64,000 bases of DNA, taken from contig PVWP01000003.1 of assembly GCA_003003925.1 (NCBI GenBank), positions 232,464 to 296,463 on the forward strand, in the 5' to 3' direction. This stretch comes from Aphanothece cf. minutissima CCALA 015 (lineage in GTDB: Bacteria; Cyanobacteriota; Cyanobacteriia; PCC-6307; Cyanobiaceae). Below the pieces are notes generated by a model that was given only the letters and a program-made list of their open reading frames with translations, did no database searches and was not told the origin of the DNA. Shown here piece by piece: positions 1 through 64,000 of this stretch. Made by a program: the position numbers and the translations under genes. The stretch's first letter is position 1, and each line of letters begins with the position of its first letter.

Positions 1-81
1 GGCCACCAGCCGCACCCGGTCGCCCGGACGCAGGGCCGGCGGCTGGTGGGGCGGTGGCGGCTGGGGCGCTGCGGCGGCCAT
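1..81 (-). CDS. LD-carboxypeptidase (peptidase S66), N-terminal fragment
   Basis: Only the first 27 codons are inside the window; the gene continues past the left edge. Reading the minus strand from the ATG at 81, an Ala/Pro-rich leader is followed by ALRPGDRVRLVA, the usual opening of S66 LD-carboxypeptidases, which trim the tetrapeptide stem of peptidoglycan. The start lies 5 bases after the stop of the upstream prenyltransferase, so the two are probably cotranscribed. The call rests on a very short stretch and could be wrong. Confidence 0.5.
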   Translation of the reverse strand, partial: MAAAAPQPPPPHQPPALRPGDRVRLVA

Positions 82-86
82 GGCGG

Positions 87-1001
87 TCAGGCGGCGGTGG
101 AGAGCACCACCGCCAGCAGCAGCAGGGCACCAAGCCACACCTGCACCGCGAAATGCCTTCCGTAGGCGCTGCGGGGCAGGTCGGGGCGGCGCAGCTGGGC
201 CGCCTGCTGCTGCATGGCCAGGGCCGCGACGGCCCAGGGCAGCCAGAATGGCAGCCCCGCCCGCCCCTGCAGCAGTACCGCCAGGGCGAGGGCGGCGCAG
301 GTGAGCCCGTAGCAGAGCGCCACCGCCAGGGGCGCCCTGGCCCCCAGGCTCAGGGCGCTGCTGCGCACCCCAAGGCGCCGGTCGTCCTCCCGGTCGCTCA
401 TCGCATACACGGTGTCGAAGCCGAAGGTCCAGCTCACCGCCGCCAGCCAGGTGAGCACCAGGGGCCACCCCCCCAGGTTGCCCTGCAGGCCCCCCTGGGC
501 GGCCGCCCAGGGCAGCAGCACGGCGAAGCCCCAGCAGAGGGCCAGCACCAGCTGGGGATAGGCGAACCAGCGCTTGGCGGAGGGGTAGAGGAGCACCAGC
601 GGCAGTGTCGCCAGGGCCAGGCCCACACACAGCACCCGGCTGGCGGCGGGCAGGGCCAGCAGGGCCGCCAGCGCCACCACCAGGCAGAGCAGCAGCAGCA
701 CCGTCGCCGTGCCCACCCCGAGGCGGCCATCGGCCAGGGGGCGGTGGCGGGTGCGCTCCACCAGGGGATCGATGCGCCGGTCCCAGAGGTCGTTGGCCAC
801 GCAGCCGGCGCCGCTCACCGCCAGGCCCCCCAGCACGATCCAGGCCACCAGCAGGGCCGGTGGCGGCACGGCCGGCCCCAGCCAGAGGGCCCAGCCGGCG
901 GGGATCAGCAGGATCAGCCGGCCGCTGGGCTTGTGCCAGCGCAGCAGCTCGAGCCAGGCCGGAGCGCGGCCGGGGGCCATCGGGACGTTCACCGCGGGCA
1001 A
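87..1001 (-). CDS. 4-hydroxybenzoate polyprenyltransferase (UbiA family)
   Basis: 304-residue integral membrane prenyltransferase. In cyanobacteria this family attaches the solanesyl chain to 4-hydroxybenzoate in plastoquinone synthesis. Seen directly: the first Asp-rich motif NDLWDRRID at residues 70-78, the second (DREDDRRLG) near residue 200, and multiple hydrophobic helices between and after them, at normal family length. The ATG at 1001 is used. It is transcribed towards the LD-carboxypeptidase start at 81. Substrate choice (4-hydroxybenzoate rather than homogentisate or chlorophyllide) is inferred from the motifs and the cyanobacterial context. Confidence 0.88.
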   Translation of the reverse strand: MPAVNVPMAPGRAPAWLELLRWHKPSGRLILLIPAGWALWLGPAVPPPALLVAWIVLGGLAVSGAGCVANDLWDRRIDPLVERTRHRPLADGRLGVGTATVLLLLCLVVALAALLALPAASRVLCVGLALATLPLVLLYPSAKRWFAYPQLVLALCWGFAVLLPWAAAQGGLQGNLGGWPLVLTWLAAVSWTFGFDTVYAMSDREDDRRLGVRSSALSLGARAPLAVALCYGLTCAALALAVLLQGRAGLPFWLPWAVAALAMQQQAAQLRRPDLPRSAYGRHFAVQVWLGALLLLAVVLSTAA

Positions 1002-1109
1002 CGGTCGGGTGGCGGCACCCTATCCAACTCCTGACGGTGACGTTCCAGCGGCCGATCCGGAGCGTCGCCCGGTGGCAAAGTGGCGCCGCCGCCGCCCGGG
1101 CCGACCCCC

Positions 1110-2777
1110 ATGCCCCCGATCCCCGATCCGGCGTCCGCCGCGTTGGCTTCGGTTCCCGCCACCACCCCCGGAGGGGAACGGCGGGTGGCGGCCATCGACA
1201 TCGGCACCAATTCCATCCACCTGCTGGTGGCGGCGATCGATCCGGCCCTCGGCAGCTTCTCGGTGGTGGTGGCGGAGAAGTCCACCACCCGGCTGGGGGA
1301 GAGGGATCCGGAAACCGGGGACCTCACCCCGGAGGCGATCGAGCGCGCCTTCCTCACCCTGCGCCACTGCCGGGACCTGGCCACCAGCCACGGGGTGGAG
1401 CAGATCGTCACCGCCGCCACCAGCGCGGTGCGGGAGGCCCCGAACGGCCGTTCCTTCCTGCAGGGCCTCCAGGACCAGCTGGGACTGGCCGTGGATCTGG
1501 TCAGCGGGCCCGAAGAGGCCCGGCTGATCTACCTGGGGGTGCTCTCGGGCCTCTCCTTCGGCGACCAGCCCTATTTCATCCTCGACATCGGCGGCGGCTC
1601 CACCGAGCTGGTGCTCGCCGACGGCCGCGATGCCCGGGCCCTGACCAGCACCCGCATCGGCGCGGTGCGCCTGCAGCGGGAGTTCTGCCGGGAGGATCCC
1701 CTGACGCCGGCCCGACGGGGCTTCCTCGAGGCCTACATCCAGGGGGCGATGGATCCGGCCGTCGCCGAGGTGAAGCGGGAGCTGCGGCCGGGGGAGAAGC
1801 CCGTCCTGGTGGCCACCAGCGGCACCGCCATGGCGATGGCGGCCCTGGCCTCCGCCCAGGACCCCAATCCACCCCTGAAGCTTGACGGCTACCGCCTCGG
1901 CCGGGCCCGGCTGGACGAGATCGTCGAGCGGCTGGTGGCCATGACCCCGGACCAGCGCCGGGCCCTCACCGCCATCAACGAGCGCCGGGCCGAGATCATC
2001 GTCCCGGGCGCCCTGATCCTCCAGACCACCATGGAGATCCTCCAGGTCCGGGAGTTGGTGGTCTGCGAGCGGGCCCTGCGGGAGGGCCTGATCGTCGACT
2101 GGATGCTGCGCAACGGCCTGCTGGTCGACCGGTTCACCTTCCAGAGCACGATCCGCCGCCGCACCGTGCTGCACCTGGCCCGCACCTACGGGGTGGACAC
2201 GGACCGGGCCGCCCGGGTGGCCAGCCACGCCCTGAGCCTCTACGACCAGACCCGGGGGCTGCTGCACGACGACGACGGCGAGGGCCGCGCCCTGCTCTGG
2301 GCGGCGGCCCAGCTGCACGCCTGCGGCAAGCACGTCAACATCGCCGCTTACCACAAGCACACCTGGTACCTGATCCGCCATGGGGAGCTGCTGGGGTACT
2401 CCGAGACCGAGCACCTGATGGTGGCGGCGATCGCCCGCTACCACCGGCGCAGCCTGCCCAAGAAGCGTCATGAGTCGTGGCAGCTGATCGAAGCCGGCCA
2501 GCACCGCCACACCGTTTTCACGATGGCCCTGCTGCTGCGGCTGGCCGCCGCCCTCGATCGCCGGCCTGCCCCCGGCATCGCGGCGATCACCGTGTCTGCG
2601 GACACCGACCGGGCCCTTCAGCCCCGTGGCTTCACCATCGGTCTGCAGGCCGGGCCGCCGGCCGTCGGCGAGCCTCCCCTGGATCTCAGCCTGGAGGAGT
2701 GGAGCCTGCGCTCGTGCGCGGATCTGGTGCTGGAGGCCACGGGCCTGCGGCTCACGGTGCGGCAGGCGTCGCCCTGA
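1110..2777 (+). CDS. ppx: Ppx/GppA family phosphatase (exopolyphosphatase)
   Basis: 555-residue protein of the Ppx/GppA family, which removes phosphate from polyphosphate or pppGpp. The ASKHA-fold phosphate-1 loop AAIDIGTNSIHLLV is close to the N-terminus and the second glycine loop DIGGGSTELVL is near residue 160. The C-terminal half carries an HD-like helical region (AAAQLHACGKH; a second histidine-rich stretch IARYHRR), as in long-form Ppx proteins. Start taken at the ATG at 1110; an in-frame GTG at 1080 would add 10 residues. It overlaps the convergent RodZ-like gene by 26 bases. Confidence 0.88.
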   Translation: MPPIPDPASAALASVPATTPGGERRVAAIDIGTNSIHLLVAAIDPALGSFSVVVAEKSTTRLGERDPETGDLTPEAIERAFLTLRHCRDLATSHGVEQIVTAATSAVREAPNGRSFLQGLQDQLGLAVDLVSGPEEARLIYLGVLSGLSFGDQPYFILDIGGGSTELVLADGRDARALTSTRIGAVRLQREFCREDPLTPARRGFLEAYIQGAMDPAVAEVKRELRPGEKPVLVATSGTAMAMAALASAQDPNPPLKLDGYRLGRARLDEIVERLVAMTPDQRRALTAINERRAEIIVPGALILQTTMEILQVRELVVCERALREGLIVDWMLRNGLLVDRFTFQSTIRRRTVLHLARTYGVDTDRAARVASHALSLYDQTRGLLHDDDGEGRALLWAAAQLHACGKHVNIAAYHKHTWYLIRHGELLGYSETEHLMVAAIARYHRRSLPKKRHESWQLIEAGQHRHTVFTMALLLRLAAALDRRPAPGIAAITVSADTDRALQPRGFTIGLQAGPPAVGEPPLDLSLEEWSLRSCADLVLEATGLRLTVRQASP

Positions 2778-3537
2778 AGGTTCGCCACACCACCTGATCG
2801 ATCCTGCCGAGGGTCTGGGGGGGCAGGGTGCCGGCGCTGGCCGTCACCAGGTCGGGCCGGCCGGCCAGGACCCGCAGGCCGCTGTCCAGGGGGAAGCGCT
2901 TCGCGCCGGTGAAGGTGCCGCGGAAGAGGGTCTCGCCGGCGGCGGTGCGCACCTCCAGCCAGCTGGGCTGGCGGCTCTCCAGCAGCAGCTGATCCGGGGC
3001 CGGCCGGGGTGTTGCTGGGGCAGGGGCCGGTGCAGCGGGCTGGCCGGAGGCGGTGGCCTGGCCGGGGGATGGCGCCGCTGTCGGGACCCCGGCGGCCATC
3101 GGGACAGGGAGCCGGCCCTGCAGGGCCGCCACCGCGACGGCACCGCCGCCCAGGAGGACCAGGACCGCCCACAGCCAGCCCGGGGGGCCGCTGCGGCGGG
3201 CGGGGGCGGGCGGGGTCCGGAGCTTTCGCTGCAGGGGGGGCCTGGCGACAGGGCTGCGCCCCAGGCGCATCAGCCGGCTCTGCTGCAGGTCGCTGATCTG
3301 CTGGCTCACGTCGATGCCCAGGGTGCCCGCCACCCTCTTGGCCTGGGCCACCACGAACACCGCTTCCGGCAGGTGCCGGTGGTCGCCGGTCTCGAGGGCC
3401 GCCAGCTGTTCGGTTCCAAGCCGCAGGCGGTCGGCCAGGTCTTCCAGGCTCAGGCCCTGCTCACGTCGGGCGGCGGCGAGCCGTTCACCGAGCTGCACGA
3501 GTTCCGGGATCGGAGTGCTCCAGTCCTCTGCGGCCAT
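2752..3537 (-). CDS. RodZ-like helix-turn-helix membrane protein
   Basis: 261 residues. The N-terminal region (about residues 10-75) is an XRE/Cro-type helix-turn-helix (LGERLAAARREQGLSLEDLA), followed by a basic stretch, a single membrane helix (about residues 125-145), an Ala/Pro-rich linker and a C-terminal beta-rich domain with WLEVRTAAGETLFRGT, as in the DUF4115 domain of RodZ. RodZ links MreB to the cell envelope and supports cell shape. ATG at 3537 chosen; a GTG at 3627 would add 30 residues. The 3' end overlaps ppx. Confidence 0.75.
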   Translation of the reverse strand: MAAEDWSTPIPELVQLGERLAAARREQGLSLEDLADRLRLGTEQLAALETGDHRHLPEAVFVVAQAKRVAGTLGIDVSQQISDLQQSRLMRLGRSPVARPPLQRKLRTPPAPARRSGPPGWLWAVLVLLGGGAVAVAALQGRLPVPMAAGVPTAAPSPGQATASGQPAAPAPAPATPRPAPDQLLLESRQPSWLEVRTAAGETLFRGTFTGAKRFPLDSGLRVLAGRPDLVTASAGTLPPQTLGRIDQVVWRTFRATPAAP

Positions 3538-3671
3538 GGTCGCGGCAGGAGATTCGGGCAAGGGCAGGGTCTCCTGAAGCGCTGCGTAGCCAGCAGTATG
3601 ACGAGCGGGCCCGATGGCGACCAGCACCCGCTGGCGGGGAACTTACCGGTGGAGAAACCGGAAGAAAGACA

Positions 3672-3743
<72 letters not shown>

Positions 3744-3863
3744 GTCGTTGCGGCCGACACCCTTGCGACGCTGAAAGTGGTTCTTTCGGCGGCTGAGGGT
3801 TCCGACCCGGCCCTGTGGCCAGAACCCTCCTACACGGTCGCCGAACTCACTGTCAAATGCCGG

Positions 3864-4517
3864 TCAGCCGCTGCAGCCGGCAGTCACCCGTCCGACCGCC
3901 ACCGGGTCGAATTCGATGCTCGCCGGCCCGGTGAACAGATCCGGCTGCAGGTCCCTCAGGGCCATGGCCTCCCGGTTGAGGCGGTCCTGGGCGGCGTCGA
4001 TGCGGGCCTCACGCCGCTGGCGCCAGCGGGCCCGCTCGGCGGCCACCTGCTGCTCCCAGGCGCCGAGGGCCTCCTCGTAGCGTTCGCGGTCGAGCCGCTG
4101 GTCCTCGGGGCGGTAGCGGGATTCGCGGCCGGCATCCAGGGGCTGGGGGGGCGCCACGCTGGGGTGGAAGGGGCTGTTGCGGGCCGCCGCCAGCTCCTGT
4201 TCGGTGCGGCGCAGGGACTCCATCAGGGTGGTGACGGTTCGCTGGCGCCGGCGGCAGGCCTCGAGGGCCGCGCGCCGGGAGGCGGCCGCCTTCTCCGTCG
4301 CCGCCCGCTCCTTCGCCAGGCTGCGATCGCTGTCGGGCAGGCAGCGGACGTAGATCAGGGCCGCGCTGACCGGATTGCCCGCGGCGGCGCTGAGCCGGCG
4401 GCAGCGCTCCCGGCCGGCCTCACTCACCCCGGCCCCCTGACAGCCGCCGGCCAGCAGGGTCAGGCCCAGCAGCACCGGCAGCAGCGGCCGGCATCGGCTT
4501 CCATGGGAACTGGCCAT
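3864..4517 (-). CDS. Putative lipoprotein with coiled-coil, unknown function
   Basis: 217 residues. A basic n-region and hydrophobic stretch end in the lipobox LAGGC with the acylated cysteine at residue 26, so the mature protein is probably anchored in a membrane facing the periplasm. The rest is rich in Arg, Glu, Ala and Gln with long predicted helices (ALEACRRRQRTVTTLMESL and the segment around EALGAWEQQVAAERARWRQ) that look coiled-coil. No enzymatic motif was recognised. ATG at 4517 fits the signal peptide; an ATG 27 bases upstream would lengthen the n-region. Confidence 0.6.
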   Translation of the reverse strand: MASSHGSRCRPLLPVLLGLTLLAGGCQGAGVSEAGRERCRRLSAAAGNPVSAALIYVRCLPDSDRSLAKERAATEKAAASRRAALEACRRRQRTVTTLMESLRRTEQELAAARNSPFHPSVAPPQPLDAGRESRYRPEDQRLDRERYEEALGAWEQQVAAERARWRQRREARIDAAQDRLNREAMALRDLQPDLFTGPASIEFDPVAVGRVTAGCSG

Positions 4518-4598
4518 CGCCCTCGAAACGCCCCTCGCGGACACCGACCCCCATTGTCGCCACCGCCCCGGCGCTCCGATGCCCGAGCCAGCCGCCCC

Positions 4599-5180
4599 CT
4601 ACGGCGGCACCCGCATCGCCCGGAAGGTGAGGTTGACCCGTGGGGCGTCCACCTTCAGCCGCCGCGGCAGCTGGTGCTGCCAGTGCCGCTGGGTGGGCGG
4701 GTCCATCAGCAGCAGGTCCCCGTGGCCCAGGTCCACCGCCAGGGTCGGGGCCGTACCCCGTTGGCGGGGGCGGAAGCGGAGGGTGCGGCTGGCCCCCAGG
4801 CTGAGGGAAGCGATCGGGGCCTCCGGATCGAGCTCAGCCTCGTCATCGGCGTGCCAGCCCATGGCATCGCGGCCGTCGCGGTAGAGATTCAGCAGCAGGG
4901 AGTGGAACGGCCGGTCCGCGGCCGCCGCCACACGGCGGCGGATGGCGGCGGTCAGGGGGGTCCAGGGCTCGATGGTGTTCTCCAGGCCCGCGTAGCGGTA
5001 GCCGCAGCCCGGATCCGCCATCCAGCAGGTGAGGCGGGGCATGGGATGGCGGCGGCCGAAGACGGTGACGGACTCCTGCTTCCAGGGCACCTCCTGCAGC
5101 AGGGTCCGCAGCCAGCCATCGGCCTCGGCGGCGCCCACCCAGCCCCGCCAGTGGCGCAGGCAGGGGGCCGCTGGCGTCAC
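4599..5180 (-). CDS. alkB: AlkB-like 2-oxoglutarate/Fe(II) oxygenase
   Basis: 193-residue 2OG-Fe(II) dioxygenase of the AlkB family, which oxidatively demethylates alkylated bases. Seen: the metal-binding HxD in MGWHADDE, the NLYRDGRD lead-in, a distal histidine in the QRHWQHQLP segment, and the terminal PRVNLTFR with the two arginines that bind 2-oxoglutarate. The start is a GTG at 5180 that overlaps the cobM stop in a GTGA, so it is translationally coupled as the last gene of the petC-petA-lgt-cobM run. Confidence 0.85.
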   Translation of the reverse strand: MTPAAPCLRHWRGWVGAAEADGWLRTLLQEVPWKQESVTVFGRRHPMPRLTCWMADPGCGYRYAGLENTIEPWTPLTAAIRRRVAAAADRPFHSLLLNLYRDGRDAMGWHADDEAELDPEAPIASLSLGASRTLRFRPRQRGTAPTLAVDLGHGDLLLMDPPTQRHWQHQLPRRLKVDAPRVNLTFRAMRVPP

Positions 5181-5941
5181 TCCGCTCCGCCGCGGAACAG
5201 GTGGTTGTGGCTGGCGGAATAGAGCAGGGAGCGGGCCCCACCGGCGTCCCGCAGGGCCGGACTGACCACGTAGAGGGTGGTGCGGATCAGGTTCCGCTCG
5301 CGGCTGACCCGGGCCATCGCCTCCAGGGGCACCACCGTGAGCCACTGGTCGGGCCAGCTGACCCGGTAGCCGATGGCCACGGGGGTGTCGGCCGGGTAGT
5401 GCTGCAGCAATTCCCCCTGCACCTCCTCCACATGGCGGGCGCTGAGATAGAGGCACAGGGAGGCCTGCAGGGCGGCGAGCCGGGCCAGGGATTCCCGCTC
5501 CGGCACGCCGGTGCGCCCGCCCGCCCGGCTCAGCACGATCGTCTGCACCCGGCCGGGGATGGTCAGCTCGGCCCCCAGGGCGGCGGCGGTGGCCTGGTAG
5601 GCGCTCAGGCCCGGCACCACCTCCACAGCGAGGCCGGCATCGGCCAGGCGGCAGATCTGCTCCTGCAGGGCGCCGTACAGGCAGGGATCACCGTCATGGA
5701 GGCGCACCACCCGCTGTCCCGCCCTGGCCCGCTCCAGCACCACGGCCATCACCTCCTCGAGGGTGAGGGTGCTGGTGCGGACGCTTTCGCAGTCCGGCGG
5801 CGCCAGGGCGGCGATCTGGGGATTCACCAGGGAATCGGTCCACACCAGCACCTGGGCCGCCTCGATCGCCCGGGCGGCCCGGAGGGTGAGCAGGTCCGGG
5901 GCGCCAGGGCCGGCTCCCACGATCTGGACAGTGGCGGTCAT
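5177..5941 (-). CDS. cobM: Precorrin-4 C(11)-methyltransferase
   Basis: 254-residue SAM-dependent tetrapyrrole methylase that adds the C-11 methyl group during cobalamin corrin-ring synthesis. The N-terminus [21 protein letters not shown] is the glycine-rich class III methylase signature; [10 protein letters not shown] and [17 protein letters not shown] are the further CobM/CbiF-type motifs. Its ATG overlaps the lgt stop (ATGA) and its stop overlaps the alkB GTG, so it sits inside an operon led by cytochrome b6f genes rather than with other cobalamin genes. Confidence 0.92.
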
Positions 5942-6798
5942 GCGGTCAGGCCGGAGGGGTCGGGGAGGGGACGCCGGAAGCGGTAGAGCCAGAGCAGTCC
6001 AGCCCCCCCCAGCAGGATCAGCAGCAGGCTCATCAGCTGGGCCATGCGCAGGCCGCCGCTGCAGAAGGGGGGCTGGGAGAACAGGCAGAGGGGATCGAGC
6101 CGCAGCCCCTCGATCCAGACGCGGCCGCTGCTGTAGGCCATCAGATAGATGCAGCTCAGGGCACCGGGCGGCAGCCGCAGGCGGCCGCTGCCGCCGAGGC
6201 GGAACAGGATCAGCAGCAGGGCGCAGACCCCCAGATTCCAGAGCGACTCGTACAGGAAGGTGGGGTGGAAGGAGGCCTGCTCCAGGAACTCAGGCGGCCG
6301 GTTGGCCATGGGAATGGTCAGGGCCCAGGGGAGGTTGGTGGGCAGGCCGAAGGCCTCGGAGTTGAAGAAATTGCCCCAGCGGCCGATCGCCTGGCCCAGG
6401 GCCACGGCGGGCACGAGCACATCCAGCAGGGGCCAGAACGCCTGCCGGCGCCAGCGGCAGAAGAGGACCGTCACCAGCGCTCCGCCGATCAGGGCGCCGT
6501 GGATGGCGATGCCGCCGCGCCAGATGGCGAAGGCATCGAGCCAGTCGTTGCGGTACTGGCGCCATTCCAGGGCCACGTAGTAAAGGCGGGCACCGACGAC
6601 GGCCCCCAGCACCATCAGGGGCAGCAGGTCGGCGATCAGGGCCGGGTCGATGCCCCGCTGGCGGCCCAGCCGGGTGGCCAGCAGCAGGCCCAGCAGCACC
6701 GCCAGGGCGATGAGCAGGCCGTACCAGCGAACGGAAACGGGACCCAGCTGAAAGATCAGGGGTCCCGGGGACGTGAAGAGGCCGAGAGGAAGGCTCAG
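5938..6798 (-). CDS. lgt: Prolipoprotein diacylglyceryl transferase
   Basis: Transfers diacylglycerol from phosphatidylglycerol to the lipobox cysteine of prolipoproteins. The Lgt signature [13 protein letters not shown] is present, with several membrane helices and the HGALIGG segment. The first ATG/GTG/TTG in frame would remove the conserved [13 protein letters not shown] and WYGLL region, so the real start must be further upstream. A CTG at 6798 overlaps the petA stop (CTGA) with GGAGG just before it, and gives 286 residues, normal for Lgt. The start codon is inferred. Confidence 0.85.
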
Positions 6799-7736
6799 AA
6801 GCCCTCCGCCGCCTGGACCTTCTCCACCTGGCGCTTCTTGAGCACCAGCATGATCTGGGCCAGGGCCACGGCGGCGAAGAAGGCCAGCAGCCCGTAGATG
6901 CGCACGGGGTTCTGAAGCACCACTTCGGCGTCGATCTGGCCGAAGCCACCGACGTTGGGGTCGTTGGTGATCGGGGTGCCGGCCTCGACGGCGTCGCCGA
7001 CGGCGACGGTGAGGGTGGGTCCGGCGGGAACCGTCTCGGTGACGGCGCCGCCGGCGCCGGTGATCTCCACCACGGTGGCACCGTTGGCATCGGTGCTGAT
7101 GGCGCTCACCGTGCCGGCCGCCGGGGCGGTGTACACGGCGTTGTTGGTCTTCTCACCCTCGGGGGTCACCTGGCCGCGGCCCCGGTTGGCCCCCACGTGC
7201 ACCTGGTACTTGCCGAAGTGGATGGCGCTGTCGGTGGCCGGGTCGGGGGAAAGGATCGGGAAGACGATCTCCTGGTGCTGGTCACCGGGGAGCGGGCCCA
7301 CCAGGAGGATGTTGGGCTGGTCGTCGCTGTACTGGGTGTAGTAGACGCCGGCGGTTTCCTCCTTGAGCTCATCGCTGAGGCGGTCCTGCGGAGCCAGCGT
7401 GAACCCGTCGGGGAGCATCACCACCGCGCCGACGTTGAGACCGGTGGGGCTGCCGTTGCCCGAGACCTGCTGCACCGAAGTGTCGTAGGGGATCTCGACC
7501 ACCGCCTTGAACACCGTGTCGGGGAACACAGCCTGGGGCACCTCCACCCGGGTGGGCTTCTTGGCCAGGTGGCAGTTGGCGCAGACGATCTTGCCCGTGG
7601 CCTCACGCGGATTGGCGTAGTTCTGCTGGGCCCAGAAGGGGTAGGCCCAGCTGGGGCTGGCCCCCAGGAGCACCACACCCAGCGAGAGGCTGAGGGTGAG
7701 CAGGGTGCCGAACAGGGGGGAGAGGAAGCGGCGCAT
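6795..7736 (-). CDS. petA: Cytochrome f (cytochrome b6f complex)
   Basis: 313 residues. A signal peptide runs to about residue 31 (ending SWA), exposing the mature N-terminus YPFWAQQNY, whose Tyr is the axial haem ligand in cytochrome f. The covalent haem site CANCH is at residues 52-56. A single C-terminal membrane helix (about 280-298) is followed by a basic tail, [12 protein letters not shown]. It passes electrons from the Rieske protein to plastocyanin or cytochrome c6. It lies 56 bases downstream of petC and overlaps lgt. Confidence 0.97.
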
Positions 7737-7792
7737 GGGGGTGTGAGGTGGCGGGCGTCGGGGGGGAAACGGGGAGAGAAATCAGGCGCCGA

Positions 7793-8353
7793 TCAGGCCC
7801 ACCAGGCCTTTTCGCCCGTGCGGAAGTCGGTCTCGGTCCACTGGCTGAGGAACACGTTGTCGTTCTCGACACTCACGTGGGCCAGGGCCAGGGAGAGGGG
7901 CGCCGGGCCGCGCACCACCTTGCCGGTGGCGTCGTACTGGCTGCCGTGGCAAGGGCAGATGAACTTGTTGGCGCCGCTGTTCCAGGGCACCACGCAGCCC
8001 AGGTGGGTGCAGATGGCGTTGATGCCGTAGTCGCCGATGGCCTCGCCGCCCTCGACCAGCAGGTAGGTGGGGTCTCCCTTGAGGCCCTGCACCAGGCTGC
8101 GGTCACCCTCTTTGTGGGTGGCCAGCCAGCCGGTGGCGGTGACGTTGTTGCCCAGCTCGTCCTTGGCGGTGACACCCCCGCCACTGCCCGCGGCCCTGGG
8201 GGGGATGAAGTAGTTGACGACCGGGTAGAGGGCACCCAGGGCCACCCCCGTGACGGAGCCGAAGGTCAGCAGGTTCATGAACTGGCGGCGGCCCATGCCG
8301 GGCACATCACCAGAGGCACCGCCGTTCGAGGAGGCCGCAGGGATCTGGGTCAT
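7793..8353 (-). CDS. petC: Rieske iron-sulfur protein of cytochrome b6f
   Basis: 186 residues. The [2Fe-2S] ligands are visible in CTHLGC (residues 115-120) and CPCHGS (133-138). The N-terminal helix is preceded by GRRQF at about residues 21-25, a twin-arginine motif consistent with Tat-dependent insertion of thylakoid Rieske proteins. ATG at 8353 chosen because it gives the usual length and places the RR motif correctly; upstream ATG codons are possible. First gene of the petC-petA operon, with a 126-base divergent region before DUF3067. Confidence 0.96.
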
Positions 8354-8479
8354 AGGGAACGGCGCGGTGTGACCGATTGACGTGGCGCCCATTATGAACC
8401 TTGCCCTTCCCGCCCCGGGTCCGAGCCGCACCCGGCCGAGGCCGGCTGCAACATGCTGTTGTGGAGTGCCCCGCCCGCC

Positions 8480-8809
8480 ATGACCTCACCGGAACCGCTG
8501 CGGCGGGAGGAGCTGCTGGAGCTGCTGCGCAGCCGCTGGCAGGCCTCCTATGACCTGCAGCTGGTCCAGCGCCGCGGCCGCCTCTATCTGCACGTGATGT
8601 GGGGCTACCTCGAGCAGCAGTCGTTTCCGCTCACCCCCGAGGCCTACGAAGAGCACCTGGAGGAGCTGGTGGGCTCCCTCAACGGCCTCGGGGTGGCGGC
8701 CCAGGTGCGCCAGTGGCTCCGCACCACCACCGACAAACCCCGGCTGGGCAAGGCCCTGTCCCTGCCCCTGGAGCTGCCGGCGGGGCGCGCCAGCGAGTTC
8801 ATGCTCTGA
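8480..8809 (+). CDS. DUF3067 family protein
   Basis: 109-residue small soluble protein found in cyanobacteria and plastid lineages. Recognisable parts are the N-terminal helix [18 protein letters not shown], then [20 protein letters not shown] and the C-terminal [15 protein letters not shown]. The ATG at 8480 is used; an in-frame ATG at 8453 is less likely. It is divergent from petC and convergent with tatC. Its place beside petC and tatC suggests, but does not show, a link to thylakoid protein assembly. Confidence 0.8.
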
Positions 8810-8830
8810 TCCCGGAGGGTCGCCGGCGGT

Positions 8831-9589
8831 TCAGGCGGAGGGGGACGGGGAGGGCCGCAGCCCCTCGGCCAGGGCCACCAGGGCCACCCCCAGCAGGTAG
8901 AGCGCCGTGATCGCGCCGGTGAGCAGCAGCATCGTGATCGGGTCGGTGGAGGGGGTCAGCACCGCCCCGGCCAGGGCCGCCACCAGCACCACCCAGCGCC
9001 AGGCGCCCAGCATGGTGCGCCAGTCGATCAGCCCCAGGGCGCCCAGCAGCAGCTGCAGCACCGGCAGCTGGAAGGCCAGGGCCGTGGCCACCATCAGCAG
9101 CAGCACGAAGTCGAGGTAGCGCTCGATCGACCAGATCGGCTCCACCACGTCGGCCCCGTAGGACACCAGGAAGCGCAGGGCCGCCGGCACCAGGGCCCAC
9201 CAGGCGAAGGCCAGACCGGCGGCGAACAGCACGGTGGAGCCGGCGACGGCGGGAGCCACCAGCCGCCGCTCCCGCCGGGTCAGCCCCGGCAGCACGAAGG
9301 CCAGGATCTCGAAGATCACGTAGGGCAGGGCCAGGGTGAGCCCCGCATAGCCGGCCACCTTCAGCGACACGAACAGGAATTCGCCCGGGGCCAGCTGCAG
9401 GAAGCGGATCCCCTCCGCCGGCACCTCCAGCAGCCGCACCAGGGGCCGCACCGCCAGCAGGCAGGCGGCGGCCCCGACCACCACCGCCAGCAGGCTGCGG
9501 AGCACGCGCCGGCGGAGCTCCTCAAGGTGCTCCACCAGGCTCATGTGCACCTCGCCGGGGAATGTGTCCTCGGGGATGGGGTCGCTCAT
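8831..9589 (-). CDS. tatC: Sec-independent protein translocase TatC
   Basis: 252-residue six-helix membrane protein, the receptor core of the twin-arginine translocase. The N-terminus has the conserved SLVEHLEELRRRVLRSL; the FLFVSLKVAGYAGL, LPYVIFEILAFVLPGL and RYLDFVLLLMVATALAFQLP segments are typical of TatC. The ATG overlaps the stop of the upstream NFACT gene (ATGA). The twin-arginine Rieske protein encoded 0.5 kb away is a plausible client. Confidence 0.95.
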   Translation of the reverse strand: MSDPIPEDTFPGEVHMSLVEHLEELRRRVLRSLLAVVVGAAACLLAVRPLVRLLEVPAEGIRFLQLAPGEFLFVSLKVAGYAGLTLALPYVIFEILAFVLPGLTRRERRLVAPAVAGSTVLFAAGLAFAWWALVPAALRFLVSYGADVVEPIWSIERYLDFVLLLMVATALAFQLPVLQLLLGALGLIDWRTMLGAWRWVVLVAALAGAVLTPSTDPITMLLLTGAITALYLLGVALVALAEGLRPSPSPSA

Positions 9590-11259
9590 GGCTGTTCCGT
9601 TCCCGGCAGCCTAGGGGGCGCGGTCAGGAGACCAGCGGCCCGCTCGGGCACCGCCCACAGGACCTCGCCCCCCCGATGGCGCACCGTGCCGGGGCCGGCG
9701 CCGGCGATGCGCTGCAGATCCGTGGTCGGCACCATCACCACCGGCACCCGGCCGTTGGCCCTCCCGCGGCTGAAGTGGGCCGCCAGGTCGGCCGCCTCCC
9801 GCAGGTCCGCCTCGCCCGGGGTGCCCTCCGAGCCCTTCAGCACCACGTGGCTGCCCGGACACTCCTGGGCATGGAACCAGAGGTCGCCGCGCCGGGCCTG
9901 CTGCAGGCTGATCCATTCGTTCTGGCGGTGGTTACGACCCACCTGCAGCCGCAGGCCGCCGCTGCTGCGCAGCTCCAGCGGGGCCGGCGCGGCGCCGGCC
10001 GCCCCCCGTCGCACCCGCCGGGACGGCCCCGGCCCCTGGCCGTCCCGGGCGGGCAGCAGGACGGGCAGGTCCTCCTCCACGGCGGCGAGCTGGGCCCCGT
10101 TCTCCGCCTGTTCCAGAAAGGTGAGGCTGGCTTCGATGGCGGCCAGCCGCTGCTGGTGCAGCTCCAGCCGCGGGGTGATCGCGGCGACGGAGCGGCGCAG
10201 CTTGCGGGCCCGGCGGTACAGCCGCTGGGCTTCGTCGATCTCCTCCCGCGACGGCGACGGCAGGCTGAGCAGGCCGTCCGCCTGGCGCTGCATCGCCTCG
10301 CTGCCGGGCACGGCCGCCAGCAGGCTCTGCTGCTGCTCGGCGTTGCGGCGCTCCCGGGCCGCGGCGTTCAGCAGCCGCTGCCGCAGGCTCGCCCGCCGCT
10401 GCTCCAGCTCCCGGTGCCCGAGGCGATCGGCGTAGTACCCCGCCAGCCCCCGGTTGATCGTCCAGTCGTCGTCGGCCGGCGGACCTTCGGGGTCCCAGCA
10501 GCGGTAGTCGCTGGGGCCGCCCCAGCCCAGCTGGAAACGCTCCTCGGCCACCGTCTCCAGCCAGAGCCGCCAGCGTTGCCAGAGCCGCTGCCAGGCCTCC
10601 TCCTCCAGGCTCTGCACGGGCCGGGCCAGCGCGTCCTGCGCCAGCTGGCGGGCCAGGGCCGGGCCGATCCCCTGGTAGGCGCCCATCAGGGCCTCGCCGA
10701 CCGTCTGGGGCAGCAGGCCCAGGCGCCGCCGCCAGGAGGCGACCTCCTCCTCCAGCCGGGGCGGTTCACCGGCCATGGGCGGTGGCGGCTGGTAGGGGTC
10801 GCCGGTGCCGATCGGCCGCAGCCGCGACCGGTCCTGGCGCACCTGGCGGGCCAGGGCGATCACCCGCTGTTCTTCGTCGATCAGGAACAGGTTGCTGTGG
10901 CGCCCCATCAGCTCCAGCACCAGCTGCCTCCGGATCGGTTCGCCGGGTCTGGGGGCGAAGCCCAGGGCCACCACCCGCTCCCAGCCCTGCTGCTCCAGGC
11001 TCACCAGGGCCAGACCGCGCAGGCCGTGCTGCAGCTGCTGGGCCAGGGTGCTGCCCTCGCCCTGCTTCAGGGGTGGTTCCACCACCAGCAGGCGCGGCGC
11101 CTCCGCCAGCCAGCTGAGCTCCAGCCAGAGGGTGCCCCGCAGGCTGCGCAGGCCCAGCTGCAGGCGGTGGGCGTCGGGCTGCTGGGCCTTCTCGAAACGG
11201 CTGGGCAGCAGGCCGCGGCGCATCTCGGCCAGTACAGCGCGCAGGCTGGTCACATCCAT
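9586..11259 (-). CDS. NFACT family protein (Rqc2/RqcH-like)
   Basis: 557-residue NFACT protein. The N-terminal NFACT-N domain includes [15 protein letters not shown]-like strands and [19 protein letters not shown]; a long central coiled coil (about residues 280-420) follows, then the NFACT-R RNA-binding domain with [34 protein letters not shown] and [13 protein letters not shown]. Bacterial members (RqcH) bind stalled large ribosomal subunits and recruit tRNA-Ala in nascent-chain quality control. ATG at 11259 chosen. Transcribed with tatC. Confidence 0.85.
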
Positions 11260-11348
11260 GGCCTGGATGGACGGGGTTGGGGCCATCGCCTCCTCTGTCG
11301 CTTCCCGATGCGGTCCACCCCTACTGTGCGCCCCAGCGCCAGCGATCC

Positions 11349-11924
11349 ATGGACTCCCCCCCCTCCAGCGGCCGGCTCACAGTGATCACTGGCCCCAGCG
11401 GGGTGGGCAAGGGGACCCTGGTGGCCCTGCTGCTGCAGCGGCACCCCGCCCTGTGGCTGTCCGTCTCGGCCACCACCCGTTCGCCCCGGCCCGGGGAGAG
11501 CGACGGCCAGCACTACGTCTTCCTGACGCGTCCCGACTTCGAGGCCCGGGTGGCCGGCGGGGGCTTCCTGGAGTGGGCCGAGTTCGCCGGCCACCTCTAC
11601 GGCACCCCCCGGGCCCCTGTGGAGGCCCAGCTGGTCCTGGGGCGGCCGGTGCTGCTGGAGATCGAGCTGGAGGGGGCCCGCCAGGTGCGTCGCACCTTCC
11701 CCGCGGCCTTCCAGGTGCTGATAAAGCCGCCCAGCTTCGAGGAGCTGGAGCGCCGCATCCGCGGCCGCGGCACCGACAGCGAGGAGGCCATCCAGCGGCG
11801 GCTGGCGCGGGCCCGCGAGGAACTCACCGCCGAAGCGGAATTCGATGCCGTGCTGGTGAACGCCGACCTCGACATGGCCCTGCAGGAGCTGGAGCGGCTG
11901 CTGGGGCTGGCCGACGCCGACTGA
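11349..11924 (+). CDS. gmk: Guanylate kinase
   Basis: 191-residue nucleotide kinase that converts GMP plus ATP to GDP plus ADP. The P-loop GPSGVGKGT is near residue 17, followed by [21 protein letters not shown] and [18 protein letters not shown], the GMP-binding region. ATG at 11349 is preferred because an upstream in-frame start would add unrelated residues. It is divergent from NFACT and ends just before a hairpin that serves the opposite strand. Confidence 0.95.
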
Positions 11925-11935
11925 AGACAGCCATG

Positions 11936-11962
11936 AAAAAAGCGGCCCGTTCAAGGGCCGCT
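11936..11962 (-). terminator. Rho-independent terminator after psaF-psaJ
   Basis: On the minus strand AGCGGCCC and GGGCCGCT form an 8-bp GC-rich stem with loop TTGAAC, followed at once by a run of T residues. It lies about 30 bases downstream of the psaJ stop. The run is on the psaJ side only, so it acts on the psaF-psaJ transcript; gmk converges on it. Confidence 0.85.
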
Positions 11963-11992
11963 GGCGGGGATGCATCCGACCGGATCCGGTCT

Positions 11993-12106
11993 TCAGGGGT
12001 GGATGATCAGATCCGGGAAGAAGCGGAAGATCTCAATCGTGATGCCGGCGGTCAGGGTGAACCAGACGGCGGCCACGACGGGAGCGGTGGAGAGGAATTT
12101 CTTCAT
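11993..12106 (-). CDS. psaJ: Photosystem I subunit IX
   Basis: 37-residue single-helix membrane subunit of photosystem I, easily missed because of its size. The translation begins [20 protein letters not shown] and ends [10 protein letters not shown], both PsaJ hallmarks. It begins 12 bases after the psaF stop and is followed by a strong terminator, so psaF-psaJ form a two-gene operon. PsaJ contacts PsaF and helps place it at the donor side. Confidence 0.96.
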
Positions 12107-12118
12107 GGCTCTTGCGTA

Positions 12119-12628
12119 TCAGCGGGGGGAAACGGTGACTTTGGAGTCGGATTCCACCAGAGCTCCGCTGGTGAACTCCTTGAGGGCCGCCAGGGGCCAG
12201 ACGGCCGCTGCCAGGGTGGTCTTGAAGGCCAGGGGCAGATCGATCTGGATTTCGCGCATGGTGGCGTCCTTGCTGCCGCGGACGGCGATCAGGTAGCCGC
12301 GACCGGCCCAGCCGATCGTGCCGGCGATGTACAGGAAGAGCAGGCCGGGGATGGTGAAGTCACCGGCGTGGCTCCAGCGGCCGTCGGTGATCAGGTGGGG
12401 CAGGCCATCGGTGCCGCAGAGGGCCTGGCCGTAGTAGGCGAAACGGGCCTTGGCCTGATCCGTGCTGGCAGCGGCGGCGCGCTGCTGGAAGCGGGGGGTC
12501 TCGCTGCAGGGGGTGAGTCCGCCGATGTCGGCCCGGGCCGAGGGGGCGAAGCCGAACAGCAGGAACACGGACGCCACCAGGGCGAAGGCCCGGATGGCGA
12601 AGGAACGACTGGAGAGAAGACGGCGCAT
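12119..12628 (-). CDS. psaF: Photosystem I subunit III
   Basis: 169 residues. An N-terminal signal peptide ends around SARA, before the mature start DIGGLTPCSETPRF. The lumenal part has the two cysteines typical of PsaF (in PCSE and ALCGTDGLPHLI), followed by hydrophobic helices from FTIPGLLFLYIAGTIGWAGR on. ATG at 12628 is used; the long upstream open frame on this strand overlaps tsaD and is not real. Divergent from tsaD across 73 bases. Confidence 0.97.
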   Translation of the reverse strand: MRRLLSSRSFAIRAFALVASVFLLFGFAPSARADIGGLTPCSETPRFQQRAAAASTDQAKARFAYYGQALCGTDGLPHLITDGRWSHAGDFTIPGLLFLYIAGTIGWAGRGYLIAVRGSKDATMREIQIDLPLAFKTTLAAAVWPLAALKEFTSGALVESDSKVTVSPR

Positions 12629-12701
12629 GGAGAGGGGCCGCGGGGGAACTGCCGCGGGGCAGGATGGCTCGTGCGGACAGTAGGGGAGCTCTTCCGGGAG
12701 C

Positions 12702-13757
12702 ATGCGCACGGTTCTGGCCCTCGAAACAAGTTGTGACGAGTCAGCGGCGGCGATCGTGGCCGGTCGGCGGGTCCTGGCGGGGGCCGTCGCCTCCCAGATG
12801 GAGGAGCACGCCCGCTGGGGCGGGGTGGTGCCGGAGATCGCCTCGCGCCGCCACGTGGAGGCGCTGCCGGCCCTGATCGCCCGGGTGCTGGAGGAAAGCG
12901 GCGTGGCCATGGCCGACCTCGACGCCGTCGCCGCCACGGTGGCCCCCGGCCTGGCCGGGGCCCTGCTGGTGGGGTCGGTCACGGCCCGCACCCTGGCCCG
13001 GTTGCATGGCAAGCCCTTCCTGGGGGTGCACCACCTGGAGGGGCACCTCTGCTCGGTGCACCTGGGCGATCCCCTGCCGGAGGGTCCGTACCTGGTGCTG
13101 CTGGTCAGCGGTGGCCACACCGAGCTGATCCGCGTCGATGGCCCCGGTGCCTACACCCGCCTGGGCCGCAGTCGCGACGATGCGGCCGGTGAATGCTTCG
13201 ACAAGGTGGCCCGGCTGCTCGGGCTGGGCTACCCGGGCGGACCGGCGATCGAGGCGGCGGCGGCCGGCGGCGACCCCGGCCGTTTCCGCTTTCCCAAGGG
13301 GAGGGTCTCCCGTCCCGAGGGGGGCTTCCACCCCTACGACTTCAGCTTCAGCGGCCTCAAGACGGCGGTGCTGCGCCAGGTGCAGCGGCTTGCCGCCGAG
13401 GGCGCTCCCTTGCCGGTGGCCGACCTGGCGGCGAGCTTCGAGCAGGGGGTGGCCGAAGTGCTGGTGGAGCGCAGCTGCCGCTGCGCTGTCGACGCGGGCC
13501 TGGAGACGGTGGTGCTGGTGGGGGGCGTGGCCGCCAACCGACGCCTGCGCCGCCTGATGGCGGAGGCCACCGCCGCCCGCGGCCTGTGCTGGCGCGTCGC
13601 GCCCCTGGCTTACTGCACCGACAACGCCGCCATGGTGGGCCTGGCGGCGATCGAGCGGCTCGAGGCCGGGGGGCACAGCGGGATCAGCCTGGGGGTGGCC
13701 CCCCGGCTCCCCCTGGAGCTGGCCGGAGGGCTCTATGCGCCACAGCCCCCCTTTTGA
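12702..13757 (+). CDS. tsaD: tRNA N6-threonylcarbamoyladenosine transferase TsaD
   Basis: 351-residue ASKHA-fold protein that transfers the threonylcarbamoyl group to A37 of ANN-reading tRNAs. Seen: [15 protein letters not shown] at the start, the metal-binding HLEGH at residues 111-115, [11 protein letters not shown], and a further metal site in [11 protein letters not shown]. Full family length with ATG at 12702. Followed on the same strand by an hli gene 38 bases later. Confidence 0.96.
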
Positions 13758-13795
13758 TGCCCCTATGGTGAGAAGGTCGCCCTAGGTCTGGCCCG

Positions 13796-13993
13796 ATGGC
13801 CCCCGCGAATCCCCTGCCCCTCGAGCAGGTCGAATCCTCCCTCAGCGACACGGAACCCGTGTCCCAGCAGGAGCTCAACGCCTGGCGGCGGGGGTTCACC
13901 CCCCAGGCCGAGATCTGGAATGGCCGTCTGGCCATGCTCGGGCTTTCCGTCGGGCTGGGTGTATTGCTGCTGGTGCGGCTGGTGGGAGGCTGA
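13796..13993 (+). CDS. hli: High-light-inducible protein (one-helix Lhc-like)
   Basis: 65 residues with one membrane helix. The chlorophyll-binding core AEIWNGRLAMLGL (residues 38-50) contains the Glu39, Asn42, Arg44 set that defines the LHC/HLIP motif, followed by a hydrophobic tail. HLIPs bind chlorophyll and carotenoid and protect photosystem assembly under light stress. The hydrophilic N-terminus of about 35 residues is of the longer HLIP type. Same strand as tsaD but likely with its own promoter. Confidence 0.92.
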   Translation: MAPANPLPLEQVESSLSDTEPVSQQELNAWRRGFTPQAEIWNGRLAMLGLSVGLGVLLLVRLVGG

Positions 13994-14000
13994 GGTCCTG

Positions 14001-14021
14001 CCCGGCCCCCGGCCGGGATTT
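14001..14021 (+). terminator. Hairpin downstream of hli
   Basis: CCCGGCC and GGCCGGG pair perfectly around a 3-base loop, 7 bases after the hli stop, followed by ATTTG. The T-tract is weak, so this is a probable rather than certain terminator; it also sits between hli and the converging pilT stop. Confidence 0.45.
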
Positions 14022-14027
14022 GCCGGC

Positions 14028-15188
14028 TCAGGTTCGACCCCGCAGCGTCTGGGCCAGCTCGCCGGGTCTGAGGCTGGCGGCTAGGGCCTCCTCGGCATGA
14101 ACCCTGCCGGAAGAGACCAGATTCGCCAGGTACTGGTTGGAGGTGATCATGCCGTCAAAGCCGCTGCGGGCCATGATCGCCTCGATCTCATCAAGATTGG
14201 CCCGCAGGATGTAGTCCTTGCAGGCATCGGTGTTGATGAAGACGTCGTGATAGGAGGCCCTTTTGCCATCCACCGTCTTGATCAGGCCCTGGGAAATCAC
14301 CCCCAGGAGCGAGTCGGCCACCGAACGCCGGACGATCTCCTGTTCGTCGGGGGGATACATGCCCAGCATCCGCTCGACGGAACGCACCGCCGAGTTGGTG
14401 TGCAGGGTTCCCAGCAGCAGGTGTCCGGTCTGGGAGGCTTCGATCGCGGTGGTGAGGGTGTCCTGGTCACGGATCTCCCCCACCAGGATCACGTCGGGAT
14501 CTTCCCGCAGGGCGGCGCGGAGGGCGGTCTTGAAGTGGCGGGTGTGGCTGCCCAGTTCCCGCTGGCGGATCAGGGACTGGCGGCTCTGATGCACGAATTC
14601 CACCGGATCCTCGATGGTGAGGATGTGGCGCTTCATCGTGCGGTTGATGTGGTCGATCACCGCCGCCAGGGTGGTGCTCTTGCCTGACCCCGTCGGGCCG
14701 GTGACCAGCAGCATGCCCTTGGGACGCTGGGCCAGATCCTTGAGCACCGGCGGCAGATTGAGCTCGTCGATGGTGGGAATGGCCTGGGGAATCAACCGCA
14801 GGACCATCGCCGGGCCCTGAAGGGATTCGAGCAGGTTGATGCGCACCCGCACGAAGCCGAAGGCGAAGGAGCCGTCGTATTCCTTCTGCTGGAAGAAACG
14901 ATCGATCTGGGCCGGCTCCAGGATCTCCCGCAGCCAGTCGCGGAAGGTGTTGCCATCGGTCACGCCCAGGCCGGCCAGGATCATGTCGCCGCGGCTGCGG
15001 AACCGGGGCTCCTCCCCGACGCCGAGGTGGATGTCGGAGAAGTTGCGCTCGAAGGCCACCCGAACGATCTGCTCCAGGGTCGGCGGGGGTCCACCCTCCG
15101 CCGACATCGGCATCGCCTCGGCGAAAAGGGAGCCCCTGGGCTGAACGCCCACGGGGGGCGGTGGCGGTGGCGGGTGGGACTGGGACAT
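14028..15188 (-). CDS. pilT: Type IV pilus retraction ATPase PilT
   Basis: 386 residues with a Pro-rich N-terminus. The Walker A motif GPTGSGKST is at about residues 164-172, followed by the Asp box HILTIEDPVEFVH, Walker B DVILVGEIRD and the His box of the GspE/PilT family (TGHLLLGTLHTNSAVRSVERM). PilT hexamers drive pilus retraction and DNA uptake. The ATG at 15188 is used rather than the TTG just before it. No other pilus genes are present in this window. Confidence 0.92.
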   Translation of the reverse strand: MSQSHPPPPPPPVGVQPRGSLFAEAMPMSAEGGPPPTLEQIVRVAFERNFSDIHLGVGEEPRFRSRGDMILAGLGVTDGNTFRDWLREILEPAQIDRFFQQKEYDGSFAFGFVRVRINLLESLQGPAMVLRLIPQAIPTIDELNLPPVLKDLAQRPKGMLLVTGPTGSGKSTTLAAVIDHINRTMKRHILTIEDPVEFVHQSRQSLIRQRELGSHTRHFKTALRAALREDPDVILVGEIRDQDTLTTAIEASQTGHLLLGTLHTNSAVRSVERMLGMYPPDEQEIVRRSVADSLLGVISQGLIKTVDGKRASYHDVFINTDACKDYILRANLDEIEAIMARSGFDGMITSNQYLANLVSSGRVHAEEALAASLRPGELAQTLRGRT

Positions 15189-15416
15189 CAAGGAACGCGG
15201 CTGGAGCGCGGGGCGATCCCGCTGGTGAAATCCGTTGAGCGAATCCGCGTCGGGCGGATCCGCTGAGACCTGGGCGAATGCGCCGAAGGCTGTGTCGCTC
15301 CGGGCCGGATCCTAGGGGCGGATTTCGATCTGTGGACACGGGGCCGAGCGGTGCCGCGCAGGGCGGGGGAAGCGCTGAACCCGGGCTGCCTAGGATCCTC
15401 CGACCCGCGTCGGCCC

Positions 15417-16553
15417 GTGTCCCCACAGCCTCTGGTCAGCATCGTTCTGGGCACACGCCCCGAGGCCATCAAGCTGGCTCCGGTGATCCTGGCCTTCCAG
15501 CGGTCGCCGGACTTCCGCACCCGCGTTGTCCTCACGGGACAGCACCGCGAGATGGTCACCCAGGTGATGCACCTGTTCGGGCTGGCCGCCGACCATGACC
15601 TGGCGCTGATGGCCCCGAAGCAGACCCTCACCCACGTCACCTGCGCGGCCCTGCAGGGACTGAAGCAGGAGTTCGAGTCGCACCGCCCCGATCTTGTGCT
15701 GGTGCAGGGCGACACCACCACCGCCTTCGCCAGCGCCCTGGCCGCCTTCTACGAGCAGATCCCGGTCGGCCATGTGGAGGCGGGCCTGCGCACCGGCGAC
15801 CTGCTCGACCCCTTCCCCGAGGAAGCCAACCGCCGCCTGATCTCCCAGCTGGCCCGCCTGCACTTCGCCCCCACGGCCCAGTCGGCGGCGAACCTGCGGG
15901 CCTCGGGTGTGGTGGGCGAGATCCTCACCACCGGCAACACGGTCATTGATGCCCTGCTGCTGATGGCCCGCTCCGCCCCCGACTGGGACCTGCCCGGCCT
16001 CGACTGGCAGAAGCAGCGGGTGCTGCTGGCCACCGTGCACCGCCGCGAAAACTGGGGCGAGCGCCTCCAGGACATCGGCCGGGGCTTCCTGGCCCTGCTC
16101 GACCGCTTCCCCGACACCGCCCTGCTGCTGCCGCTGCACCGCAACCCCACGGTGCGGGAGCCCCTGCAGGCCCTGCTCGGCTCCCACCCCCGCGCCTTCC
16201 TGATCGAGCCGCTCGACTACGACCGGCTGGTGGCGGCGATGCGGGGCTGCACGCTGCTGCTCACCGATTCGGGCGGTCTGCAGGAGGAGGCCCCCGCCCT
16301 GGGCAAGCCCGTGCTGGTGCTGCGCCGCACCACCGAGCGACCCGAAGCGGTGGCGGCGGGCACGGCGAAACTGATCGGCACCGACAGCGACGCGATCCTC
16401 AGCGAGGCCAGCCGGCTCCTGGAGGACCCACAGGCCTACGGGGCCATGGCCCAGGCCCACAATCCGTTCGGTGACGGGGCGGCCAGCGGCCGGATCGTGG
16501 AGGCGGCCCGCCGCTTCCTGGGCCTGGCCCCCCTCAAGGCAAGCGGCTCCTAG
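15417..16553 (+). CDS. wecB: UDP-N-acetylglucosamine 2-epimerase (non-hydrolysing)
   Basis: 378 residues. Interconverts UDP-GlcNAc and UDP-ManNAc for surface polysaccharides. Seen: IVLGTRPEAIKLAPVI at the start, VLTGQHREMVTQ, VQGDTTTAFASALAAFY, GHVEAGLRTGD, LLATVHRRENWGERL and LTDSGGLQEEAPALGKPVL, all typical of the family. The GTG at 15417 starts just before the conserved N-terminus; an in-frame ATG at 15351 would add 22 unrelated residues. It overlaps the adaptor gene tail to tail by the palindrome CTAG. Confidence 0.94.
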   Translation: MSPQPLVSIVLGTRPEAIKLAPVILAFQRSPDFRTRVVLTGQHREMVTQVMHLFGLAADHDLALMAPKQTLTHVTCAALQGLKQEFESHRPDLVLVQGDTTTAFASALAAFYEQIPVGHVEAGLRTGDLLDPFPEEANRRLISQLARLHFAPTAQSAANLRASGVVGEILTTGNTVIDALLLMARSAPDWDLPGLDWQKQRVLLATVHRRENWGERLQDIGRGFLALLDRFPDTALLLPLHRNPTVREPLQALLGSHPRAFLIEPLDYDRLVAAMRGCTLLLTDSGGLQEEAPALGKPVLVLRRTTERPEAVAAGTAKLIGTDSDAILSEASRLLEDPQAYGAMAQAHNPFGDGAASGRIVEAARRFLGLAPLKASGS

Positions 16554-17608
16554 GGGCGCTTCTTGGCCCAGGGGGGCAGATCGATGAACACCCGGGTGCC
16601 GCTCTCCAGGCCCGAGAGGATCTGGGTGTCCTTGCCGCTGCTGGCGCCGAGCTCCACGGGCTGGAAGGTGGGCTCCTGGCCCTTGCCCACCAGCAGCACC
16701 CCCGGCCGGCCGTCCTCCGTGACGATGGCGACGGTGGGCACCACGGTCCGGGCCTGAAGGGTGCCGGTCTGGAAGTCGATGTCGGCGGTCATGCCGATGC
16801 GCAGTTCCGGGGCCGGATCGGTCAGCTGCAGCTTCACTTCGAAGGAGGTGACGTTGTTGGTCTTCACCGCCCGCGGGGCGATCTGGCGCACGGTGGCCTG
16901 GAAGCGACGGTCGGGGAAGGCATCGACGCGCACGCTGGCGGGCAGTCCCACCCGCAGACGGCCGATGTCGCTCTCGGGCACCTTGGCGACCACCTCCAGC
17001 CCTTCCGAGAGCTCCACGATCGAGGAGCTGGTGGCGCCGGCGGTGGCCGACGCGGTGGTGGTGGGGGTGACGAAGGCGCCCGGTTCGGCGTAGCGCTGGC
17101 TGATCACCCCATCGAAGGGGGCCCGCACGATCAGTTCGTCCTTCTCCACCATGCGCTGCCTCAGCCGTTGCCGGGCGGCGGCGGTGGCCAGGCGCCGCAC
17201 CTCCGCCTCCGAGCGGAAGCGGTTCATGGTGTCGAGGCTGATGGCCCCCTGGCGGAACAGGGGTTCGTTGCGGCGCAGCTCGCTGTCGCTGCGGCGCTGT
17301 TCCGACTCCGCCGACTGCACGTTGGCCTGCAGTTCCATCAGCCGGTCGCGCAGGTCGCCGTCATCCATCAGGGCCAGGGGCTGGCCCCGGCGCACCGTGT
17401 CGCCCTCGTCGACCATCAGCTCCAGCAGCACCCCCTGGCGCTTGGGGCTGACATTCACCCGCTTGACGGCATCGAGCTCGCCGCTGGCGGTGATCACCCC
17501 GGGCAGGGAGCCCTCGCGGGCCACCACGGTGAAGGGGGCCAGATCGCGGCCGGCCTGCTGGCGCTGGCGCTGCCAGAGGCCGGCCGTGGCGAGAAGGGCC
17601 AGGCCCAC
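16550..17608 (-). CDS. HlyD/RND-type periplasmic adaptor subunit
   Basis: At least 352 residues of an efflux membrane-fusion protein: biotinyl-lipoyl half motifs (GVLLELMVDEGDTVRRGQPL and IVRAPFDGVISQRYAEPGAFV) flank a coiled-coil hairpin (about residues 85-160), then a beta-barrel segment with VRVDAFPDRRFQATVRQIAP. The GTG at 17608 lies inside the N-terminal membrane helix; the same frame stays open upstream through a Pro-rich and Arg-rich stretch with no ATG, GTG or TTG, so the true start may be non-standard. No partner transporter is adjacent. Confidence 0.82.
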   Translation of the reverse strand: MGLALLATAGLWQRQRQQAGRDLAPFTVVAREGSLPGVITASGELDAVKRVNVSPKRQGVLLELMVDEGDTVRRGQPLALMDDGDLRDRLMELQANVQSAESEQRRSDSELRRNEPLFRQGAISLDTMNRFRSEAEVRRLATAAARQRLRQRMVEKDELIVRAPFDGVISQRYAEPGAFVTPTTTASATAGATSSSIVELSEGLEVVAKVPESDIGRLRVGLPASVRVDAFPDRRFQATVRQIAPRAVKTNNVTSFEVKLQLTDPAPELRIGMTADIDFQTGTLQARTVVPTVAIVTEDGRPGVLLVGKGQEPTFQPVELGASSGKDTQILSGLESGTRVFIDLPPWAKKRP

Positions 17609-17831
17609 CGCCAGGCCGATCCAGAGGCGGCGGCGGCGGCCGCGGCGCCGGCCCTTCGGCGGCGCGGTCGGGGGCGGGGGCGCGTCCTGGGTCGGGGCGG
17701 GGGCCGGCGGCAGGGGGGTGATGGCGGGAATGGGCCGGCGAATCGCTGCCGACAGTTTCGCCTGTCTGCGCGAGGGTTGTGGATGGCGGGTGACCGAAGG
17801 GCCCCGTCCGGGCGCCCCCTACATTTCCCCC

Positions 17832-18923
17832 ATGCTCAAAGCCGGAATCGTCGGGCTGCCCAACGTGGGCAAGTCGACCCTCTTCAACGCCCTGGTGGCC
17901 AACGCCCAGGCCCAGGCGGCCAATTTCCCCTTCTGCACCATCGAGCCCAACGTGGGGGTGGTGGCGGTTCCCGACGAGCGCCTGCAGAAGCTCTCCGATC
18001 TCTCCAGTTCCAAGGAGATCGTGCCGACACGGGTGGAATTCGTGGACATCGCCGGGCTGGTGCAGGGGGCCAGCCAGGGAGAGGGACTCGGCAACAAGTT
18101 CCTGGCCAACATCCGCGAGGTCGATGCCATCGTCCACGTGGTGCGCTGCTTCGAGGACGATGACGTGATCCACGTCTCCGGCAGCGTCGACCCGGTGCGG
18201 GACGCCGAGATCATCAACCTGGAGCTGGGCCTGGCGGATCTCGCCCAGATCGAGAAGCGGCGCGAGCGGCTCAAGAAACAGATGCGCACCAGCAAGGAGG
18301 CCGCCGAGGAGGACGGTGCCCTGGCCCGGCTGCAGGCGGAGCTGGAGCAGGGCGGCGCCGTGCGGCGGGTGAGCCTGAGCGAGGAGGAGCAGGCCCTGGT
18401 GCGCAACCTGGGCCTGCTGACCGGCAAGCCGATCATCTATGCCACCAACGTCAGCGAGGACGACCTGGCGGACGGCAATGCCTGGGTGGCCGCCGTCGAG
18501 GCCCTGGCCGCCCGGGAGGGGGCCGAAGCGGTGCGCATCTCCGCCCAGGTGGAGGCCGAGCTGGTGGATCTGGCCGCCGAGGAGCGCGCCGACTACCTGG
18601 CCGGTCTGGGTGTCAGTGAGGGCGGGCTGCAGAGCCTGATCCGCGCCACCTACCGCCTGCTGGGCCTGCGCACCTACTTCACCACCGGCGAGAAGGAGAC
18701 CCGCGCCTGGACGATCACCGCCGGTATGACCGCCCCCCAGGCGGCCGGGGTGATCCACACCGATTTCGAGCGGGGTTTCATCCGGGCCCAGACCATCGCC
18801 TACGCCCAGCTGCTGGAGGCCGGCACCCTGGCCGAGGCCCGCAACCGGGGCTGGCTGCGCAGCGAGGGCAAGGAGTATGTGGTGGCCGAGGGGGATGTGA
18901 TGGAGTTCCTGTTCAACGTCTGA
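17832..18923 (+). CDS. ychF: Redox-regulated ATPase/GTPase YchF
   Basis: 363 residues, the standard YchF length. The P-loop GLPNVGKST at residues 8-16, [11 protein letters not shown] (switch region), [20 protein letters not shown] and the TGS-like C-terminus ([28 protein letters not shown]) are all present. YchF is a universally conserved Obg-family protein that binds ATP and associates with ribosomes. ATG at 17832. Confidence 0.96.
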
Positions 18924-18932
18924 CGACGCCCC

Positions 18933-19820
18933 GTGGCCACACCCGTCGGTTTCATCGGCCTCGGGGCCCTGGGCGCGCCGATGGCGGCCAACCTGCTGGC
19001 CCAGGGCTTCCCGCTCACGGTCCACAACCGCCATCGGGATCGGGAGCTGCCCCTGGCCGCCGCCGGGGCGCTGCGGGCGGCCACCCCGGCGGCCGCCGCC
19101 CGGGGCGCCGATGTGCTGGCCCTCTGCCTGAGCGACGACGCGGCGGTGGCGGCGGTGCTGCTGGGGGAGGGGGGCGACGCCGCCGCCGCCGTGGAGGGCC
19201 TGGCCCCCGGCGCCCTGGTGGTCGATTTCACCACCATCGCCCCCGCCACCTCCCGGGCCATGGCGGACGCCCTGGCCGAGCGCAGCGTGGCCTATCTGGA
19301 TGCGCCGGTGACCGGCGGCACCGAGGGGGCCCGGGCCGGCACCCTCGCGGTGCTGGTGGGGGGAGCGGCCGCCGACCTGGAGCGGGCCCGGCCGGTGCTG
19401 CAGGCCGTGGGCCGGACGATCACGGCGATCGGTCCGGTGGGGGCGGGCCAGGCGGCGAAGGCCGTCAACCAGGTGCTGGTCGCGGGCAGCTACGCGGCGG
19501 TGGCCGAGGCCATGGCCCTCGGGCAGCGGCTCGGCCTGCCGATGGAGGAGGTGCGGCAGGCGCTGGTGGGCGGGGCCGCCGGCTCCTGGGCCCTGGAGCA
19601 CCGCGCTGGCGCCATGCTCCGGGGCGAATTCCCGCTCGGGTTCCGGCTGCGGCTGCATCGCAAGGATCTGGCGATCGCCCTGGAGGCCGCCACCGCGGGG
19701 GGGCTGGAGCTGCCGGTGGCCGAGCTGGTGGCGGCGATGGAGGACGACCTGATCGCGGCGGGCCATGGCGACGAGGACGTGTCGGCCCTGGCCCGCTGGT
19801 TCAGCGCCCGCTCCCGGTGA
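18933..19820 (+). CDS. NAD(P)-dependent 3-hydroxyisobutyrate dehydrogenase-family oxidoreductase
   Basis: 295 residues beginning at a GTG. The N-terminal Rossmann loop GFIGLGALGAPMAANLL is the beta-hydroxyacid dehydrogenase signature; DAPVTGGTEGARAGTLAVLVGG is the substrate-binding motif, and the catalytic Lys lies in GQAAKAVNQVLVAG. The family reduces small 2- or 3-oxo acids such as tartronate semialdehyde or succinic semialdehyde; the substrate cannot be told from sequence. Only 9 bases after ychF. Confidence 0.88.
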   Translation: MATPVGFIGLGALGAPMAANLLAQGFPLTVHNRHRDRELPLAAAGALRAATPAAAARGADVLALCLSDDAAVAAVLLGEGGDAAAAVEGLAPGALVVDFTTIAPATSRAMADALAERSVAYLDAPVTGGTEGARAGTLAVLVGGAAADLERARPVLQAVGRTITAIGPVGAGQAAKAVNQVLVAGSYAAVAEAMALGQRLGLPMEEVRQALVGGAAGSWALEHRAGAMLRGEFPLGFRLRLHRKDLAIALEAATAGGLELPVAELVAAMEDDLIAAGHGDEDVSALARWFSARSR

Positions 19821-19882
19821 GCGACCCGGGCTCCCTACCTTGGTTCGGCTCCTGTGGTGGTGGCCGCCAGGCCGTTGACTGA

Positions 19883-20610
<728 letters not shown>

Positions 20611-20614
<4 letters not shown>

Positions 20615-23247
20615 GCCAGGGGGATGCATCGCCCGTGGTCCGCAACGGGCCCCTGTGGCGCCTCGCGGCCCGGCGTTGGCGCCGCCGCCCGCTCCAGTAC
20701 CTGCTCTGCATCCTGGGGATCGCCCTGGGGGTGGCGATGCTGGTGTCGATCGATCTGGCCAGCGGCTCGGCCCAGCGGGCCTTCTCCCTCTCCACCGACG
20801 CCATCACGGGCCGCACCAGCCATCGCCTGGTGGCGATCGGGCCCGGTGGCGTCCCCGACAGCACCTTCGTGGAGCTGCGCCGCCGCTTTCCGGAGATCCC
20901 CGCCGCGCCGGTGATCGAGGCCTACGGCCGGGCCGAGGAGCTGGACGGTGAGCTGCTGCGGCTGGTGGGGGTCGATCTGTTCAGCGAGGGTCCGTTCCGC
21001 GGCCTGCCGGGCGGTGACGGCGATGGCCAGGGCGGCGGCGGGAAACCCGGCGGCAGGGGCTTCGTGCCCTTCCTCACCGAGCCCGGCACGGCCGTGATCG
21101 CCGCCGAGACTGCCGCGCGCTACGGCCTCCACCCCGGCGCCGCCGACGCCTCCGGAACCCTGCATCTCGATCTGGCCGGGCGGACGTCGGCCCTGCGGCT
21201 GGTGGGCAGCGTCAGCAGTGATTCGGCCCTGGAGCGCCGTGGGCTGGAGACGCTGCTGCTGGTCGACATCGCCACCGCCCAGGATCTGCTCGCCCCCGCC
21301 GGCGCCACTGTGGCCCCGGCCCTGGGCCACATCGATCTGATCCTGGAGGGTCCCGCCCAGGAGCAGGCCATCCGCACCTGGTTGCCCGCGGGGCTGAAGC
21401 TGGAGACGGCGGCGGCCCGCGGCAATGCCGTGCAGCAGATGACGGCCGCCTTCGAGCTCAACCTCACCGCCATGAGCCTGCTGGCCATGGTGGTGGGCAT
21501 CTTTCTCATCTACAACACGGTCACCTTCAGCGTGGTGCAACGCCGCAGCCTGTTCGGGGTGCTGCGCTGCCTGGGGGTGACCCGGGGCCAGCTGTTCACC
21601 CTGATCCTGGGGGAGGCGGCCCTGTTCAGCCTGGTGGGCTCCCTGCTGGGTCTGGTGCTGGGGGTGGTGCTGGGGCGCACCGTCGTCGGCCTGATCACCC
21701 AGACGATCAACGACTTCTACTTCGTGGTCTCGGTGCGGCAGATCAGCCTGTCGGGATTCACCCTGGCCAAGGGGATGGTGGTGGGGGTGGCTTCGGCCCT
21801 GGTGGCCTCGGCCCTGCCCGCCTGGGAGGCGATGGCCACCCCGCCGCAGATGACCCTGCAGCGCTCCAGCCTCGAGGCCGGCTGGCAGCGGCTGCTGCCC
21901 TGGTTCCTGCCGGCGGCCTTTCTCAGCGGCGGCCTGGGGGTGCTGCTGCTCCGCTGGGACAGCCGGGGCCTGGTGCCCGCCTTCGCCGGCCTGTTCGCCC
22001 TGCTGATGGGGGCCGCCCTGCTGATGCCGCCGGTGCTGGCCGCCGTCATGGCGGCCCTGGGCAGGGCCAGCGGCGGCCTGGGGGTGGTGGCCCGCCTCGC
22101 CCCCCGCGACATCCTGCGCTCCCTCAGCCGCACCGCGGTGGCCGTGGCGGCCCTGATGGTGGCGGTGTCGGTGATCGTGGGGCTCTCGATCATGATCGGC
22201 TCCTTCCGGGGCACGGTGGTCACCTGGCTCGACCAGACCCTCCAGGCCGACCTGTTCGTCTCTCCGCCCAGCACCACGGCCAACCGGGTGCTGGGCAAGG
22301 TGGATCCCGCCATCGTCCGGGCCGTCGCGGCGCGCCCCGACCTGCGGGCCATGGTCACCTACAACAGCTTCGACGTGCACCTGGTCGACCAGGACCGGGA
22401 CATCACCCTGATCGCCGCCGGCGGTGACGTCTCCGCCGGCCGGCGCCCCTACGCCTGGGTCCGCCCGGGCGTTGACGATCCCTTCGCCGCCCTGGCAGCC
22501 CGCGAGGGGGTGATTCTCTCCGAGGCCGTCTACCTGCGCGACGGCCAGGGCGCCATCCCGGGGCAGGTCAGGCTCGAAACCCCTGACGGCGAAAGGAGCT
22601 TCCCGGTGGTCGCCGTCTTCTACGACTATTCCTCCGACCGCGGCAGCGTGCTGATGGACCGCTCCCAGGTGGCGGAGCTCTGGCATGACGACAACGTCGC
22701 CTCCCTGGGGCTGTTCCTGGCCCCGGGCGTGGAGCCCGAGGCGGTGGCCGCCGAGCTGCGGGAGGGTTTCCGCAGCCGCCAGAGCCTGCTGGTCCAGACC
22801 AACGGCGCCCTGCGGCAGGGATCGCTGGAGATCTTCGATCGCACCTTCGCCATCACCGGCGCCCTGCAGCTGCTGACGGTGCTGGTGGCCTTCATCGGTA
22901 TCTTCAGCACCCTGATGAGCCTGCAGCTGGAGCGGGGCCGGGAGTTCGCCGTGCTGAGGGCCGGCGGCATGACGCCCCTCCAGCTGGGGCGCCTCACCCT
23001 GCTGGAGACCGGCCTGATGGGCCTGCTGGCCGGCACCTGCTCGATGCCCCTTGGCTACGGGCTGGCCTGGGTGCTGGTGCATGTGATCAACGTGCGTTCC
23101 TTCGGCTGGACCCTGCAGATCGCCCTGGAGCCCCGCTTCTTCGTCCAGTCCCTGTTGGTGGCGGTGGGGGCGGCGGTGCTGGCGGGCCTCTACCCGGCCC
23201 TGCGCCTCGGCCGCATGAACATCAGCGAGGCGCTACGGCAGGAATGA
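20611..23247 (+). CDS. Large FtsX-fold ABC permease
   Basis: 878 residues, about twice the size of a simple LolC/MacB permease. One membrane helix near residues 30-50 precedes a periplasmic domain. A block of helices (about 280-400) carries the FtsX-type sequence [20 protein letters not shown] and [13 protein letters not shown]; a second set follows at about 430-540, then a second periplasmic domain, and a final FtsX block from about 740 ending in [19 protein letters not shown]. The duplicated layout matches AttF/G-type permeases. Translationally coupled at both ends. Confidence 0.9.
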
Positions 23248-24464
23248 AGCACCCCCATCCCCTGCGCACCCTGCTGGCCCTGGTGGCCGTGCTGCTGGTG
23301 GGCCTGGCCGGAGCGGCACCGGCCGGGGCCAGCAGCGGCATCCGCTGGGGGGAGACGCCGGAACCCGAGGGGTTCGTCCGGGCCCTCAGCCCGCGTCGCT
23401 GGCAGTTCCCCGCCGACTTCGGCCCCCATCCCGAGTACCGGACCGAATGGTGGTACTACACGGGCAATCTGGAGGGCGACGACGGTCGCCCGTTCGGCTA
23501 CCAGCTGACGTTCTTCCGCCAGGCCCTGGCCCCCGACGGCCCAGCCGCACCCGACGGTTCAGCCACCTCTCAAGCCCCAGCTGCCCCCGCTGAGCCTGGG
23601 GCTACGGCCACGAGCGCCGGTTCCCCCTGGCGCACCCCCCAGGTCTTCTCTGCCCATTTCACCGTCAGCGACATCGCCGCCGGTGCCTTCCTTGAGGAGG
23701 AGCGCTTCGCCCGCGGCGCCCTGGGGCTGGCCGGCGCCGAGGCCGACCCCTATGCCGTCTGGCTCAACGACTGGCGCATCAGCTCCGAGGGACCCGACCG
23801 GGTGCGCCTCCAGGCCGGCACCGACGCCATGGCCATCGACCTGAGCCTCACCCAGAGCCGGCCCCCGGTGCTCCAGGGCCAGGACGGCCTCAGCCGCAAG
23901 GGGCCCGAAGCGGGCAACGCCTCCCACTACTACTCCCTGGTGCAGCAGCCCAGCGAGGGCACCATCACGGTGGCGGGTCGCACCTACGCGGTCCGCGGGG
24001 TCAGCTGGAAGGACCATGAGTTCTCCACCAGCGTTCTCAGCCCCGGCACCGTCGGCTGGGACTGGTTCTCCGCCCAGTTCGAGGACGGCTCCGCCCTGAT
24101 GCTCTACGGCCTGCGCCGGGAGGACGGCGGCAAGGAGCCCTTCAGCGGCGGCCGCTGGATCGCCGGCGATGAGGCGGTGGAGCTCGGCGCCGACGACTAT
24201 GTGCTCACGGTGAAACGCACCTGGCGGAGCCCCCACAGCGGTGCCACCTACCCCGCCGCCTGGACTCTCACCATTCCACGGCTGGAGCTGGAGCTGGCGA
24301 TCACGCCGCAGATGGCCGATCAGGAGCTGACCACGGCCTCGGCCACCTACTGGGAGGGGGCGCTCCGCTACGGGGGCCACCGCGGCGAGCGGCCGCTGCG
24401 GGGCCGCGGCTACGGCGAGCTCACCGGCTACGTCGACCGCCTTGATGGCCTGCGGGGTGGGTGA
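23244..24464 (+). CDS. Secreted AttH/CrtC-type lipocalin-like protein
   Basis: 406 residues with an N-terminal signal peptide (to about residue 30). The conserved EWWYYTGNLEGDDGRPFGYQ followed by LTFFRQAL, plus KDHEFSTSVL and the WDWFSAQFEDGSALMLYGLR stretch, identify the AttH/CrtC lipocalin-like superfamily, which includes carotenoid 1,2-hydratases and ABC-associated proteins of unknown function. A low-complexity Ala/Pro insert lies at about residues 93-125. Because it overlaps the permease gene (ATGA), it is probably the periplasmic partner of that ABC system, not a carotenoid enzyme. Confidence 0.85.
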   Translation: MKHPHPLRTLLALVAVLLVGLAGAAPAGASSGIRWGETPEPEGFVRALSPRRWQFPADFGPHPEYRTEWWYYTGNLEGDDGRPFGYQLTFFRQALAPDGPAAPDGSATSQAPAAPAEPGATATSAGSPWRTPQVFSAHFTVSDIAAGAFLEEERFARGALGLAGAEADPYAVWLNDWRISSEGPDRVRLQAGTDAMAIDLSLTQSRPPVLQGQDGLSRKGPEAGNASHYYSLVQQPSEGTITVAGRTYAVRGVSWKDHEFSTSVLSPGTVGWDWFSAQFEDGSALMLYGLRREDGGKEPFSGGRWIAGDEAVELGADDYVLTVKRTWRSPHSGATYPAAWTLTIPRLELELAITPQMADQELTTASATYWEGALRYGGHRGERPLRGRGYGELTGYVDRLDGLRGG

Positions 24465-24498
24465 TCGGCGAGGATGGCCCCAGCAGGAGCGAAGGGCC

Positions 24499-24732
24499 AT
24501 GGCAGCAGCGGACCATCCCGGGACCCCATCCCCCCCCTCGGCGGAGTTCGGCGACGCCGACGGCACGGCCGCCGAGCATCCCCATAACTTCGAGGTCCAG
24601 AAGGAGATCCACCGCCGCATCCGCAACGATCCCGATTACGACGACTGGGAGTACGGCACCGAGCCCCTGCCCCATGAGGCCTGGGTGGAGCGGCAGGCCG
24701 CCGCGTCAGGGGAGCGCCCGGCGGGGGCCTAG
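24499..24732 (+). CDS. Small conserved hypothetical protein
   Basis: 77 residues, acidic and soluble. The C-terminal part (NFEVQKEIHRRIRNDPDYDD, then WEYGTEPLPHEAWVERQ) looks constrained, while the N-terminus is Ala/Pro-rich. I do not recognise a family with a known function. It follows the lipocalin gene by 34 bases on the same strand, and its end overlaps the converging MFS gene by 27 bases. ATG at 24499 preferred over earlier in-frame ATGs. Confidence 0.65.
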   Translation: MAAADHPGTPSPPSAEFGDADGTAAEHPHNFEVQKEIHRRIRNDPDYDDWEYGTEPLPHEAWVERQAAASGERPAGA

Positions 24733-25935
24733 GCCCCGCACCAGCAGCAGTCCCCCCAGGCAGGCCACGGCCATCAGCAGCCAGAGTCCGGCCCCATGGC
24801 CCTGGCCATCCAGCAACCGGCCGGCGAGCAGGGGCGCGGTGAAGCCGCTGATGGCGAAGCACTGGGACAGCAGCGCCAGGGCCAGGCCCTGGTGCTCGAT
24901 CGGGCTGCGTTCCACCACCGCTTCGGTGGCGGTGGGCAGGAAGCAGGCCATCCCGAGGGCCAGCGGCAGCTGGGCGAGCAGCAGCAGCCCCAGCCCCAGC
25001 CCCCGTTCGCTGTAGGCGGATCCCGCCAGCAGCAGGTTGCCGGCCGCGAAGCTGACCAGGCTCAGGGTCAGACCCGTCCTCACCGGCCGGCGGGCGAGGG
25101 CCTGACCCACCGGCCACTGGAGCAGCAGCAGCAGGGCCAGCTGCAGGCCGATGGTGAGGGCACCGAGGCTCACCGGCAGGGCCCGGCGCAGCAGGCTGCC
25201 CCGCACCAGCTCCAGGGGCAGGGCGCTCTGCATCAGGGCCGGCATTGCCGTGGCCAGCACGGCCACGGCCAGCAGCGGCAGCAGGCCGGGCAGCCAGGGG
25301 CCCCAGGGGCTGGGGTGGGCCAGCCGCTCCCTGGGCCTCGGATCCGGCAGCTGCCGGCGCGACAGCAGCAGCAGCAGCACCAGCATGCAGCCGATGTCCA
25401 CGGCGTAGATGCCGCGCAGCCATCCCCGCCAGGCGAGCACCGCCCCCAGCAGGGCCCCGGCGGCGATGCCCAGGGCATCGGCGCTGCGCATCAGGGCGAA
25501 GGCCCGGCCCGAGGGCACCGGCGCGCAGCAGAGCGGCACCGCCAGCTCGATCGCGGGCCAGTAGAAGCCCACCGCCATGCCCAGCAGCACCTGCCCCTGC
25601 AGGTAGCCGCCGAAGGAGCCGGCGCCCATCAGCCGGGCGTCACCGGCGATGGCCATCAGGGCCGCCAGCAGCACCGGAACGGCGCAGTTCAGGCCCCGAT
25701 CCAGCAGGAGACCGCTGAGGATCCGGCCCAGGGTGCCCGCCAGGGCGGCCAGGGCCAGCCCTTCGGTGACGCGGCCGGCGCTGAACTGGGCCTGGTGGAA
25801 CACCATCGGCGTCAGATAGAGCACGCCGCCCGCCCCGAGCATCGCGATCAGGCGGATCAGGGCGACATGGCGCAGGGCTGCTGGAAACTGGGTGAACCAG
25901 GACCGCGCCCTGGCCCTCCCCTGTGCCTGTTCCAC
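24706..25935 (-). CDS. MFS transporter
   Basis: 409 residues with about 12 hydrophobic helices in two halves. The loop between helices 2 and 3 (GTLGRILSGLLLDRGLN) resembles the MFS G-[RK]-x-[SG] loop. Substrate cannot be assigned. The 5' end overlaps the start of the divergent DUF1400 hydrolase by 13 bases, so at least one of the two starts may lie further in, and the shared promoter would be inside coding sequence. Confidence 0.82.
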   Translation of the reverse strand: MEQAQGRARARSWFTQFPAALRHVALIRLIAMLGAGGVLYLTPMVFHQAQFSAGRVTEGLALAALAGTLGRILSGLLLDRGLNCAVPVLLAALMAIAGDARLMGAGSFGGYLQGQVLLGMAVGFYWPAIELAVPLCCAPVPSGRAFALMRSADALGIAAGALLGAVLAWRGWLRGIYAVDIGCMLVLLLLLSRRQLPDPRPRERLAHPSPWGPWLPGLLPLLAVAVLATAMPALMQSALPLELVRGSLLRRALPVSLGALTIGLQLALLLLLQWPVGQALARRPVRTGLTLSLVSFAAGNLLLAGSAYSERGLGLGLLLLAQLPLALGMACFLPTATEAVVERSPIEHQGLALALLSQCFAISGFTAPLLAGRLLDGQGHGAGLWLLMAVACLGGLLLVRGLGPRRALP

Positions 25936-27533
25936 TCCGCCTTCGCCTGTTCAAGGGTCTGCTGGCCAGTCTGCTGATCGCCGGGCCGGCCCTGGCCGGG
26001 CCCGTTGCCGCGGCGGAGGTGCTGGAACTGCGCTTCGATGGCCTGGAGCTGCCGGTGAACCTCGAGCAGCTCGATGGCTGGACCCGCAGTCCGGCCGGCC
26101 GGTCCGGCGGCGGGGACCTGGCGGTCTGGCTGGATCTGCTCGACCCCCGCAGCCGCCAGGACCTGAAGATCCTGCTGCGCGCCCCCCTGCTGCGGGACAC
26201 CAGCTTCGGCCAGCAGCTGCTCGACAGCTGGGCCGGCAGCCAGATGATGGCCCGCCTCGGGGACCTGCTGACCACGGCCGACGGCCGCAGCACCACGGCG
26301 GTGCTGCAGACGACGCTGCGCCGGCTGCTGGAGTCCCGCCAGGACGTCTCCACCATCGGCCTGCTGCGGGCCCTGCCGGTGCAGCGGCTGAGCCTCCAGC
26401 TCGATGGGCTCTACGAGCTGGCCGTTCAGTGGCGCCAGCAGATCGACCTGCAGCGGCAGGCGCTGCGGCGCCTCCAGGCCCTGGCCCTGCCGGAGCGGCG
26501 CACCGTCCCCCTGGCCTTCGCCGATCGCACCCCCCTGAGGCCCCGGCGGCTGGGGCTGGCCGTGGGCCACCGCCAGCAGCCCCTGCCGCTGGAGGTGTGG
26601 CCGGCACCACCGGCGCCAGCGGCGGCCACCGGCCGGGGAAGCCCGGCCCCGCAGCGGCCCTGGCTGCTGATGATGCCTGGCCTGGGGGGCAATGCCGACC
26701 AGTTCGGCTGGCTGGCCAGCGAGCTGGCCGAACGGGGCTGGCCGGTGGTGGTGGTGCAGCACCCCGGCAGTGACGGACCTGCCCTCAAGGCCGCCCTCGA
26801 CGGCCAGCGGCCGCCGCCGGGCGCCGAGACCCTGGCCATCCGGCTGGCCGACGTCGAGGCGGTGCTGGCGGCCCAGCGCCGGGGCGAGCTGCCGGTGCGG
26901 GGCCACGGGGTGGTGCTGCTGGGCCATTCGATGGGGGCCCTCTCCGCCCTGCTGGCGGCGGGGGTGGTGCCGGAGGCGGGCCTCGCCGAGCGCTGTCGCA
27001 AGGCCCTCGACCGCCTGCCGATCGCCAACCCCTCCCGGCTGCTGCAGTGCCAGCTGCCCAGCACCGAGTTGCCCAAGCGCCCCTCCCCCCCCGCCGACCT
27101 GCGGGGGCTGGTGCTGCTCAACAGCTTCGGCAGCCTGCTCTGGCCCCGGCGGGGCCTGGCGTCCCTGGGGCTGCCGGTGCTGATGGTCGGCGGCAGCCTC
27201 GACCTGGTGACGCCGCCGCTGGAGGAGCAGCTGCGCCTGTTCCTCCAGGGCAGCGATCCCCGCAGCCGGCTGGTGATGGTGGAGGGGGGCAGCCACTTCT
27301 CCCCCGTGCGGCTGATGCCCACCGATGAGGTGCTCTTCCGCCTCGACGACGAGCTGGTGGGGGTGGACCCGGCCCGGGTGCAGTCGGCGCTGCTGCGCCT
27401 CACCACCGAATACCTCCAGACCCTGGAGCAGCCCCTGCTGCTGCCGGCCCAGCGGCGGGTGCAGCAGGGGGTGACCCTCGATGTGCTCGACGCCGCCGCC
27501 GCCCGGCGCTGGAAGGCCGGCCTGCAGCCCTGA
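25923..27533 (+). CDS. Alpha/beta hydrolase with N-terminal DUF1400
   Basis: 536 residues. A signal peptide (to about residue 30) leads into the cyanobacterial DUF1400 domain (about 30-180), seen as EVLELRFDGLELPVNLEQL and DLLTTADGRSTTAVLQTTL. The remainder is an alpha/beta hydrolase: oxyanion-region MMPGLGGNADQF, nucleophile elbow GHSMG with Ser near residue 336, acid in MVGGSLDLVTP, and a His in GGSHFSPV. Predicted to be exported or anchored outside the inner membrane; the substrate is unknown. It starts at a GTG. Confidence 0.85.
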   Translation: MPVPLRLRLFKGLLASLLIAGPALAGPVAAAEVLELRFDGLELPVNLEQLDGWTRSPAGRSGGGDLAVWLDLLDPRSRQDLKILLRAPLLRDTSFGQQLLDSWAGSQMMARLGDLLTTADGRSTTAVLQTTLRRLLESRQDVSTIGLLRALPVQRLSLQLDGLYELAVQWRQQIDLQRQALRRLQALALPERRTVPLAFADRTPLRPRRLGLAVGHRQQPLPLEVWPAPPAPAAATGRGSPAPQRPWLLMMPGLGGNADQFGWLASELAERGWPVVVVQHPGSDGPALKAALDGQRPPPGAETLAIRLADVEAVLAAQRRGELPVRGHGVVLLGHSMGALSALLAAGVVPEAGLAERCRKALDRLPIANPSRLLQCQLPSTELPKRPSPPADLRGLVLLNSFGSLLWPRRGLASLGLPVLMVGGSLDLVTPPLEEQLRLFLQGSDPRSRLVMVEGGSHFSPVRLMPTDEVLFRLDDELVGVDPARVQSALLRLTTEYLQTLEQPLLLPAQRRVQQGVTLDVLDAAAARRWKAGLQP

Positions 27534-27561
27534 GACTTCGGCACCGGCACCGGCCCGGCGC

Positions 27562-28581
27562 TCAGAAGCGGATGCGCGGATCCAGCAGGGCCACCAGCAG
27601 GTCCACCAGCACGGTCACCAACACCACCAGGGCCGCCACCACCACCACGATCCCCTGCACCACGGGATAGTCGCGCTGGGCGATCGCCTCCTGCAGCCGG
27701 AAGGCGATGCCCGGCCAGGAGTAGGTGACCTCGATCAGCAGGGCGCCGCCGATCAGGGAGGCCACGGTGATGCCCGTGATCGTCAGCACCGGCAGCAGGG
27801 CATTGGGCAGGGCGTGGTGCAGGACCACCCGCCGCTCGCTCAGGCCCCGGCTGCGGGCCGCCTCCACGTAGTCGGAGCCGAGGGCGCGGCGCAGGTTGAG
27901 CCGCAGGGCGTTGGTGAAGATGCCGCTGAGCAGCAGGCCCAGGGTGGCCGCCGGCAGCACCAGGTGGCGCAGGCTGCCGACCAGCTGGCCCCAGTCGCCT
28001 GCCCGGAGGCTGTCGAGCAGATAGAAGCCCGTGCCCTCCGGCGGCATCAGGGTGGCGGGAAAGCGTCCCCCCACCGGCAGCCAGCCGAGCCAGACGGAGA
28101 ACACCAGCTGGACCACCATGGCGGCCCAGAAGGGGGGCAGGGCGTAGGTGCTGATGCCGTAGAGACGGCCGGCCAGATCGATCCGTCCCTCCGGACGGGC
28201 GATGCCGCTGAATCCCACCGCCAGCCCCGCCACGGCCGCCAGCAGCAGGGCCACCACGCCGAGTTCCAGGCTGGCGGGCAGGGAGGCCTGGATGATGCGG
28301 GTCACCGGCTCACCGTTGGTGAGCGACGTGCCCAGGTCGCCCCGCAGCAGATGGCCGAGGAAGCGGCCGTACTGGTCGGCCAGGGGCAGATCCAGGCCCA
28401 GCTGGGCCCGCAGGGCGGCGCGGGCCGCCTCCGGGGCGCGGGTGCCCAGCAGGGCGTCGATCGGATCCCCGGGGGCCACCCGCAGCAGCAGGAACACCAG
28501 GGTGGCGATCAGCCAGAGCATCACCGGAGCCAGGGCCAGGCGGGAGGCCAGGTAACGCGCCAGGTCGGAGCGGCGGCTCAT
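27562..28581 (-). CDS. Oligopeptide/dipeptide-type ABC transporter permease (DppB/OppB family)
   Basis: 339 residues with six hydrophobic helices and the BPD permease loop YVEAARSRGLSERRVVLHHALPNA, characteristic of DppB-type subunits. The N-terminal YLASRLALAPVMLWLIATLVFLLL and RVAPGDPID segments are also typical. The ATG at 28581 overlaps the stop of the upstream binding-protein gene (ATGA). No second permease (DppC) or ATPase genes accompany it here, so those subunits would have to come from elsewhere. Confidence 0.9.
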   Translation of the reverse strand: MSRRSDLARYLASRLALAPVMLWLIATLVFLLLRVAPGDPIDALLGTRAPEAARAALRAQLGLDLPLADQYGRFLGHLLRGDLGTSLTNGEPVTRIIQASLPASLELGVVALLLAAVAGLAVGFSGIARPEGRIDLAGRLYGISTYALPPFWAAMVVQLVFSVWLGWLPVGGRFPATLMPPEGTGFYLLDSLRAGDWGQLVGSLRHLVLPAATLGLLLSGIFTNALRLNLRRALGSDYVEAARSRGLSERRVVLHHALPNALLPVLTITGITVASLIGGALLIEVTYSWPGIAFRLQEAIAQRDYPVVQGIVVVVAALVVLVTVLVDLLVALLDPRIRF

Positions 28582-30248
28582 GGCACCCGGGCCGCGGCAG
28601 CGGCGGGGAGACGGCGCAGCTCCCCCAGCACGACCCGGCCGGACCCGTCGAAGCGGGGCTGGCTGACCCCCGGCTGGCCCCAGGCCACCGGGGCGCTCAG
28701 CCACACCGGCAGGTAGGGGCTGGCGGCGGCGACCCGGCGCTGGATGGCCATCAGCAGGGCGGTCCGCTCGGGGCCGTCCAGCTGGCTGCTGCGCTGCAGC
28801 TCCTCCTCCAGCCCCGGGGCGGTCCAGAAGGTGCCGCCCAGGACGCTGTTGCCTTCCAGACAGCGGTTTCCCTCGGCCTTGCTGCAGGAGAGCAGCGGCA
28901 TCAGGAAGTTCTCCGCATCGGGGTAATCGCCGATCCAGTCGTAGAAGAGCATCGTCAGGGCGCCTTTGTCGAGCTGGGAGTAGGCGGTGGTCGACTCCAT
29001 GCCGCTCACCTCGAGCGTCACGCAGTCGCCCAGGTCCCGGCGCAGCTGGGCCTGCCAGGTGAGGGCGAAGAGGCGGTCGGTGGGGATGTCGGAGCGGTAG
29101 GTGAACGGCAGGGTGAGCACCTTGCCCCCGCAGTACCCGGCCTGGCGGTAGAGGGCGCGGGCCCCGGCAGGGTCGTAGGCCGGCCAGGCGGTGGGATCGG
29201 AGCCCGGAAGGTCGGGGGGCACCAGCTGCCGCTGGGGGGAGCGCAGCCCCAGGGTGACCCGCCGCACGATGGTGGCCCGATCGAGGCTTCGGGCCACGGC
29301 CTGCCGCAGGGCGGGCCGGTTCAGCGGTGGCTGGTCGGTCAGCAGGGACACCAGGCTGATCTCCTGGGAGGGGCCGACGGCCTGCCGCAGGCGGCCGGCC
29401 GCCGCGTCCCGCTTGAGGGCCTGCTGGTGGTCGATCTCCAGGCCGGTGCTGAGCAGCAGGTCCACCTCGCCGCTGCGCAGCGCCCCGAACAGGGCGGTGG
29501 AGTTGCTCAGGGTGACCAGGTCGATGCCCCCGTTGGCCGGCCGCCGGCCCCAGTAGCGGGACCAGGGCACCAGCCGCTGCTGCTGGCCGCCGAAGAATGC
29601 CAGGGTGTAGGGGCCGGTGCCCACGAAGCGGTCGTTCAGGGGCCGGTCCCGGTGCTGCCGGTAGGCGGTGGGGGAGACCGGGGTCAGGAAGATGGCGCTG
29701 AGCAGCCGCGGCAGTGGGCTGAAGGGGCGCTTCAGCACCAGCTCGATCTCGTGGGGAGCGGTGACCCGCACGCTCGCGACCCGTTCGCTCAGTTGGTAGC
29801 CGAGGGTGCCGATCGCCATGAAGCGGCGCAGGGAGAAGGCCATGGCGGCGGCATCGAAGCGGGTGCCGTCGTGAAACAGCACCCCCCGCCGCAGGGGGAT
29901 GCGGGCCCGCATCCCGTCCGGACTCAGCACCGGCAGGGCCGTGGCCAGCCGCGGCTCGATGCGGCCGCCGGCGTCGATGGCATAAAGGGGGTCCCCCAGG
30001 CCGCTGAGCACCTGCATCACGCCGATGCGGGAGGCCTGGACCGGATCAAGGGAATCGATGCGGCTCTTGGTCGCCACCACCAGGGAGCGGCGCGATCCCG
30101 ATGGCTGACAGCCCGCCAGCAGCGGCAGGGCCAGCAGCAGGGTGGCAAGGGCCGTGGCCGCCGCGGCCGGCCCGCGTGCTGTTCTGCCCCTGGTCGTCGG
30201 CAAGACGCTGCGATCCGGTGGCGCCCATTCAAGCGGCCTGTCCAGCAC
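28578..30248 (-). CDS. ABC transporter substrate-binding lipoprotein, family 5
   Basis: About 556 residues. A hydrophobic stretch ends in the lipobox LLAGC with Cys at residue 47, after a long n-region that suggests the true start may lie inside (the GTG at 30248 is the first). The mature protein matches family 5 peptide/nickel-binding proteins: DSLDPVQASRIG, MRARIPLRRGVLFHDGTRFDA, and RQAVARSLDRATIVRRV. It probably captures peptides or similar solutes for the permease encoded immediately downstream. Confidence 0.9.
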   Translation of the reverse strand: MLDRPLEWAPPDRSVLPTTRGRTARGPAAAATALATLLLALPLLAGCQPSGSRRSLVVATKSRIDSLDPVQASRIGVMQVLSGLGDPLYAIDAGGRIEPRLATALPVLSPDGMRARIPLRRGVLFHDGTRFDAAAMAFSLRRFMAIGTLGYQLSERVASVRVTAPHEIELVLKRPFSPLPRLLSAIFLTPVSPTAYRQHRDRPLNDRFVGTGPYTLAFFGGQQQRLVPWSRYWGRRPANGGIDLVTLSNSTALFGALRSGEVDLLLSTGLEIDHQQALKRDAAAGRLRQAVGPSQEISLVSLLTDQPPLNRPALRQAVARSLDRATIVRRVTLGLRSPQRQLVPPDLPGSDPTAWPAYDPAGARALYRQAGYCGGKVLTLPFTYRSDIPTDRLFALTWQAQLRRDLGDCVTLEVSGMESTTAYSQLDKGALTMLFYDWIGDYPDAENFLMPLLSCSKAEGNRCLEGNSVLGGTFWTAPGLEEELQRSSQLDGPERTALLMAIQRRVAAASPYLPVWLSAPVAWGQPGVSQPRFDGSGRVVLGELRRLPAAAAARVP

Positions 30249-30265
30249 GGTTCCGGCGGAGGCGC

Positions 30266-31048
30266 TCAGGGGGTCCGTCGCTGGCTCCTGGGCCGCCGCC
30301 CGCGCAGGATCTCCAGCTGCCGGACCAGCTGCTGGAGCAGGGTGAGGGACACCCCCGGCCGCTGGGCGCCGGCGGCGAAGGCGGCGGCGAACCCCACCGA
30401 GGCGATGCTCACCCGCGCCACCCCCTGGCCGAGGGCCCAGACGTCGGTGGGGGCTGGGCCGCTGATCCGGCCGGAGGCGCGGGTCTCCGTCTTCTGCAGC
30501 TCATCGAGCAGGCTGCGCTTCAGCTCGCTGAGGGGCAGGCTGAGGGCCGCCGGGGGCAGCTGGGGCCGGGGGGCCGGAAGCCGCGAGAAGCGGGCCTGCA
30601 GGTCCTCCGGGCTGGTGGCCGCTTCGATCGCCTGGCGGATCCCCGTCACCCGTGTGTCGAGCACGCTGCGCTGCATCGCCTGGGCGCCCTTCGCCTGGGA
30701 AAGGATCCGCCAGGTGGCGAAACCCTGCAGGGGCACCAGCAGCAGGAAGGCGAACACCACGACGATCGCCCACTGGCGGGCGATGGCCAGCTTCGCCCGC
30801 AGGAAGCCGTTGGTGGGTTCGATGTAGAGCGCGAGGTGCAGCAGCAGGAACCCCAGCAGGGCCAGCAGCGCGGTGTTGACCATGCGGTTGGTGAACCGCA
30901 GCTGCCAGGCGGGACTGAGGAGCGCGAGCGGCAGGGAGTCGACCAGGACGAAGGCCAGGAACACCAGCAGCAGGCCACCACCGCTCCAGGCGAGCAGGCG
31001 GCTGAAGCCGGCGATCGTCTCCTCGCGGCTGGCGGAGTGGTCAGGCAT
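30266..31048 (-). CDS. HpsJ-like membrane protein
   Basis: 260 residues. Four hydrophobic helices fill the N-terminal half (about residues 17-37, 55-75, 95-112), with TNRMVNTALLALLGFLLLHLA between. A soluble region has VTGIRQAIEAATSPEDLQARF, a pattern I associate with HpsJ-like proteins of cyanobacterial polysaccharide/exosortase systems, then a C-terminal hydrophobic segment and basic tail. The assignment is tentative. It lies 17 bases upstream of the binding-protein gene and is divergent from the PEP-CTERM-like gene. Confidence 0.55.
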   Translation of the reverse strand: MPDHSASREETIAGFSRLLAWSGGGLLLVFLAFVLVDSLPLALLSPAWQLRFTNRMVNTALLALLGFLLLHLALYIEPTNGFLRAKLAIARQWAIVVVFAFLLLVPLQGFATWRILSQAKGAQAMQRSVLDTRVTGIRQAIEAATSPEDLQARFSRLPAPRPQLPPAALSLPLSELKRSLLDELQKTETRASGRISGPAPTDVWALGQGVARVSIASVGFAAAFAAGAQRPGVSLTLLQQLVRQLEILRGRRPRSQRRTP

Positions 31049-31194
31049 CCGAGGTCCGGGCTGGACAGGGTGGTGCGGACTGGCCAGCGGCCCAGACCTT
31101 AGGGGGCCCCACCCATGCCGTCAGGGGCGCGGCAGACCGCCCCAGCCTGCCAACTGAAACGCAAACCAGGCAAACCTGAAGGCTGGCTGATAAG

Positions 31195-32049
31195 ATGGTG
31201 AAACATTCCTGGTTGTACATGGTGCGCTTCCCTGGGTTCGGTGCCCTCGGCCTGAGGCGTTTCCGCCCGTCGGTCCATCTCTACCCTCCCCTGGTGCTGC
31301 TCAGCTGCCTGATTGCCAGCACCGCGGCCCCGGCCGTGGGCAGCTACGGGCATGACGCCCTGGCCGAGCTGGAGGACCTGCGGGAACTGCTGGTTCCCGG
31401 ATTCGGGCGGGAGCCGGAGATCCGCATCGGCGTCGGTGGCATCGGCCTGGGCAACCCCGTCACGGGACTGGTCGTGCCCCCGTTCCTTCTCGGCTCCCCT
31501 TCAGGGTCCGGTTCCATCATCGATGGGTTCGTCGTTCCCTCGGGCTTCTTTCTGGCGCGCTCCGGCGACGTGCCCGGCCGCGGCGGCTTCCGCCTGACGA
31601 ATCCCCTGGCCTTCCGCTGGACGGGGACGGCGACAACCGCGCCGCTGCAACTCACCTGGCAGGCCGGAACCCTCTTCGACAACGTCTTCGACGGCTCCAC
31701 GGGCGCCTTCGTTCCCTTCCGGATCGTGCCGGCCGGCTCCCCCTCCATCGAGCCGGTGCTCGCCCTGGTGGCCGAGCCCGCCGACGGGACGGACGGTTCC
31801 GGGGATGGGGACGGCGTGTTCGAGACGGCTCTGCTTGCCCCGGCTCCGGAAAGCCCCGCCGGCGATCAGCCCGGCGGCGGCCCCGGCGAGCTGCCCGGTG
31901 ATGGCGGCGACGGCCCCACCGGGCAGCCCGGTGGTGAGGGGGAGGCTCCTGACCCAGCTTCGGTGCCCGGACCCCTGCCCGTGGCCGGGGTGGCCCTGGC
32001 CTGGCGCTGCAGCCGCCGGTTGCGCCAGCGCCTTCGCCAGGGGCGCTGA
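31195..32049 (+). CDS. Secreted protein with cyanobacterial PEP-CTERM-like sorting tail
   Basis: 284 residues. A signal peptide (about residues 30-50: LVLLSCLIASTAAPA) is followed by a Gly-rich beta-type region of about 150 residues, a Gly/Asp/Pro-rich low-complexity linker (about 200-255), and a C-terminus of VPGPLPVAGVALAW, CSRRLRQRLRQGR. The VPGPLP box, short hydrophobic helix and Arg-rich end are the layout of cyanobacterial exosortase substrates. The body has no recognised enzymatic motif. Divergent from the HpsJ-like gene over 146 bases. ATG at 31195; internal ATGs are possible. Confidence 0.65.
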   Translation: MVKHSWLYMVRFPGFGALGLRRFRPSVHLYPPLVLLSCLIASTAAPAVGSYGHDALAELEDLRELLVPGFGREPEIRIGVGGIGLGNPVTGLVVPPFLLGSPSGSGSIIDGFVVPSGFFLARSGDVPGRGGFRLTNPLAFRWTGTATTAPLQLTWQAGTLFDNVFDGSTGAFVPFRIVPAGSPSIEPVLALVAEPADGTDGSGDGDGVFETALLAPAPESPAGDQPGGGPGELPGDGGDGPTGQPGGEGEAPDPASVPGPLPVAGVALAWRCSRRLRQRLRQGR

Positions 32050-32079
32050 GCTGCCGCAACCGGCGGTTGCAGCCCTGCC

Positions 32080-33414
32080 TCAGAGGGTGCGCAGGCAGGC
32101 GGCCACCGCCTCCACCCCCTCGAGGGCCTCGATCGCGCCGAGGGCTTCGCGGAACCGGTCCTCCCGCACCTCGTGGGTGATGACGACGATCTCGGCCTCC
32201 CCCTCCCGGGCGTCGAGCTGGACGATCGACTGGATCGACACCTGGGCGGCACCGAAGCAGGTGCCGATGCGTCCGATCACGCCGGCCTCGTCCCGGGTGC
32301 GCAGCCGGACGTAGTTGCGGTGGTGCGTCCGGGAACCGTCGACCAGGGCGCAGTGGCGCCAGCTGCTGGCCGCCAGCAGGGGGTCGAGGCCGGCCTGGGG
32401 CCCGCCCACCTGGCGGATCCCGGCGATATTGAGGATGTCGGCCACCACCGCCGAGGCGGTGGGCCCGGCCCCGGCGCCGGGCCCGAAGAACATCACCTGG
32501 CCCACCGGATCCCCTTCCACCAGGATGGCGTTGTTGACGCCGTGGACCCCCGCCAGGGGGTGGTGCTTGGGCAGCAGGGTGGGGTGGACCCGCACATCGA
32601 GCGCCACGCCGCCGGGCGGTTCCGAGAGATGGCGGTCCGGGGCGTCTGCGACGTCCTCGACCCGTTCGGCCACCGCCAGCAGCTTCACCACGAAGCCCAG
32701 CTGGGCCGCATAGGCCACGTCGCGGGCATCGAGCCGGTCGATGCCTTCGGTGGCGATGCCGCCGCGCTCCACCGGCCCTCCATAGGCCAGGCCGGCCAGG
32801 ATGGCGATCTTGTCGGCCGCGTCGCCCCCTTCGACATCGGCGGCGGGGTCGGCCTCGGCGTAGCCCAGCCGCTGAGCATCGGCCAGCACCTCGGCGTAGG
32901 CCGCCCCCTCGTCGGCCATGCGGCTGAGGATGTAGTTGGTGGTGCCGTTGATGATGCCGCTGACCCGGCGGATGCGATTGCCGCCGAGGGACTGCTTGAT
33001 CGGCTCGATGATCGGGATGCCCCCGCCCACGGCGGCCTCAATCAGCACGTAGACACCCCGTTCCGTGGCGGCGGCGGCGATCTCCTGGCCATAGCGGGCG
33101 ATCACCGCCTTGTTGGCCGTGACCACCGGCTTGCCGGCGGCGATGGCCCGCAGAATCAGGCTGCGGGCGGGCTCCAGCCCCCCCATCACCTCCACGACGA
33201 TGTCCACAGCCGGATCGTCGATCACGGCCTCCGGGTCGGTGGTGAGGCGCTCCGGGGGCAGGGTCAGGGGACGGGGACGGCTGAGATCGCGCACGGCCAC
33301 CCGTTCGAGCACCAGGTCAGCGACCAGGGGATGGCGGCCCTGGGGACTGGCGAGGATCGCCGCCACCCCGCTCCCCACCGTGCCCAGCCCGAGCAAGCCG
33401 ATGCCGATGGCCAT
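32080..33414 (-). CDS. hom: Homoserine dehydrogenase
   Basis: 444 residues. Reduces aspartate semialdehyde to homoserine in threonine/methionine synthesis. Seen: Rossmann loop IGLLGLGTVGSGVA at the start, GKPVVTANKAVIARYG, the catalytic segment (AAVGGGIPIIEPIKQSL, then IINGTTNYILSRM and EADPAADVEGGDAADKIAIL), and a C-terminal ACT domain (RTRDEAGVIGRIGTCFG). ATG at 33414 is placed just before the conserved strand; an ATG 15 bases upstream also exists. Follows sufE by 33 bases. Confidence 0.95.
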   Translation of the reverse strand: MAIGIGLLGLGTVGSGVAAILASPQGRHPLVADLVLERVAVRDLSRPRPLTLPPERLTTDPEAVIDDPAVDIVVEVMGGLEPARSLILRAIAAGKPVVTANKAVIARYGQEIAAAATERGVYVLIEAAVGGGIPIIEPIKQSLGGNRIRRVSGIINGTTNYILSRMADEGAAYAEVLADAQRLGYAEADPAADVEGGDAADKIAILAGLAYGGPVERGGIATEGIDRLDARDVAYAAQLGFVVKLLAVAERVEDVADAPDRHLSEPPGGVALDVRVHPTLLPKHHPLAGVHGVNNAILVEGDPVGQVMFFGPGAGAGPTASAVVADILNIAGIRQVGGPQAGLDPLLAASSWRHCALVDGSRTHHRNYVRLRTRDEAGVIGRIGTCFGAAQVSIQSIVQLDAREGEAEIVVITHEVREDRFREALGAIEALEGVEAVAACLRTL

Positions 33415-33447
33415 GGGCTGCAACCCCACAAACCACCATCCTAGAAA

Positions 33448-33867
33448 TCAACCGGCATCCAGCTGGCTGGCCTGGCCCTGCATGGTGCGCAGGATGTTGA
33501 GGAAACCGTTGGCCCGCGAGGGTGTCAGGCTCGCCTGCAGGCCCGTCGCGGCGATGAAGGAGGGATCGAGGGCGGTGACCTCTGCGGGGGTCAGGCCCTC
33601 CAGCCCCTCGATCAGCAGGGCCAGCAGCCCCTTGGTGATCTGGGCATCGGAATCGCCGCGCCAGTGGAGCCGGCCCCCCTCCAGGCTGCCCACCACATAG
33701 ACCTGGGACACACACCCCTTGACCTTGAAGGCGTCCTGGCGCAGGTCGTCGGGCAGGGGCTCGAGCTTCTTGGCCAGCCACAGCACGTACTCGTAGCGGC
33801 GGCGGGGGTCGCTGGTGCTGCCCAGGCGTTCCACGATCCGATCGAGGGCGGGGCTGCCGGTGGCCAT
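33448..33867 (-). CDS. sufE: SufE-family sulfur acceptor
   Basis: 139 residues. SufE accepts persulfide sulfur from the cysteine desulfurase SufS for iron-sulfur cluster assembly. The active Cys is at residue 52 in KVKGCVSQVYV, the conserved site; DSDAQITKGLLALLI and the C-terminal SLTPSRANGFLNIL are also family features. ATG at 33867 gives the usual length. No other suf genes are nearby. Confidence 0.9.
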   Translation of the reverse strand: MATGSPALDRIVERLGSTSDPRRRYEYVLWLAKKLEPLPDDLRQDAFKVKGCVSQVYVVGSLEGGRLHWRGDSDAQITKGLLALLIEGLEGLTPAEVTALDPSFIAATGLQASLTPSRANGFLNILRTMQGQASQLDAG

Positions 33868-33884
33868 GGACGGGAGGGAGGAAA

Positions 33885-34394
33885 TCAGGACGGGCGGCGA
33901 AGCCTCAGCATCCTGGCCAGACCGGCCACGGCGAGCACGCCGAGGGGGGGCAGAAAGGCCCATCCCTCCAGTCGAGGGTAGGGAAGGGAGCGGCTCACCC
34001 GCGCGGGCGCCGCCGAGGGGGCCGCCGGTTCCGGCAGTTCGAGGTAATCGCGATGGCCCGGGCCCGCATCCACCTGGACTTCCCACTGGCGGCCGGCCTG
34101 GGGCGGCAGGGTGAAGACGATGCTCCCATCGGCGCCGGTGCGCCCGAGTTCGATCGGGGTGCCCCCGTCGGGGGGGACGATGCGGACGGCGGCATCACTG
34201 GCGGGCTGGCCGCCGGAGAACTGGCTCTCCAGGCGCAGCGTCTCGGGGCCGGGGGCCGCCGCGGAACGGTTCAGGGACTCATTGAGGCTGGTGAGGCGCT
34301 CCAGGCTGCTCTCGATGGCGTGGGCGCGGACCTGGGTGGGGGCCACCACGAGGCCGACGAGGCCGATCAGCCCGGTGAACAGAAGGGGCTTCAT
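33885..34394 (-). CDS. Secreted single-pass protein with Ig-like/carboxypeptidase-regulatory-type domain
   Basis: 169 residues. A signal peptide (to about residue 24, TQVRA) precedes HAIESSLERLTSLNESLN. The middle contains a beta-sandwich-like segment (FSGGQPASDAAVRIVPPDGG, then GRTGADGSIVFTLPPQAGRQ) of the kind seen in carboxypeptidase regulatory-like and CopC/DUF4198-type domains. A C-terminal membrane helix and Arg-rich tail (LARMLRLRRPS) anchor it with the domain outside. Function unknown; cyanobacterial relatives often accompany nickel/cobalt carriers, but none is seen here. Confidence 0.6.
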   Translation of the reverse strand: MKPLLFTGLIGLVGLVVAPTQVRAHAIESSLERLTSLNESLNRSAAAPGPETLRLESQFSGGQPASDAAVRIVPPDGGTPIELGRTGADGSIVFTLPPQAGRQWEVQVDAGPGHRDYLELPEPAAPSAAPARVSRSLPYPRLEGWAFLPPLGVLAVAGLARMLRLRRPS

Positions 34395-34401
34395 CCGTGA
34401 A

Positions 34402-34587
34402 TCAGGAGGCTTTCCAGCGACTATCGCTGCTTTTGCCCGCCTGCACCATCCTGGCGACCGAACTGACCATCATCGAGAGGGCGTCGCTGGAGGAGCCGCG
34501 GCTCTGGATCTCGGAGGTCATCACCCGCTCAGCGGCCGTCAGGGGACGGTTCTGGAGCGACGAGAGGATGGAATCCAAGGACGGCAC
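34402..34587 (-). CDS. Small hypothetical protein
   Basis: 61 residues, soluble and helix-prone (LDSILSSLQNRPLTAAERVM, then SSDALSMMVSSVARMV). No known family recognised. It stands 7 bases upstream of the secreted single-pass protein gene on the same strand, and its start is 26 bases beyond the terminator of the preceding operon, so it would be the first gene of the small-protein/sufE/hom transcript. The overlapping plus-strand frame is less plausible. Confidence 0.5.
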   Translation of the reverse strand: MPSLDSILSSLQNRPLTAAERVMTSEIQSRGSSSDALSMMVSSVARMVQAGKSSDSRWKAS

Positions 34588-34610
34588 GGATGCACTGCGC
34601 CGATCCTGGC

Positions 34611-34647
34611 AAACGATCGGGGCCCTGGCCCGCTGCGGGCCCCATCG
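34611..34647 (-). terminator. Rho-independent terminator of the chlI-ruvC-cyclo-ligase operon
   Basis: Read on the minus strand immediately after the cyclo-ligase stop: CGAT then GGGGCCC, an 11-base loop, GGGCCCC, a one-base bulge, then ATCG closing the stem, followed by TTTG. The 11-bp interrupted stem is the strongest hairpin I found outside genes. It separates this operon from the 61-residue gene downstream. Confidence 0.75.
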
Positions 34648-35247
34648 TTAAGAGCTTGCAACCTTCCGCAGCCCCGCCGGCGTGAGATGGCAGTCGCGCT
34701 CATCGATCCAGCCGTCGAAGGGGATGTCCCAGGGATCCCTGGGCAGGGCCGCGCTGACGCAGGCGGCGGGCAGCACCGCCAGGGCGGGCACCGCCGCCCA
34801 GCGCGGATCGGCCCGCAGCCGGTCGTACCAGCCGCCGCCGGAGCCCAGCCGCAGGCCACTGGGGGCCACGGCCAGGGCGGGCACCAGCAGCAGGGCCATG
34901 GCGGCGGGGTCCAGGTCCGGCCCCCGGGGCGGGGCCGGGATGCCGCAGGCATCGGCGGCCAGCGGATCGCCCGGCGCCCAGGGCCGGTACACCAGCCCAG
35001 GGCCCGCCACCGCCGGCAGGGCCAGCCGGCCGGCCCAGGCCGGGGCCAGGGGCCGCAGGTCGGGTTCGCTGCCCAGGGGCCAGTAGAGCCCCAGGCGGCC
35101 CCTCCGCCGGGCCAGCAGGGCTCCCAGGTGCCGCTCGGCCGTCGCCAGGATCCCCGGGACGGCCCCGGCCAGGCACTGCCGCCGCCGGCGGCGGAACAGG
35201 CGCCGCAGCTCCTCCTTGGTGCTCCCGTCGCCGGCGGGCGGCCTCAC
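34648..35247 (-). CDS. 5-formyltetrahydrofolate cyclo-ligase
   Basis: 199 residues. Converts 5-formyl-THF to 5,10-methenyl-THF using ATP. The N-terminal basic helix ([13 protein letters not shown]), [33 protein letters not shown] and the following DRL form the family signature; the Gly-rich loop binds the substrate. The ATG overlaps the ruvC stop (ATGA). Last gene before a strong terminator. Confidence 0.92.
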
Positions 35248-35726
35248 CGCTGAAACCAGCCGGTCAACGCCACCGCCAGGGCATCGGCGGCGTCGTCGGG
35301 GCGGGGGGGATGTTCCAGATTCAGCTCCCGCATCACCGCCGCCAGCACCTCGTCCTTCTCAGCGTGGCCGGAGCCGGCCAGGGCCAGCTTGATCTGCATC
35401 GGCGGGAACTCCACCACCGGAACGGCGAAGCGGGCCAGGGTCATCATCACCACCCCCCGGGCCTGCACCACCGCGATGGTGGTGCTGGAGCGGTAGAAGA
35501 AGAATTTCTCCACCGCCGCCAGCTGGGGTCGCCAGCGGCGCACGATCACCCGCAGATCGCGGGCGATCTCCACCATCCGATCCCCGTCGCTGCGGCCGGG
35601 TTCGGTGCGGATCATGCCGCAGTCGAGCAGGCGCTGATGGCCGCCTCCCGCGGCGGAGCGACCTTCCACATCGATCACCCCGTAGCCGACGCGCGCCAGC
35701 CCGGGATCGATGCCAAGGATCCTCAC
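35244..35726 (-). CDS. ruvC: Holliday junction resolvase RuvC
   Basis: 160 residues. Endonuclease that resolves Holliday junctions bound to RuvAB. The first catalytic Asp is in [17 protein letters not shown]; the catalytic Glu is in [15 protein letters not shown], and the last acidic pair in [14 protein letters not shown]. Normal length. It lies 24 bases downstream of chlI and overlaps the cyclo-ligase gene. Confidence 0.96.
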
Positions 35727-35750
35727 ATCGCTTGCCTCACGCCACGTCCC

Positions 35751-36836
35751 TCACCCCGCCAGGGCCAGCTGGAAGGCGGAGGGGTCGCCGGCGGGGCGGT
35801 CGAACACCTTGCAGAACGTCTTCACCACCCGCTCGCCGGAGTCGATCTGCTCGAGGGGGTCCTTGCGCAGCCGGTGGCGCAGGCAGCAGGCCACCACCCG
35901 GGCCACGTCGTCGTCGCTCACCTCGAGATGGCCCTCGAAGGCGGCCAGGGCCCGGGCGGCCCGGTTGGTGACGATGTCGCCCCGCAGGCCGTCCACGTCC
36001 AGCTCGCCGCAGACCGCCGAGATGCGGATGCGCAGCTCATCGTCGATGGCCACCTGGGGCAGCCGCTCCTGGGCCTCCACCACCCGGGCCTGCAGGGCCT
36101 CCTGGGTGCTCTGCAGCCGGTCGCTGAAGCTGTCGGGGTCGGCATCGAAGCTGGTGCGCTGATCCACCACCTGCACCCGCAGCTCCGGGTCGCGCACGGT
36201 GCGCACCTCCACGCTCATGCCGAAGCGATCCAGCAGCTGGGGCCTCAGCTCACCCTCCTCCGGGTTGCCGGAGCCGATCAGCACGAAGCGGGCCGGGTGG
36301 CGCACCGACACGCCCTCCCGTTCCACCGTGTTCCAGCCCGAGGCGGCCGAATCCAGCAGCACGTCCACCAGGTGGTCGTCGAGCAGGTTCACCTCATCCA
36401 CGTACAGCAGGCCGCGGTTGGCCTTGGCCAGCAGCCCCGGCTCGAAGGCGCGCACGCCCTCGCTGAGGGCCTTCTCGATGTCGATGGTGCCGCAGAGGCG
36501 GTCTTCGGTGGCCCCCAGCGGCAGGTCGACCATCGGCACCTGGCGGGCCTCCACCGGCAGCTGTTCGCCCCGCTCGGCCCGCTGGCGCACCTCGCTGCTC
36601 TGCAGGTCGGGGTCGCTGGGCGAGCTGTTGTAGGGGTCCCCGGCCACCACGTCGATCGCCGGCAGCAGATCGGCCAGGGCCCGGATGGTGGTCGATTTGC
36701 CCGTGCCCCGGTCGCCCATGATCATCACCCCGCCGATGCGGGGATCGATCACGTTGAGCAGCAGCGCCAGCTTCATCTCCTCCTGGCCGACGATGGCGGT
36801 GAAGGGGAAGACCCTGCGCTTCCTGGTTGGCGTCAC
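35751..36836 (-). CDS. chlI: Magnesium chelatase ATPase subunit ChlI
   Basis: 361 residues. AAA+ motor subunit that drives Mg insertion into protoporphyrin IX, the committed step to chlorophyll. Walker [10 protein letters not shown] at residues 41-49, Walker [19 protein letters not shown], ChlI insert [20 protein letters not shown], and [13 protein letters not shown]-type sensor region ([14 protein letters not shown]) are present. The start is a GTG overlapping the upstream DUF3370 stop (GTGA). Confidence 0.97.
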
Positions 36837-38314
36837 GGACGGCTTGCGGGCGGAGCCCCGGATTGTTTCACAGCCGCCCCTGGGGCCGCCCCCGGAGCAG
36901 TCCCAGGGGCCACCGGCTTCACCACCGGAATCAGTGACAGCACCTGGGGCGGGGTGGCATCGGCCGGGTAGATGAGCCGCACTCGCAGCTGCCGTTCCTG
37001 GCCGGGGCGCAGGCTGACCGTGCCCAGGGGCGGGCCCTCCTGGCCGGCCCGCAGCACCAGGTGGAACCGCCGCCGTCCCCCCGGCCCGCCGGCGGCGTTG
37101 TCGAGGCCGCTGACCTCCACGGTGCCCCGGAACATCACCGCCCGCGCCGGGGTTGTGTTGAAGCGCAGGCCGCCCAGGGGCTGGTCGGTCTTGATGGGCG
37201 ATTCCAGAGCCAGGGCCAGCTGCACCGGCCGGGGGGTGTCGTTGCGCAGCGGCAGGCTGAGGTCGTAGGTGACGCCGTAGTTGCCGTGGGCCGCCCAGGC
37301 GGTGCCCGGGTAGAAGGCGCGCAGGGGGGCCGTCTGCACCTGGCCGGTGCCCAGGGTGCCCCGCTCCAGGGACGCGATCGGCCAGGAGATCGGTGCCCGG
37401 CTCACCGACAGGGTCGGCCGGCCCGGATCGGTGATCCGCCCCACCCAGGCGCTGCCCTCCTGCACCCCGCTGACGCGGGAATAGATCATCGGACCGCTGG
37501 CCCCCCGGGGGCTGGGGCTGTGCTCCTTCGGGCTGAGGCCGCCCTGCAGCAGGCGCTGCCAGACGGCCGGATCCGGCGGGCGATCCACGGGGCCGAAGGC
37601 GGCCAGGGTGGCCACATCCACCGGAGCGTCGCTGTGGAGGCGCAGCTGCAGATTGAGGCCGTTGAGCAGCGGATCGAGGCCGCGCACCGGCAGCGGCAGC
37701 ACCATCAGGGTGCTGAGCTGCCCCGCTGGCAGCGTCCAGCCCTCCGGCACCAGGGGGCTGCGCTGCCGGGCCAGCAGCTCGGTGGCCACCCGGCTGCCGG
37801 GGCCGGCCCAGATCGGCGTGCTGCCCTGCTCCATCAGGGCCGGCAGGGGCAGGAAGGGGGCCGAGGGCTGGTCGGGGTCCACCGACTGGGACAGGGCGGT
37901 GGAGCCGGCCACGGTCCGCAGCTTCACCGGGCCGCTGCCCCGCGGGGCCGCCACCACCGCCAGCCAGAGGGTGGAGTCGAGGCTTTCGGGGGTGCCGGCG
38001 TAGATGTGATGGCTGAACAGCTCGAAGGGGCCGCTGACGGCCGCGTTCAGGTGCGCTGATGGCACGCCCAGGGGCCGCCCGGCGTAACCCCGCTGGCCAT
38101 CGAAGGTGGACAGCAGGATGCCGGGACCCTTGATCACCTCGGGGTTGTTGTCGTTCACCATCGGCACGGCGTCCAGCCGGCCCGGCAGGGGGGCCACCGT
38201 CCCCGGGCGCAGCACCGGCGGCGTTGGGGCGGGTTGCGGCTGGGCCTGCAGCGGGCCGCCCAGGGCGGCCAGAGCGAGGGCGGGCAGCGCCAGGGCGCGG
38301 ATGGTGGCGTTCAT
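36833..38314 (-). CDS. DUF3370 family exported protein
   Basis: 493 residues. A clear signal peptide (LALPALALAALGGPLQAQ) is followed by a large domain recognised as cyanobacterial DUF3370: NNPEVIKGPGILLSTFDGQR, FELFSHHIYAGTPESLDSTL, and NYGVTYDLSLPLRNDTPRPV. Predicted periplasmic or surface location; function unknown. It shares one base with the serine hydrolase stop (TGATG) and overlaps the chlI start, so it is tightly coupled to both. Confidence 0.8.
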   Translation of the reverse strand: MNATIRALALPALALAALGGPLQAQPQPAPTPPVLRPGTVAPLPGRLDAVPMVNDNNPEVIKGPGILLSTFDGQRGYAGRPLGVPSAHLNAAVSGPFELFSHHIYAGTPESLDSTLWLAVVAAPRGSGPVKLRTVAGSTALSQSVDPDQPSAPFLPLPALMEQGSTPIWAGPGSRVATELLARQRSPLVPEGWTLPAGQLSTLMVLPLPVRGLDPLLNGLNLQLRLHSDAPVDVATLAAFGPVDRPPDPAVWQRLLQGGLSPKEHSPSPRGASGPMIYSRVSGVQEGSAWVGRITDPGRPTLSVSRAPISWPIASLERGTLGTGQVQTAPLRAFYPGTAWAAHGNYGVTYDLSLPLRNDTPRPVQLALALESPIKTDQPLGGLRFNTTPARAVMFRGTVEVSGLDNAAGGPGGRRRFHLVLRAGQEGPPLGTVSLRPGQERQLRVRLIYPADATPPQVLSLIPVVKPVAPGTAPGAAPGAAVKQSGAPPASRP

Positions 38315-39375
38315 CAGCGTTTGACGAGGGTTTTGGTGACGGCCCCGGCCATCGACCGGATCAGCTCGGCGGAGCGGGGATCGTTGAACGGACCCTTCAC
38401 CATCACGGCCAGGACGGCCCGCTGGCCGTTGGGCATCTGGATCAGGGCGGTGTCGGAGTAGGCGATGCCGATGTCGCCGGTCTTGTTGTAAACGGTGATG
38501 CCCTCCGGCAGCAGCTCGCTGTCGGGATCGGAGGAGTCCTTGCCCAGGCCCATCAGCAACCCGAGCGGGATCAGGGTGTTGGTCCGGGAGGTGCCCATGA
38601 TCTCGCGGAACAGGTCACGGGCCCGGGGCGTGAGCTTGTCGCCGGTGTCCACCAGGGCGATGGAGCGGGCCAGATCACGGGAGCTGGTGGTGTTGGTGCC
38701 GTCCAGGTCCGGGAGCCAGTTGTTGACCACCGTGGCCGTCAGGCCGAGGCTGCGGAAGCGGCTGTTGAGCTCGGTCTTGCCGCCGAGGCGGCGGATCAGC
38801 AGGTTGGTGGCGGTGTTGTCGCTCACCCGGATCATCTCGGTGGCCGCCTCGAAGAAGGGGAAGCGGGTTCCCAGGGGCTTGCTGGCCATCCAGCCGGCGC
38901 CGCCGCCCACCACCTCCTTGGTGAGCGGCATGGGCTCGTTCCAGCGCAGCTTGCCGCGGTCGAGATCCTCCAGGCCCGCCAGGAGGATCGGCACCTTGAT
39001 CGAACTGGCCGCCGACAGGGGCAGATCCGGCTGCAGCTCGGCGTAGCGGCCGTCATCCAGCACCAGCAGGAAGGCACTGGCGGTCAGACCCTTCTGGGCC
39101 GCCGCCAGCCGGGCCCACTGCTGGCTGAGGCCGACGAGTTCCTGGCGCGGTTCGAACCGTCCCAGGGCCATGGGGCCGCTGCCGGGTTTCGTCGCCACCG
39201 GTGCCGCCGGTGCCGGCGTACCGAGCGCCCCCTGGACCAGACGCGGCGCCATCAGCTTGAGGGCGGTGCCGACGATCACCCCCAGACCCACCCCGAGCAC
39301 GATCAGCCGCAGCACCAGCCCCACCGGACGGAGCCAGGGGTTGCTGCGGGGACGGGTTGGACGGCCAGCGCTCAC
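38314..39375 (-). CDS. Serine hydrolase, class A beta-lactamase fold
   Basis: 353 residues. One N-terminal membrane helix (about residues 20-40) anchors a periplasmic domain. The three penicillin-recognising motifs are all present: SxxK as SSIK (Ser124, Lys127), SDN in RVSDNTATN, and KTG in VYNKTGDIG. It could be a beta-lactamase or a peptidoglycan-acting enzyme; the membrane anchor and the operon with DUF3370 and chlI favour a cell-wall role over antibiotic resistance, but this is inference. Confidence 0.85.
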   Translation of the reverse strand: MSAGRPTRPRSNPWLRPVGLVLRLIVLGVGLGVIVGTALKLMAPRLVQGALGTPAPAAPVATKPGSGPMALGRFEPRQELVGLSQQWARLAAAQKGLTASAFLLVLDDGRYAELQPDLPLSAASSIKVPILLAGLEDLDRGKLRWNEPMPLTKEVVGGGAGWMASKPLGTRFPFFEAATEMIRVSDNTATNLLIRRLGGKTELNSRFRSLGLTATVVNNWLPDLDGTNTTSSRDLARSIALVDTGDKLTPRARDLFREIMGTSRTNTLIPLGLLMGLGKDSSDPDSELLPEGITVYNKTGDIGIAYSDTALIQMPNGQRAVLAVMVKGPFNDPRSAELIRSMAGAVTKTLVKR

Positions 39376-39405
39376 GGAAGCAGGACGTTGGGGCGATGTC
39401 CGACG

Positions 39406-40167
39406 CTAGTGGTCCTGGGCAGAAGGGAAAGGGCGACGGCTCGCCCAGCGCAACTGGCACACCATGCCCCGCAGCAGGGCCACCTCCGGGCCACTGACCT
39501 GACCGCGCTGCAGCAGGGCCCGCAGCTTGGCCATCCGGGCGGCGGCCGTGTGGGGCAGCAGGAAGCCGACCTCCAGCAGCAGCTCCCGGGCGTCGTCGAG
39601 CATGGCCTCCAGCACCCCCCGGGGGCAGGGGCCTTCCCCGGCGGCAGCGGGCGGGGAAGGCGGGGGCACCCGCGCCGGGCCCCGGCGCCCGAGGCGGTGC
39701 AGGTCGTGCAGCACCACCGCCACGGCGTGGGAGAGGTTGAGGGAGCCGTGGGCGGTGGGGGTGGGAATCTGCAGCAGCCGGCCCGCCTGCAGCAACTCGT
39801 CGTTGCTCAGCCCCCGGTCCTCCCGGCCGAACACCAGGGCCGACGGCAGGGCCCGCTGCTCGCCCGCCAGCAGCCAGGCCAGGGCGTCCTCCGGGTCCTC
39901 CAGGGGCAGGGGCTCGCCCTCCGGTCGGCCGGAGGCGGCCACCACCCGCCCGCAGTCGGCCAGGGCGGCGGCCAGGGTGGGAAAGACGGTCGCCCGCTGC
40001 AGCAGGGGCAGCCCCTTGACGGCCATGAGTCGGGCCTCCTCGCCGAGGGGATCGCAGCGCGGAGCCACCAGGCGGAGATCCTCGATGCCGTAGTTGCGGC
40101 AGAGCCGGGCCACGCTGCCCACGTTCAGGGGGCCGGCCGGCTCCACCAGGACCAGCTTGGGGATCAA
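39406..40167 (-). CDS. trmJ: TrmH/TrmJ-type RNA methyltransferase (SPOUT)
   Basis: 253 residues. SPOUT 2'-O-methyltransferase of the TrmJ type. N-terminal [21 protein letters not shown], then [19 protein letters not shown] (motif 2) and the SAM-binding knot [23 protein letters not shown] (motif 3). A C-terminal helical extension ([18 protein letters not shown]) is usual in TrmJ. It starts at a TTG that overlaps the cytM stop (TTGA). The exact RNA target (tRNA position 32) is inferred. Confidence 0.88.
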
Positions 40168-40592
40168 GGCAGGGAGTGGAGGAAGGCCAGCAGATCGGCC
40201 ATGGCCTGGGGTTCGGGCTGGAAGCTGGGCATCGGCGGGGTCCGGCCGCTGACCACCTGCTGGATCAGCTGGCGATCGTTCTTGCGCCGATCGACGCCGT
40301 GCAGATCGGGTCCCACCAGTCCCTGGGCGGCCAGCCCGTGGCAGCCGGCACAGTTCAGCCGGAACAGGCGGCCCCCGTCGGTGGCCGAGCCGGTGAGCTC
40401 CAGGGTCTGGCGGGTGTAGGGATCGCTGCGGGCCGCCGGCAGCACCACCACCGCCAGCAGCAGGATGCAGGCCACCGCCGCCAGCGTCGCCAGGGCCGCC
40501 ACCAGGCTGCGGCGCTGGGCGGGAACCTGTTCACCCCCGATGGGGGCAGAGGGCGTCGCGGCGGCCGGGGTGGTGGAGGACGGACTGATCAC
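40164..40592 (-). CDS. cytM: Cytochrome c-M
   Basis: 142 residues with a GTG start at 40592. An uncleaved-looking N-terminal membrane helix (about residues 31-52) precedes a small class I cytochrome c: haem site CAGCH (residues 81-85), [16 protein letters not shown], and the Met ligand in [10 protein letters not shown]. This fits CytM, a minor cyanobacterial cytochrome linked to photosynthesis/respiration balance. Divergent from petG across a 75-base gap. Confidence 0.85.
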
Positions 40593-40667
40593 AGTGCTGG
40601 AGTTGGGCTCGCGATGCCGGCGGTGGTCGTGGAAGAATTGTGCATCGCCAGAACTGACGGCCCCTCC

Positions 40668-40781
40668 ATGATCGAACCCCTCCTCTGCGGCATCGTGCTT
40701 GGACTGATCCCCGTGACGCTCGTGGGTCTGTTCGTGGCGGCCTGGAATCAGTACCGCCGGGGAAGCGCCCTGGGGGGCTGA
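40668..40781 (+). CDS. petG: Cytochrome b6f complex subunit 5
   Basis: 37-residue single-helix subunit. The translation begins [20 protein letters not shown] and ends [14 protein letters not shown], matching PetG. It stabilises the b6f complex. It is the only gene on the plus strand here, facing away from cytM and convergent with rsmD, 143 bases before the rsmD stop. Confidence 0.96.
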
Positions 40782-40901
40782 GCGTTCGTTTGAACACACC
40801 CTAGCCAGTCCGGCTGCCCCGGACAGGGCGGCGGGGTCCGGAACCCTCCTTCCGTTCGGAATGGGGGCCATCCCTCGAAGGCCACCCATCAACCCGCAAC
40901 A

Positions 40902-40920
40902 CCGCCCCACGGCAGGGCGG
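40902..40920 (-). terminator. Possible terminator between petG and rsmD
   Basis: CCGCCC and GGGCGG pair around a 7-base loop just beyond the rsmD stop. There is no long T-tract on either strand (TGTTG on the minus side), so the call is weak; the palindromic stem could serve both converging genes. Confidence 0.3.
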
Positions 40921-40924
40921 CCCG

Positions 40925-41527
40925 CTAGTTCCCACAGGCAGCGGTGAGCTCGGCCTTGCCGGCGGCGGCGGGCGCCTCCAGCAGCACCACCGTGGTTCCG
41001 CCGTAGCGGCGTTGATCACGGCCCTGCCATCCCGGCGGCAGCTCCGGCACCTGCTCACTGGCGCACTCCCACACCAGAATTCCCCCGGGAACCAGCCAGC
41101 CGCCGCTGAGCACCGCCGCCGCGATCGGCCCGTACAGGCCGGCGGCGTAGGGCGGATCGGCGTAGATCAGATCGAAGGGGGCCTCGCCGCGGCGCGCCAG
41201 CCAGCGCAGCACCTCGTCGCCGTCCACGCGGCAGCGGGGGGAAGCCTCCGGCGACGGTGGAAGGTCGCGCCGCACCAGCTCCAGATTGGCCCGGGCCACG
41301 GCGGCGATGCGGCGATCCCGCTCCACGGCCACCACCTCGGAGGCGCCCCGCTGCAGGGCCTCGCAGGCCATCACGCCGCTGCCGCAGCAGAGATCCAGCC
41401 AGCGGCTGCCGGGGACCCGGGCGGCCAGCAGGTTCATCACCGCCAGCCGCACCCGCGAGGCGGTGGGTCGGGCCGTGCTGCCGGGGGGACTCTGCAGCCG
41501 GCGCCCGCCGCTCAGCCGCAGCGTCAC
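40925..41527 (-). CDS. rsmD: 16S rRNA (guanine966-N2)-methyltransferase RsmD
   Basis: 200 residues. N-terminal GGRRLQSPPGSTARPTASRV contains the RPT substrate segment; the SAM-binding motif is WLDLCCGSGVMACEALQRGA, and the catalytic DPPY is in LIYADPPYAAGLYG. It methylates G966 of 16S rRNA. The start overlaps the hisH stop by 4 bases. Confidence 0.92.
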   Translation of the reverse strand: MTLRLSGGRRLQSPPGSTARPTASRVRLAVMNLLAARVPGSRWLDLCCGSGVMACEALQRGASEVVAVERDRRIAAVARANLELVRRDLPPSPEASPRCRVDGDEVLRWLARRGEAPFDLIYADPPYAAGLYGPIAAAVLSGGWLVPGGILVWECASEQVPELPPGWQGRDQRRYGGTTVVLLEAPAAAGKAELTAACGN

Positions 41528-42147
41528 AGGGAGCCGACCCAGTCGATCCAGCGCCGCAGCATCGCTTCGCCCACGGGGCCGGACTTCTCCGGGTGGAACT
41601 GGCAGGCGGCGATGGTCCCCTGCCAGACCGCCGCCGTCACCGGGGTGCCGCCGTAGTCGACAAGGGCCGTGCTGGCCGTGGCCTCGGCCGGCTCGGCGGC
41701 GAAGGAGTGCACGAAGTAGACCCAGGCCTCCGGGGTGGCGGCCGGCAGCAGCGGGCTGGCGGTGGCCGGAATCAGAGGGGCCCAGCCCATGTGGGGCAGG
41801 GGGTGGCCCGCCAGCCGCGGCAGGGAGCGGACGCGCCCGGCCAGCACACCCAGGCCATCCGTTTTGCCTTCCTCGCTGGCCTCGAACAGCAACTGAAGCC
41901 CCAGGCAGATGCCCAGCAGCGGGCGGCCGCTGGCGCAGGAGCGACGCAGGGCCGGCTCCAGCCCGGCCGATCGCAGCCGCTCCATGGCGGGATCGAAGGC
42001 ACCGACGCCCGGCAGCACCAGGGCCTCGCAGGCCTCCAGATCCGCCGGGCCGTGGACGCTCACCAGCTCGGCACCGAGCCGCCCGAAGGTGCGCTGCACC
42101 GAATGCAGGTTGCCCATGCCGTAGTCGATCAGGCCGATGCGGGTCAT
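41524..42147 (-). CDS. hisH: Imidazole glycerol phosphate synthase subunit HisH
   Basis: 207 residues. Glutamine amidotransferase subunit that supplies ammonia to HisF in histidine synthesis. The N-terminus IGLIDYGMGNLHSVQRTF, oxyanion strand LVLPGVGAFDPAM, nucleophile Cys81 in GICLGLQLLFEAS, and the His/Glu pair in CQFHPEKSG are all visible. ATG at 42147 overlaps the LOG gene stop (ATGA). HisF is not nearby. Confidence 0.96.
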   Translation of the reverse strand: MTRIGLIDYGMGNLHSVQRTFGRLGAELVSVHGPADLEACEALVLPGVGAFDPAMERLRSAGLEPALRRSCASGRPLLGICLGLQLLFEASEEGKTDGLGVLAGRVRSLPRLAGHPLPHMGWAPLIPATASPLLPAATPEAWVYFVHSFAAEPAEATASTALVDYGGTPVTAAVWQGTIAACQFHPEKSGPVGEAMLRRWIDWVGSL

Positions 42148-43289
42148 GGCTGGCTGACGCTCGGGACCCGCTCGGCCGGATGTTCCAGGGCCGGAGAGGC
42201 CGGCAGGTCGAGGGCGTTGAGGTGATCGATGAACTGATAAAGCCGACCGACGCGGCGTTTGTCGAAGCGCAGCCACAGGCAGGGCCGCAGCAGACCGTTG
42301 TCGTCGACCCCCTCGCCGGTCTGGATGGCGCCCTCCTCCAGCAGATCGGCGAAGCGTCGGTTCAGCTCCGGCAGCAGGTCACGGGGCACCTCGGCGTTGA
42401 GCAGCAGCTCGATGCGGTCCTGCCCCAGCTGGGCGCTGTGGAACACCCGGTAGAACCGGCAGATATGGGCCACCGCCGCCTCAGCGGTGGTGGCTTCCAC
42501 CATCAGATCCACGTCCTCCGGGGAGATCAGGCCCCGGGTGGCGAGTTCCTGATGCACGTTGCGTTTCCAGACCTTCCAGAAATCGTCGCCCTCCGGGGAG
42601 AGCAGCACCAGGGGAATGGGCGAGGTGCGACCGGTCTGGATGAGGGTGAGGCACTCGAACAGTTCATCGAGGGTGCCGAATCCCCCGGGCATCACCACGA
42701 GCGCATCGCTCTCCATCAGGAAGAACAGCTTGCGGGTGAAGAAGTAGCGGAAGTAGAGGAGGCGCCCGTCGCAGGCACTCACGTAGGGATTGGGATGCTG
42801 CTCGAAGGGCAGATCCACGTTGAGACCGATGCTGTGATCGCACCCGGCGCCACTGTTGGCGCCCTCCATCACGCCCGCCCCGGCCCCCGTCATCACCTCG
42901 AAGCCGGCCTGCACCGCCTGGCGGGCGACCTCTTCGGCCAGCAGGTAGCAGGGATCGTCGCGGCGGGTGCGGGCGGAGCCGAAGACGCTGATCTTGCGGG
43001 CACTGCGCCTGGGGCGGAACACCTCCAAGGCCTCGCTGATGTCGGCCAGACAGCCGGCGATCAGACGCCACTCCTCCTCCTCCTTCTCCTGGCGCGCCAC
43101 CTGCAGCAGGGACACCACGGCACGCTCGATCTGGCGGCGCTGGGGATGGCCGCGGAGGGCTTCGGCGAGGGCCTGGAGGGGGCTGATGCCCGCCGCCGGC
43201 GGGGGATTCGGGGAGAGGGGCGGCGTCAGCGGAGCTGGGTCAGAGGTACTTGGAGATGGTGCCCGAGAGGGTGTTCTTGGGAACGGCAC
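42144..43289 (-). CDS. LOG-family nucleotide-binding protein (Rossmann-fold, YgdH-like)
   Basis: 381 residues, longer than simple LOG proteins (about 190-250). The core (about residues 100-300) has the family motifs [31 protein letters not shown], and [12 protein letters not shown] proteins act as cytokinin riboside monophosphate phosphoribohydrolases or related nucleotide hydrolases. A 95-residue N-terminal extension and an 80-residue C-terminal region are added. No start exists between the trxA stop and the core, so the start (GTG at 43289, or ATG at 43316) must lie inside trxA. Confidence 0.85.
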
Positions 43290-43563
43290 CCACCACGGTG
43301 TCGACCTTCTGGCCACCCTTGAAGAGCATCAGGGTGGGAATGCTGCGGATGCCGTACTGGCTGGCGACGTTGGGATTCTCGTCGGTGTTGAGCTTGTAGA
43401 CGCGGATCTTCCCCTCGTATTCCTTGGCGATCTCATCGACGATCGGCGCCACCATGCGGCAGGGGCCGCACCAGGGTGCCCAGAAATCAACCAGCACGGG
43501 CACATCACTCTTGAGCACGTCTTGCTCGAAGGAGGCGTCGGTGACGGCAGCGGCGCTGGACAT
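43240..43563 (-). CDS. trxA: Thioredoxin (m-type)
   Basis: 107 residues. Active site WCGPC at residues 31-35 (Cys32, Cys35) in [14 protein letters not shown], cis-Pro in [14 protein letters not shown]. An m-type thioredoxin that reduces disulfides, in cyanobacteria driven by ferredoxin-thioredoxin reductase. Its 3' end overlaps the start of the LOG gene. Confidence 0.97.
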
Positions 43564-43684
43564 TCCTTGCAGACTCGGGATGTAGTGAATCTAGCAACCG
43601 GGTTCGGCCGCCCTTCCCGGGAATGGGGCCAGCGTTGCAGGCCGTAGCGGAAGCCAGGGCCGCCGGCAGGCGGCGGCAGAAGAC

Positions 43685-43706
43685 AAAAAGCCCGGACACG
43701 CCGGGC
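43685..43706 (-). terminator. Rho-independent terminator after guaB3
   Basis: On the minus strand GCCCGG and CCGGGC pair around the loop CGTGT, followed directly by five T residues. It lies about 95 bases after the guaB3 stop, so it closes that transcript before trxA. Confidence 0.8.
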
Positions 43707-43800
43707 CGGGGGGTGTGAGGAGTGTGCGAGCCGGAGCCCCCACATCCAGAGGTTAGCCCCCATCTCGCCTTGAGGCCGTGGCGTCCAGACCTGGGACGAC

Positions 43801-44964
43801 CTACTTGCCCATGCCCAGCTGCTGGGCCTTCTGGTACACCTTGCCCTCGGTGAGAAGGGACGGTGCCACCACCACCTCCACCTCACGCATCTCCTTGAGG
43901 GTGCGGGCTCCGAGGGTGCCCATGGAAGTGCGGATGCAGCCCAGCAGGTTCTGGGTGCCGTCGTCGAGGCCGGCCGGGCCGCGCAGGATCTTCTCGAGGC
44001 TGCCGGTGGTGCCCACCTTGATGCGGGTGCCCCGGGGCAGCACGGGGCTGGGGGTGGCCATCCCCCAGTGGAAACCGCGGCCGGGGGCTTCGGCGGCCCG
44101 GGCGATGGGGGAGCCGATCATCACCGCATCGGCCCCGCAGGCCAGGCACTTGCAGATGTCGCCGCCGGTGACGATGCCGCCGTCGGCCACCACCGGCACG
44201 TAGCGGCCACTCTCCCGCTCGTAGTCATCCCGGGCGGCGGCGCAGTCGGCCACGGCCGTGGCCTGGGGAATGCCGACGCCGAGCACCCCCCGGGAGGTGC
44301 AGGCGGCTCCGGGGCCGATGCCCACCATCACCCCGGCGGCCCCCGCCCGCATCAGCTGCAGGGTGACGTCGTAGGTGACGCAGTTGCCGATCACCACCGG
44401 GACCCCGAGGTCGCGGCAGAGGGCGGCCAGGTCGAGGGTCTGGCGGCCTTCGGGGCCGATGTGCTCGGTGGAGACCACCGTGGCCTGAACGAAGAACAGG
44501 TCGGCGCCCGATTCGGCCACCGCCGCCCCGAAGCGCAGGGCGGCCGCCGGGGTGGCGCTCACGGCGGCGATGCCGCCGCCGGCCTTGATCTCGCTGATCC
44601 GCTGCCGCACCAAGTCCTCGCGGACCGGCTGGCTGTAGAGCTCCTGCATCAGGCCCACGAACTCCTCACGGCCCACCGAGGCGATCTTTTCGAGCACCGG
44701 TTCGGGATCGTCGTAGCGGCACTGGACGCCTTCGAGGTTGAGCACCCCGAGTGCCCCCAGACGGGTGAGCTCGATGCACATGCCCACATCCACCACCCCG
44801 TCCATGGCGCTGGCGATGATCGGGATTTCCCGCTGGATCCCCCCCAGGCTCCAGCTGCTGTCGGTCACCTCGGGATCGACGGTGCGACCGCCCGGGACCA
44901 GAGCGATCTCATCGATGCCGTAGGCGCGGCGTACGGTCCGGGAGCGACCGAGCTGAATGTTCAC
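43801..44964 (-). CDS. guaB3: GuaB3-family IMP dehydrogenase-related protein
   Basis: 387 residues, without the CBS domains of classical GuaB. The start is a GTG at 44964 ([20 protein letters not shown]). TIM-barrel motifs include the glycine-rich [20 protein letters not shown], in which the Cys is the catalytic nucleophile, and [19 protein letters not shown]. GuaB3 has recently been treated as a distinct cyanobacterial/actinobacterial branch. The C-terminal end has HKGxR-type phosphate loop [13 protein letters not shown]. Confidence 0.9.
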
Positions 44965-45036
44965 CGTTGGACGGACACAGTGGGCACAAACTATCAACCG
45001 GTCCGCGACGGCCCCGGCCCGGGAGTGGGCGCAGGC

Positions 45037-45690
45037 TCACCCCTGGCCCCGGAAATCGTTCCAACGGCGGCTCCAGTCGGCGAAGACCTGATCCCGGTCG
45101 CTCTTGCGCACCAGCCGGGTGGCGGTGAACCGGACCGAGGCGATCAGGCCCACCAGCTCCAGCAGGCCACCCACCAGGGGCAGACTGTCGAGGGTGCCGA
45201 TCAGGGAGGCGTAGACCCGCAGCAGCAGCACCACCCCGATCAGGATCGCCAGCCCCTTGAGGGGGCCGCGGAACCGTTGCCACTGGGCCTGCAGTTCGCC
45301 ACTGCCGAGCCATTCCCTGATCTTCTGCAGCAGCAGATCAAACTCGCCGCCACCTTCGCCGCCCGGCTCGGCGGAGCCCTCCAGGGGCGGGACCTCCAGG
45401 GTGGCGGTGATGCCGGGTTCCGGCTCGCTGACCGGTGCCGGCTCCGGCTCCGGGGCGGGCGACGGGATCTCGCTGTCGGCCTCGGCCAGCGGCTCGAAAC
45501 CGGCCAGGATCGGTTCCTGGGCCGGTTCCGGTTCCGCTTCGGGCTCGGGGGCCGCATGCTCCGCCTCGTGGGCCAGGGGCTCCGGCTGATGGATCGCGAC
45601 GTCCGGTGTGGTCACGGCCGGCTCCATCCCCCACGGCTGCGCCGAAGGTCCGTTCTCCTGAGGCTCGGGGCTGAAAGGGGTCTCGGCCAT
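45037..45690 (-). CDS. CAAD-domain membrane protein (CURT1-like)
   Basis: 217 residues. The first 115 are acidic and Pro/Glu-rich with PEPE repeats (about residues 48-92). The rest is a CAAD domain: amphipathic helix IREWLGSGELQAQWQRF, two closely spaced membrane helices (about 145-165 and 171-192) and a basic amphipathic C-terminal helix ending RRWNDFRGQG. CAAD/CURT1 proteins bend thylakoid membranes; in some cyanobacteria the domain is fused to tRNA synthetases, but here it stands alone. Confidence 0.8.
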   Translation of the reverse strand: MAETPFSPEPQENGPSAQPWGMEPAVTTPDVAIHQPEPLAHEAEHAAPEPEAEPEPAQEPILAGFEPLAEADSEIPSPAPEPEPAPVSEPEPGITATLEVPPLEGSAEPGGEGGGEFDLLLQKIREWLGSGELQAQWQRFRGPLKGLAILIGVVLLLRVYASLIGTLDSLPLVGGLLELVGLIASVRFTATRLVRKSDRDQVFADWSRRWNDFRGQG

Positions 45691-45761
45691 GGCAGGCGCC
45701 GGAAGCACACGGCGGAGCTTACGGCCGTTTTCCCCCGCCGCCCCGGAGCTGTGAAGGGAGT

Positions 45762-46916
45762 TCAGCTGTCGATGGGGATCAGCCCAGGGCGGCCGGAAAG
45801 GGGCCGGACCGGCAGGCGCAGCGGAAAGCGGTCCTCCAGCAGCCAGGTGACCAGCTCGGCGCCGATCGCCTCCGCCAGCCGCGGGCTGTGGGCAGGAGCG
45901 GCGGTGACGCGGCGCCCCTCCACCTGGATCCGGCCGGACCTGAGCCGGGCGTAGCTGACCGATCCAAGCCGTGGCCGCAGACGGCGCGGAATGGAGACAT
46001 CCAGCACCGGCGCCTCCAGGTCCTCGTCACCGCAGGCGGCCTGGCGGGCCACCGCTTCGTTGATCAGGGGGATCGGAGCCGCCAGGCCCACCAGCAGGGC
46101 GGCGCCGTGGCCCTCGAAGAAGCAGGGCCGCAGCCATTCGGGCCGCAGGCCGTGCAGATCCACGCTCACCGCCGCCACCGCCCCGGGGCTGAGGGCCTGG
46201 CCGCCGGCGGAGCGGGGCACGCCGGGCTGGTGGCCGCTGCCGCTGCCCACCACCCAGCCGATGGCCCCCGCCACCAGCACCGGCGAGCCCGGTCCCAGCA
46301 GGGCCAGCCCCGGCATGGTCAGGCCGATGCTGCCGGCGCCGCCGCAGCTGTGCAGGGCATTGCCGAACGGCCCCAGCACGGGCCCCCAGGGAGTGCGCAG
46401 CACCCCTTCGGTGCTGCTCACGGCCACCAGGCCGTTCTCGGTGATCCCCCGGTGCAGCAGCAGCCGGCCGGAGCCGATCCGCTCCAGATCCAGCTGGGTC
46501 TGCAGGTCCCGGCGGGGGTGCAGGGCGGTGACCTCCCCGCTGGCGGTGAGGGTCACGCTGCCGCCGCGGAGGAGCCGGTCGAGCAGGTGGGCTCCCCCCT
46601 GCCGCCGGGCTTCCCCGAGCCCGCCCCCGATGGGCAGCACCAGGTCGCCGCCGCCGCCGCCGCTCTGGGCGCCGAGGGCCTCCAGCTGGGCGTCCCGGAA
46701 GCGGATCGGGGGATCGCTGGGGCCGATGTTGAGGTGCAGGCTGCCCTGGTCGGTGAATTCGGCATTGGCAGCCACCACCACGTCGGTGGCGTCGTAGGCC
46801 TCCGCCAGCCCCGCCTCGGCCACCAGCCGGCGGAAGTCGGCGGCCACCCTCACCCGCAGCACGCCCTTGCGCTGGCGCTGGCGCAGGGCCGATTCACTCC
46901 GGGCCGGCAGGGTCAT
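45762..46916 (-). CDS. Homocysteine biosynthesis protein (DUF39/HcyBio)
   Basis: 384 residues. The N-terminus carries ADFRRLVAEAGLAEAYDATDV; further signatures are VVAANAEFTDQGSLHLNIGP (residues about 50-70), the cysteine in LHSCGGAGSIGLTMPGLALL, and CFFEGHGAALLVGLAAPIPL. The family (DUF39) is associated with homocysteine formation from aspartate semialdehyde. The ATG at 46916 is only 33 bases from the divergent gyrA start. No ferredoxin-like tail is seen. Confidence 0.8.
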   Translation of the reverse strand: MTLPARSESALRQRQRKGVLRVRVAADFRRLVAEAGLAEAYDATDVVVAANAEFTDQGSLHLNIGPSDPPIRFRDAQLEALGAQSGGGGGDLVLPIGGGLGEARRQGGAHLLDRLLRGGSVTLTASGEVTALHPRRDLQTQLDLERIGSGRLLLHRGITENGLVAVSSTEGVLRTPWGPVLGPFGNALHSCGGAGSIGLTMPGLALLGPGSPVLVAGAIGWVVGSGSGHQPGVPRSAGGQALSPGAVAAVSVDLHGLRPEWLRPCFFEGHGAALLVGLAAPIPLINEAVARQAACGDEDLEAPVLDVSIPRRLRPRLGSVSYARLRSGRIQVEGRRVTAAPAHSPRLAEAIGAELVTWLLEDRFPLRLPVRPLSGRPGLIPIDS

Positions 46917-46949
46917 CGATAGAGTGGGTTGTGCCCCATACGGTCTTGC

Positions 46950-49637
46950 ATGGCGGATCCAACCGGACCCGGTGAATCCACCCCCGGCGACTCCGACGGA
47001 CGGATCATCCAGACCGACCTGCGCAATGAGATGTCGCGCTCCTACCTGGAGTATGCGATGAGCGTGATCGTGGGCCGGGCCCTGCCCGATGCCCGCGACG
47101 GCCTCAAGCCGGTGCACCGGCGCATCCTCTACGCGATGTACGAGCTCGGCCTCACGAGCGATCGGCCCTACCGGAAATGTGCCCGTGTGGTGGGGGAGGT
47201 GCTCGGCAAGTACCACCCCCACGGCGACACGGCCGTGTACGACGCCCTGGTGCGCATGGCCCAGGACTTCTCGATGCGGATGCCCCTGATCGACGGGCAC
47301 GGCAACTTCGGCTCGGTCGACAACGATCCGCCGGCCGCCATGCGGTACACGGAATCGCGCCTGCAGGCCCTGACCACCGACAGCCTGCTGGAGGACATCG
47401 AAGCCGAGACCGTCGACTACATCGACAACTTCGACGGCTCCCAGCAGGAACCCACCGTGATGCCGGCCCGGGTGCCGCATCTGCTGCTCAACGGCTCCTC
47501 CGGCATCGCCGTGGGGATGGCGACCAACATCCCCCCCCACAACCTCACCGAGCTGATCGACGGTCTGCTGGCCCTGATCGACGATCCGGAGATCGAGGAC
47601 CGGGCCCTGATGGCGATCATCCCCGGCCCCGATTTCCCCACCGGCGGCCAGATCCTCGGCCGCCGCGGCATCCGCGAGACCTACACCACCGGCCGTGGTT
47701 CGATCACCATGCGCGGCGTGGCCTCCATCGAAACGGTGGAGGCCAAGGGCCGCCCCGACCGGGATGCGGTGATCATCACCGAACTCCCCTACCAGACCAA
47801 CAAGGCCTCCCTGATCGAGCGCATCGCCGAGCTGGTCAACGACAAGAAGCTCGAGGGCATCGCCGACATCCGCGACGAAAGCGATCGCGACGGCATGCGC
47901 ATCGTGATCGAGCTGCGCCGTGACGCCTACCCCCAGGTGGTGCTGAACAACCTGTTCAAGCTGACGCCGCTGCAGAACAACTTCAGCGCCTACATGCTGG
48001 CGCTGGTGAAGGGGGAGCCGGTGCTGCTGACCCTCAGCAAGATGCTGCGGGTGTTCCTCGAGTTCCGCATCGAGACGATCGAGCGGCGCACCCGCTATTT
48101 CCTGCGCAAGGCCGAGGAGCGCGACCACATCCTCCAGGGTCTGCTGCTGGCCCTCGACCAGCTCGATCCGATCATCGCCCTGATCCGGGCCGCCCCCGAC
48201 ACCGCCACCGCCCGGGCCCAGCTGCAGGAGCGCCACGGCCTCAGCGAGATCCAGGCGGACGCCATCCTGCAGATGCAACTGCGGCGTCTCACGGCCCTGG
48301 AGGCCGACAAGATCCGCCTCGAGCACGACGACCTCGTCGCCAAGATCGCCGACTACAAGGACATCCTCGGCCGCAAGGAGCGGGTGCTCGGGCTGATCCG
48401 GGAGGAGCTCCAGGTGCTCCGCACCCGTTACGACTCCCCCCGCCGCACCGAGATCCTGGATCTCGAGGGTGGCCTGGAAGACATCGACCTGATCGCCAAT
48501 GAGCGCTCGGTGGTGCTGCTTACCGAGAACGGCTACCTCAAGCGGATGCCGGTGAGCGAGTTCGAGGCCACCAGCCGCGGCACCCGCGGCAAGGCCGGCA
48601 CCCGCAGCCAGGGGGAGGAGGCGGTGAAGCTGTTCATCAGCTGCAACGACCACGACGCCCTGCTGCTGTTCAGTGACCGGGGGGTGGTGTACTCCATTCC
48701 CGCCTACCGGGTGCCGATCTCCAGCCGTTCCGCCAAGGGCACGCCGATCGTGCAGCTGCTGCCGATTCCGCGGGAAGAGGCCATCACCTCCCTGCTGGCG
48801 GTGAGCGCCTTCGACGACGACGTCCAGCTGGTGATGCTCACCAGCGGCGGCTACATCAAGCGCACCCGTCTGTCGGCCTTCAGCAACATCCGCTCCAACG
48901 GACTGATCGCCATCTCCCTCGAGGACGGCGACGCCCTGCGCTGGGTGCGGCTGGCCCTGCCCGGCGACAGCGTGCTGATCGGCTCCCTCAAGGGGATGAC
49001 GATCCACTTCCGCCTCAGCGACGAGGAACTGCGCCCCCTGGGCCGCAGTGCCCGCGGCGTGCGGGCCATGAACCTGCGACCCGGCGATGAGCTGGTGAGC
49101 ATGGATGTGCTCACGGCAGAACTGGCCGACCGTGTCGCCAGCACGGCTGACGCCGGCGCCGACGAGGAGGAGGGGGACGAGGTCGCCCCCAGTGAGGGCC
49201 CCTGGGTGCTGGTGGCCAGCGCCAGCGGCCTGGGTAAACGGGTACCGGTGGATCAGTTCCGACTGCAGCGCCGCGCCGGCATGGGACTGCGGGCGATCAA
49301 GTTCCGCCGTGACGGCGATGTGCTGGTGGGCCTCAAGGTGCTCGGGGCCGGCGAGGAGCTGCTGCTGGTGAGCGAGCGGGGGGTGATCGTGCGCATGAAG
49401 GCCGACGCCATTCCCCAGCAGTCGCGGGCGGCCACCGGCGTGCGGCTGCAGAAGCTGGATGCCGGTGATCGCCTCACCGAGGTGGTCCTGGTGCCGCCGG
49501 CCGCCGAGGAGGAGGAGCCGGCCGATGCGGTGGAGGCCACGCCGGTGGCCAGCGAAGCCACCCCGGACAGGGGTCCTGAAGCCACGGCGGATGCGGTGGC
49601 CGGCGAGGAGCCCACCGAGGAGCCCACCGACGACTGA
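46950..49637 (+). CDS. gyrA: DNA gyrase subunit A
   Basis: 895 residues. The breakage-reunion core has [33 protein letters not shown], and the catalytic Tyr133 in [10 protein letters not shown]. The C-terminal beta-pinwheel blades are visible from [11 protein letters not shown] onward, and the position of the GyrA box is occupied by SRGTRGK rather than the classical QRRGGKG. It ends in an acidic tail (about residues 850-895) rich in Glu, Ala, Thr and Pro. ATG at 46950 chosen. Confidence 0.93.
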
Positions 49638-49667
49638 ACGCCTGACGACTGAATGCCTCAGGCCGTC

Positions 49668-50732
49668 TCAGCGCTGGCCCAGGGCCCAGAGCAGCAGCAT
49701 CCCGTAGCCGGCCAGGCTGGCCAGCTGCAGCCCCAGCTCCAGCCGTTCGATCCGGCGCTCGAGCCGTGGGGGCAGCGGGCCAGCGCCCTCGCTGGTGAGG
49801 CGATCGAGCCGGTTGGCGCACCAGATGAACTCGCAGAAGAACACCAGGGTCACCAGGTAGGAGAAGGCGTAGAGCCCATCCAGCACGGTGAGATAGGGCA
49901 GGGAGGGCAGGGAGTCGCGGTAGGCCTGCTGCATGAACACCAGCGTCAGCAGGATCACCGGTGGGATCGCCAGCCGCTCGGAGCTGAAGCCGGCCCGCAG
50001 GTTGGGGGTGAGCAGCATCACCACCATGGTGATCGTCAGGGGCAGCAGCCACTTGACCAGCGCCGCCCAGCCGATCGGGTCGTAGAGCAGCTCCATCTCC
50101 ACGCCGCCCTGGCTGGGGAACAGGCGCCAGCTGCGCAGCCGGTAGCCGTTCATGTTGCTGCGACGGCTGACCCCGGAGCCGGCGCGGTCGGGCTCCAGCC
50201 GGATCCTGGGCGGTTCGGCGACTGTGGCGGGGAAGCTGGGGTCGGCCACCAGGCGGATCTGCAGGGGCAGGGTGCCGAACGGGTAACCCCGGTAGTCAAT
50301 CTCGTCGGAATAGAAGTTGCCGTTGAAGCGGTAGTCGCGGCCCAGGTCCGCCCCCAGCCGCAGCGGGCCGCTGCTGGCCTCCAGCAGGGAGTCCCAGGGC
50401 TCCACCAGGTTCTGGAAGCGCACCAGGGTGATGGGATCCACCCCCGCCGCCAGCCACGGCCCCAGCACCGCCGCCGGTGCCGACAGCCGCAGCGTCCCCT
50501 CGACGCTGAAGGTCTTCTCCCGCGAGGAGAAGCGGTAGACGTTGTCCACCGCCATGGCGACGCGGATGGTGACCTCGCGGGGCGTCACCCCGGGGGGCGT
50601 CGCCCCGGGGACCGGCGCAGGCCCCCCTGCCCCAGTTGCCGCGGCAGAACCGCGGCCCGCCAGCAGGGCCAGAACCAGGAGCAGGCCCAGGCAGGCCAGC
50701 GTCGCCAGCCGCCGGCGGGCGAAGCCGCGCAT
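49668..50732 (-). CDS. Pentameric ligand-gated ion channel homologue (Cys-loop superfamily)
   Basis: 354 residues. A signal peptide (to about residue 30) precedes a beta-rich extracellular domain (about 52-218). VTIRVAMAVDNVYRFSSREK and DYRGYPFGTLPLQIRLV (residues 146-162) align by eye with beta-1/beta-2 and loop 2 to Cys-loop-like sequences of the Gloeobacter channel GLIC; NGYRLRSW matches its TGWDIESF. Four membrane helices follow: M1 222-243, M2 253-272, M3 281-305, M4 331-351, with the M2-M3 loop LPSLPY (GLIC LPKTPY) and Glu252 at the -2' position. As in other bacterial members there is no Cys-loop disulfide. Convergent with gyrA. Confidence 0.75.
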   Translation of the reverse strand: MRGFARRRLATLACLGLLLVLALLAGRGSAAATGAGGPAPVPGATPPGVTPREVTIRVAMAVDNVYRFSSREKTFSVEGTLRLSAPAAVLGPWLAAGVDPITLVRFQNLVEPWDSLLEASSGPLRLGADLGRDYRFNGNFYSDEIDYRGYPFGTLPLQIRLVADPSFPATVAEPPRIRLEPDRAGSGVSRRSNMNGYRLRSWRLFPSQGGVEMELLYDPIGWAALVKWLLPLTITMVVMLLTPNLRAGFSSERLAIPPVILLTLVFMQQAYRDSLPSLPYLTVLDGLYAFSYLVTLVFFCEFIWCANRLDRLTSEGAGPLPPRLERRIERLELGLQLASLAGYGMLLLWALGQR

Positions 50733-50770
50733 GGCTGTGGTGCAGGATGAGCCCTCACCGTACCGGCGAG

Positions 50771-52003
50771 ATGGCGAGGGACGTGCTGGTGCTCGGTGGC
50801 GGCCCCGCCGCCCTCTGCATCGCGGCGGCCCTGGCGGAGGAGGGGCTCTCCGTGACGCTGCTGGCGCCCCACGATCCGCGCGCCCCCTGGCCCAACACCT
50901 ACGGGATCTGGGGGGACGAGGTGGACGCCCTGGGCCTGGGCCACCTGCTGGAGCACCGCTGGAGCGACACGGTCAGCTACTTCGGCGCCGGTGATCCGGA
51001 CCCGGGATCGGCGGCCAACCGTCCCACGGCCCACGGCCGCGATTACGGCCTGTTCGACCGTGAGGCCCTGCAGCGGCACTGGCTGGAGGCCTGCGGGCGC
51101 GGCGGTGTGGAGCTGCTCCAGGGGCTGGCCAGCGGCTGCGGGGCCTCCGGCCCGCTGAGTGCGGTGGAGCTTGCCGATGGGCGCCGGCTGCAGGTGCGGC
51201 TGGTGGTGGATGCCACCGGCCATCAGCCGGTGCTGGTGCGGCGGCCTGACCGGGGTCCGGTGGCCGGCCAGTCGGCCTACGGCGTCATCGGCCGCTTCTC
51301 GGCGCCGCCGGTGCAGGCCGATCAGTTCGTGCTGATGGATTACCGCGCCGACCACCTCTCGGAGGCGGAGCGGGCCGGCCCCCCCACGTTTCTCTATGCG
51401 ATGGATCTGGGCGGGGGCCGCTTCTTCGTCGAGGAGACCTCCCTGGCCCTGGCCCCCCCGGTCCCCTTCGAGGTGCTCAGGGAGCGCCTGCACCGGCGCC
51501 TGGCCCACCGCGGCGTGCAGGTGCTGGCGGTGGAGCACGAGGAGTTCTGCCTGTTCCCGATGAACCTGCCCCTGCCGGATCTGCAGCAGCCGGTGCTGGG
51601 CTTCGGGGGGGCGGCGTCGATGGTGCACCCGGCCTCGGGCTACATGGTGGGCGCCCTGCTGCGCCGGGCCCCGGCGGTGGCGGCGGCGGTGGCGGCGGCG
51701 ATGGCCGACCCCGCGGCCCCCTCGGCTCTGCTGGCCCGGGAGGGCTGGCAGGCCCTGTGGCCCCCGGCGCTGCGCAGCAAGCACGCCCTCTACCAGTTCG
51801 GGCTGGGCAAGCTGATGGGCTTCACCGAAGCCGAGCTGCGCCAGTTCTTCGCCAGCTTCTTCTCCCTGGGCGGCCCCCAGTGGTATGGCTTCCTGACCAA
51901 CACCCTGACGGTGCCGCAGCTCCTGGCGGCCATGCTGCGCCTGTTCGCCCTCTCCCCGTGGTCCGTGCGGGCCGGCCTGTTGCTGCCGCCGCGCCGGCCC
52001 TGA
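50771..52003 (+). CDS. crtL: Lycopene cyclase (CrtL type)
   Basis: 410 residues. Flavoprotein-type cyclase that closes the ionone rings of lycopene. FAD-binding loop VLVLGGGPAALCIAAALAEE, the lycopene-cyclase box WPNTYGIWGDEVDALGLG, LVVDATGHQPVLV, and the FFVEETSLA motif are present, followed by LGFGGAASMVHPASGYMVGA. Whether it makes beta or epsilon rings cannot be told by eye. ATG at 50771; it is divergent from the channel gene, 38 bases away. Confidence 0.9.
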   Translation: MARDVLVLGGGPAALCIAAALAEEGLSVTLLAPHDPRAPWPNTYGIWGDEVDALGLGHLLEHRWSDTVSYFGAGDPDPGSAANRPTAHGRDYGLFDREALQRHWLEACGRGGVELLQGLASGCGASGPLSAVELADGRRLQVRLVVDATGHQPVLVRRPDRGPVAGQSAYGVIGRFSAPPVQADQFVLMDYRADHLSEAERAGPPTFLYAMDLGGGRFFVEETSLALAPPVPFEVLRERLHRRLAHRGVQVLAVEHEEFCLFPMNLPLPDLQQPVLGFGGAASMVHPASGYMVGALLRRAPAVAAAVAAAMADPAAPSALLAREGWQALWPPALRSKHALYQFGLGKLMGFTEAELRQFFASFFSLGGPQWYGFLTNTLTVPQLLAAMLRLFALSPWSVRAGLLLPPRRP

Positions 52004-52384
52004 CGGTTTCGTGTCTCCAGGCCGCCCAGCGGCGGATTGGGTCGGCGGTCTGGGGTCGGGCGTTCACCACCCGTCCCAAGACCCCATCCGCCGTCCATGG
52101 CCAGTCCCTCCACCCAAGGGTGGCTGCCCCTCTGGTGGACACGAGAAGGACCCGGTGACGTGTCCTGATGCCTGACGGGGCCAGGACGTTCCACGGGCGG
52201 TCAGGTGGGAGTTTGATGCCGTTGCGTCTGGAAACGACACCGCAAATTCAAGGAGATCAGTCAGCAGTATGTGTGCAGATGTGCATCGCTTTTGGAGGCC
52301 AACGACTGTGCCGGCACACAAGACTGAAGACAGGAGTTAATCGGCTTCTGCCTCCTGATTGCGAAGCCATTGGGTCATCGATAG
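52004..52384. other. Non-coding stretch before the autotransporter
   Basis: 381 bases between lycopene cyclase and the autotransporter with no supported gene or RNA. The first 200 bases are GC-rich and contain short inverted repeats (CCACC/GGTGG at about 52110-52121; GGACAC/GTGTCC at 52137-52165). From about 52210 the composition becomes clearly more AT-rich and continues so into the coding region, which looks like a junction. No clear Shine-Dalgarno precedes the start at 52385. Confidence 0.4.
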
Positions 52385-54985
52385 ATGCAAAGACATCGGG
52401 ATGCGGTCTGGATCGCGCTGGCTTGGTTATTGGCTGTTTGCAGCACGCCCGCGAAGGCCCAGTTCGCCGGCCCTTACGCCCCATCCCAATGGACGCTGAC
52501 GAACTCCACCTACTTTGACCCTGTGCTGGGTCAGATGGTGCCGGCGAATGGTTTCGTTGACCCCTCGCAGGCACCTGGCTCCATTCAACTGACAGGGCCG
52601 TTCTGGGTCTATTACGGCCCTGATACTCCGAGCTACCAGAATGTAAAGTATACGATCCAAGCGAACCAGGCAGGTACCTATAGCTTCGCGTGGAGCTACA
52701 CGTCGACAGATACCTTTGGACCCCTGTTCTCCGCTCCGGGCTTCATTAATCAAGGGGTTCTCGAGGCTTTCGCCGGTTTCGATTCCTTTGGCCCGATGAG
52801 CCAGTCTGGATCAGGTTCCTACAGTTTTCTCGCCAATGACATTTTCGGCTTTCAGGTCGACTGCATCGACTGCGTGTCAGGACTGTCATCCATCACGATA
52901 TCCGATTTCCTGTTCACACCACCCTTCATTCCGCCGATTCCACCTCCTTTCATCATTCCCGGTAAACCCGCCACAGCCAGCAATCCCTACAGCACCACCT
53001 TTGCCGGCGGCACCATGGTGGTCGACATGCCGGGCATCTTTACCAGTTCGTTCAACACAGGGATCGGCGGCACCATCGACATCAATGGCATGCCGTCACT
53101 GTTCAGTGGCGTCTTCAGTGGGCCGGGTTATCTTGTTTTTTCCAATTCATCCCAGGGGGGCTTCGTTTCTCTTGGGGGAAGCAGCACCTATACAGGACCA
53201 ACAACGGTCGAATCCGGCGTCAACCTCTATGTCAACGGCTCGATCGCCTCATCCTCGGCTCTGAACATCCAATCCGGTGCTCTGGTGGGCGGCAATGGCT
53301 TTCTGCCCCAGACCAACCTCATTCCCGGTGCCATCCTTTCGCCCGGCAACTCCATCGGCACACTCACGGCCAGCGGTCTGAGCCTCAACGGCGGCGCCAT
53401 CGTGGCCGAACTTCAAGGCCCCCAGAGCGACCGCATCAATGTCACCGGCCAGGTCACCCATTTCACGGGAACGGCCTATCTCGTGCCCCATGGCGGTGGC
53501 ATGCCCTGGCCATCGCTGGATTACACGATCCTCTCGGCACCAGCGAGCACGAACTTCGCCACGTTCAACAGCCTGACTCTGAACACCTTTGGCATCACCA
53601 GCGCCCTGCTGCGCTACGGCACCACCCTGATCCAGGAGGCCGATGGCAACCCCCGCACCTTTGATGTCCAGTGGCGACAGCGCAACGGGATCGGCGCCAC
53701 GGCCTCGGCTCTGCAGCTTCTTGGCCAGGGCCGGACCAACCAACTGGCCGCCGCAGGGGTCTTCGACCGCGTCTTCCAGTCGCTGGCCATCAGCAGCGCC
53801 AGCAACGCCAACAACACCGGACTTCCGATCGGCACCAGCGGCTTCAGCACCGGCCAGGCCGCCGCTGCGGGCCTCTCCCCCGATCTCCTGCTGGCCACCA
53901 GCCAACTGCTGACGCTACCCACCGGCAACCAGCTCACCGCGGCCGTGTCGTCCCTCTCCCCGGAGCCCTATGCCGCCTTCCAGAGCGTGGGTCTCAACAC
54001 GCTCAAGCGTCAGCGCGAGCTGCTGCTGGCCCAGGCCGGCCATTGCCGCACCACGGGCTGGGTGGTGAACACCTCCGGCAGCAGCGCGAACAGGCAGGGC
54101 CGACACCCCTTCTGCATCTTTGCCCTGGGGGCCAACGCCACCAGCTCCGTCCGGGGCCAGGACGGACTCGACTCCTATGACGCCGGAATCTTCTCCAGCG
54201 CCTACGGCATCGAATACCAGCCGAACGACCGCTTCACCCTGGGGGCCGCCTACGGCTATGGCACCTCCAACCTCAGCGTCATGGCCCGGTCCAACGGGTC
54301 GGTGTCATCGAAGGTCAACAGCGGCAGCCTTTATGGCGTGTACAGGCCATCACCGGCCTGGACGCTGCGCGGCCTGTTCGGCTACAGCGGTTTCCAACTC
54401 GACGGCAGCCGCCGTCTCTCCTTCATCGGCTCCGGATCACCCATCGCCGCCAACCCCAGCGCCAATGGCCTCACCCTGGCCCTGAACGCCGATGTGCAGA
54501 TTCCGCTCACCGGGCCCAAGGCAAGGACGGCCATCGTCCTCAAGCCCCTGCTCGGTGTGGCCTGGGGCCGTTATCAGCAGGGCGGCTTCCAGGAATCGGA
54601 CCGTGGTGTCCTGACCATGAACGTCCAGGGTCATACCTCCGACAGCCTGTTGGGAACCATCGGGGCGGAGTTGACCACGGCTCCGATGTCCCTGAACAGG
54701 GCGGACACGGTGGCCCTCACCCCACGGCTGGCCGTGGCTTACCAGGTGGATGTCCTGGCTGCCAACAGGAGCAACACGTCAGTGACGGCCTCCTTCACGG
54801 GGGCACCGGCGGCTGGCTCCTTTCCGACGCAAGGGGAGAACCGTGGCACCAACACCGTCACGGTCGATGCGGGGGTTGATCTGAAGGTGGCAAAGAACGC
54901 CTCGCTCTACGCCAGCGTGGGCTACGAGATCTTCTCCACCGGCTCCCAGCTCAGCTACGGCGGGGGCCTGAAGCTCAGTTTCTGA
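52385..54985 (+). CDS. Autotransporter-domain outer-membrane protein
   Basis: 866 residues. Signal peptide to about residue 25 (STPAKA), then a 150-residue N-terminal domain with PEP-type beta-rich sequence, a Pro-rich linker (FTPPFIPPIPPPFIIP, about residues 178-193), and one autotransporter-associated beta-strand repeat (SSTYTGPTTVESGVNLYVNG). The C-terminal 290 residues form a classical autotransporter beta-barrel with alternating aromatic strands (AAYGYGTSNLSV, LYGVYRPSPAWTLRGLFGYS) and a terminal Phe (GGGLKLSF). It should be displayed on the outer membrane. The first 800 bases are less GC-rich than the rest of the window. Confidence 0.88.
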   Translation: MQRHRDAVWIALAWLLAVCSTPAKAQFAGPYAPSQWTLTNSTYFDPVLGQMVPANGFVDPSQAPGSIQLTGPFWVYYGPDTPSYQNVKYTIQANQAGTYSFAWSYTSTDTFGPLFSAPGFINQGVLEAFAGFDSFGPMSQSGSGSYSFLANDIFGFQVDCIDCVSGLSSITISDFLFTPPFIPPIPPPFIIPGKPATASNPYSTTFAGGTMVVDMPGIFTSSFNTGIGGTIDINGMPSLFSGVFSGPGYLVFSNSSQGGFVSLGGSSTYTGPTTVESGVNLYVNGSIASSSALNIQSGALVGGNGFLPQTNLIPGAILSPGNSIGTLTASGLSLNGGAIVAELQGPQSDRINVTGQVTHFTGTAYLVPHGGGMPWPSLDYTILSAPASTNFATFNSLTLNTFGITSALLRYGTTLIQEADGNPRTFDVQWRQRNGIGATASALQLLGQGRTNQLAAAGVFDRVFQSLAISSASNANNTGLPIGTSGFSTGQAAAAGLSPDLLLATSQLLTLPTGNQLTAAVSSLSPEPYAAFQSVGLNTLKRQRELLLAQAGHCRTTGWVVNTSGSSANRQGRHPFCIFALGANATSSVRGQDGLDSYDAGIFSSAYGIEYQPNDRFTLGAAYGYGTSNLSVMARSNGSVSSKVNSGSLYGVYRPSPAWTLRGLFGYSGFQLDGSRRLSFIGSGSPIAANPSANGLTLALNADVQIPLTGPKARTAIVLKPLLGVAWGRYQQGGFQESDRGVLTMNVQGHTSDSLLGTIGAELTTAPMSLNRADTVALTPRLAVAYQVDVLAANRSNTSVTASFTGAPAAGSFPTQGENRGTNTVTVDAGVDLKVAKNASLYASVGYEIFSTGSQLSYGGGLKLSF

Positions 54986-55080
54986 ACCCCCTCAGGCCAA
55001 GCCCGGCTCCCAGCCTGGATGGCCGCACCGCCCAACAGCGGCCCACCGAGCTGCAGGCCTGTACAACCTGGGGGCACGGC

Positions 55081-56571
55081 TCAGCTGGCCGGCGCCGCCA
55101 GCCCCAGCACCTCGGCGCTCTCGCTGCGGATCCGCCGGCAGAGGTCGGCATCGTCGCGGATCGAGGCGCCGTAGGAGGGCAGCATCCGCTTCAGGGTGGC
55201 CTGCCAGCCGTCGGGCAGCGTCTCGCGGAAGCAGGAGTGGAGGATCTCGAGGCAGATCGCCACCGCGGCCGAAGCGCCGGGGGAGGCCCCCAGCACGGCC
55301 ACCAGGGAGGTGTCGGCGGCATGCACCACCTCGGTGCCGAACTGAAGCACCCCGCCGCGTCTGGCATCGGCCTTGATGATCTGCACCCGCTGGCCGGCCA
55401 CCGCCAGGGTCCAGTCGGAGGGGCGGGCGTCGGGATAGAAGTCGCGCAGGGCGGCGAAGCGTTCCTCGGCGCTGGCGAACACCTGGCCGATCAGGTATTC
55501 GGTCAGGGGCAGGTTGTCCCGCCCCACCGCCAGCAGCGGCAGGAGATTGCCGGCCCGCAGGGAGCGGGGCCAGTCGCAGAGGGAGCCGCTCTTGAGGAAC
55601 TTGCTGGAGAAGCCCGCGTAGGGCCCGAACAGGATCCACTGACGGCCGTCGACAAGACGCGTGTCGAGGTGGGGCACCGACATCGGCGGTGAGCCGGCGG
55701 CGGCCATCCCGTAGACCTTGGCGTGGTGGCGGCTGGCCAGGGCGGGGTCGCCGCAGCGCAGCCACAGGCCGCTGACGGGAAAGCCGCCGTAGCCGCGCCC
55801 TTCCGGAATCCCCGATTTCTGCAGCAGGGTGAGGGCGCCGCCGCCGGCCCCCAGAAACACGGTGCCCGTATCGATCAGCCGGGTCTCCCCAGTGGTCCGG
55901 TCGCGGGTCTCCAGGCGCCAGCCACCCTCCGGCCGCCGCCGCAGCGACTGCACCGCCGTGGAGAACCGCGCCTCAAAGGCCCCGCTGGCCCGCAGGTGAT
56001 CCAGCAGCTGGCTGGTGAGGGCTCCGAAGTTCACGTCGGTGCCGGCGGCGATGTGGGTGGCGCCGATCGCCTGGGCCGGATCCCGTCCTTCGATCAGCAG
56101 CGGTGCCCACTCCGCCACCTGGGCATGGTCTTCGCTGTAGGCCATCCCCGCGTAGCAGTGGTGGGCCGCCATCCGCCGGTGGCGCTCCCGCAGGTAGGCC
56201 CGCCGCTCCTCCCCCAGCACGAAGCTCATGTGGGGGACACCCTGGATGAAGGCCCCGGGGGAGCCCAGGGCCCCGTCCCGCACCAGATGGGTCCAGAACT
56301 GACGCGAGAGATCGAAGGCTTCGTTGATGTCGAGTGCCTTGGCCAGGCTGATCGAGCCGTCCGCCGCCATCGGCGTGTAGTTGAGCTCGCAGTTCCCGGC
56401 GTGGCCGGTGCCGGCGTTGTTCCAGGCGCTGGAACTCTCCTGGGCCTCCCGGGGGAGGCCCTCGACGAGCAGCAGGCGCAGGTCAGGCTGCAGCTGCCGC
56501 AGCAGGGTGCCGAGGGTGGCGCCCATGATCCCCGCCCCGACCAGGGTCACATCGACGGTGGTCAGCGTCAC
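55081..56571 (-). CDS. mqo: Malate:quinone oxidoreductase
   Basis: 496 residues. Membrane-associated FAD enzyme that oxidises malate to oxaloacetate and reduces quinone. Seen: FAD loop VTLVGAGIMGATLGTLLRQL, SSSAWNNAGTGHAGNCELNY, FLGAGGGALTLLQKSGIPE, and FGPYAGFSSKFLKSG. A GTG at 56571 gives the usual family length; frames that continue upstream overlap the divergent fibrillin gene and are not supported. Convergent with the autotransporter. Confidence 0.93.
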   Translation of the reverse strand: MTLTTVDVTLVGAGIMGATLGTLLRQLQPDLRLLLVEGLPREAQESSSAWNNAGTGHAGNCELNYTPMAADGSISLAKALDINEAFDLSRQFWTHLVRDGALGSPGAFIQGVPHMSFVLGEERRAYLRERHRRMAAHHCYAGMAYSEDHAQVAEWAPLLIEGRDPAQAIGATHIAAGTDVNFGALTSQLLDHLRASGAFEARFSTAVQSLRRRPEGGWRLETRDRTTGETRLIDTGTVFLGAGGGALTLLQKSGIPEGRGYGGFPVSGLWLRCGDPALASRHHAKVYGMAAAGSPPMSVPHLDTRLVDGRQWILFGPYAGFSSKFLKSGSLCDWPRSLRAGNLLPLLAVGRDNLPLTEYLIGQVFASAEERFAALRDFYPDARPSDWTLAVAGQRVQIIKADARRGGVLQFGTEVVHAADTSLVAVLGASPGASAAVAICLEILHSCFRETLPDGWQATLKRMLPSYGASIRDDADLCRRIRSESAEVLGLAAPAS

Positions 56572-56655
56572 GGGGTCAGCGGTGGGGTCGGTTCGGCGAG
56601 CGGGCCGGGCGACACGGTATCCGATGGCCGTTGACGCCTGGCAGCATGAATCCTG

Positions 56656-57294
56656 ATGCGCCCCGTGCCGCGGGTGAGAGCAGTGACCCAGGCTCCCCCT
56701 GCCACCCCCGATGGCCCGACCGCTGCCGCCGGCGAGGCCCCGGCCTGCCGCCAGGAACTGCTGGGGTTGCTGCGGGCCGGATCCCCCGGCGCTGCCCCCA
56801 GCGCCGCCCGGCGCATCGAGGCCCTGATCGGGCGGCTGGAGCTCCTGCAGCCCGCCGATCTCAGGTCCCAGGCCGCCCAGCTGGCGGGCGTCTGGGAGCT
56901 GCGCTGGAGCAGCAGTTCCCAGCCCTATCTGGCGGTCAGGCCCTGGCTGGAGAATCTCCAGCTGCTCGATCCGGCCGGCGGCCGTGCCCTCAACCTGCTG
57001 CGGCCGGCCGGGCCCCTGGGGCCCCTGGCGGGGATCGCCGTGCAGGCCAGCATTGCCGTGGCCTCCGAGGTCCCCCACCAGCGGGTGTCGGTGCGCTTCG
57101 AGCGCGGCGGCTGGAGGGGGCCCCGGTTCGGCGATCAGCGGCTGGAGCTGTTCCGGCAGGTGCGGCAGAGTTTTGCCGCCTGGCTCGATGTCACCGTGCT
57201 GGATGACGAGCTGCGGGTGAGCCGCGGCCAGAACGGCACCCTGTTCGCCCTGGTGCGGCGCCCGGACCTGGAGCTGGCGGCGTTTCTGGACTGA
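56656..57294 (+). CDS. PAP/fibrillin family protein
   Basis: 212 residues. Plastid-lipid-associated protein (fibrillin) domain, a lipocalin-like fold that binds lipids in thylakoid or plastoglobule environments. The family markers are RRIEALIGRLELLQ at the N-terminus, LAGVWELRWSSSSQPYL, and the C-terminal WLDVTVLDDELRVSRGQNGT. No signal peptide, so it is probably cytoplasmic or peripheral on membranes. It is divergent from mqo with starts 84 bases apart. ATG at 56656. Confidence 0.82.
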   Translation: MRPVPRVRAVTQAPPATPDGPTAAAGEAPACRQELLGLLRAGSPGAAPSAARRIEALIGRLELLQPADLRSQAAQLAGVWELRWSSSSQPYLAVRPWLENLQLLDPAGGRALNLLRPAGPLGPLAGIAVQASIAVASEVPHQRVSVRFERGGWRGPRFGDQRLELFRQVRQSFAAWLDVTVLDDELRVSRGQNGTLFALVRRPDLELAAFLD

Positions 57295-57321
57295 GGGCCA
57301 GAGCCCCCCCACCAGCTCCCT

Positions 57322-58176
57322 TCACCACCCCCCGGCGTCGTCCCCCTCGCCGTCCCCGTCCTCCGCCGGGTCGGTCGGCCAGGCCAGGCGCACCGTCACC
57401 GGCGCGTGGTCGCTGGGCTGCTCGTTGCCCCGCTGGTCCCGGTGGATCACGCAGGCCGTGGCGCAGGCCAGCAGCTCCTCGGATAGATAGATGTGGTCGA
57501 TGCGCCAGCCCGTGTCCCGGTCCCAGGCGCCGGTGCGGTAGTCCCACCAGCTCCAGTGCCCGGCATCCGGTTCGAAGACACGGAACACGTCCTCCAGCCG
57601 GTCCCCCAGGGCGTCCCTCAGGGCCTGGCGCTCCGGATCGCTGGCCATGATCCCGCCGCTGAGGCGCTCCGGGTCGTGGATGTCACGGGCCTCCAGGGCG
57701 ATGTTGAAGTCCCCCACCATGGCCAGGGGTTCCCCCTGAGCGTCCTGGGCCTCCAGGTAGCGCCGCAGGCAGGCCAGCCATTCCAACTTGTAGGGGTACT
57801 TCTGAGAGGTCAGGGCCGAGCCGTTGGGCACGTAGAGGTTCAGCACCCGCACCCCCTCGATCCAGGCGCTGATCACCCGTTTCTGCTCACCGAGCTCCAC
57901 GGCCGCCGGATCGTCCGGGAGGAGCGCGGCGAAGCCCACCCGCACATCCTCGATCGGCTGCCGGCTGAGGATCGCCACACCGTTGTAGGCCTTCTGACCG
58001 CTGATCACCGCCCGGTAGCCCAGGGCCTCGAAGGCGGTGTGGGGAAACAGGTCATCGGCCACCTTGGTCTCCTGCAGGCAGAGCACGTCGGGGGCCTCGG
58101 CCTGGAGCCAGGCGCAGACCTGATCGAGCCGGGTGCGCACCGAGTTGACGTTCCAGGTGGCAATCCGCAGGGCCAT
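57322..58176 (-). CDS. xthA: Exodeoxyribonuclease III (AP endonuclease)
   Basis: 284 residues. N-terminus MALRIATWNVNSVRTRLDQV and LCLQETKV contain the Asn and Glu metal ligands; further motifs GDFNIALEARDIHDP, WSWWDYR, GWRIDHIYLS and SDHAPVTVRL (catalytic Asp/His) match ExoIII. It cuts at abasic sites in base excision repair. A 17-residue acidic Gly/Asp tail is added at the C-terminus. Divergent from a small exported protein. Confidence 0.95.
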   Translation of the reverse strand: MALRIATWNVNSVRTRLDQVCAWLQAEAPDVLCLQETKVADDLFPHTAFEALGYRAVISGQKAYNGVAILSRQPIEDVRVGFAALLPDDPAAVELGEQKRVISAWIEGVRVLNLYVPNGSALTSQKYPYKLEWLACLRRYLEAQDAQGEPLAMVGDFNIALEARDIHDPERLSGGIMASDPERQALRDALGDRLEDVFRVFEPDAGHWSWWDYRTGAWDRDTGWRIDHIYLSEELLACATACVIHRDQRGNEQPSDHAPVTVRLAWPTDPAEDGDGEGDDAGGW

Positions 58177-58251
58177 GGCGACGGGACGGGGAACCGGTGG
58201 GGGCCCTTATCATGGAGGCCTCGGTGCTTTGACCCTCCGCCGGCAGGAGCC

Positions 58252-58599
58252 ATGATCCCTTCGTTCTCCCAACGTGTGTGTGCCGTCGGCGCCGGGGCCC
58301 TCGCCCTGCTGATGGTCGGAGAGGCCCGCGCCCAGCAGGCCGGCTACGGCCAGACCCTGGGCACCAGCATCCAGGAGCGCCAGCTCTACGACTACGGGCC
58401 GAGCAAGTCGGGGTCCGGCAGCGGATCGATCCTCGACAGCACCAATCCCCTCGACCTGATGAACAAGCTGAAGCGCAGCACCGCCCTCGAGGACGCCACA
58501 CCCCCCAGCTCCGCCATCGATCAGGCCCTCAGGGAGTTCGACGCCCAGGCGCCGAAGCCGGCACCGGCGGGGTCTGCGGGGCAGCTGAAGGGGATCTGA
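58252..58599 (+). CDS. Small exported hypothetical protein
   Basis: 115 residues. Signal peptide to about residue 25 (VGEARA), then a soluble segment with GYGQTLGTSIQERQLYDYGP and STNPLDLMNKLKRSTALEDA, and a Pro/Ala-rich end. The pattern looks conserved but I know no function. Its last 71 bases overlap the 3' end of the convergent TPR gene, an unusually long overlap. ATG at 58252. Confidence 0.65.
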   Translation: MIPSFSQRVCAVGAGALALLMVGEARAQQAGYGQTLGTSIQERQLYDYGPSKSGSGSGSILDSTNPLDLMNKLKRSTALEDATPPSSAIDQALREFDAQAPKPAPAGSAGQLKGI

Positions 58600-59380
58600 G
58601 CGGCTCCAGGCCCCAGCTGGCCGCCAGTTTGTCCAGCCTCGGATCCGGCTTGTCGGGATCCAGGCTGCGCAGCCGTGCCTGGGCCAGGGCCTCCTGGGCC
58701 CCCTTGGTATCCCCCTGTTCGTGGCGCAGCATCGCCAGACCCAGCAGGGGGCGCTGATCCTGGGGGAACAGGTTGGCCAGCTGCAGATAGGTGGCCGCCG
58801 CCGTTGCCGCCTGATTGCGCTTGAGCTGCAGTTCCGCCAGCAGCAGGCCGATGCCGAGGGCCTCCGGCCTCACGTCGGGTCTGATCGCCATCCCGTAGGC
58901 CGCCTTGACGCGGGCCTCGGCGGCGGCGCCGCGACCCTGTTCCAGGTTCAGCAGGCTGAGCAGCTGCAGGGCCTCCACCTGGGTGGGGCGCAGGTTGAGG
59001 ATCTGGCGCAGCTCCCGTTCGGCGCCGCTGCGGTCGCCCTGGTCCCGACGCAGCTCGGCCAGCATCAGCCGCAGGGACCAGCGCTCGGGCTCCCGGTCGG
59101 CCATGGGCTCCAGCAGGCCGATGGCCTCCCCCTTGCGGTCCAGGGCGACCAGCAGTTCCAGCAGCCGCTGACGGTCGGCCGGGGTGGCCTCATCGGCATC
59201 GAGCCGCAGCCGCAGGCGGGTGGCCTCCTTGGTCAGCAGGGTCCGCTTCGGGTCGGCGCTGGCCTGCGTCGCCGACTGGCGATGCCCCAGCCACCAGCCC
59301 CCCCCGAGGGCCAGGATCCCGACCAGGCTGACGGCCAGCAGCGACCAGAGGCCGCTCAGGCTTCGGTTCGGGGAGGGCAT
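58529..59380 (-). CDS. Membrane-anchored TPR protein
   Basis: 283 residues. A single N-terminal membrane helix (about residues 8-31, ending GGGWWLGHR) is followed by about four tetratricopeptide repeats, for example QRLLELLVALDRKGEAIGLL, MLAELRRDQGDRSGAERELR and LAMLRHEQGDTKGAQEALAQ. TPRs mediate protein contacts; this one faces the periplasm or lumen. It resembles the CcmI/NrfG-type helper layout but lacks other evidence for that role. ATG at 59380, or 59428. Confidence 0.75.
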   Translation of the reverse strand: MPSPNRSLSGLWSLLAVSLVGILALGGGWWLGHRQSATQASADPKRTLLTKEATRLRLRLDADEATPADRQRLLELLVALDRKGEAIGLLEPMADREPERWSLRLMLAELRRDQGDRSGAERELRQILNLRPTQVEALQLLSLLNLEQGRGAAAEARVKAAYGMAIRPDVRPEALGIGLLLAELQLKRNQAATAAATYLQLANLFPQDQRPLLGLAMLRHEQGDTKGAQEALAQARLRSLDPDKPDPRLDKLAASWGLEPLRSPSAAPQTPPVPASAPGRRTP

Positions 59381-59497
59381 CCGTTGACGGTGTGGGCTCG
59401 GGGTCGCGACCGAGTCTGGCCTGGGCATCGCGCTTCCGCTGCTGCTTACATTGACCCGGGCCAGTCCAGGTACCGCCACGGGGTTTTTCCTTCCACC

Positions 59498-60259
59498 ATG
59501 CGCCAGCATCCCATTTCCCCGGTCACCGAGCCGCTCCAGTACCGGGCCATCGGAGTGGTGCGCGGGTCCTACGTGCCGGCCGATCCGGCCCAGCTCACCC
59601 GGGGGGTGATCCGCACGGCCGAAGGCACCGAGATCGAAGCGGTGGTGCTCGGCCGCCTGCTCACCCTGATGCGCCGCCACCTCGACCTGGAGACCCCCCA
59701 TCTGTGGGTCGTCTACCCCCGCTCCCGGGAGGAGAACCAGCTCCACCTGCAGATGGTGGGGGTGTGGGAACCCAGCACCCTCTCGGCGCCAGGGCCTGAC
59801 GCCGCGGCGAGCGCCGCCGCCGCGAGTGACGTCGATGCGCCCCAGGCCGATCGGCCCGAAGCCGAGGCGACCCCTGCCACCGCCGAGGGGCCTTCTGACG
59901 CCGACCAGCTCCCCGAGGGTGACGACTATTTCTCCATCCGCGGCGAGCTGATCTTCACCCGCCCCGAGACCGGGGATCTGGTGATCAAGGTGCGCCAGCA
60001 GCCCCGCCCCGACGGCAACCGTCCGGTGCCGTTCAAGCTCCAGCTGCGGGGGGAGATTCCCCTGGAGCACCTGCGCCATTTCGTCGCCCTCGATCTGCGC
60101 CGCCAGGGCCAGCAGCTCGCCGTCGAGCGCTTCGAGGTGATCGGCCCGGTGGCCCAGCGGGGCAACCGCGGCGGCCGGGCCCGCCGCCCCGGGGCGGACA
60201 AGGGCGGCCCGGCCAAACCGAAGGGCCATGGGCGGGCCGTGACCCGACAGGGCCGCTGA
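59498..60259 (+). CDS. Conserved cyanobacterial hypothetical protein
   Basis: 253 residues. Two conserved blocks are separated by an acidic Ala/Asp/Glu-rich linker (about residues 90-145): an N-terminal block YRAIGVVRGSYVPADPAQLT and HLDLETPHLWVVYPR, and a C-terminal block DYFSIRGELIFTRPETGDL and PFKLQLRGEIPLEHLRHF. The tail is Arg/Gly/Lys-rich and could bind nucleic acid or an acidic partner. I recognise it as a cyanobacterial conserved family but know no function. It is one base from the downstream peptidase gene. Confidence 0.7.
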   Translation: MRQHPISPVTEPLQYRAIGVVRGSYVPADPAQLTRGVIRTAEGTEIEAVVLGRLLTLMRRHLDLETPHLWVVYPRSREENQLHLQMVGVWEPSTLSAPGPDAAASAAAASDVDAPQADRPEAEATPATAEGPSDADQLPEGDDYFSIRGELIFTRPETGDLVIKVRQQPRPDGNRPVPFKLQLRGEIPLEHLRHFVALDLRRQGQQLAVERFEVIGPVAQRGNRGGRARRPGADKGGPAKPKGHGRAVTRQGR

Positions 60260-60260
60260 G

Positions 60261-60902
60261 ATGACCAGCGGTGCCTTCACGGCCGGGGTCGTGGTGCTGC
60301 TGGTGAGTCTGGCCGCCGTGGCCGGCCCCCTCGTTGGACTCTCCCCCTGGTGGATCAGCCTGCTGGTGGTCCTGGGCCTGGGCTCCCTCACCGTGGACGC
60401 GGCCCGCTTCGGTGGACGGGGCGGCCATCTGCTGGTCGAAGCCCTGCCGGGAGGCCAGGGGCGCCTGCGCCGCATCGCCGTGCATGAGGCCGGCCACGCC
60501 CTGGCGGCGGACAGCGACGGCCTGGCGGTGCGGCGGGTGCTGGTGGGCAGCCTGGCCTGTCTGCGGGCCGGCGTCGACAGCGGCGGCTGCACCGAATTCG
60601 CCCTGCCCGAGAGCGTGCGACTCTCCGCCGAGGACCTGCGCCGCTGGAGCCGGGTGCTGCAGGCCGGCATGGTCGCCGAGACCCTGGTCTACGGCGACAG
60701 CGTCGGCGGCGACGACGACCGGGCCCTGCTGGGCCGGCTCTGGGGCCTCTCCGGCTTCGACGTCGAGATGGCCCGGTTGGAGCAGCGCCGGGCCCGCCGT
60801 GAGGTGGAGCAGGCCCTGCGGGAGCGCCGAGCCGAGATCGAAGCCGAGGCCGACCGGCTGCTGGCGGCGGCCCCCCGCTTCGGACGCCGGTCCCCTTCAT
60901 GA
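60261..60902 (+). CDS. M41-type (FtsH-like) peptidase domain protein without AAA motor
   Basis: 213 residues. Two N-terminal membrane helices (about 5-45) precede a domain with the zinc-binding HEAGH in IAVHEAGHALAADSDGLAVR, and a more distal acidic segment (GDSVGGDDDRALLGRLWGLSG) where FtsH has its third zinc ligand. The helix-rich C-terminus ends in RERRAEIEAEADRLL. There is no Walker A, Walker B or other AAA motif. It overlaps larC by 4 bases (ATGA). Whether it is an active protease is unknown. Confidence 0.72.
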   Translation: MTSGAFTAGVVVLLVSLAAVAGPLVGLSPWWISLLVVLGLGSLTVDAARFGGRGGHLLVEALPGGQGRLRRIAVHEAGHALAADSDGLAVRRVLVGSLACLRAGVDSGGCTEFALPESVRLSAEDLRRWSRVLQAGMVAETLVYGDSVGGDDDRALLGRLWGLSGFDVEMARLEQRRARREVEQALRERRAEIEAEADRLLAAAPRFGRRSPS

Positions 60903-62134
60903 CCCTGGCCCTGCTGGATTGCCCCACCGGCCTGGCCGGCAACATGTTGCTGGCGGCCCTCCTGGACCTCGGGGTGCCCGAGGAGATCATCACGGCTCCC
61001 CTGGCCGCCCTGGGGTTGGAGGGCCGCTACCGGCTGCGAATCGAGGAGCGCCGCAGCGCCGGGCTGCGGGGACTGCATCTGGCGGTGGAGGCCACCGAGC
61101 CCCAGCCGCACCATCGCCCCTGGGGGGCGTTGCGTGGCCAACTCCAGGCCGCCCCCCTGGAGCCGGCGCTGCAGCAGAAGGTGCTGGCGGTGTTCGGCCT
61201 GCTGGCGGAGGCGGAGGCGGCGGTCCACGGCCATGCCGCCGAGGCCGTGGCGTTCCATGAGGTGGGGGCGATCGATGCCTTGGTGGACATCGTCGGTGTC
61301 TGCGCCGGCCTGCTCCATCTGGAGGTGGACCAGCTCGTCTGCGGCGTGCCGCCGGCGGGCCATGGCCGCGTCGTCACCGCCCACGGGGCCCTGCCCCTGC
61401 CCGCCCCGGCGGTGCTGGAGATCGCCCGCTCCCGGGGGCTGCCGCTGGCCTCCAGCGAGGGCTTCCCCGCCGGCGAGCTCACCACCCCCACCGGGATGGC
61501 CCTGGCGGCCTGCTGGGCCGACCGTTTCGGCCCCTCCCCCGCGGCCCTGCCGTTGCGGGTGGGGGTGGGTCTGGGCAGCCGCCAGCTGGATCGGGCCAAC
61601 CTGCTCCGCCTCACGCTGGCCCGGCCCCTGGGGGAGGCGGGTGCGGAGGGGGCCATCCAGGGGGGCAGCGAGGGGGGCGAGGTGCGCGAAGCCCTGCTGC
61701 TGCAGCAGGCCCAGATCGACGACGCCACGGCCGAGGACCTGGCCTACCTGGCCGAGGCCCTGCGCCTCGAGGGGGCCTTGGAGGTGTTCAGCCAGCCGGT
61801 GGCGATGAAGAAGGGCCGCACCGGCACCCTGATGACGGCCCTGATGCCCCCGGAGCTGGGGCCCCGGCTGCGCCGGGTGTGGTGGCGCCACGGCACGACC
61901 CTGGGGGTGCGGGAGCAGCGGCAGGACCGCTGGATCCTGCCGCGGCAGAGCGAGACGCTGGCCACCCGGCTGGGGCCGGTGCGGATCAAGTGGGCCACCC
62001 TCCCGGACGGCCGCCGGCGGGCCAAGGCGGAGCACGCCGACCTCGTGGCGCTGGCCGCGCACCTGGGACGCTCGATCGAGGAGGTGCGCGACGAGGTGCG
62101 CCGCGCCCTGGCCGCCGGCGGGGAAGCCCAATGA
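60899..62134 (+). CDS. larC: LarC-family nickel insertion protein
   Basis: 411 residues. N-terminus LLDCPTGLAGNMLLAALLDLG matches LarC, with histidines in PHHRPWGALRGQLQ; HEVGAIDALVDIVGVCAGLL and FPAGELTTPTGMALAACWAD are the family motifs. LarC inserts nickel into the pyridinium-thioacid pincer cofactor of lactate racemase-type enzymes. LarB, LarE and LarA are not in this window, and larC is coupled instead to the peptidase-like gene upstream and the membrane protein downstream. Confidence 0.88.
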   Translation: MTLALLDCPTGLAGNMLLAALLDLGVPEEIITAPLAALGLEGRYRLRIEERRSAGLRGLHLAVEATEPQPHHRPWGALRGQLQAAPLEPALQQKVLAVFGLLAEAEAAVHGHAAEAVAFHEVGAIDALVDIVGVCAGLLHLEVDQLVCGVPPAGHGRVVTAHGALPLPAPAVLEIARSRGLPLASSEGFPAGELTTPTGMALAACWADRFGPSPAALPLRVGVGLGSRQLDRANLLRLTLARPLGEAGAEGAIQGGSEGGEVREALLLQQAQIDDATAEDLAYLAEALRLEGALEVFSQPVAMKKGRTGTLMTALMPPELGPRLRRVWWRHGTTLGVREQRQDRWILPRQSETLATRLGPVRIKWATLPDGRRRAKAEHADLVALAAHLGRSIEEVRDEVRRALAAGGEAQ

Positions 62135-63213
62135 GCGCCTGGTCCCGCCAGCTCCTGCTCCTGTGCCAGCGCGTGGGGCTCGGCCTCGCCGCCCTGCGGC
62201 AGCGGCTGCCCTCGCCCGCCAACTGGCCGGCCTTGCCCGGCGGCCTGCGGCCCTGGATCACCCTGGGCAGCATCGGTTTCGTGATGGCCGCCCTGCTCAG
62301 CCACGGTCGCCAGCTGGTGCAGCTGCGGCTCGATGGCCAGGGCTGGCTATGGCTGCTGCTGGGGGTCGGCGTGAGCCTGCTGAGCCTGGTGGTCAACGGT
62401 GTGGCCTGGGGCGTGGTGCTGCGCTGGCTGGGGCTGCGGCCCGACTGGGCCGCGGTGGTGGAACTGCACGTGGCCACCAACCTGCGCAAGTTCCTGCCCG
62501 GTGGGATCTGGCATCTGGCTTCGCGGGTGCAGCGGCTGCGCAGCGAGGGCGCCCCCTTGGCCGCCCCGCTCAGCACCACCATGGCCCTGGTGGCGGTGCT
62601 GCTCGATCCCCTGGTGGCGGCGGTGGCGGCGCTGGCACTGGTGCCCCTCGGCGGCTTTCAGGGCGGGCTGGGCCTGGTGTGCCTGCTGCCCCTGGCCCTG
62701 CTGCTGCCCCGCTGGCTCGATCCCCTCCTGGTGCGGCTGGAGCGGCGCCGGGCCCGGGACCTGGGCCTGGAGGAGGAACTCAGGCAGGAGTCGCCGCCGG
62801 AGCGGTCCACCTGGCTGCGGGGCTATCCCTGGCCGCCGCTGCTGGCGGAGATGGCCTTCGTGCTGCTGCGCTTTGCCGGCTTCTGCTGCTGCATCCAGGC
62901 CTTCGACCTGCCGCTGGCCAGCGATGCCGGCGTCTGGCTGGCGGGATTCGCCCTGGCCTGGACCGCCGGCCTGGTGGTGCCGGGGGCGCCGGGGGGCCTG
63001 GGGGTGTTCGAGGCGGTGCTGCTGCTGCGGATGGGGGTGGCCCTGCCGGAGGCGCCGCTGCTGGCGGTGGCCCTCAGCTACCGCCTGATCGTCACGCTCA
63101 CCGATCTGCTGGGGGCTGCCCTGGTCAGCCTGGACGGCAGCCTGGCCCGGGGGGCCTCGGCCAGGGGGGCGACGTCGGCCAGCACACCGACGCCAGACAG
63201 CCCTTCTCAATAG
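62131..63213 (+). CDS. Lysylphosphatidylglycerol synthase-type (UPF0104) membrane protein
   Basis: 360 residues with about eight hydrophobic segments. Motifs of the LPG synthase transmembrane/AglD family: NLRKFLPGGIWHLASRVQRL, and near the C-terminus VPGAPGGLGVFEAVLLLRMG. The catalytic C-terminal domain of MprF is absent. Members act as flippases or glycolipid-related proteins, but substrate is unknown. The ATG overlaps the larC stop (ATGA), so it is coupled to it. Confidence 0.8.
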   Translation: MSAWSRQLLLLCQRVGLGLAALRQRLPSPANWPALPGGLRPWITLGSIGFVMAALLSHGRQLVQLRLDGQGWLWLLLGVGVSLLSLVVNGVAWGVVLRWLGLRPDWAAVVELHVATNLRKFLPGGIWHLASRVQRLRSEGAPLAAPLSTTMALVAVLLDPLVAAVAALALVPLGGFQGGLGLVCLLPLALLLPRWLDPLLVRLERRRARDLGLEEELRQESPPERSTWLRGYPWPPLLAEMAFVLLRFAGFCCCIQAFDLPLASDAGVWLAGFALAWTAGLVVPGAPGGLGVFEAVLLLRMGVALPEAPLLAVALSYRLIVTLTDLLGAALVSLDGSLARGASARGATSASTPTPDSPSQ

Positions 63214-63245
63214 GCCCTAGTGTTGCGAGGGTCTGGGATCGCGTG

Positions 63246-63713
63246 GTGAACACTCCCCCCACCGGTCTGGCCCAGCCCCGCAGCCTGCGCACCACCCTGA
63301 ACGACCGGGGCCAGCGGCTCACGCCCCAGCGTCAGCGGGTGCTGGATCTGTTCGAGCGGATCGGCGAGGGCAGCCACCTGAGCGCTGAGGAGGTGCATCT
63401 GCGCCTGGTGCGCAGCCAGGAGCGGGTGTCGCTGGCCACCGTCTACCGCACCCTGCGGCTGCTGAGTTCGATGGGGCTGCTGCAGGAGCTGGAGCTGCCG
63501 GAGGGGGGGCGCCGCTTCGAGCTGGCCGGCGACGCCCACCGCGACCATCACCATCTGGTCTGTGTCCGCTGCGGCCGCACCGAGGAGTTCGAGAGCGGAG
63601 CCGTGCTGGCCGCCGGCGAGGCGGCGGCCGGGGCCTTTGGCTTCCGGCTGCTGGAGTGCGTCCTCAACGTGCGGGCCCTCTGTCCGGCCTGCGCGGCTGA
63701 GGAGCAGGGCTGA
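63246..63713 (+). CDS. Fur-family metalloregulator
   Basis: 155 residues with a GTG start. Winged helix-turn-helix LTPQRQRVLDLFERIGEGSH and SLATVYRTLRLLSSMGLLQE, then the metal and dimerisation region RDHHHLVCVRCGRTEEF with one CxxC and a second in CPAC close to the C-terminus. The set fits Fur, Zur or PerR; sub-type cannot be assigned by eye. It is 32 bases after the preceding membrane protein gene but may have its own promoter. Confidence 0.92.
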   Translation: MNTPPTGLAQPRSLRTTLNDRGQRLTPQRQRVLDLFERIGEGSHLSAEEVHLRLVRSQERVSLATVYRTLRLLSSMGLLQELELPEGGRRFELAGDAHRDHHHLVCVRCGRTEEFESGAVLAAGEAAAGAFGFRLLECVLNVRALCPACAAEEQG

Positions 63714-63953
63714 GGGGGGCGCCGGAGCCGAGCAGCGGCAGTTGCAGCTGCTGATCGGCCCAGTGGGCCGCCAGGGCCGCCAGCAGGCTGGAGCGGTCGC
63801 CACGGATGCGGAGCATGGGGGCTGAAGCGAAGGGATCCCTCCAGGCTGCAGACGCTCGGCGCGGCAGCCGCCGTTTCGGGCACTGCCCCGGGCATCGATG
63901 GCGACGGGCGGGGGTGCCTGGAACCCGCCCCGCTTCGCAATCACCAGCTGCTA

Positions 63954-63970
63954 TTGAGAATCGCTTGCAA
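63954..63970. promoter_or_regulatory. Possible Fur/Zur-box-like element
   Basis: TTGAGAATCGCTTGCAA at the right edge. Its inner 15 bases match the Fur-type core TGATAATCATTATCA at 10 of 15 positions, mostly in the left half. It is 240 bases beyond the Fur-family gene and would sit upstream of a plus-strand gene outside the window. The 287-base stretch 63714-64000 otherwise holds no gene I can support. Confidence 0.3.
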
Positions 63971-64000
63971 AAGTGACGGTGGGTCCTCTAGGTTGAGAGC

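Follow-up and report, generated by a model that had tools for sequence, protein, structure and literature searches.

The window, a stretch of 64,000 nucleotides from Aphanothece cf. minutissima CCALA 015, was found to contain a gene for a protein of 354 amino acids (49668-50732, minus strand) which is a pentameric ligand-gated ion channel (pLGIC) by descent and fold. Sequence comparison places this protein in a derived picocyanobacterial clade inside a larger pLGIC family, and in this clade the classical ligand site between subunits appears dismantled. The reading preferred here, to which about even weight is given, is that of a homomeric pLGIC channel which would be operated otherwise than through the classical site.

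With the protein alone, no Pfam family was matched, the NCBIfam model LGIC_1 was reached at a sub-threshold E-value of 0.0076, and the best phmmer match in the PDB had an E-value of 0.024, the best 60 of the 62 matches all being pLGICs or chimeras. A profile of ten sequences from congeneric genomes (alignment A1) matched ELIC at 2.6e-13. A profile of 75 sequences (alignment A2) matched a GLIC chimera at 8e-17 and ELIC at ~1e-16 in the PDB over nearly the whole length; a further model (model 2) comprised 45 sequences. Alignment A2 consists of the window protein and 74 of the 80 fetched loci, and it and the counts drawn from it exclude near copies (L065, L068, L073) and incomplete or oddly ending sequences (L093, L095, L109). 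The predicted single-chain structure has a beta-sandwich extracellular domain and then four transmembrane helices, the architecture of the superfamily, and the closest solved folds to it include GLIC. The preliminary description of a pLGIC homologue is thus confirmed by profile, fold and four-helix topology. Its expectation that such a gene would usually be annotated only as a hypothetical protein agrees with the missing Pfam match and the sub-threshold NCBIfam match. None of the 75 family members had a Pfam pLGIC match at E <= 0.01 (the best in the ten-member set was Neur_chan_memb at E 0.34, in one member), and at the same NCBIfam threshold LGIC_1 was matched by 34 and LIC by 13 of the 75, with a best value of 2.6e-5. 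The family is therefore largely invisible to routine annotation.

The gene is located between gyrA (DNA gyrase A; 46929-49637, plus strand), a convergent neighbour which lies 30 bp away and had already been named in the preliminary description, and the divergent crtL (lycopene beta cyclase; 50771-52003, plus strand), both neighbours being identified above the NCBIfam cut-off. The start codons of the pLGIC gene and crtL are 38 bp apart (window 50732-50771), a gap which shrinks to 14 bp with an in-frame ATG at 50747 as the crtL start. Among the 12 orthologue loci whose cluster includes crtL, predicted ORFs were 15-37 bp apart in nine and overlapped through start choice in the remaining three. 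With such tight divergent spacing, the promoters probably overlap coding sequence. The GC3 of the pLGIC gene (0.935) lies close to that of gyrA (0.914) and crtL (0.937). Long plus-strand ORFs overlap the gene, yet a spurious antisense ORF was rejected, as homology, fold and dN/dS all point to the minus strand. Past crtL, an 866-aa ORF (52385-54985, plus strand) resembles by eye a secreted passenger with an outer-membrane barrel (autotransporter-like); no NCBIfam family was matched by it at 1e-5.

The protein begins with a signal-peptide-like region at residues 1-34 (50631-50732, minus strand, as are all coordinates in this paragraph), with a boundary set by eye and a helix at 2-25 in the model. 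The extracellular or periplasmic beta-sandwich domain (residues 53-220, 50073-50576) includes the beta-2 positions 82 and 85 (50478-50489), the beta6-beta7 'Pro-loop' YPFG (residues 150-153, 50274-50285) and the beta9-beta10 hairpin (residues 197-219, 50076-50144), which ends with Pro219. It is followed by M1 (residues 221-244, 50001-50072) with its conserved kink Pro231, the pore helix M2 (residues 247-273, 49914-49994), M3 (residues 283-314, 49791-49886) and M4 (residues 322-353, 49674-49769). Limits of the domain and helices were taken from DSSP on the model, joined by the alignment for the hairpin, M1 and M2; the beta-2 and Pro-loop positions come from the alignment.

In a quick tree built without the loop C columns, the window protein and 13 further sequences formed a single clade with SH-aLRT 100, whose stem is long (1.65 changes per column); the preliminary description had not recognised this derived position inside a larger family. 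Sources of the 13 are strains of Synechococcus and Cyanobium, one Aphanothece assembly and metagenome assemblies of cyanobacteria; as the carriers are closely related, the 14 clade sequences represent few independent events. The clade was compared with the 61 relatives in A2, many of which are close kin, so that there are fewer independent cases than the count implies. Within the clade, dN/dS was 0.16-0.43 (nine sequences), and Y197, P231, P276, R253 (0') and L262 (9') are each present in all 14 members. Judged by these sequences, purifying selection maintains the fold, the M1 kink, the M2-M3 Pro, the 0' Arg and the 9' Leu.

The clade differs from its relatives most visibly around loop C, which in the predicted structure is a two-residue turn at 208-209. 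The stretch between Gly196 and the M1 Pro measures 36-40 residues in 14/14 clade sequences versus 50-57 in 61/61 relatives, with no overlap, and a modelled relative from Synechococcus WH7803 has a longer hairpin (212-249, compared with 197-219 in the window protein). The beta-9 aromatic precedes the M1 Pro by 34 residues in the window protein; Table 1 of Jaiteh et al. gives 44 for GLIC (W160 to P204), 42 for GABA-A beta3 and 43 for 5-HT3 (PMC4795631). Position 82 is Trp in 61/61 relatives and in none of the clade (Arg in 13/14), and position 85, which aligns with GLIC W47, is Trp in 59/61 relatives and Ala throughout the clade (14/14). An aromatic residue is found at position 130 in 46/61 relatives and at position 208 in 41/61, in both cases against 0/14 in the clade, the latter position falling in a gapped loop C column where the alignment is unsure. 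In the predicted structure and the alignment there is thus no loop C hairpin capping an aromatic box.

Five of the seven rows in Table 1 of Jaiteh et al. (PMC4795631) are represented in the window protein (beta6-beta7 aromatic and Pro, beta9 aromatic, M1 Pro and M2-M3 Pro). The two others are the salt-bridge pair, Asp and Arg, for which the same table gives a superfamily conservation of 93% (FPxD Asp) and 94% (pre-M1 Arg). Y150 and P151 of the beta6-beta7 motif are kept in 14/14 clade sequences and the Asp is lost, its position being occupied by Gly153 in the window protein (G in 13, D in 1 of the clade); in the 61 relatives it is D in 21 and E in 18, thus an acid in 39. At the pre-M1 Arg position, Pro219 is found in 14/14 clade sequences, with R in one and K in five of the 61 relatives; the preceding position 218 is R in 18 and K in 10 relatives (28/61) and D/E in 11/14 of the clade. 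As read from the alignment, the salt bridge from binding domain to gate is gone, Gly153 and Pro219 replacing the pair. Since the FPxD Asp is highly conserved but not absolute, its loss marks a variant, and homology is decided by fold and profile. For alpha-7 receptors, the available text of PMC11601209 reports that changes at the interface between extracellular and transmembrane domains can silence receptors electrically, and that linker length outweighs mere substitution. This calls for caution against assuming conduction, which it leaves undecided.

With M2 numbering counted from Pro276, the pore helix has E252 (-1'), R253 (0'), A2', P4', P5', V6', L9', F13', Q16' and D20', and positions -2' to 16' are identical in 14/14 clade sequences except at 6' (V in 13, M in 1). 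The pre-M2 acid is at -2' in 61/61 relatives and is shifted to -1' in the clade, where Glu252 (14/14) would form an acidic ring just before M2. A role of the pre-M2 charge in ion selectivity is noted in the available text of Jaiteh et al. (PMC4795631), and by published selectivity rules the Glu ring at -1' predicts a cation preference. Pro4' and Gln15' occur in 75/75 and Phe13' in 74/75 members of A2, and a second Pro at 5' in 14/14 clade sequences versus 8/61 relatives. To our knowledge, no solved pLGIC has a Pro at M2 4'. The polar Thr6' of 60/61 relatives is found in 0/14 of the clade, and apolar residues occupy the pore face at 2' (Ala), 6' (Val), 9' (Leu) and 13' (Phe). It is mainly this apolar face that casts doubt on conduction.

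In the preferred reading, the gene encodes an exported membrane protein, most likely a homopentamer, in which only a turn is left of loop C, the Trp pair of beta-2 has disappeared along with other aromatics, and the salt bridge has been removed. The -1' Glu ring would make it a cation-preferring channel, and its opening trigger would be other than an agonist under loop C; candidates are the state of the lipids or membrane, an ion or a proton acting where the domains meet, or contact of a protein with the bare extracellular domain. A fuller version, in which the lineage has dispensed with the neurotransmitter site, with loop C and with the salt bridge and still makes a homomeric channel that the membrane or a partner protein would drive, is put forward tentatively and is somewhat likelier to fail than to hold.

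The main rival, which we consider rather unlikely, is a non-conducting pLGIC derivative whose pentamer would be kept as a periplasmic or membrane scaffold or sensor. Such a fate would suit the apolar 2'-13' face with its lost Thr, the disappearance of loop C together with both salt-bridge residues, and the long stem branch. However, drift would be expected of a dead pore, whereas M2 is strongly conserved in the clade, with an invariant Glu -1' and Arg 0' and with polarity retained at 16' (Gln) and 20' (Asp/Glu). Less plausible again is a re-purposed ligand-gated channel, with its pocket rebuilt for another, probably anionic, ligand. Arg82 (13/14), Arg132 (14/14) and Arg191 (13/14) are specific to the clade and would favour such a reading, as would the mean net charge of the extracellular domain, which is +0.3 in the clade versus -7.0 in the 61 relatives, but in the model no loop C remains to cap a ligand.

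A GLIC-like proton-gated cation channel, as implied by the preliminary description, is very improbable; the homology is supported, the implied function is not. The GLIC titratable positions E26, D32, E35, D122, E222, H235 and E243 given in the available text of PMC5760087 align with N64, S70, K73, G153, S251, L264 and R272, so that all seven are replaced, and it is the absence of these compared positions that makes such gating unlikely. E26, D32 and E35 were placed by HMM alignment, D122 by the FPxD motif, and E222, H235 and E243 by gapless counting from GLIC P247 (= Pro276); the comparison comprises these seven positions. This counter-evidence has its limit, as GLIC E35K and H235Q remain proton-gated according to the same text (PMC5760087) and losses alone are therefore no exclusion. 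Proton gating would also fit the presence of GLIC, which opens without an orthosteric agonist, among the closest solved folds, and the presence of a pre-M2 Glu. Glu252 had been equated with the -2' Glu of GLIC, and the residue is indeed there, but one place later, at -1'. GLIC further possesses the FPxD Asp, the pre-M1 Arg and W47, for which the window protein has no equivalents. ELIC, among the best profile matches, has in common with the window protein an M2 start 'SERL' and an LPxLPYxTVxD M2-M3 segment; it differs in retaining the pre-M1 Arg, which the profile alignment places 12 residues ahead of the M1 Pro, in its polar 2' (Gln) and 6' (Thr) pore residues and in a longer hairpin. An unrelated membrane protein or spurious ORF of high-GC DNA, to which the lack of a Pfam match and the weak single-sequence E-values might point, is refuted by the profile and fold results and has a negligible chance of being correct.

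A close orthologue (at least 73% identity) was present in nine of 42 congeneric genomes, and any family match at E <= 1e-3 in 35 of the 42 when the more sensitive family alignment was used. In eight of the nine carriers the gene is the sole pLGIC match (E <= 1e-3), two of those eight genomes being only 85 and 88% complete. Other pLGICs were found in 1/9 carriers versus 26/33 non-carriers (Fisher p 4e-4, with kinship ignored), some of the 26 resting on weak or broken matches (G028, G032, G038). The genome under study has a second pLGIC (C17:12921-13844, L002), which is 34% identical, has a longer loop C and lies between dnaJ and hemB, a site used by relatives in several related genomes too. A heteromer with this second pLGIC was considered and rejected as a general reading, since eight of nine carriers are without one at E <= 1e-3.

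A crtL match was found in 41/42 genomes and 30 crtL loci were examined, of which nine have the gene between gyrA and crtL, 11 have gyrA and crtL without it, and ten have neither gyrA nor the gene inside the flank. The crtL neighbourhood was rejected as a functional clue, as adjacency without the gene in 11/30 loci makes the neighbours probably incidental. Close relatives differ in this respect: G005 and G009 carry the gene, G002 and G001 do not, and their crtL genes are 91-93% identical. At the empty site L113, the final 42 bp of the gene persist together with the bases beyond them, as do its first 13 bp with the bases before them; this scar is strong on both sides. At L116 the first 52 bp are retained and, with weaker support, the last 16 as well (5' score 62.5 against a shuffled maximum of 16.5; 17-bp 3' match 17.0 against 15.5). 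The two sides of these scars share near-repeats of ~7 bp (L113) and ~11 bp (L116), as expected for short-repeat deletion. Insertion of a mobile gene at gyrA-crtL was rejected, because two empty sites retain pieces of the gene; absence is therefore deletion in those genomes. Each of L113 and L116 keeps what the other lost, which means at least two independent deletions. A third deletion type is likely at L123 and L125, where 3' matches are slightly above the shuffled maximum and 5' matches stop just outside the gene; at L120 no 3' scar match exceeded the shuffled maximum, and at L124 no match did. The scars indicate that the gene is old at gyrA-crtL and dispensable. On the crtL tree, presence and absence need six changes (shuffled mean 6.7-6.8, with 186-204 of 500 shuffles as low) and the starred branches force only three; with counts this near to shuffled ones, the number of losses is uncertain.

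Relatives of the clade belong to the same family at 24-35% identity and comprise dnaJ-hemB and rpaB-linked groups in Cyanobium and Synechococcus, and urtA-linked ones in Synechococcus, Myxococcota, Gammaproteobacteria and Verrucomicrobiota. They share Pro4', Gln15' and Phe13' with the clade and differ in the longer loop C, Trp82, Thr6' and the -2' acid. In 22 of the 80 fetched loci, which come from four phyla (L045-L050, L052, L056-L059, L061-L064, L066, L068, L075, L089, L095, L097, L108) the relative is beside a periplasmic binding protein gene of one family, on the same strand and within ~52 bp or overlapping in 21 cases and convergent in one. The UrtA model TIGR03407 was matched by the three binding proteins tested (E-values from 3.8e-131 to 1.2e-153), in one case above its cut-off, and several of the binding proteins resemble lipoproteins on visual inspection. 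In the eight loci with listed flanking ORFs, no further urea-transporter genes were recognised by eye beside the pair. This pairing suggests a two-gene binding-protein/channel unit. At L105 (2655-3800) and L107 (956-2083), relatives adjoin a gene resembling that of a branched-chain-amino-acid-type binding protein, whose matches (E 4.7e-16 and 1.9e-10) are both below the cut-off of the model.

Fusions of PBP-I and neighbouring PBP-II genes were reported for pLGICs by Tasneem et al. (PMC549065), in the available text of which the word 'urea' does not occur. Cyanobacterial pLGICs feature in both that paper and Jaiteh et al. (PMC4795631), whose 2016 set includes a Synechococcus sequence, so the family finding itself is not new. 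Neither PMC549065 nor PMC4795631, in the text available, was found to describe a clade that lacks loop C together with both salt-bridge residues. Among the open-licence literature searched there was no natural pLGIC lacking loop C, no urea-binding-protein partner of a pLGIC, no electrophysiology of a member of the present family and, on the roles of cyanobacterial pLGICs, nothing on point. In the available text of Jaiteh et al. (PMC4795631) it is stated that not one pLGIC from a single-celled organism has a known biological role. The present family is genetically addressable, being represented by a mostly stand-alone, dispensable gene which close relatives carry or have lost, and the group paired with urea-binding-type proteins offers a testable stimulus. 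A natural variant that lacks both loop C and the Asp-Arg pair is a test of which receptor parts gating requires, and if the fuller version of the preferred reading is true, the transmembrane machine can run in nature without a ligand site or the coupling pair.
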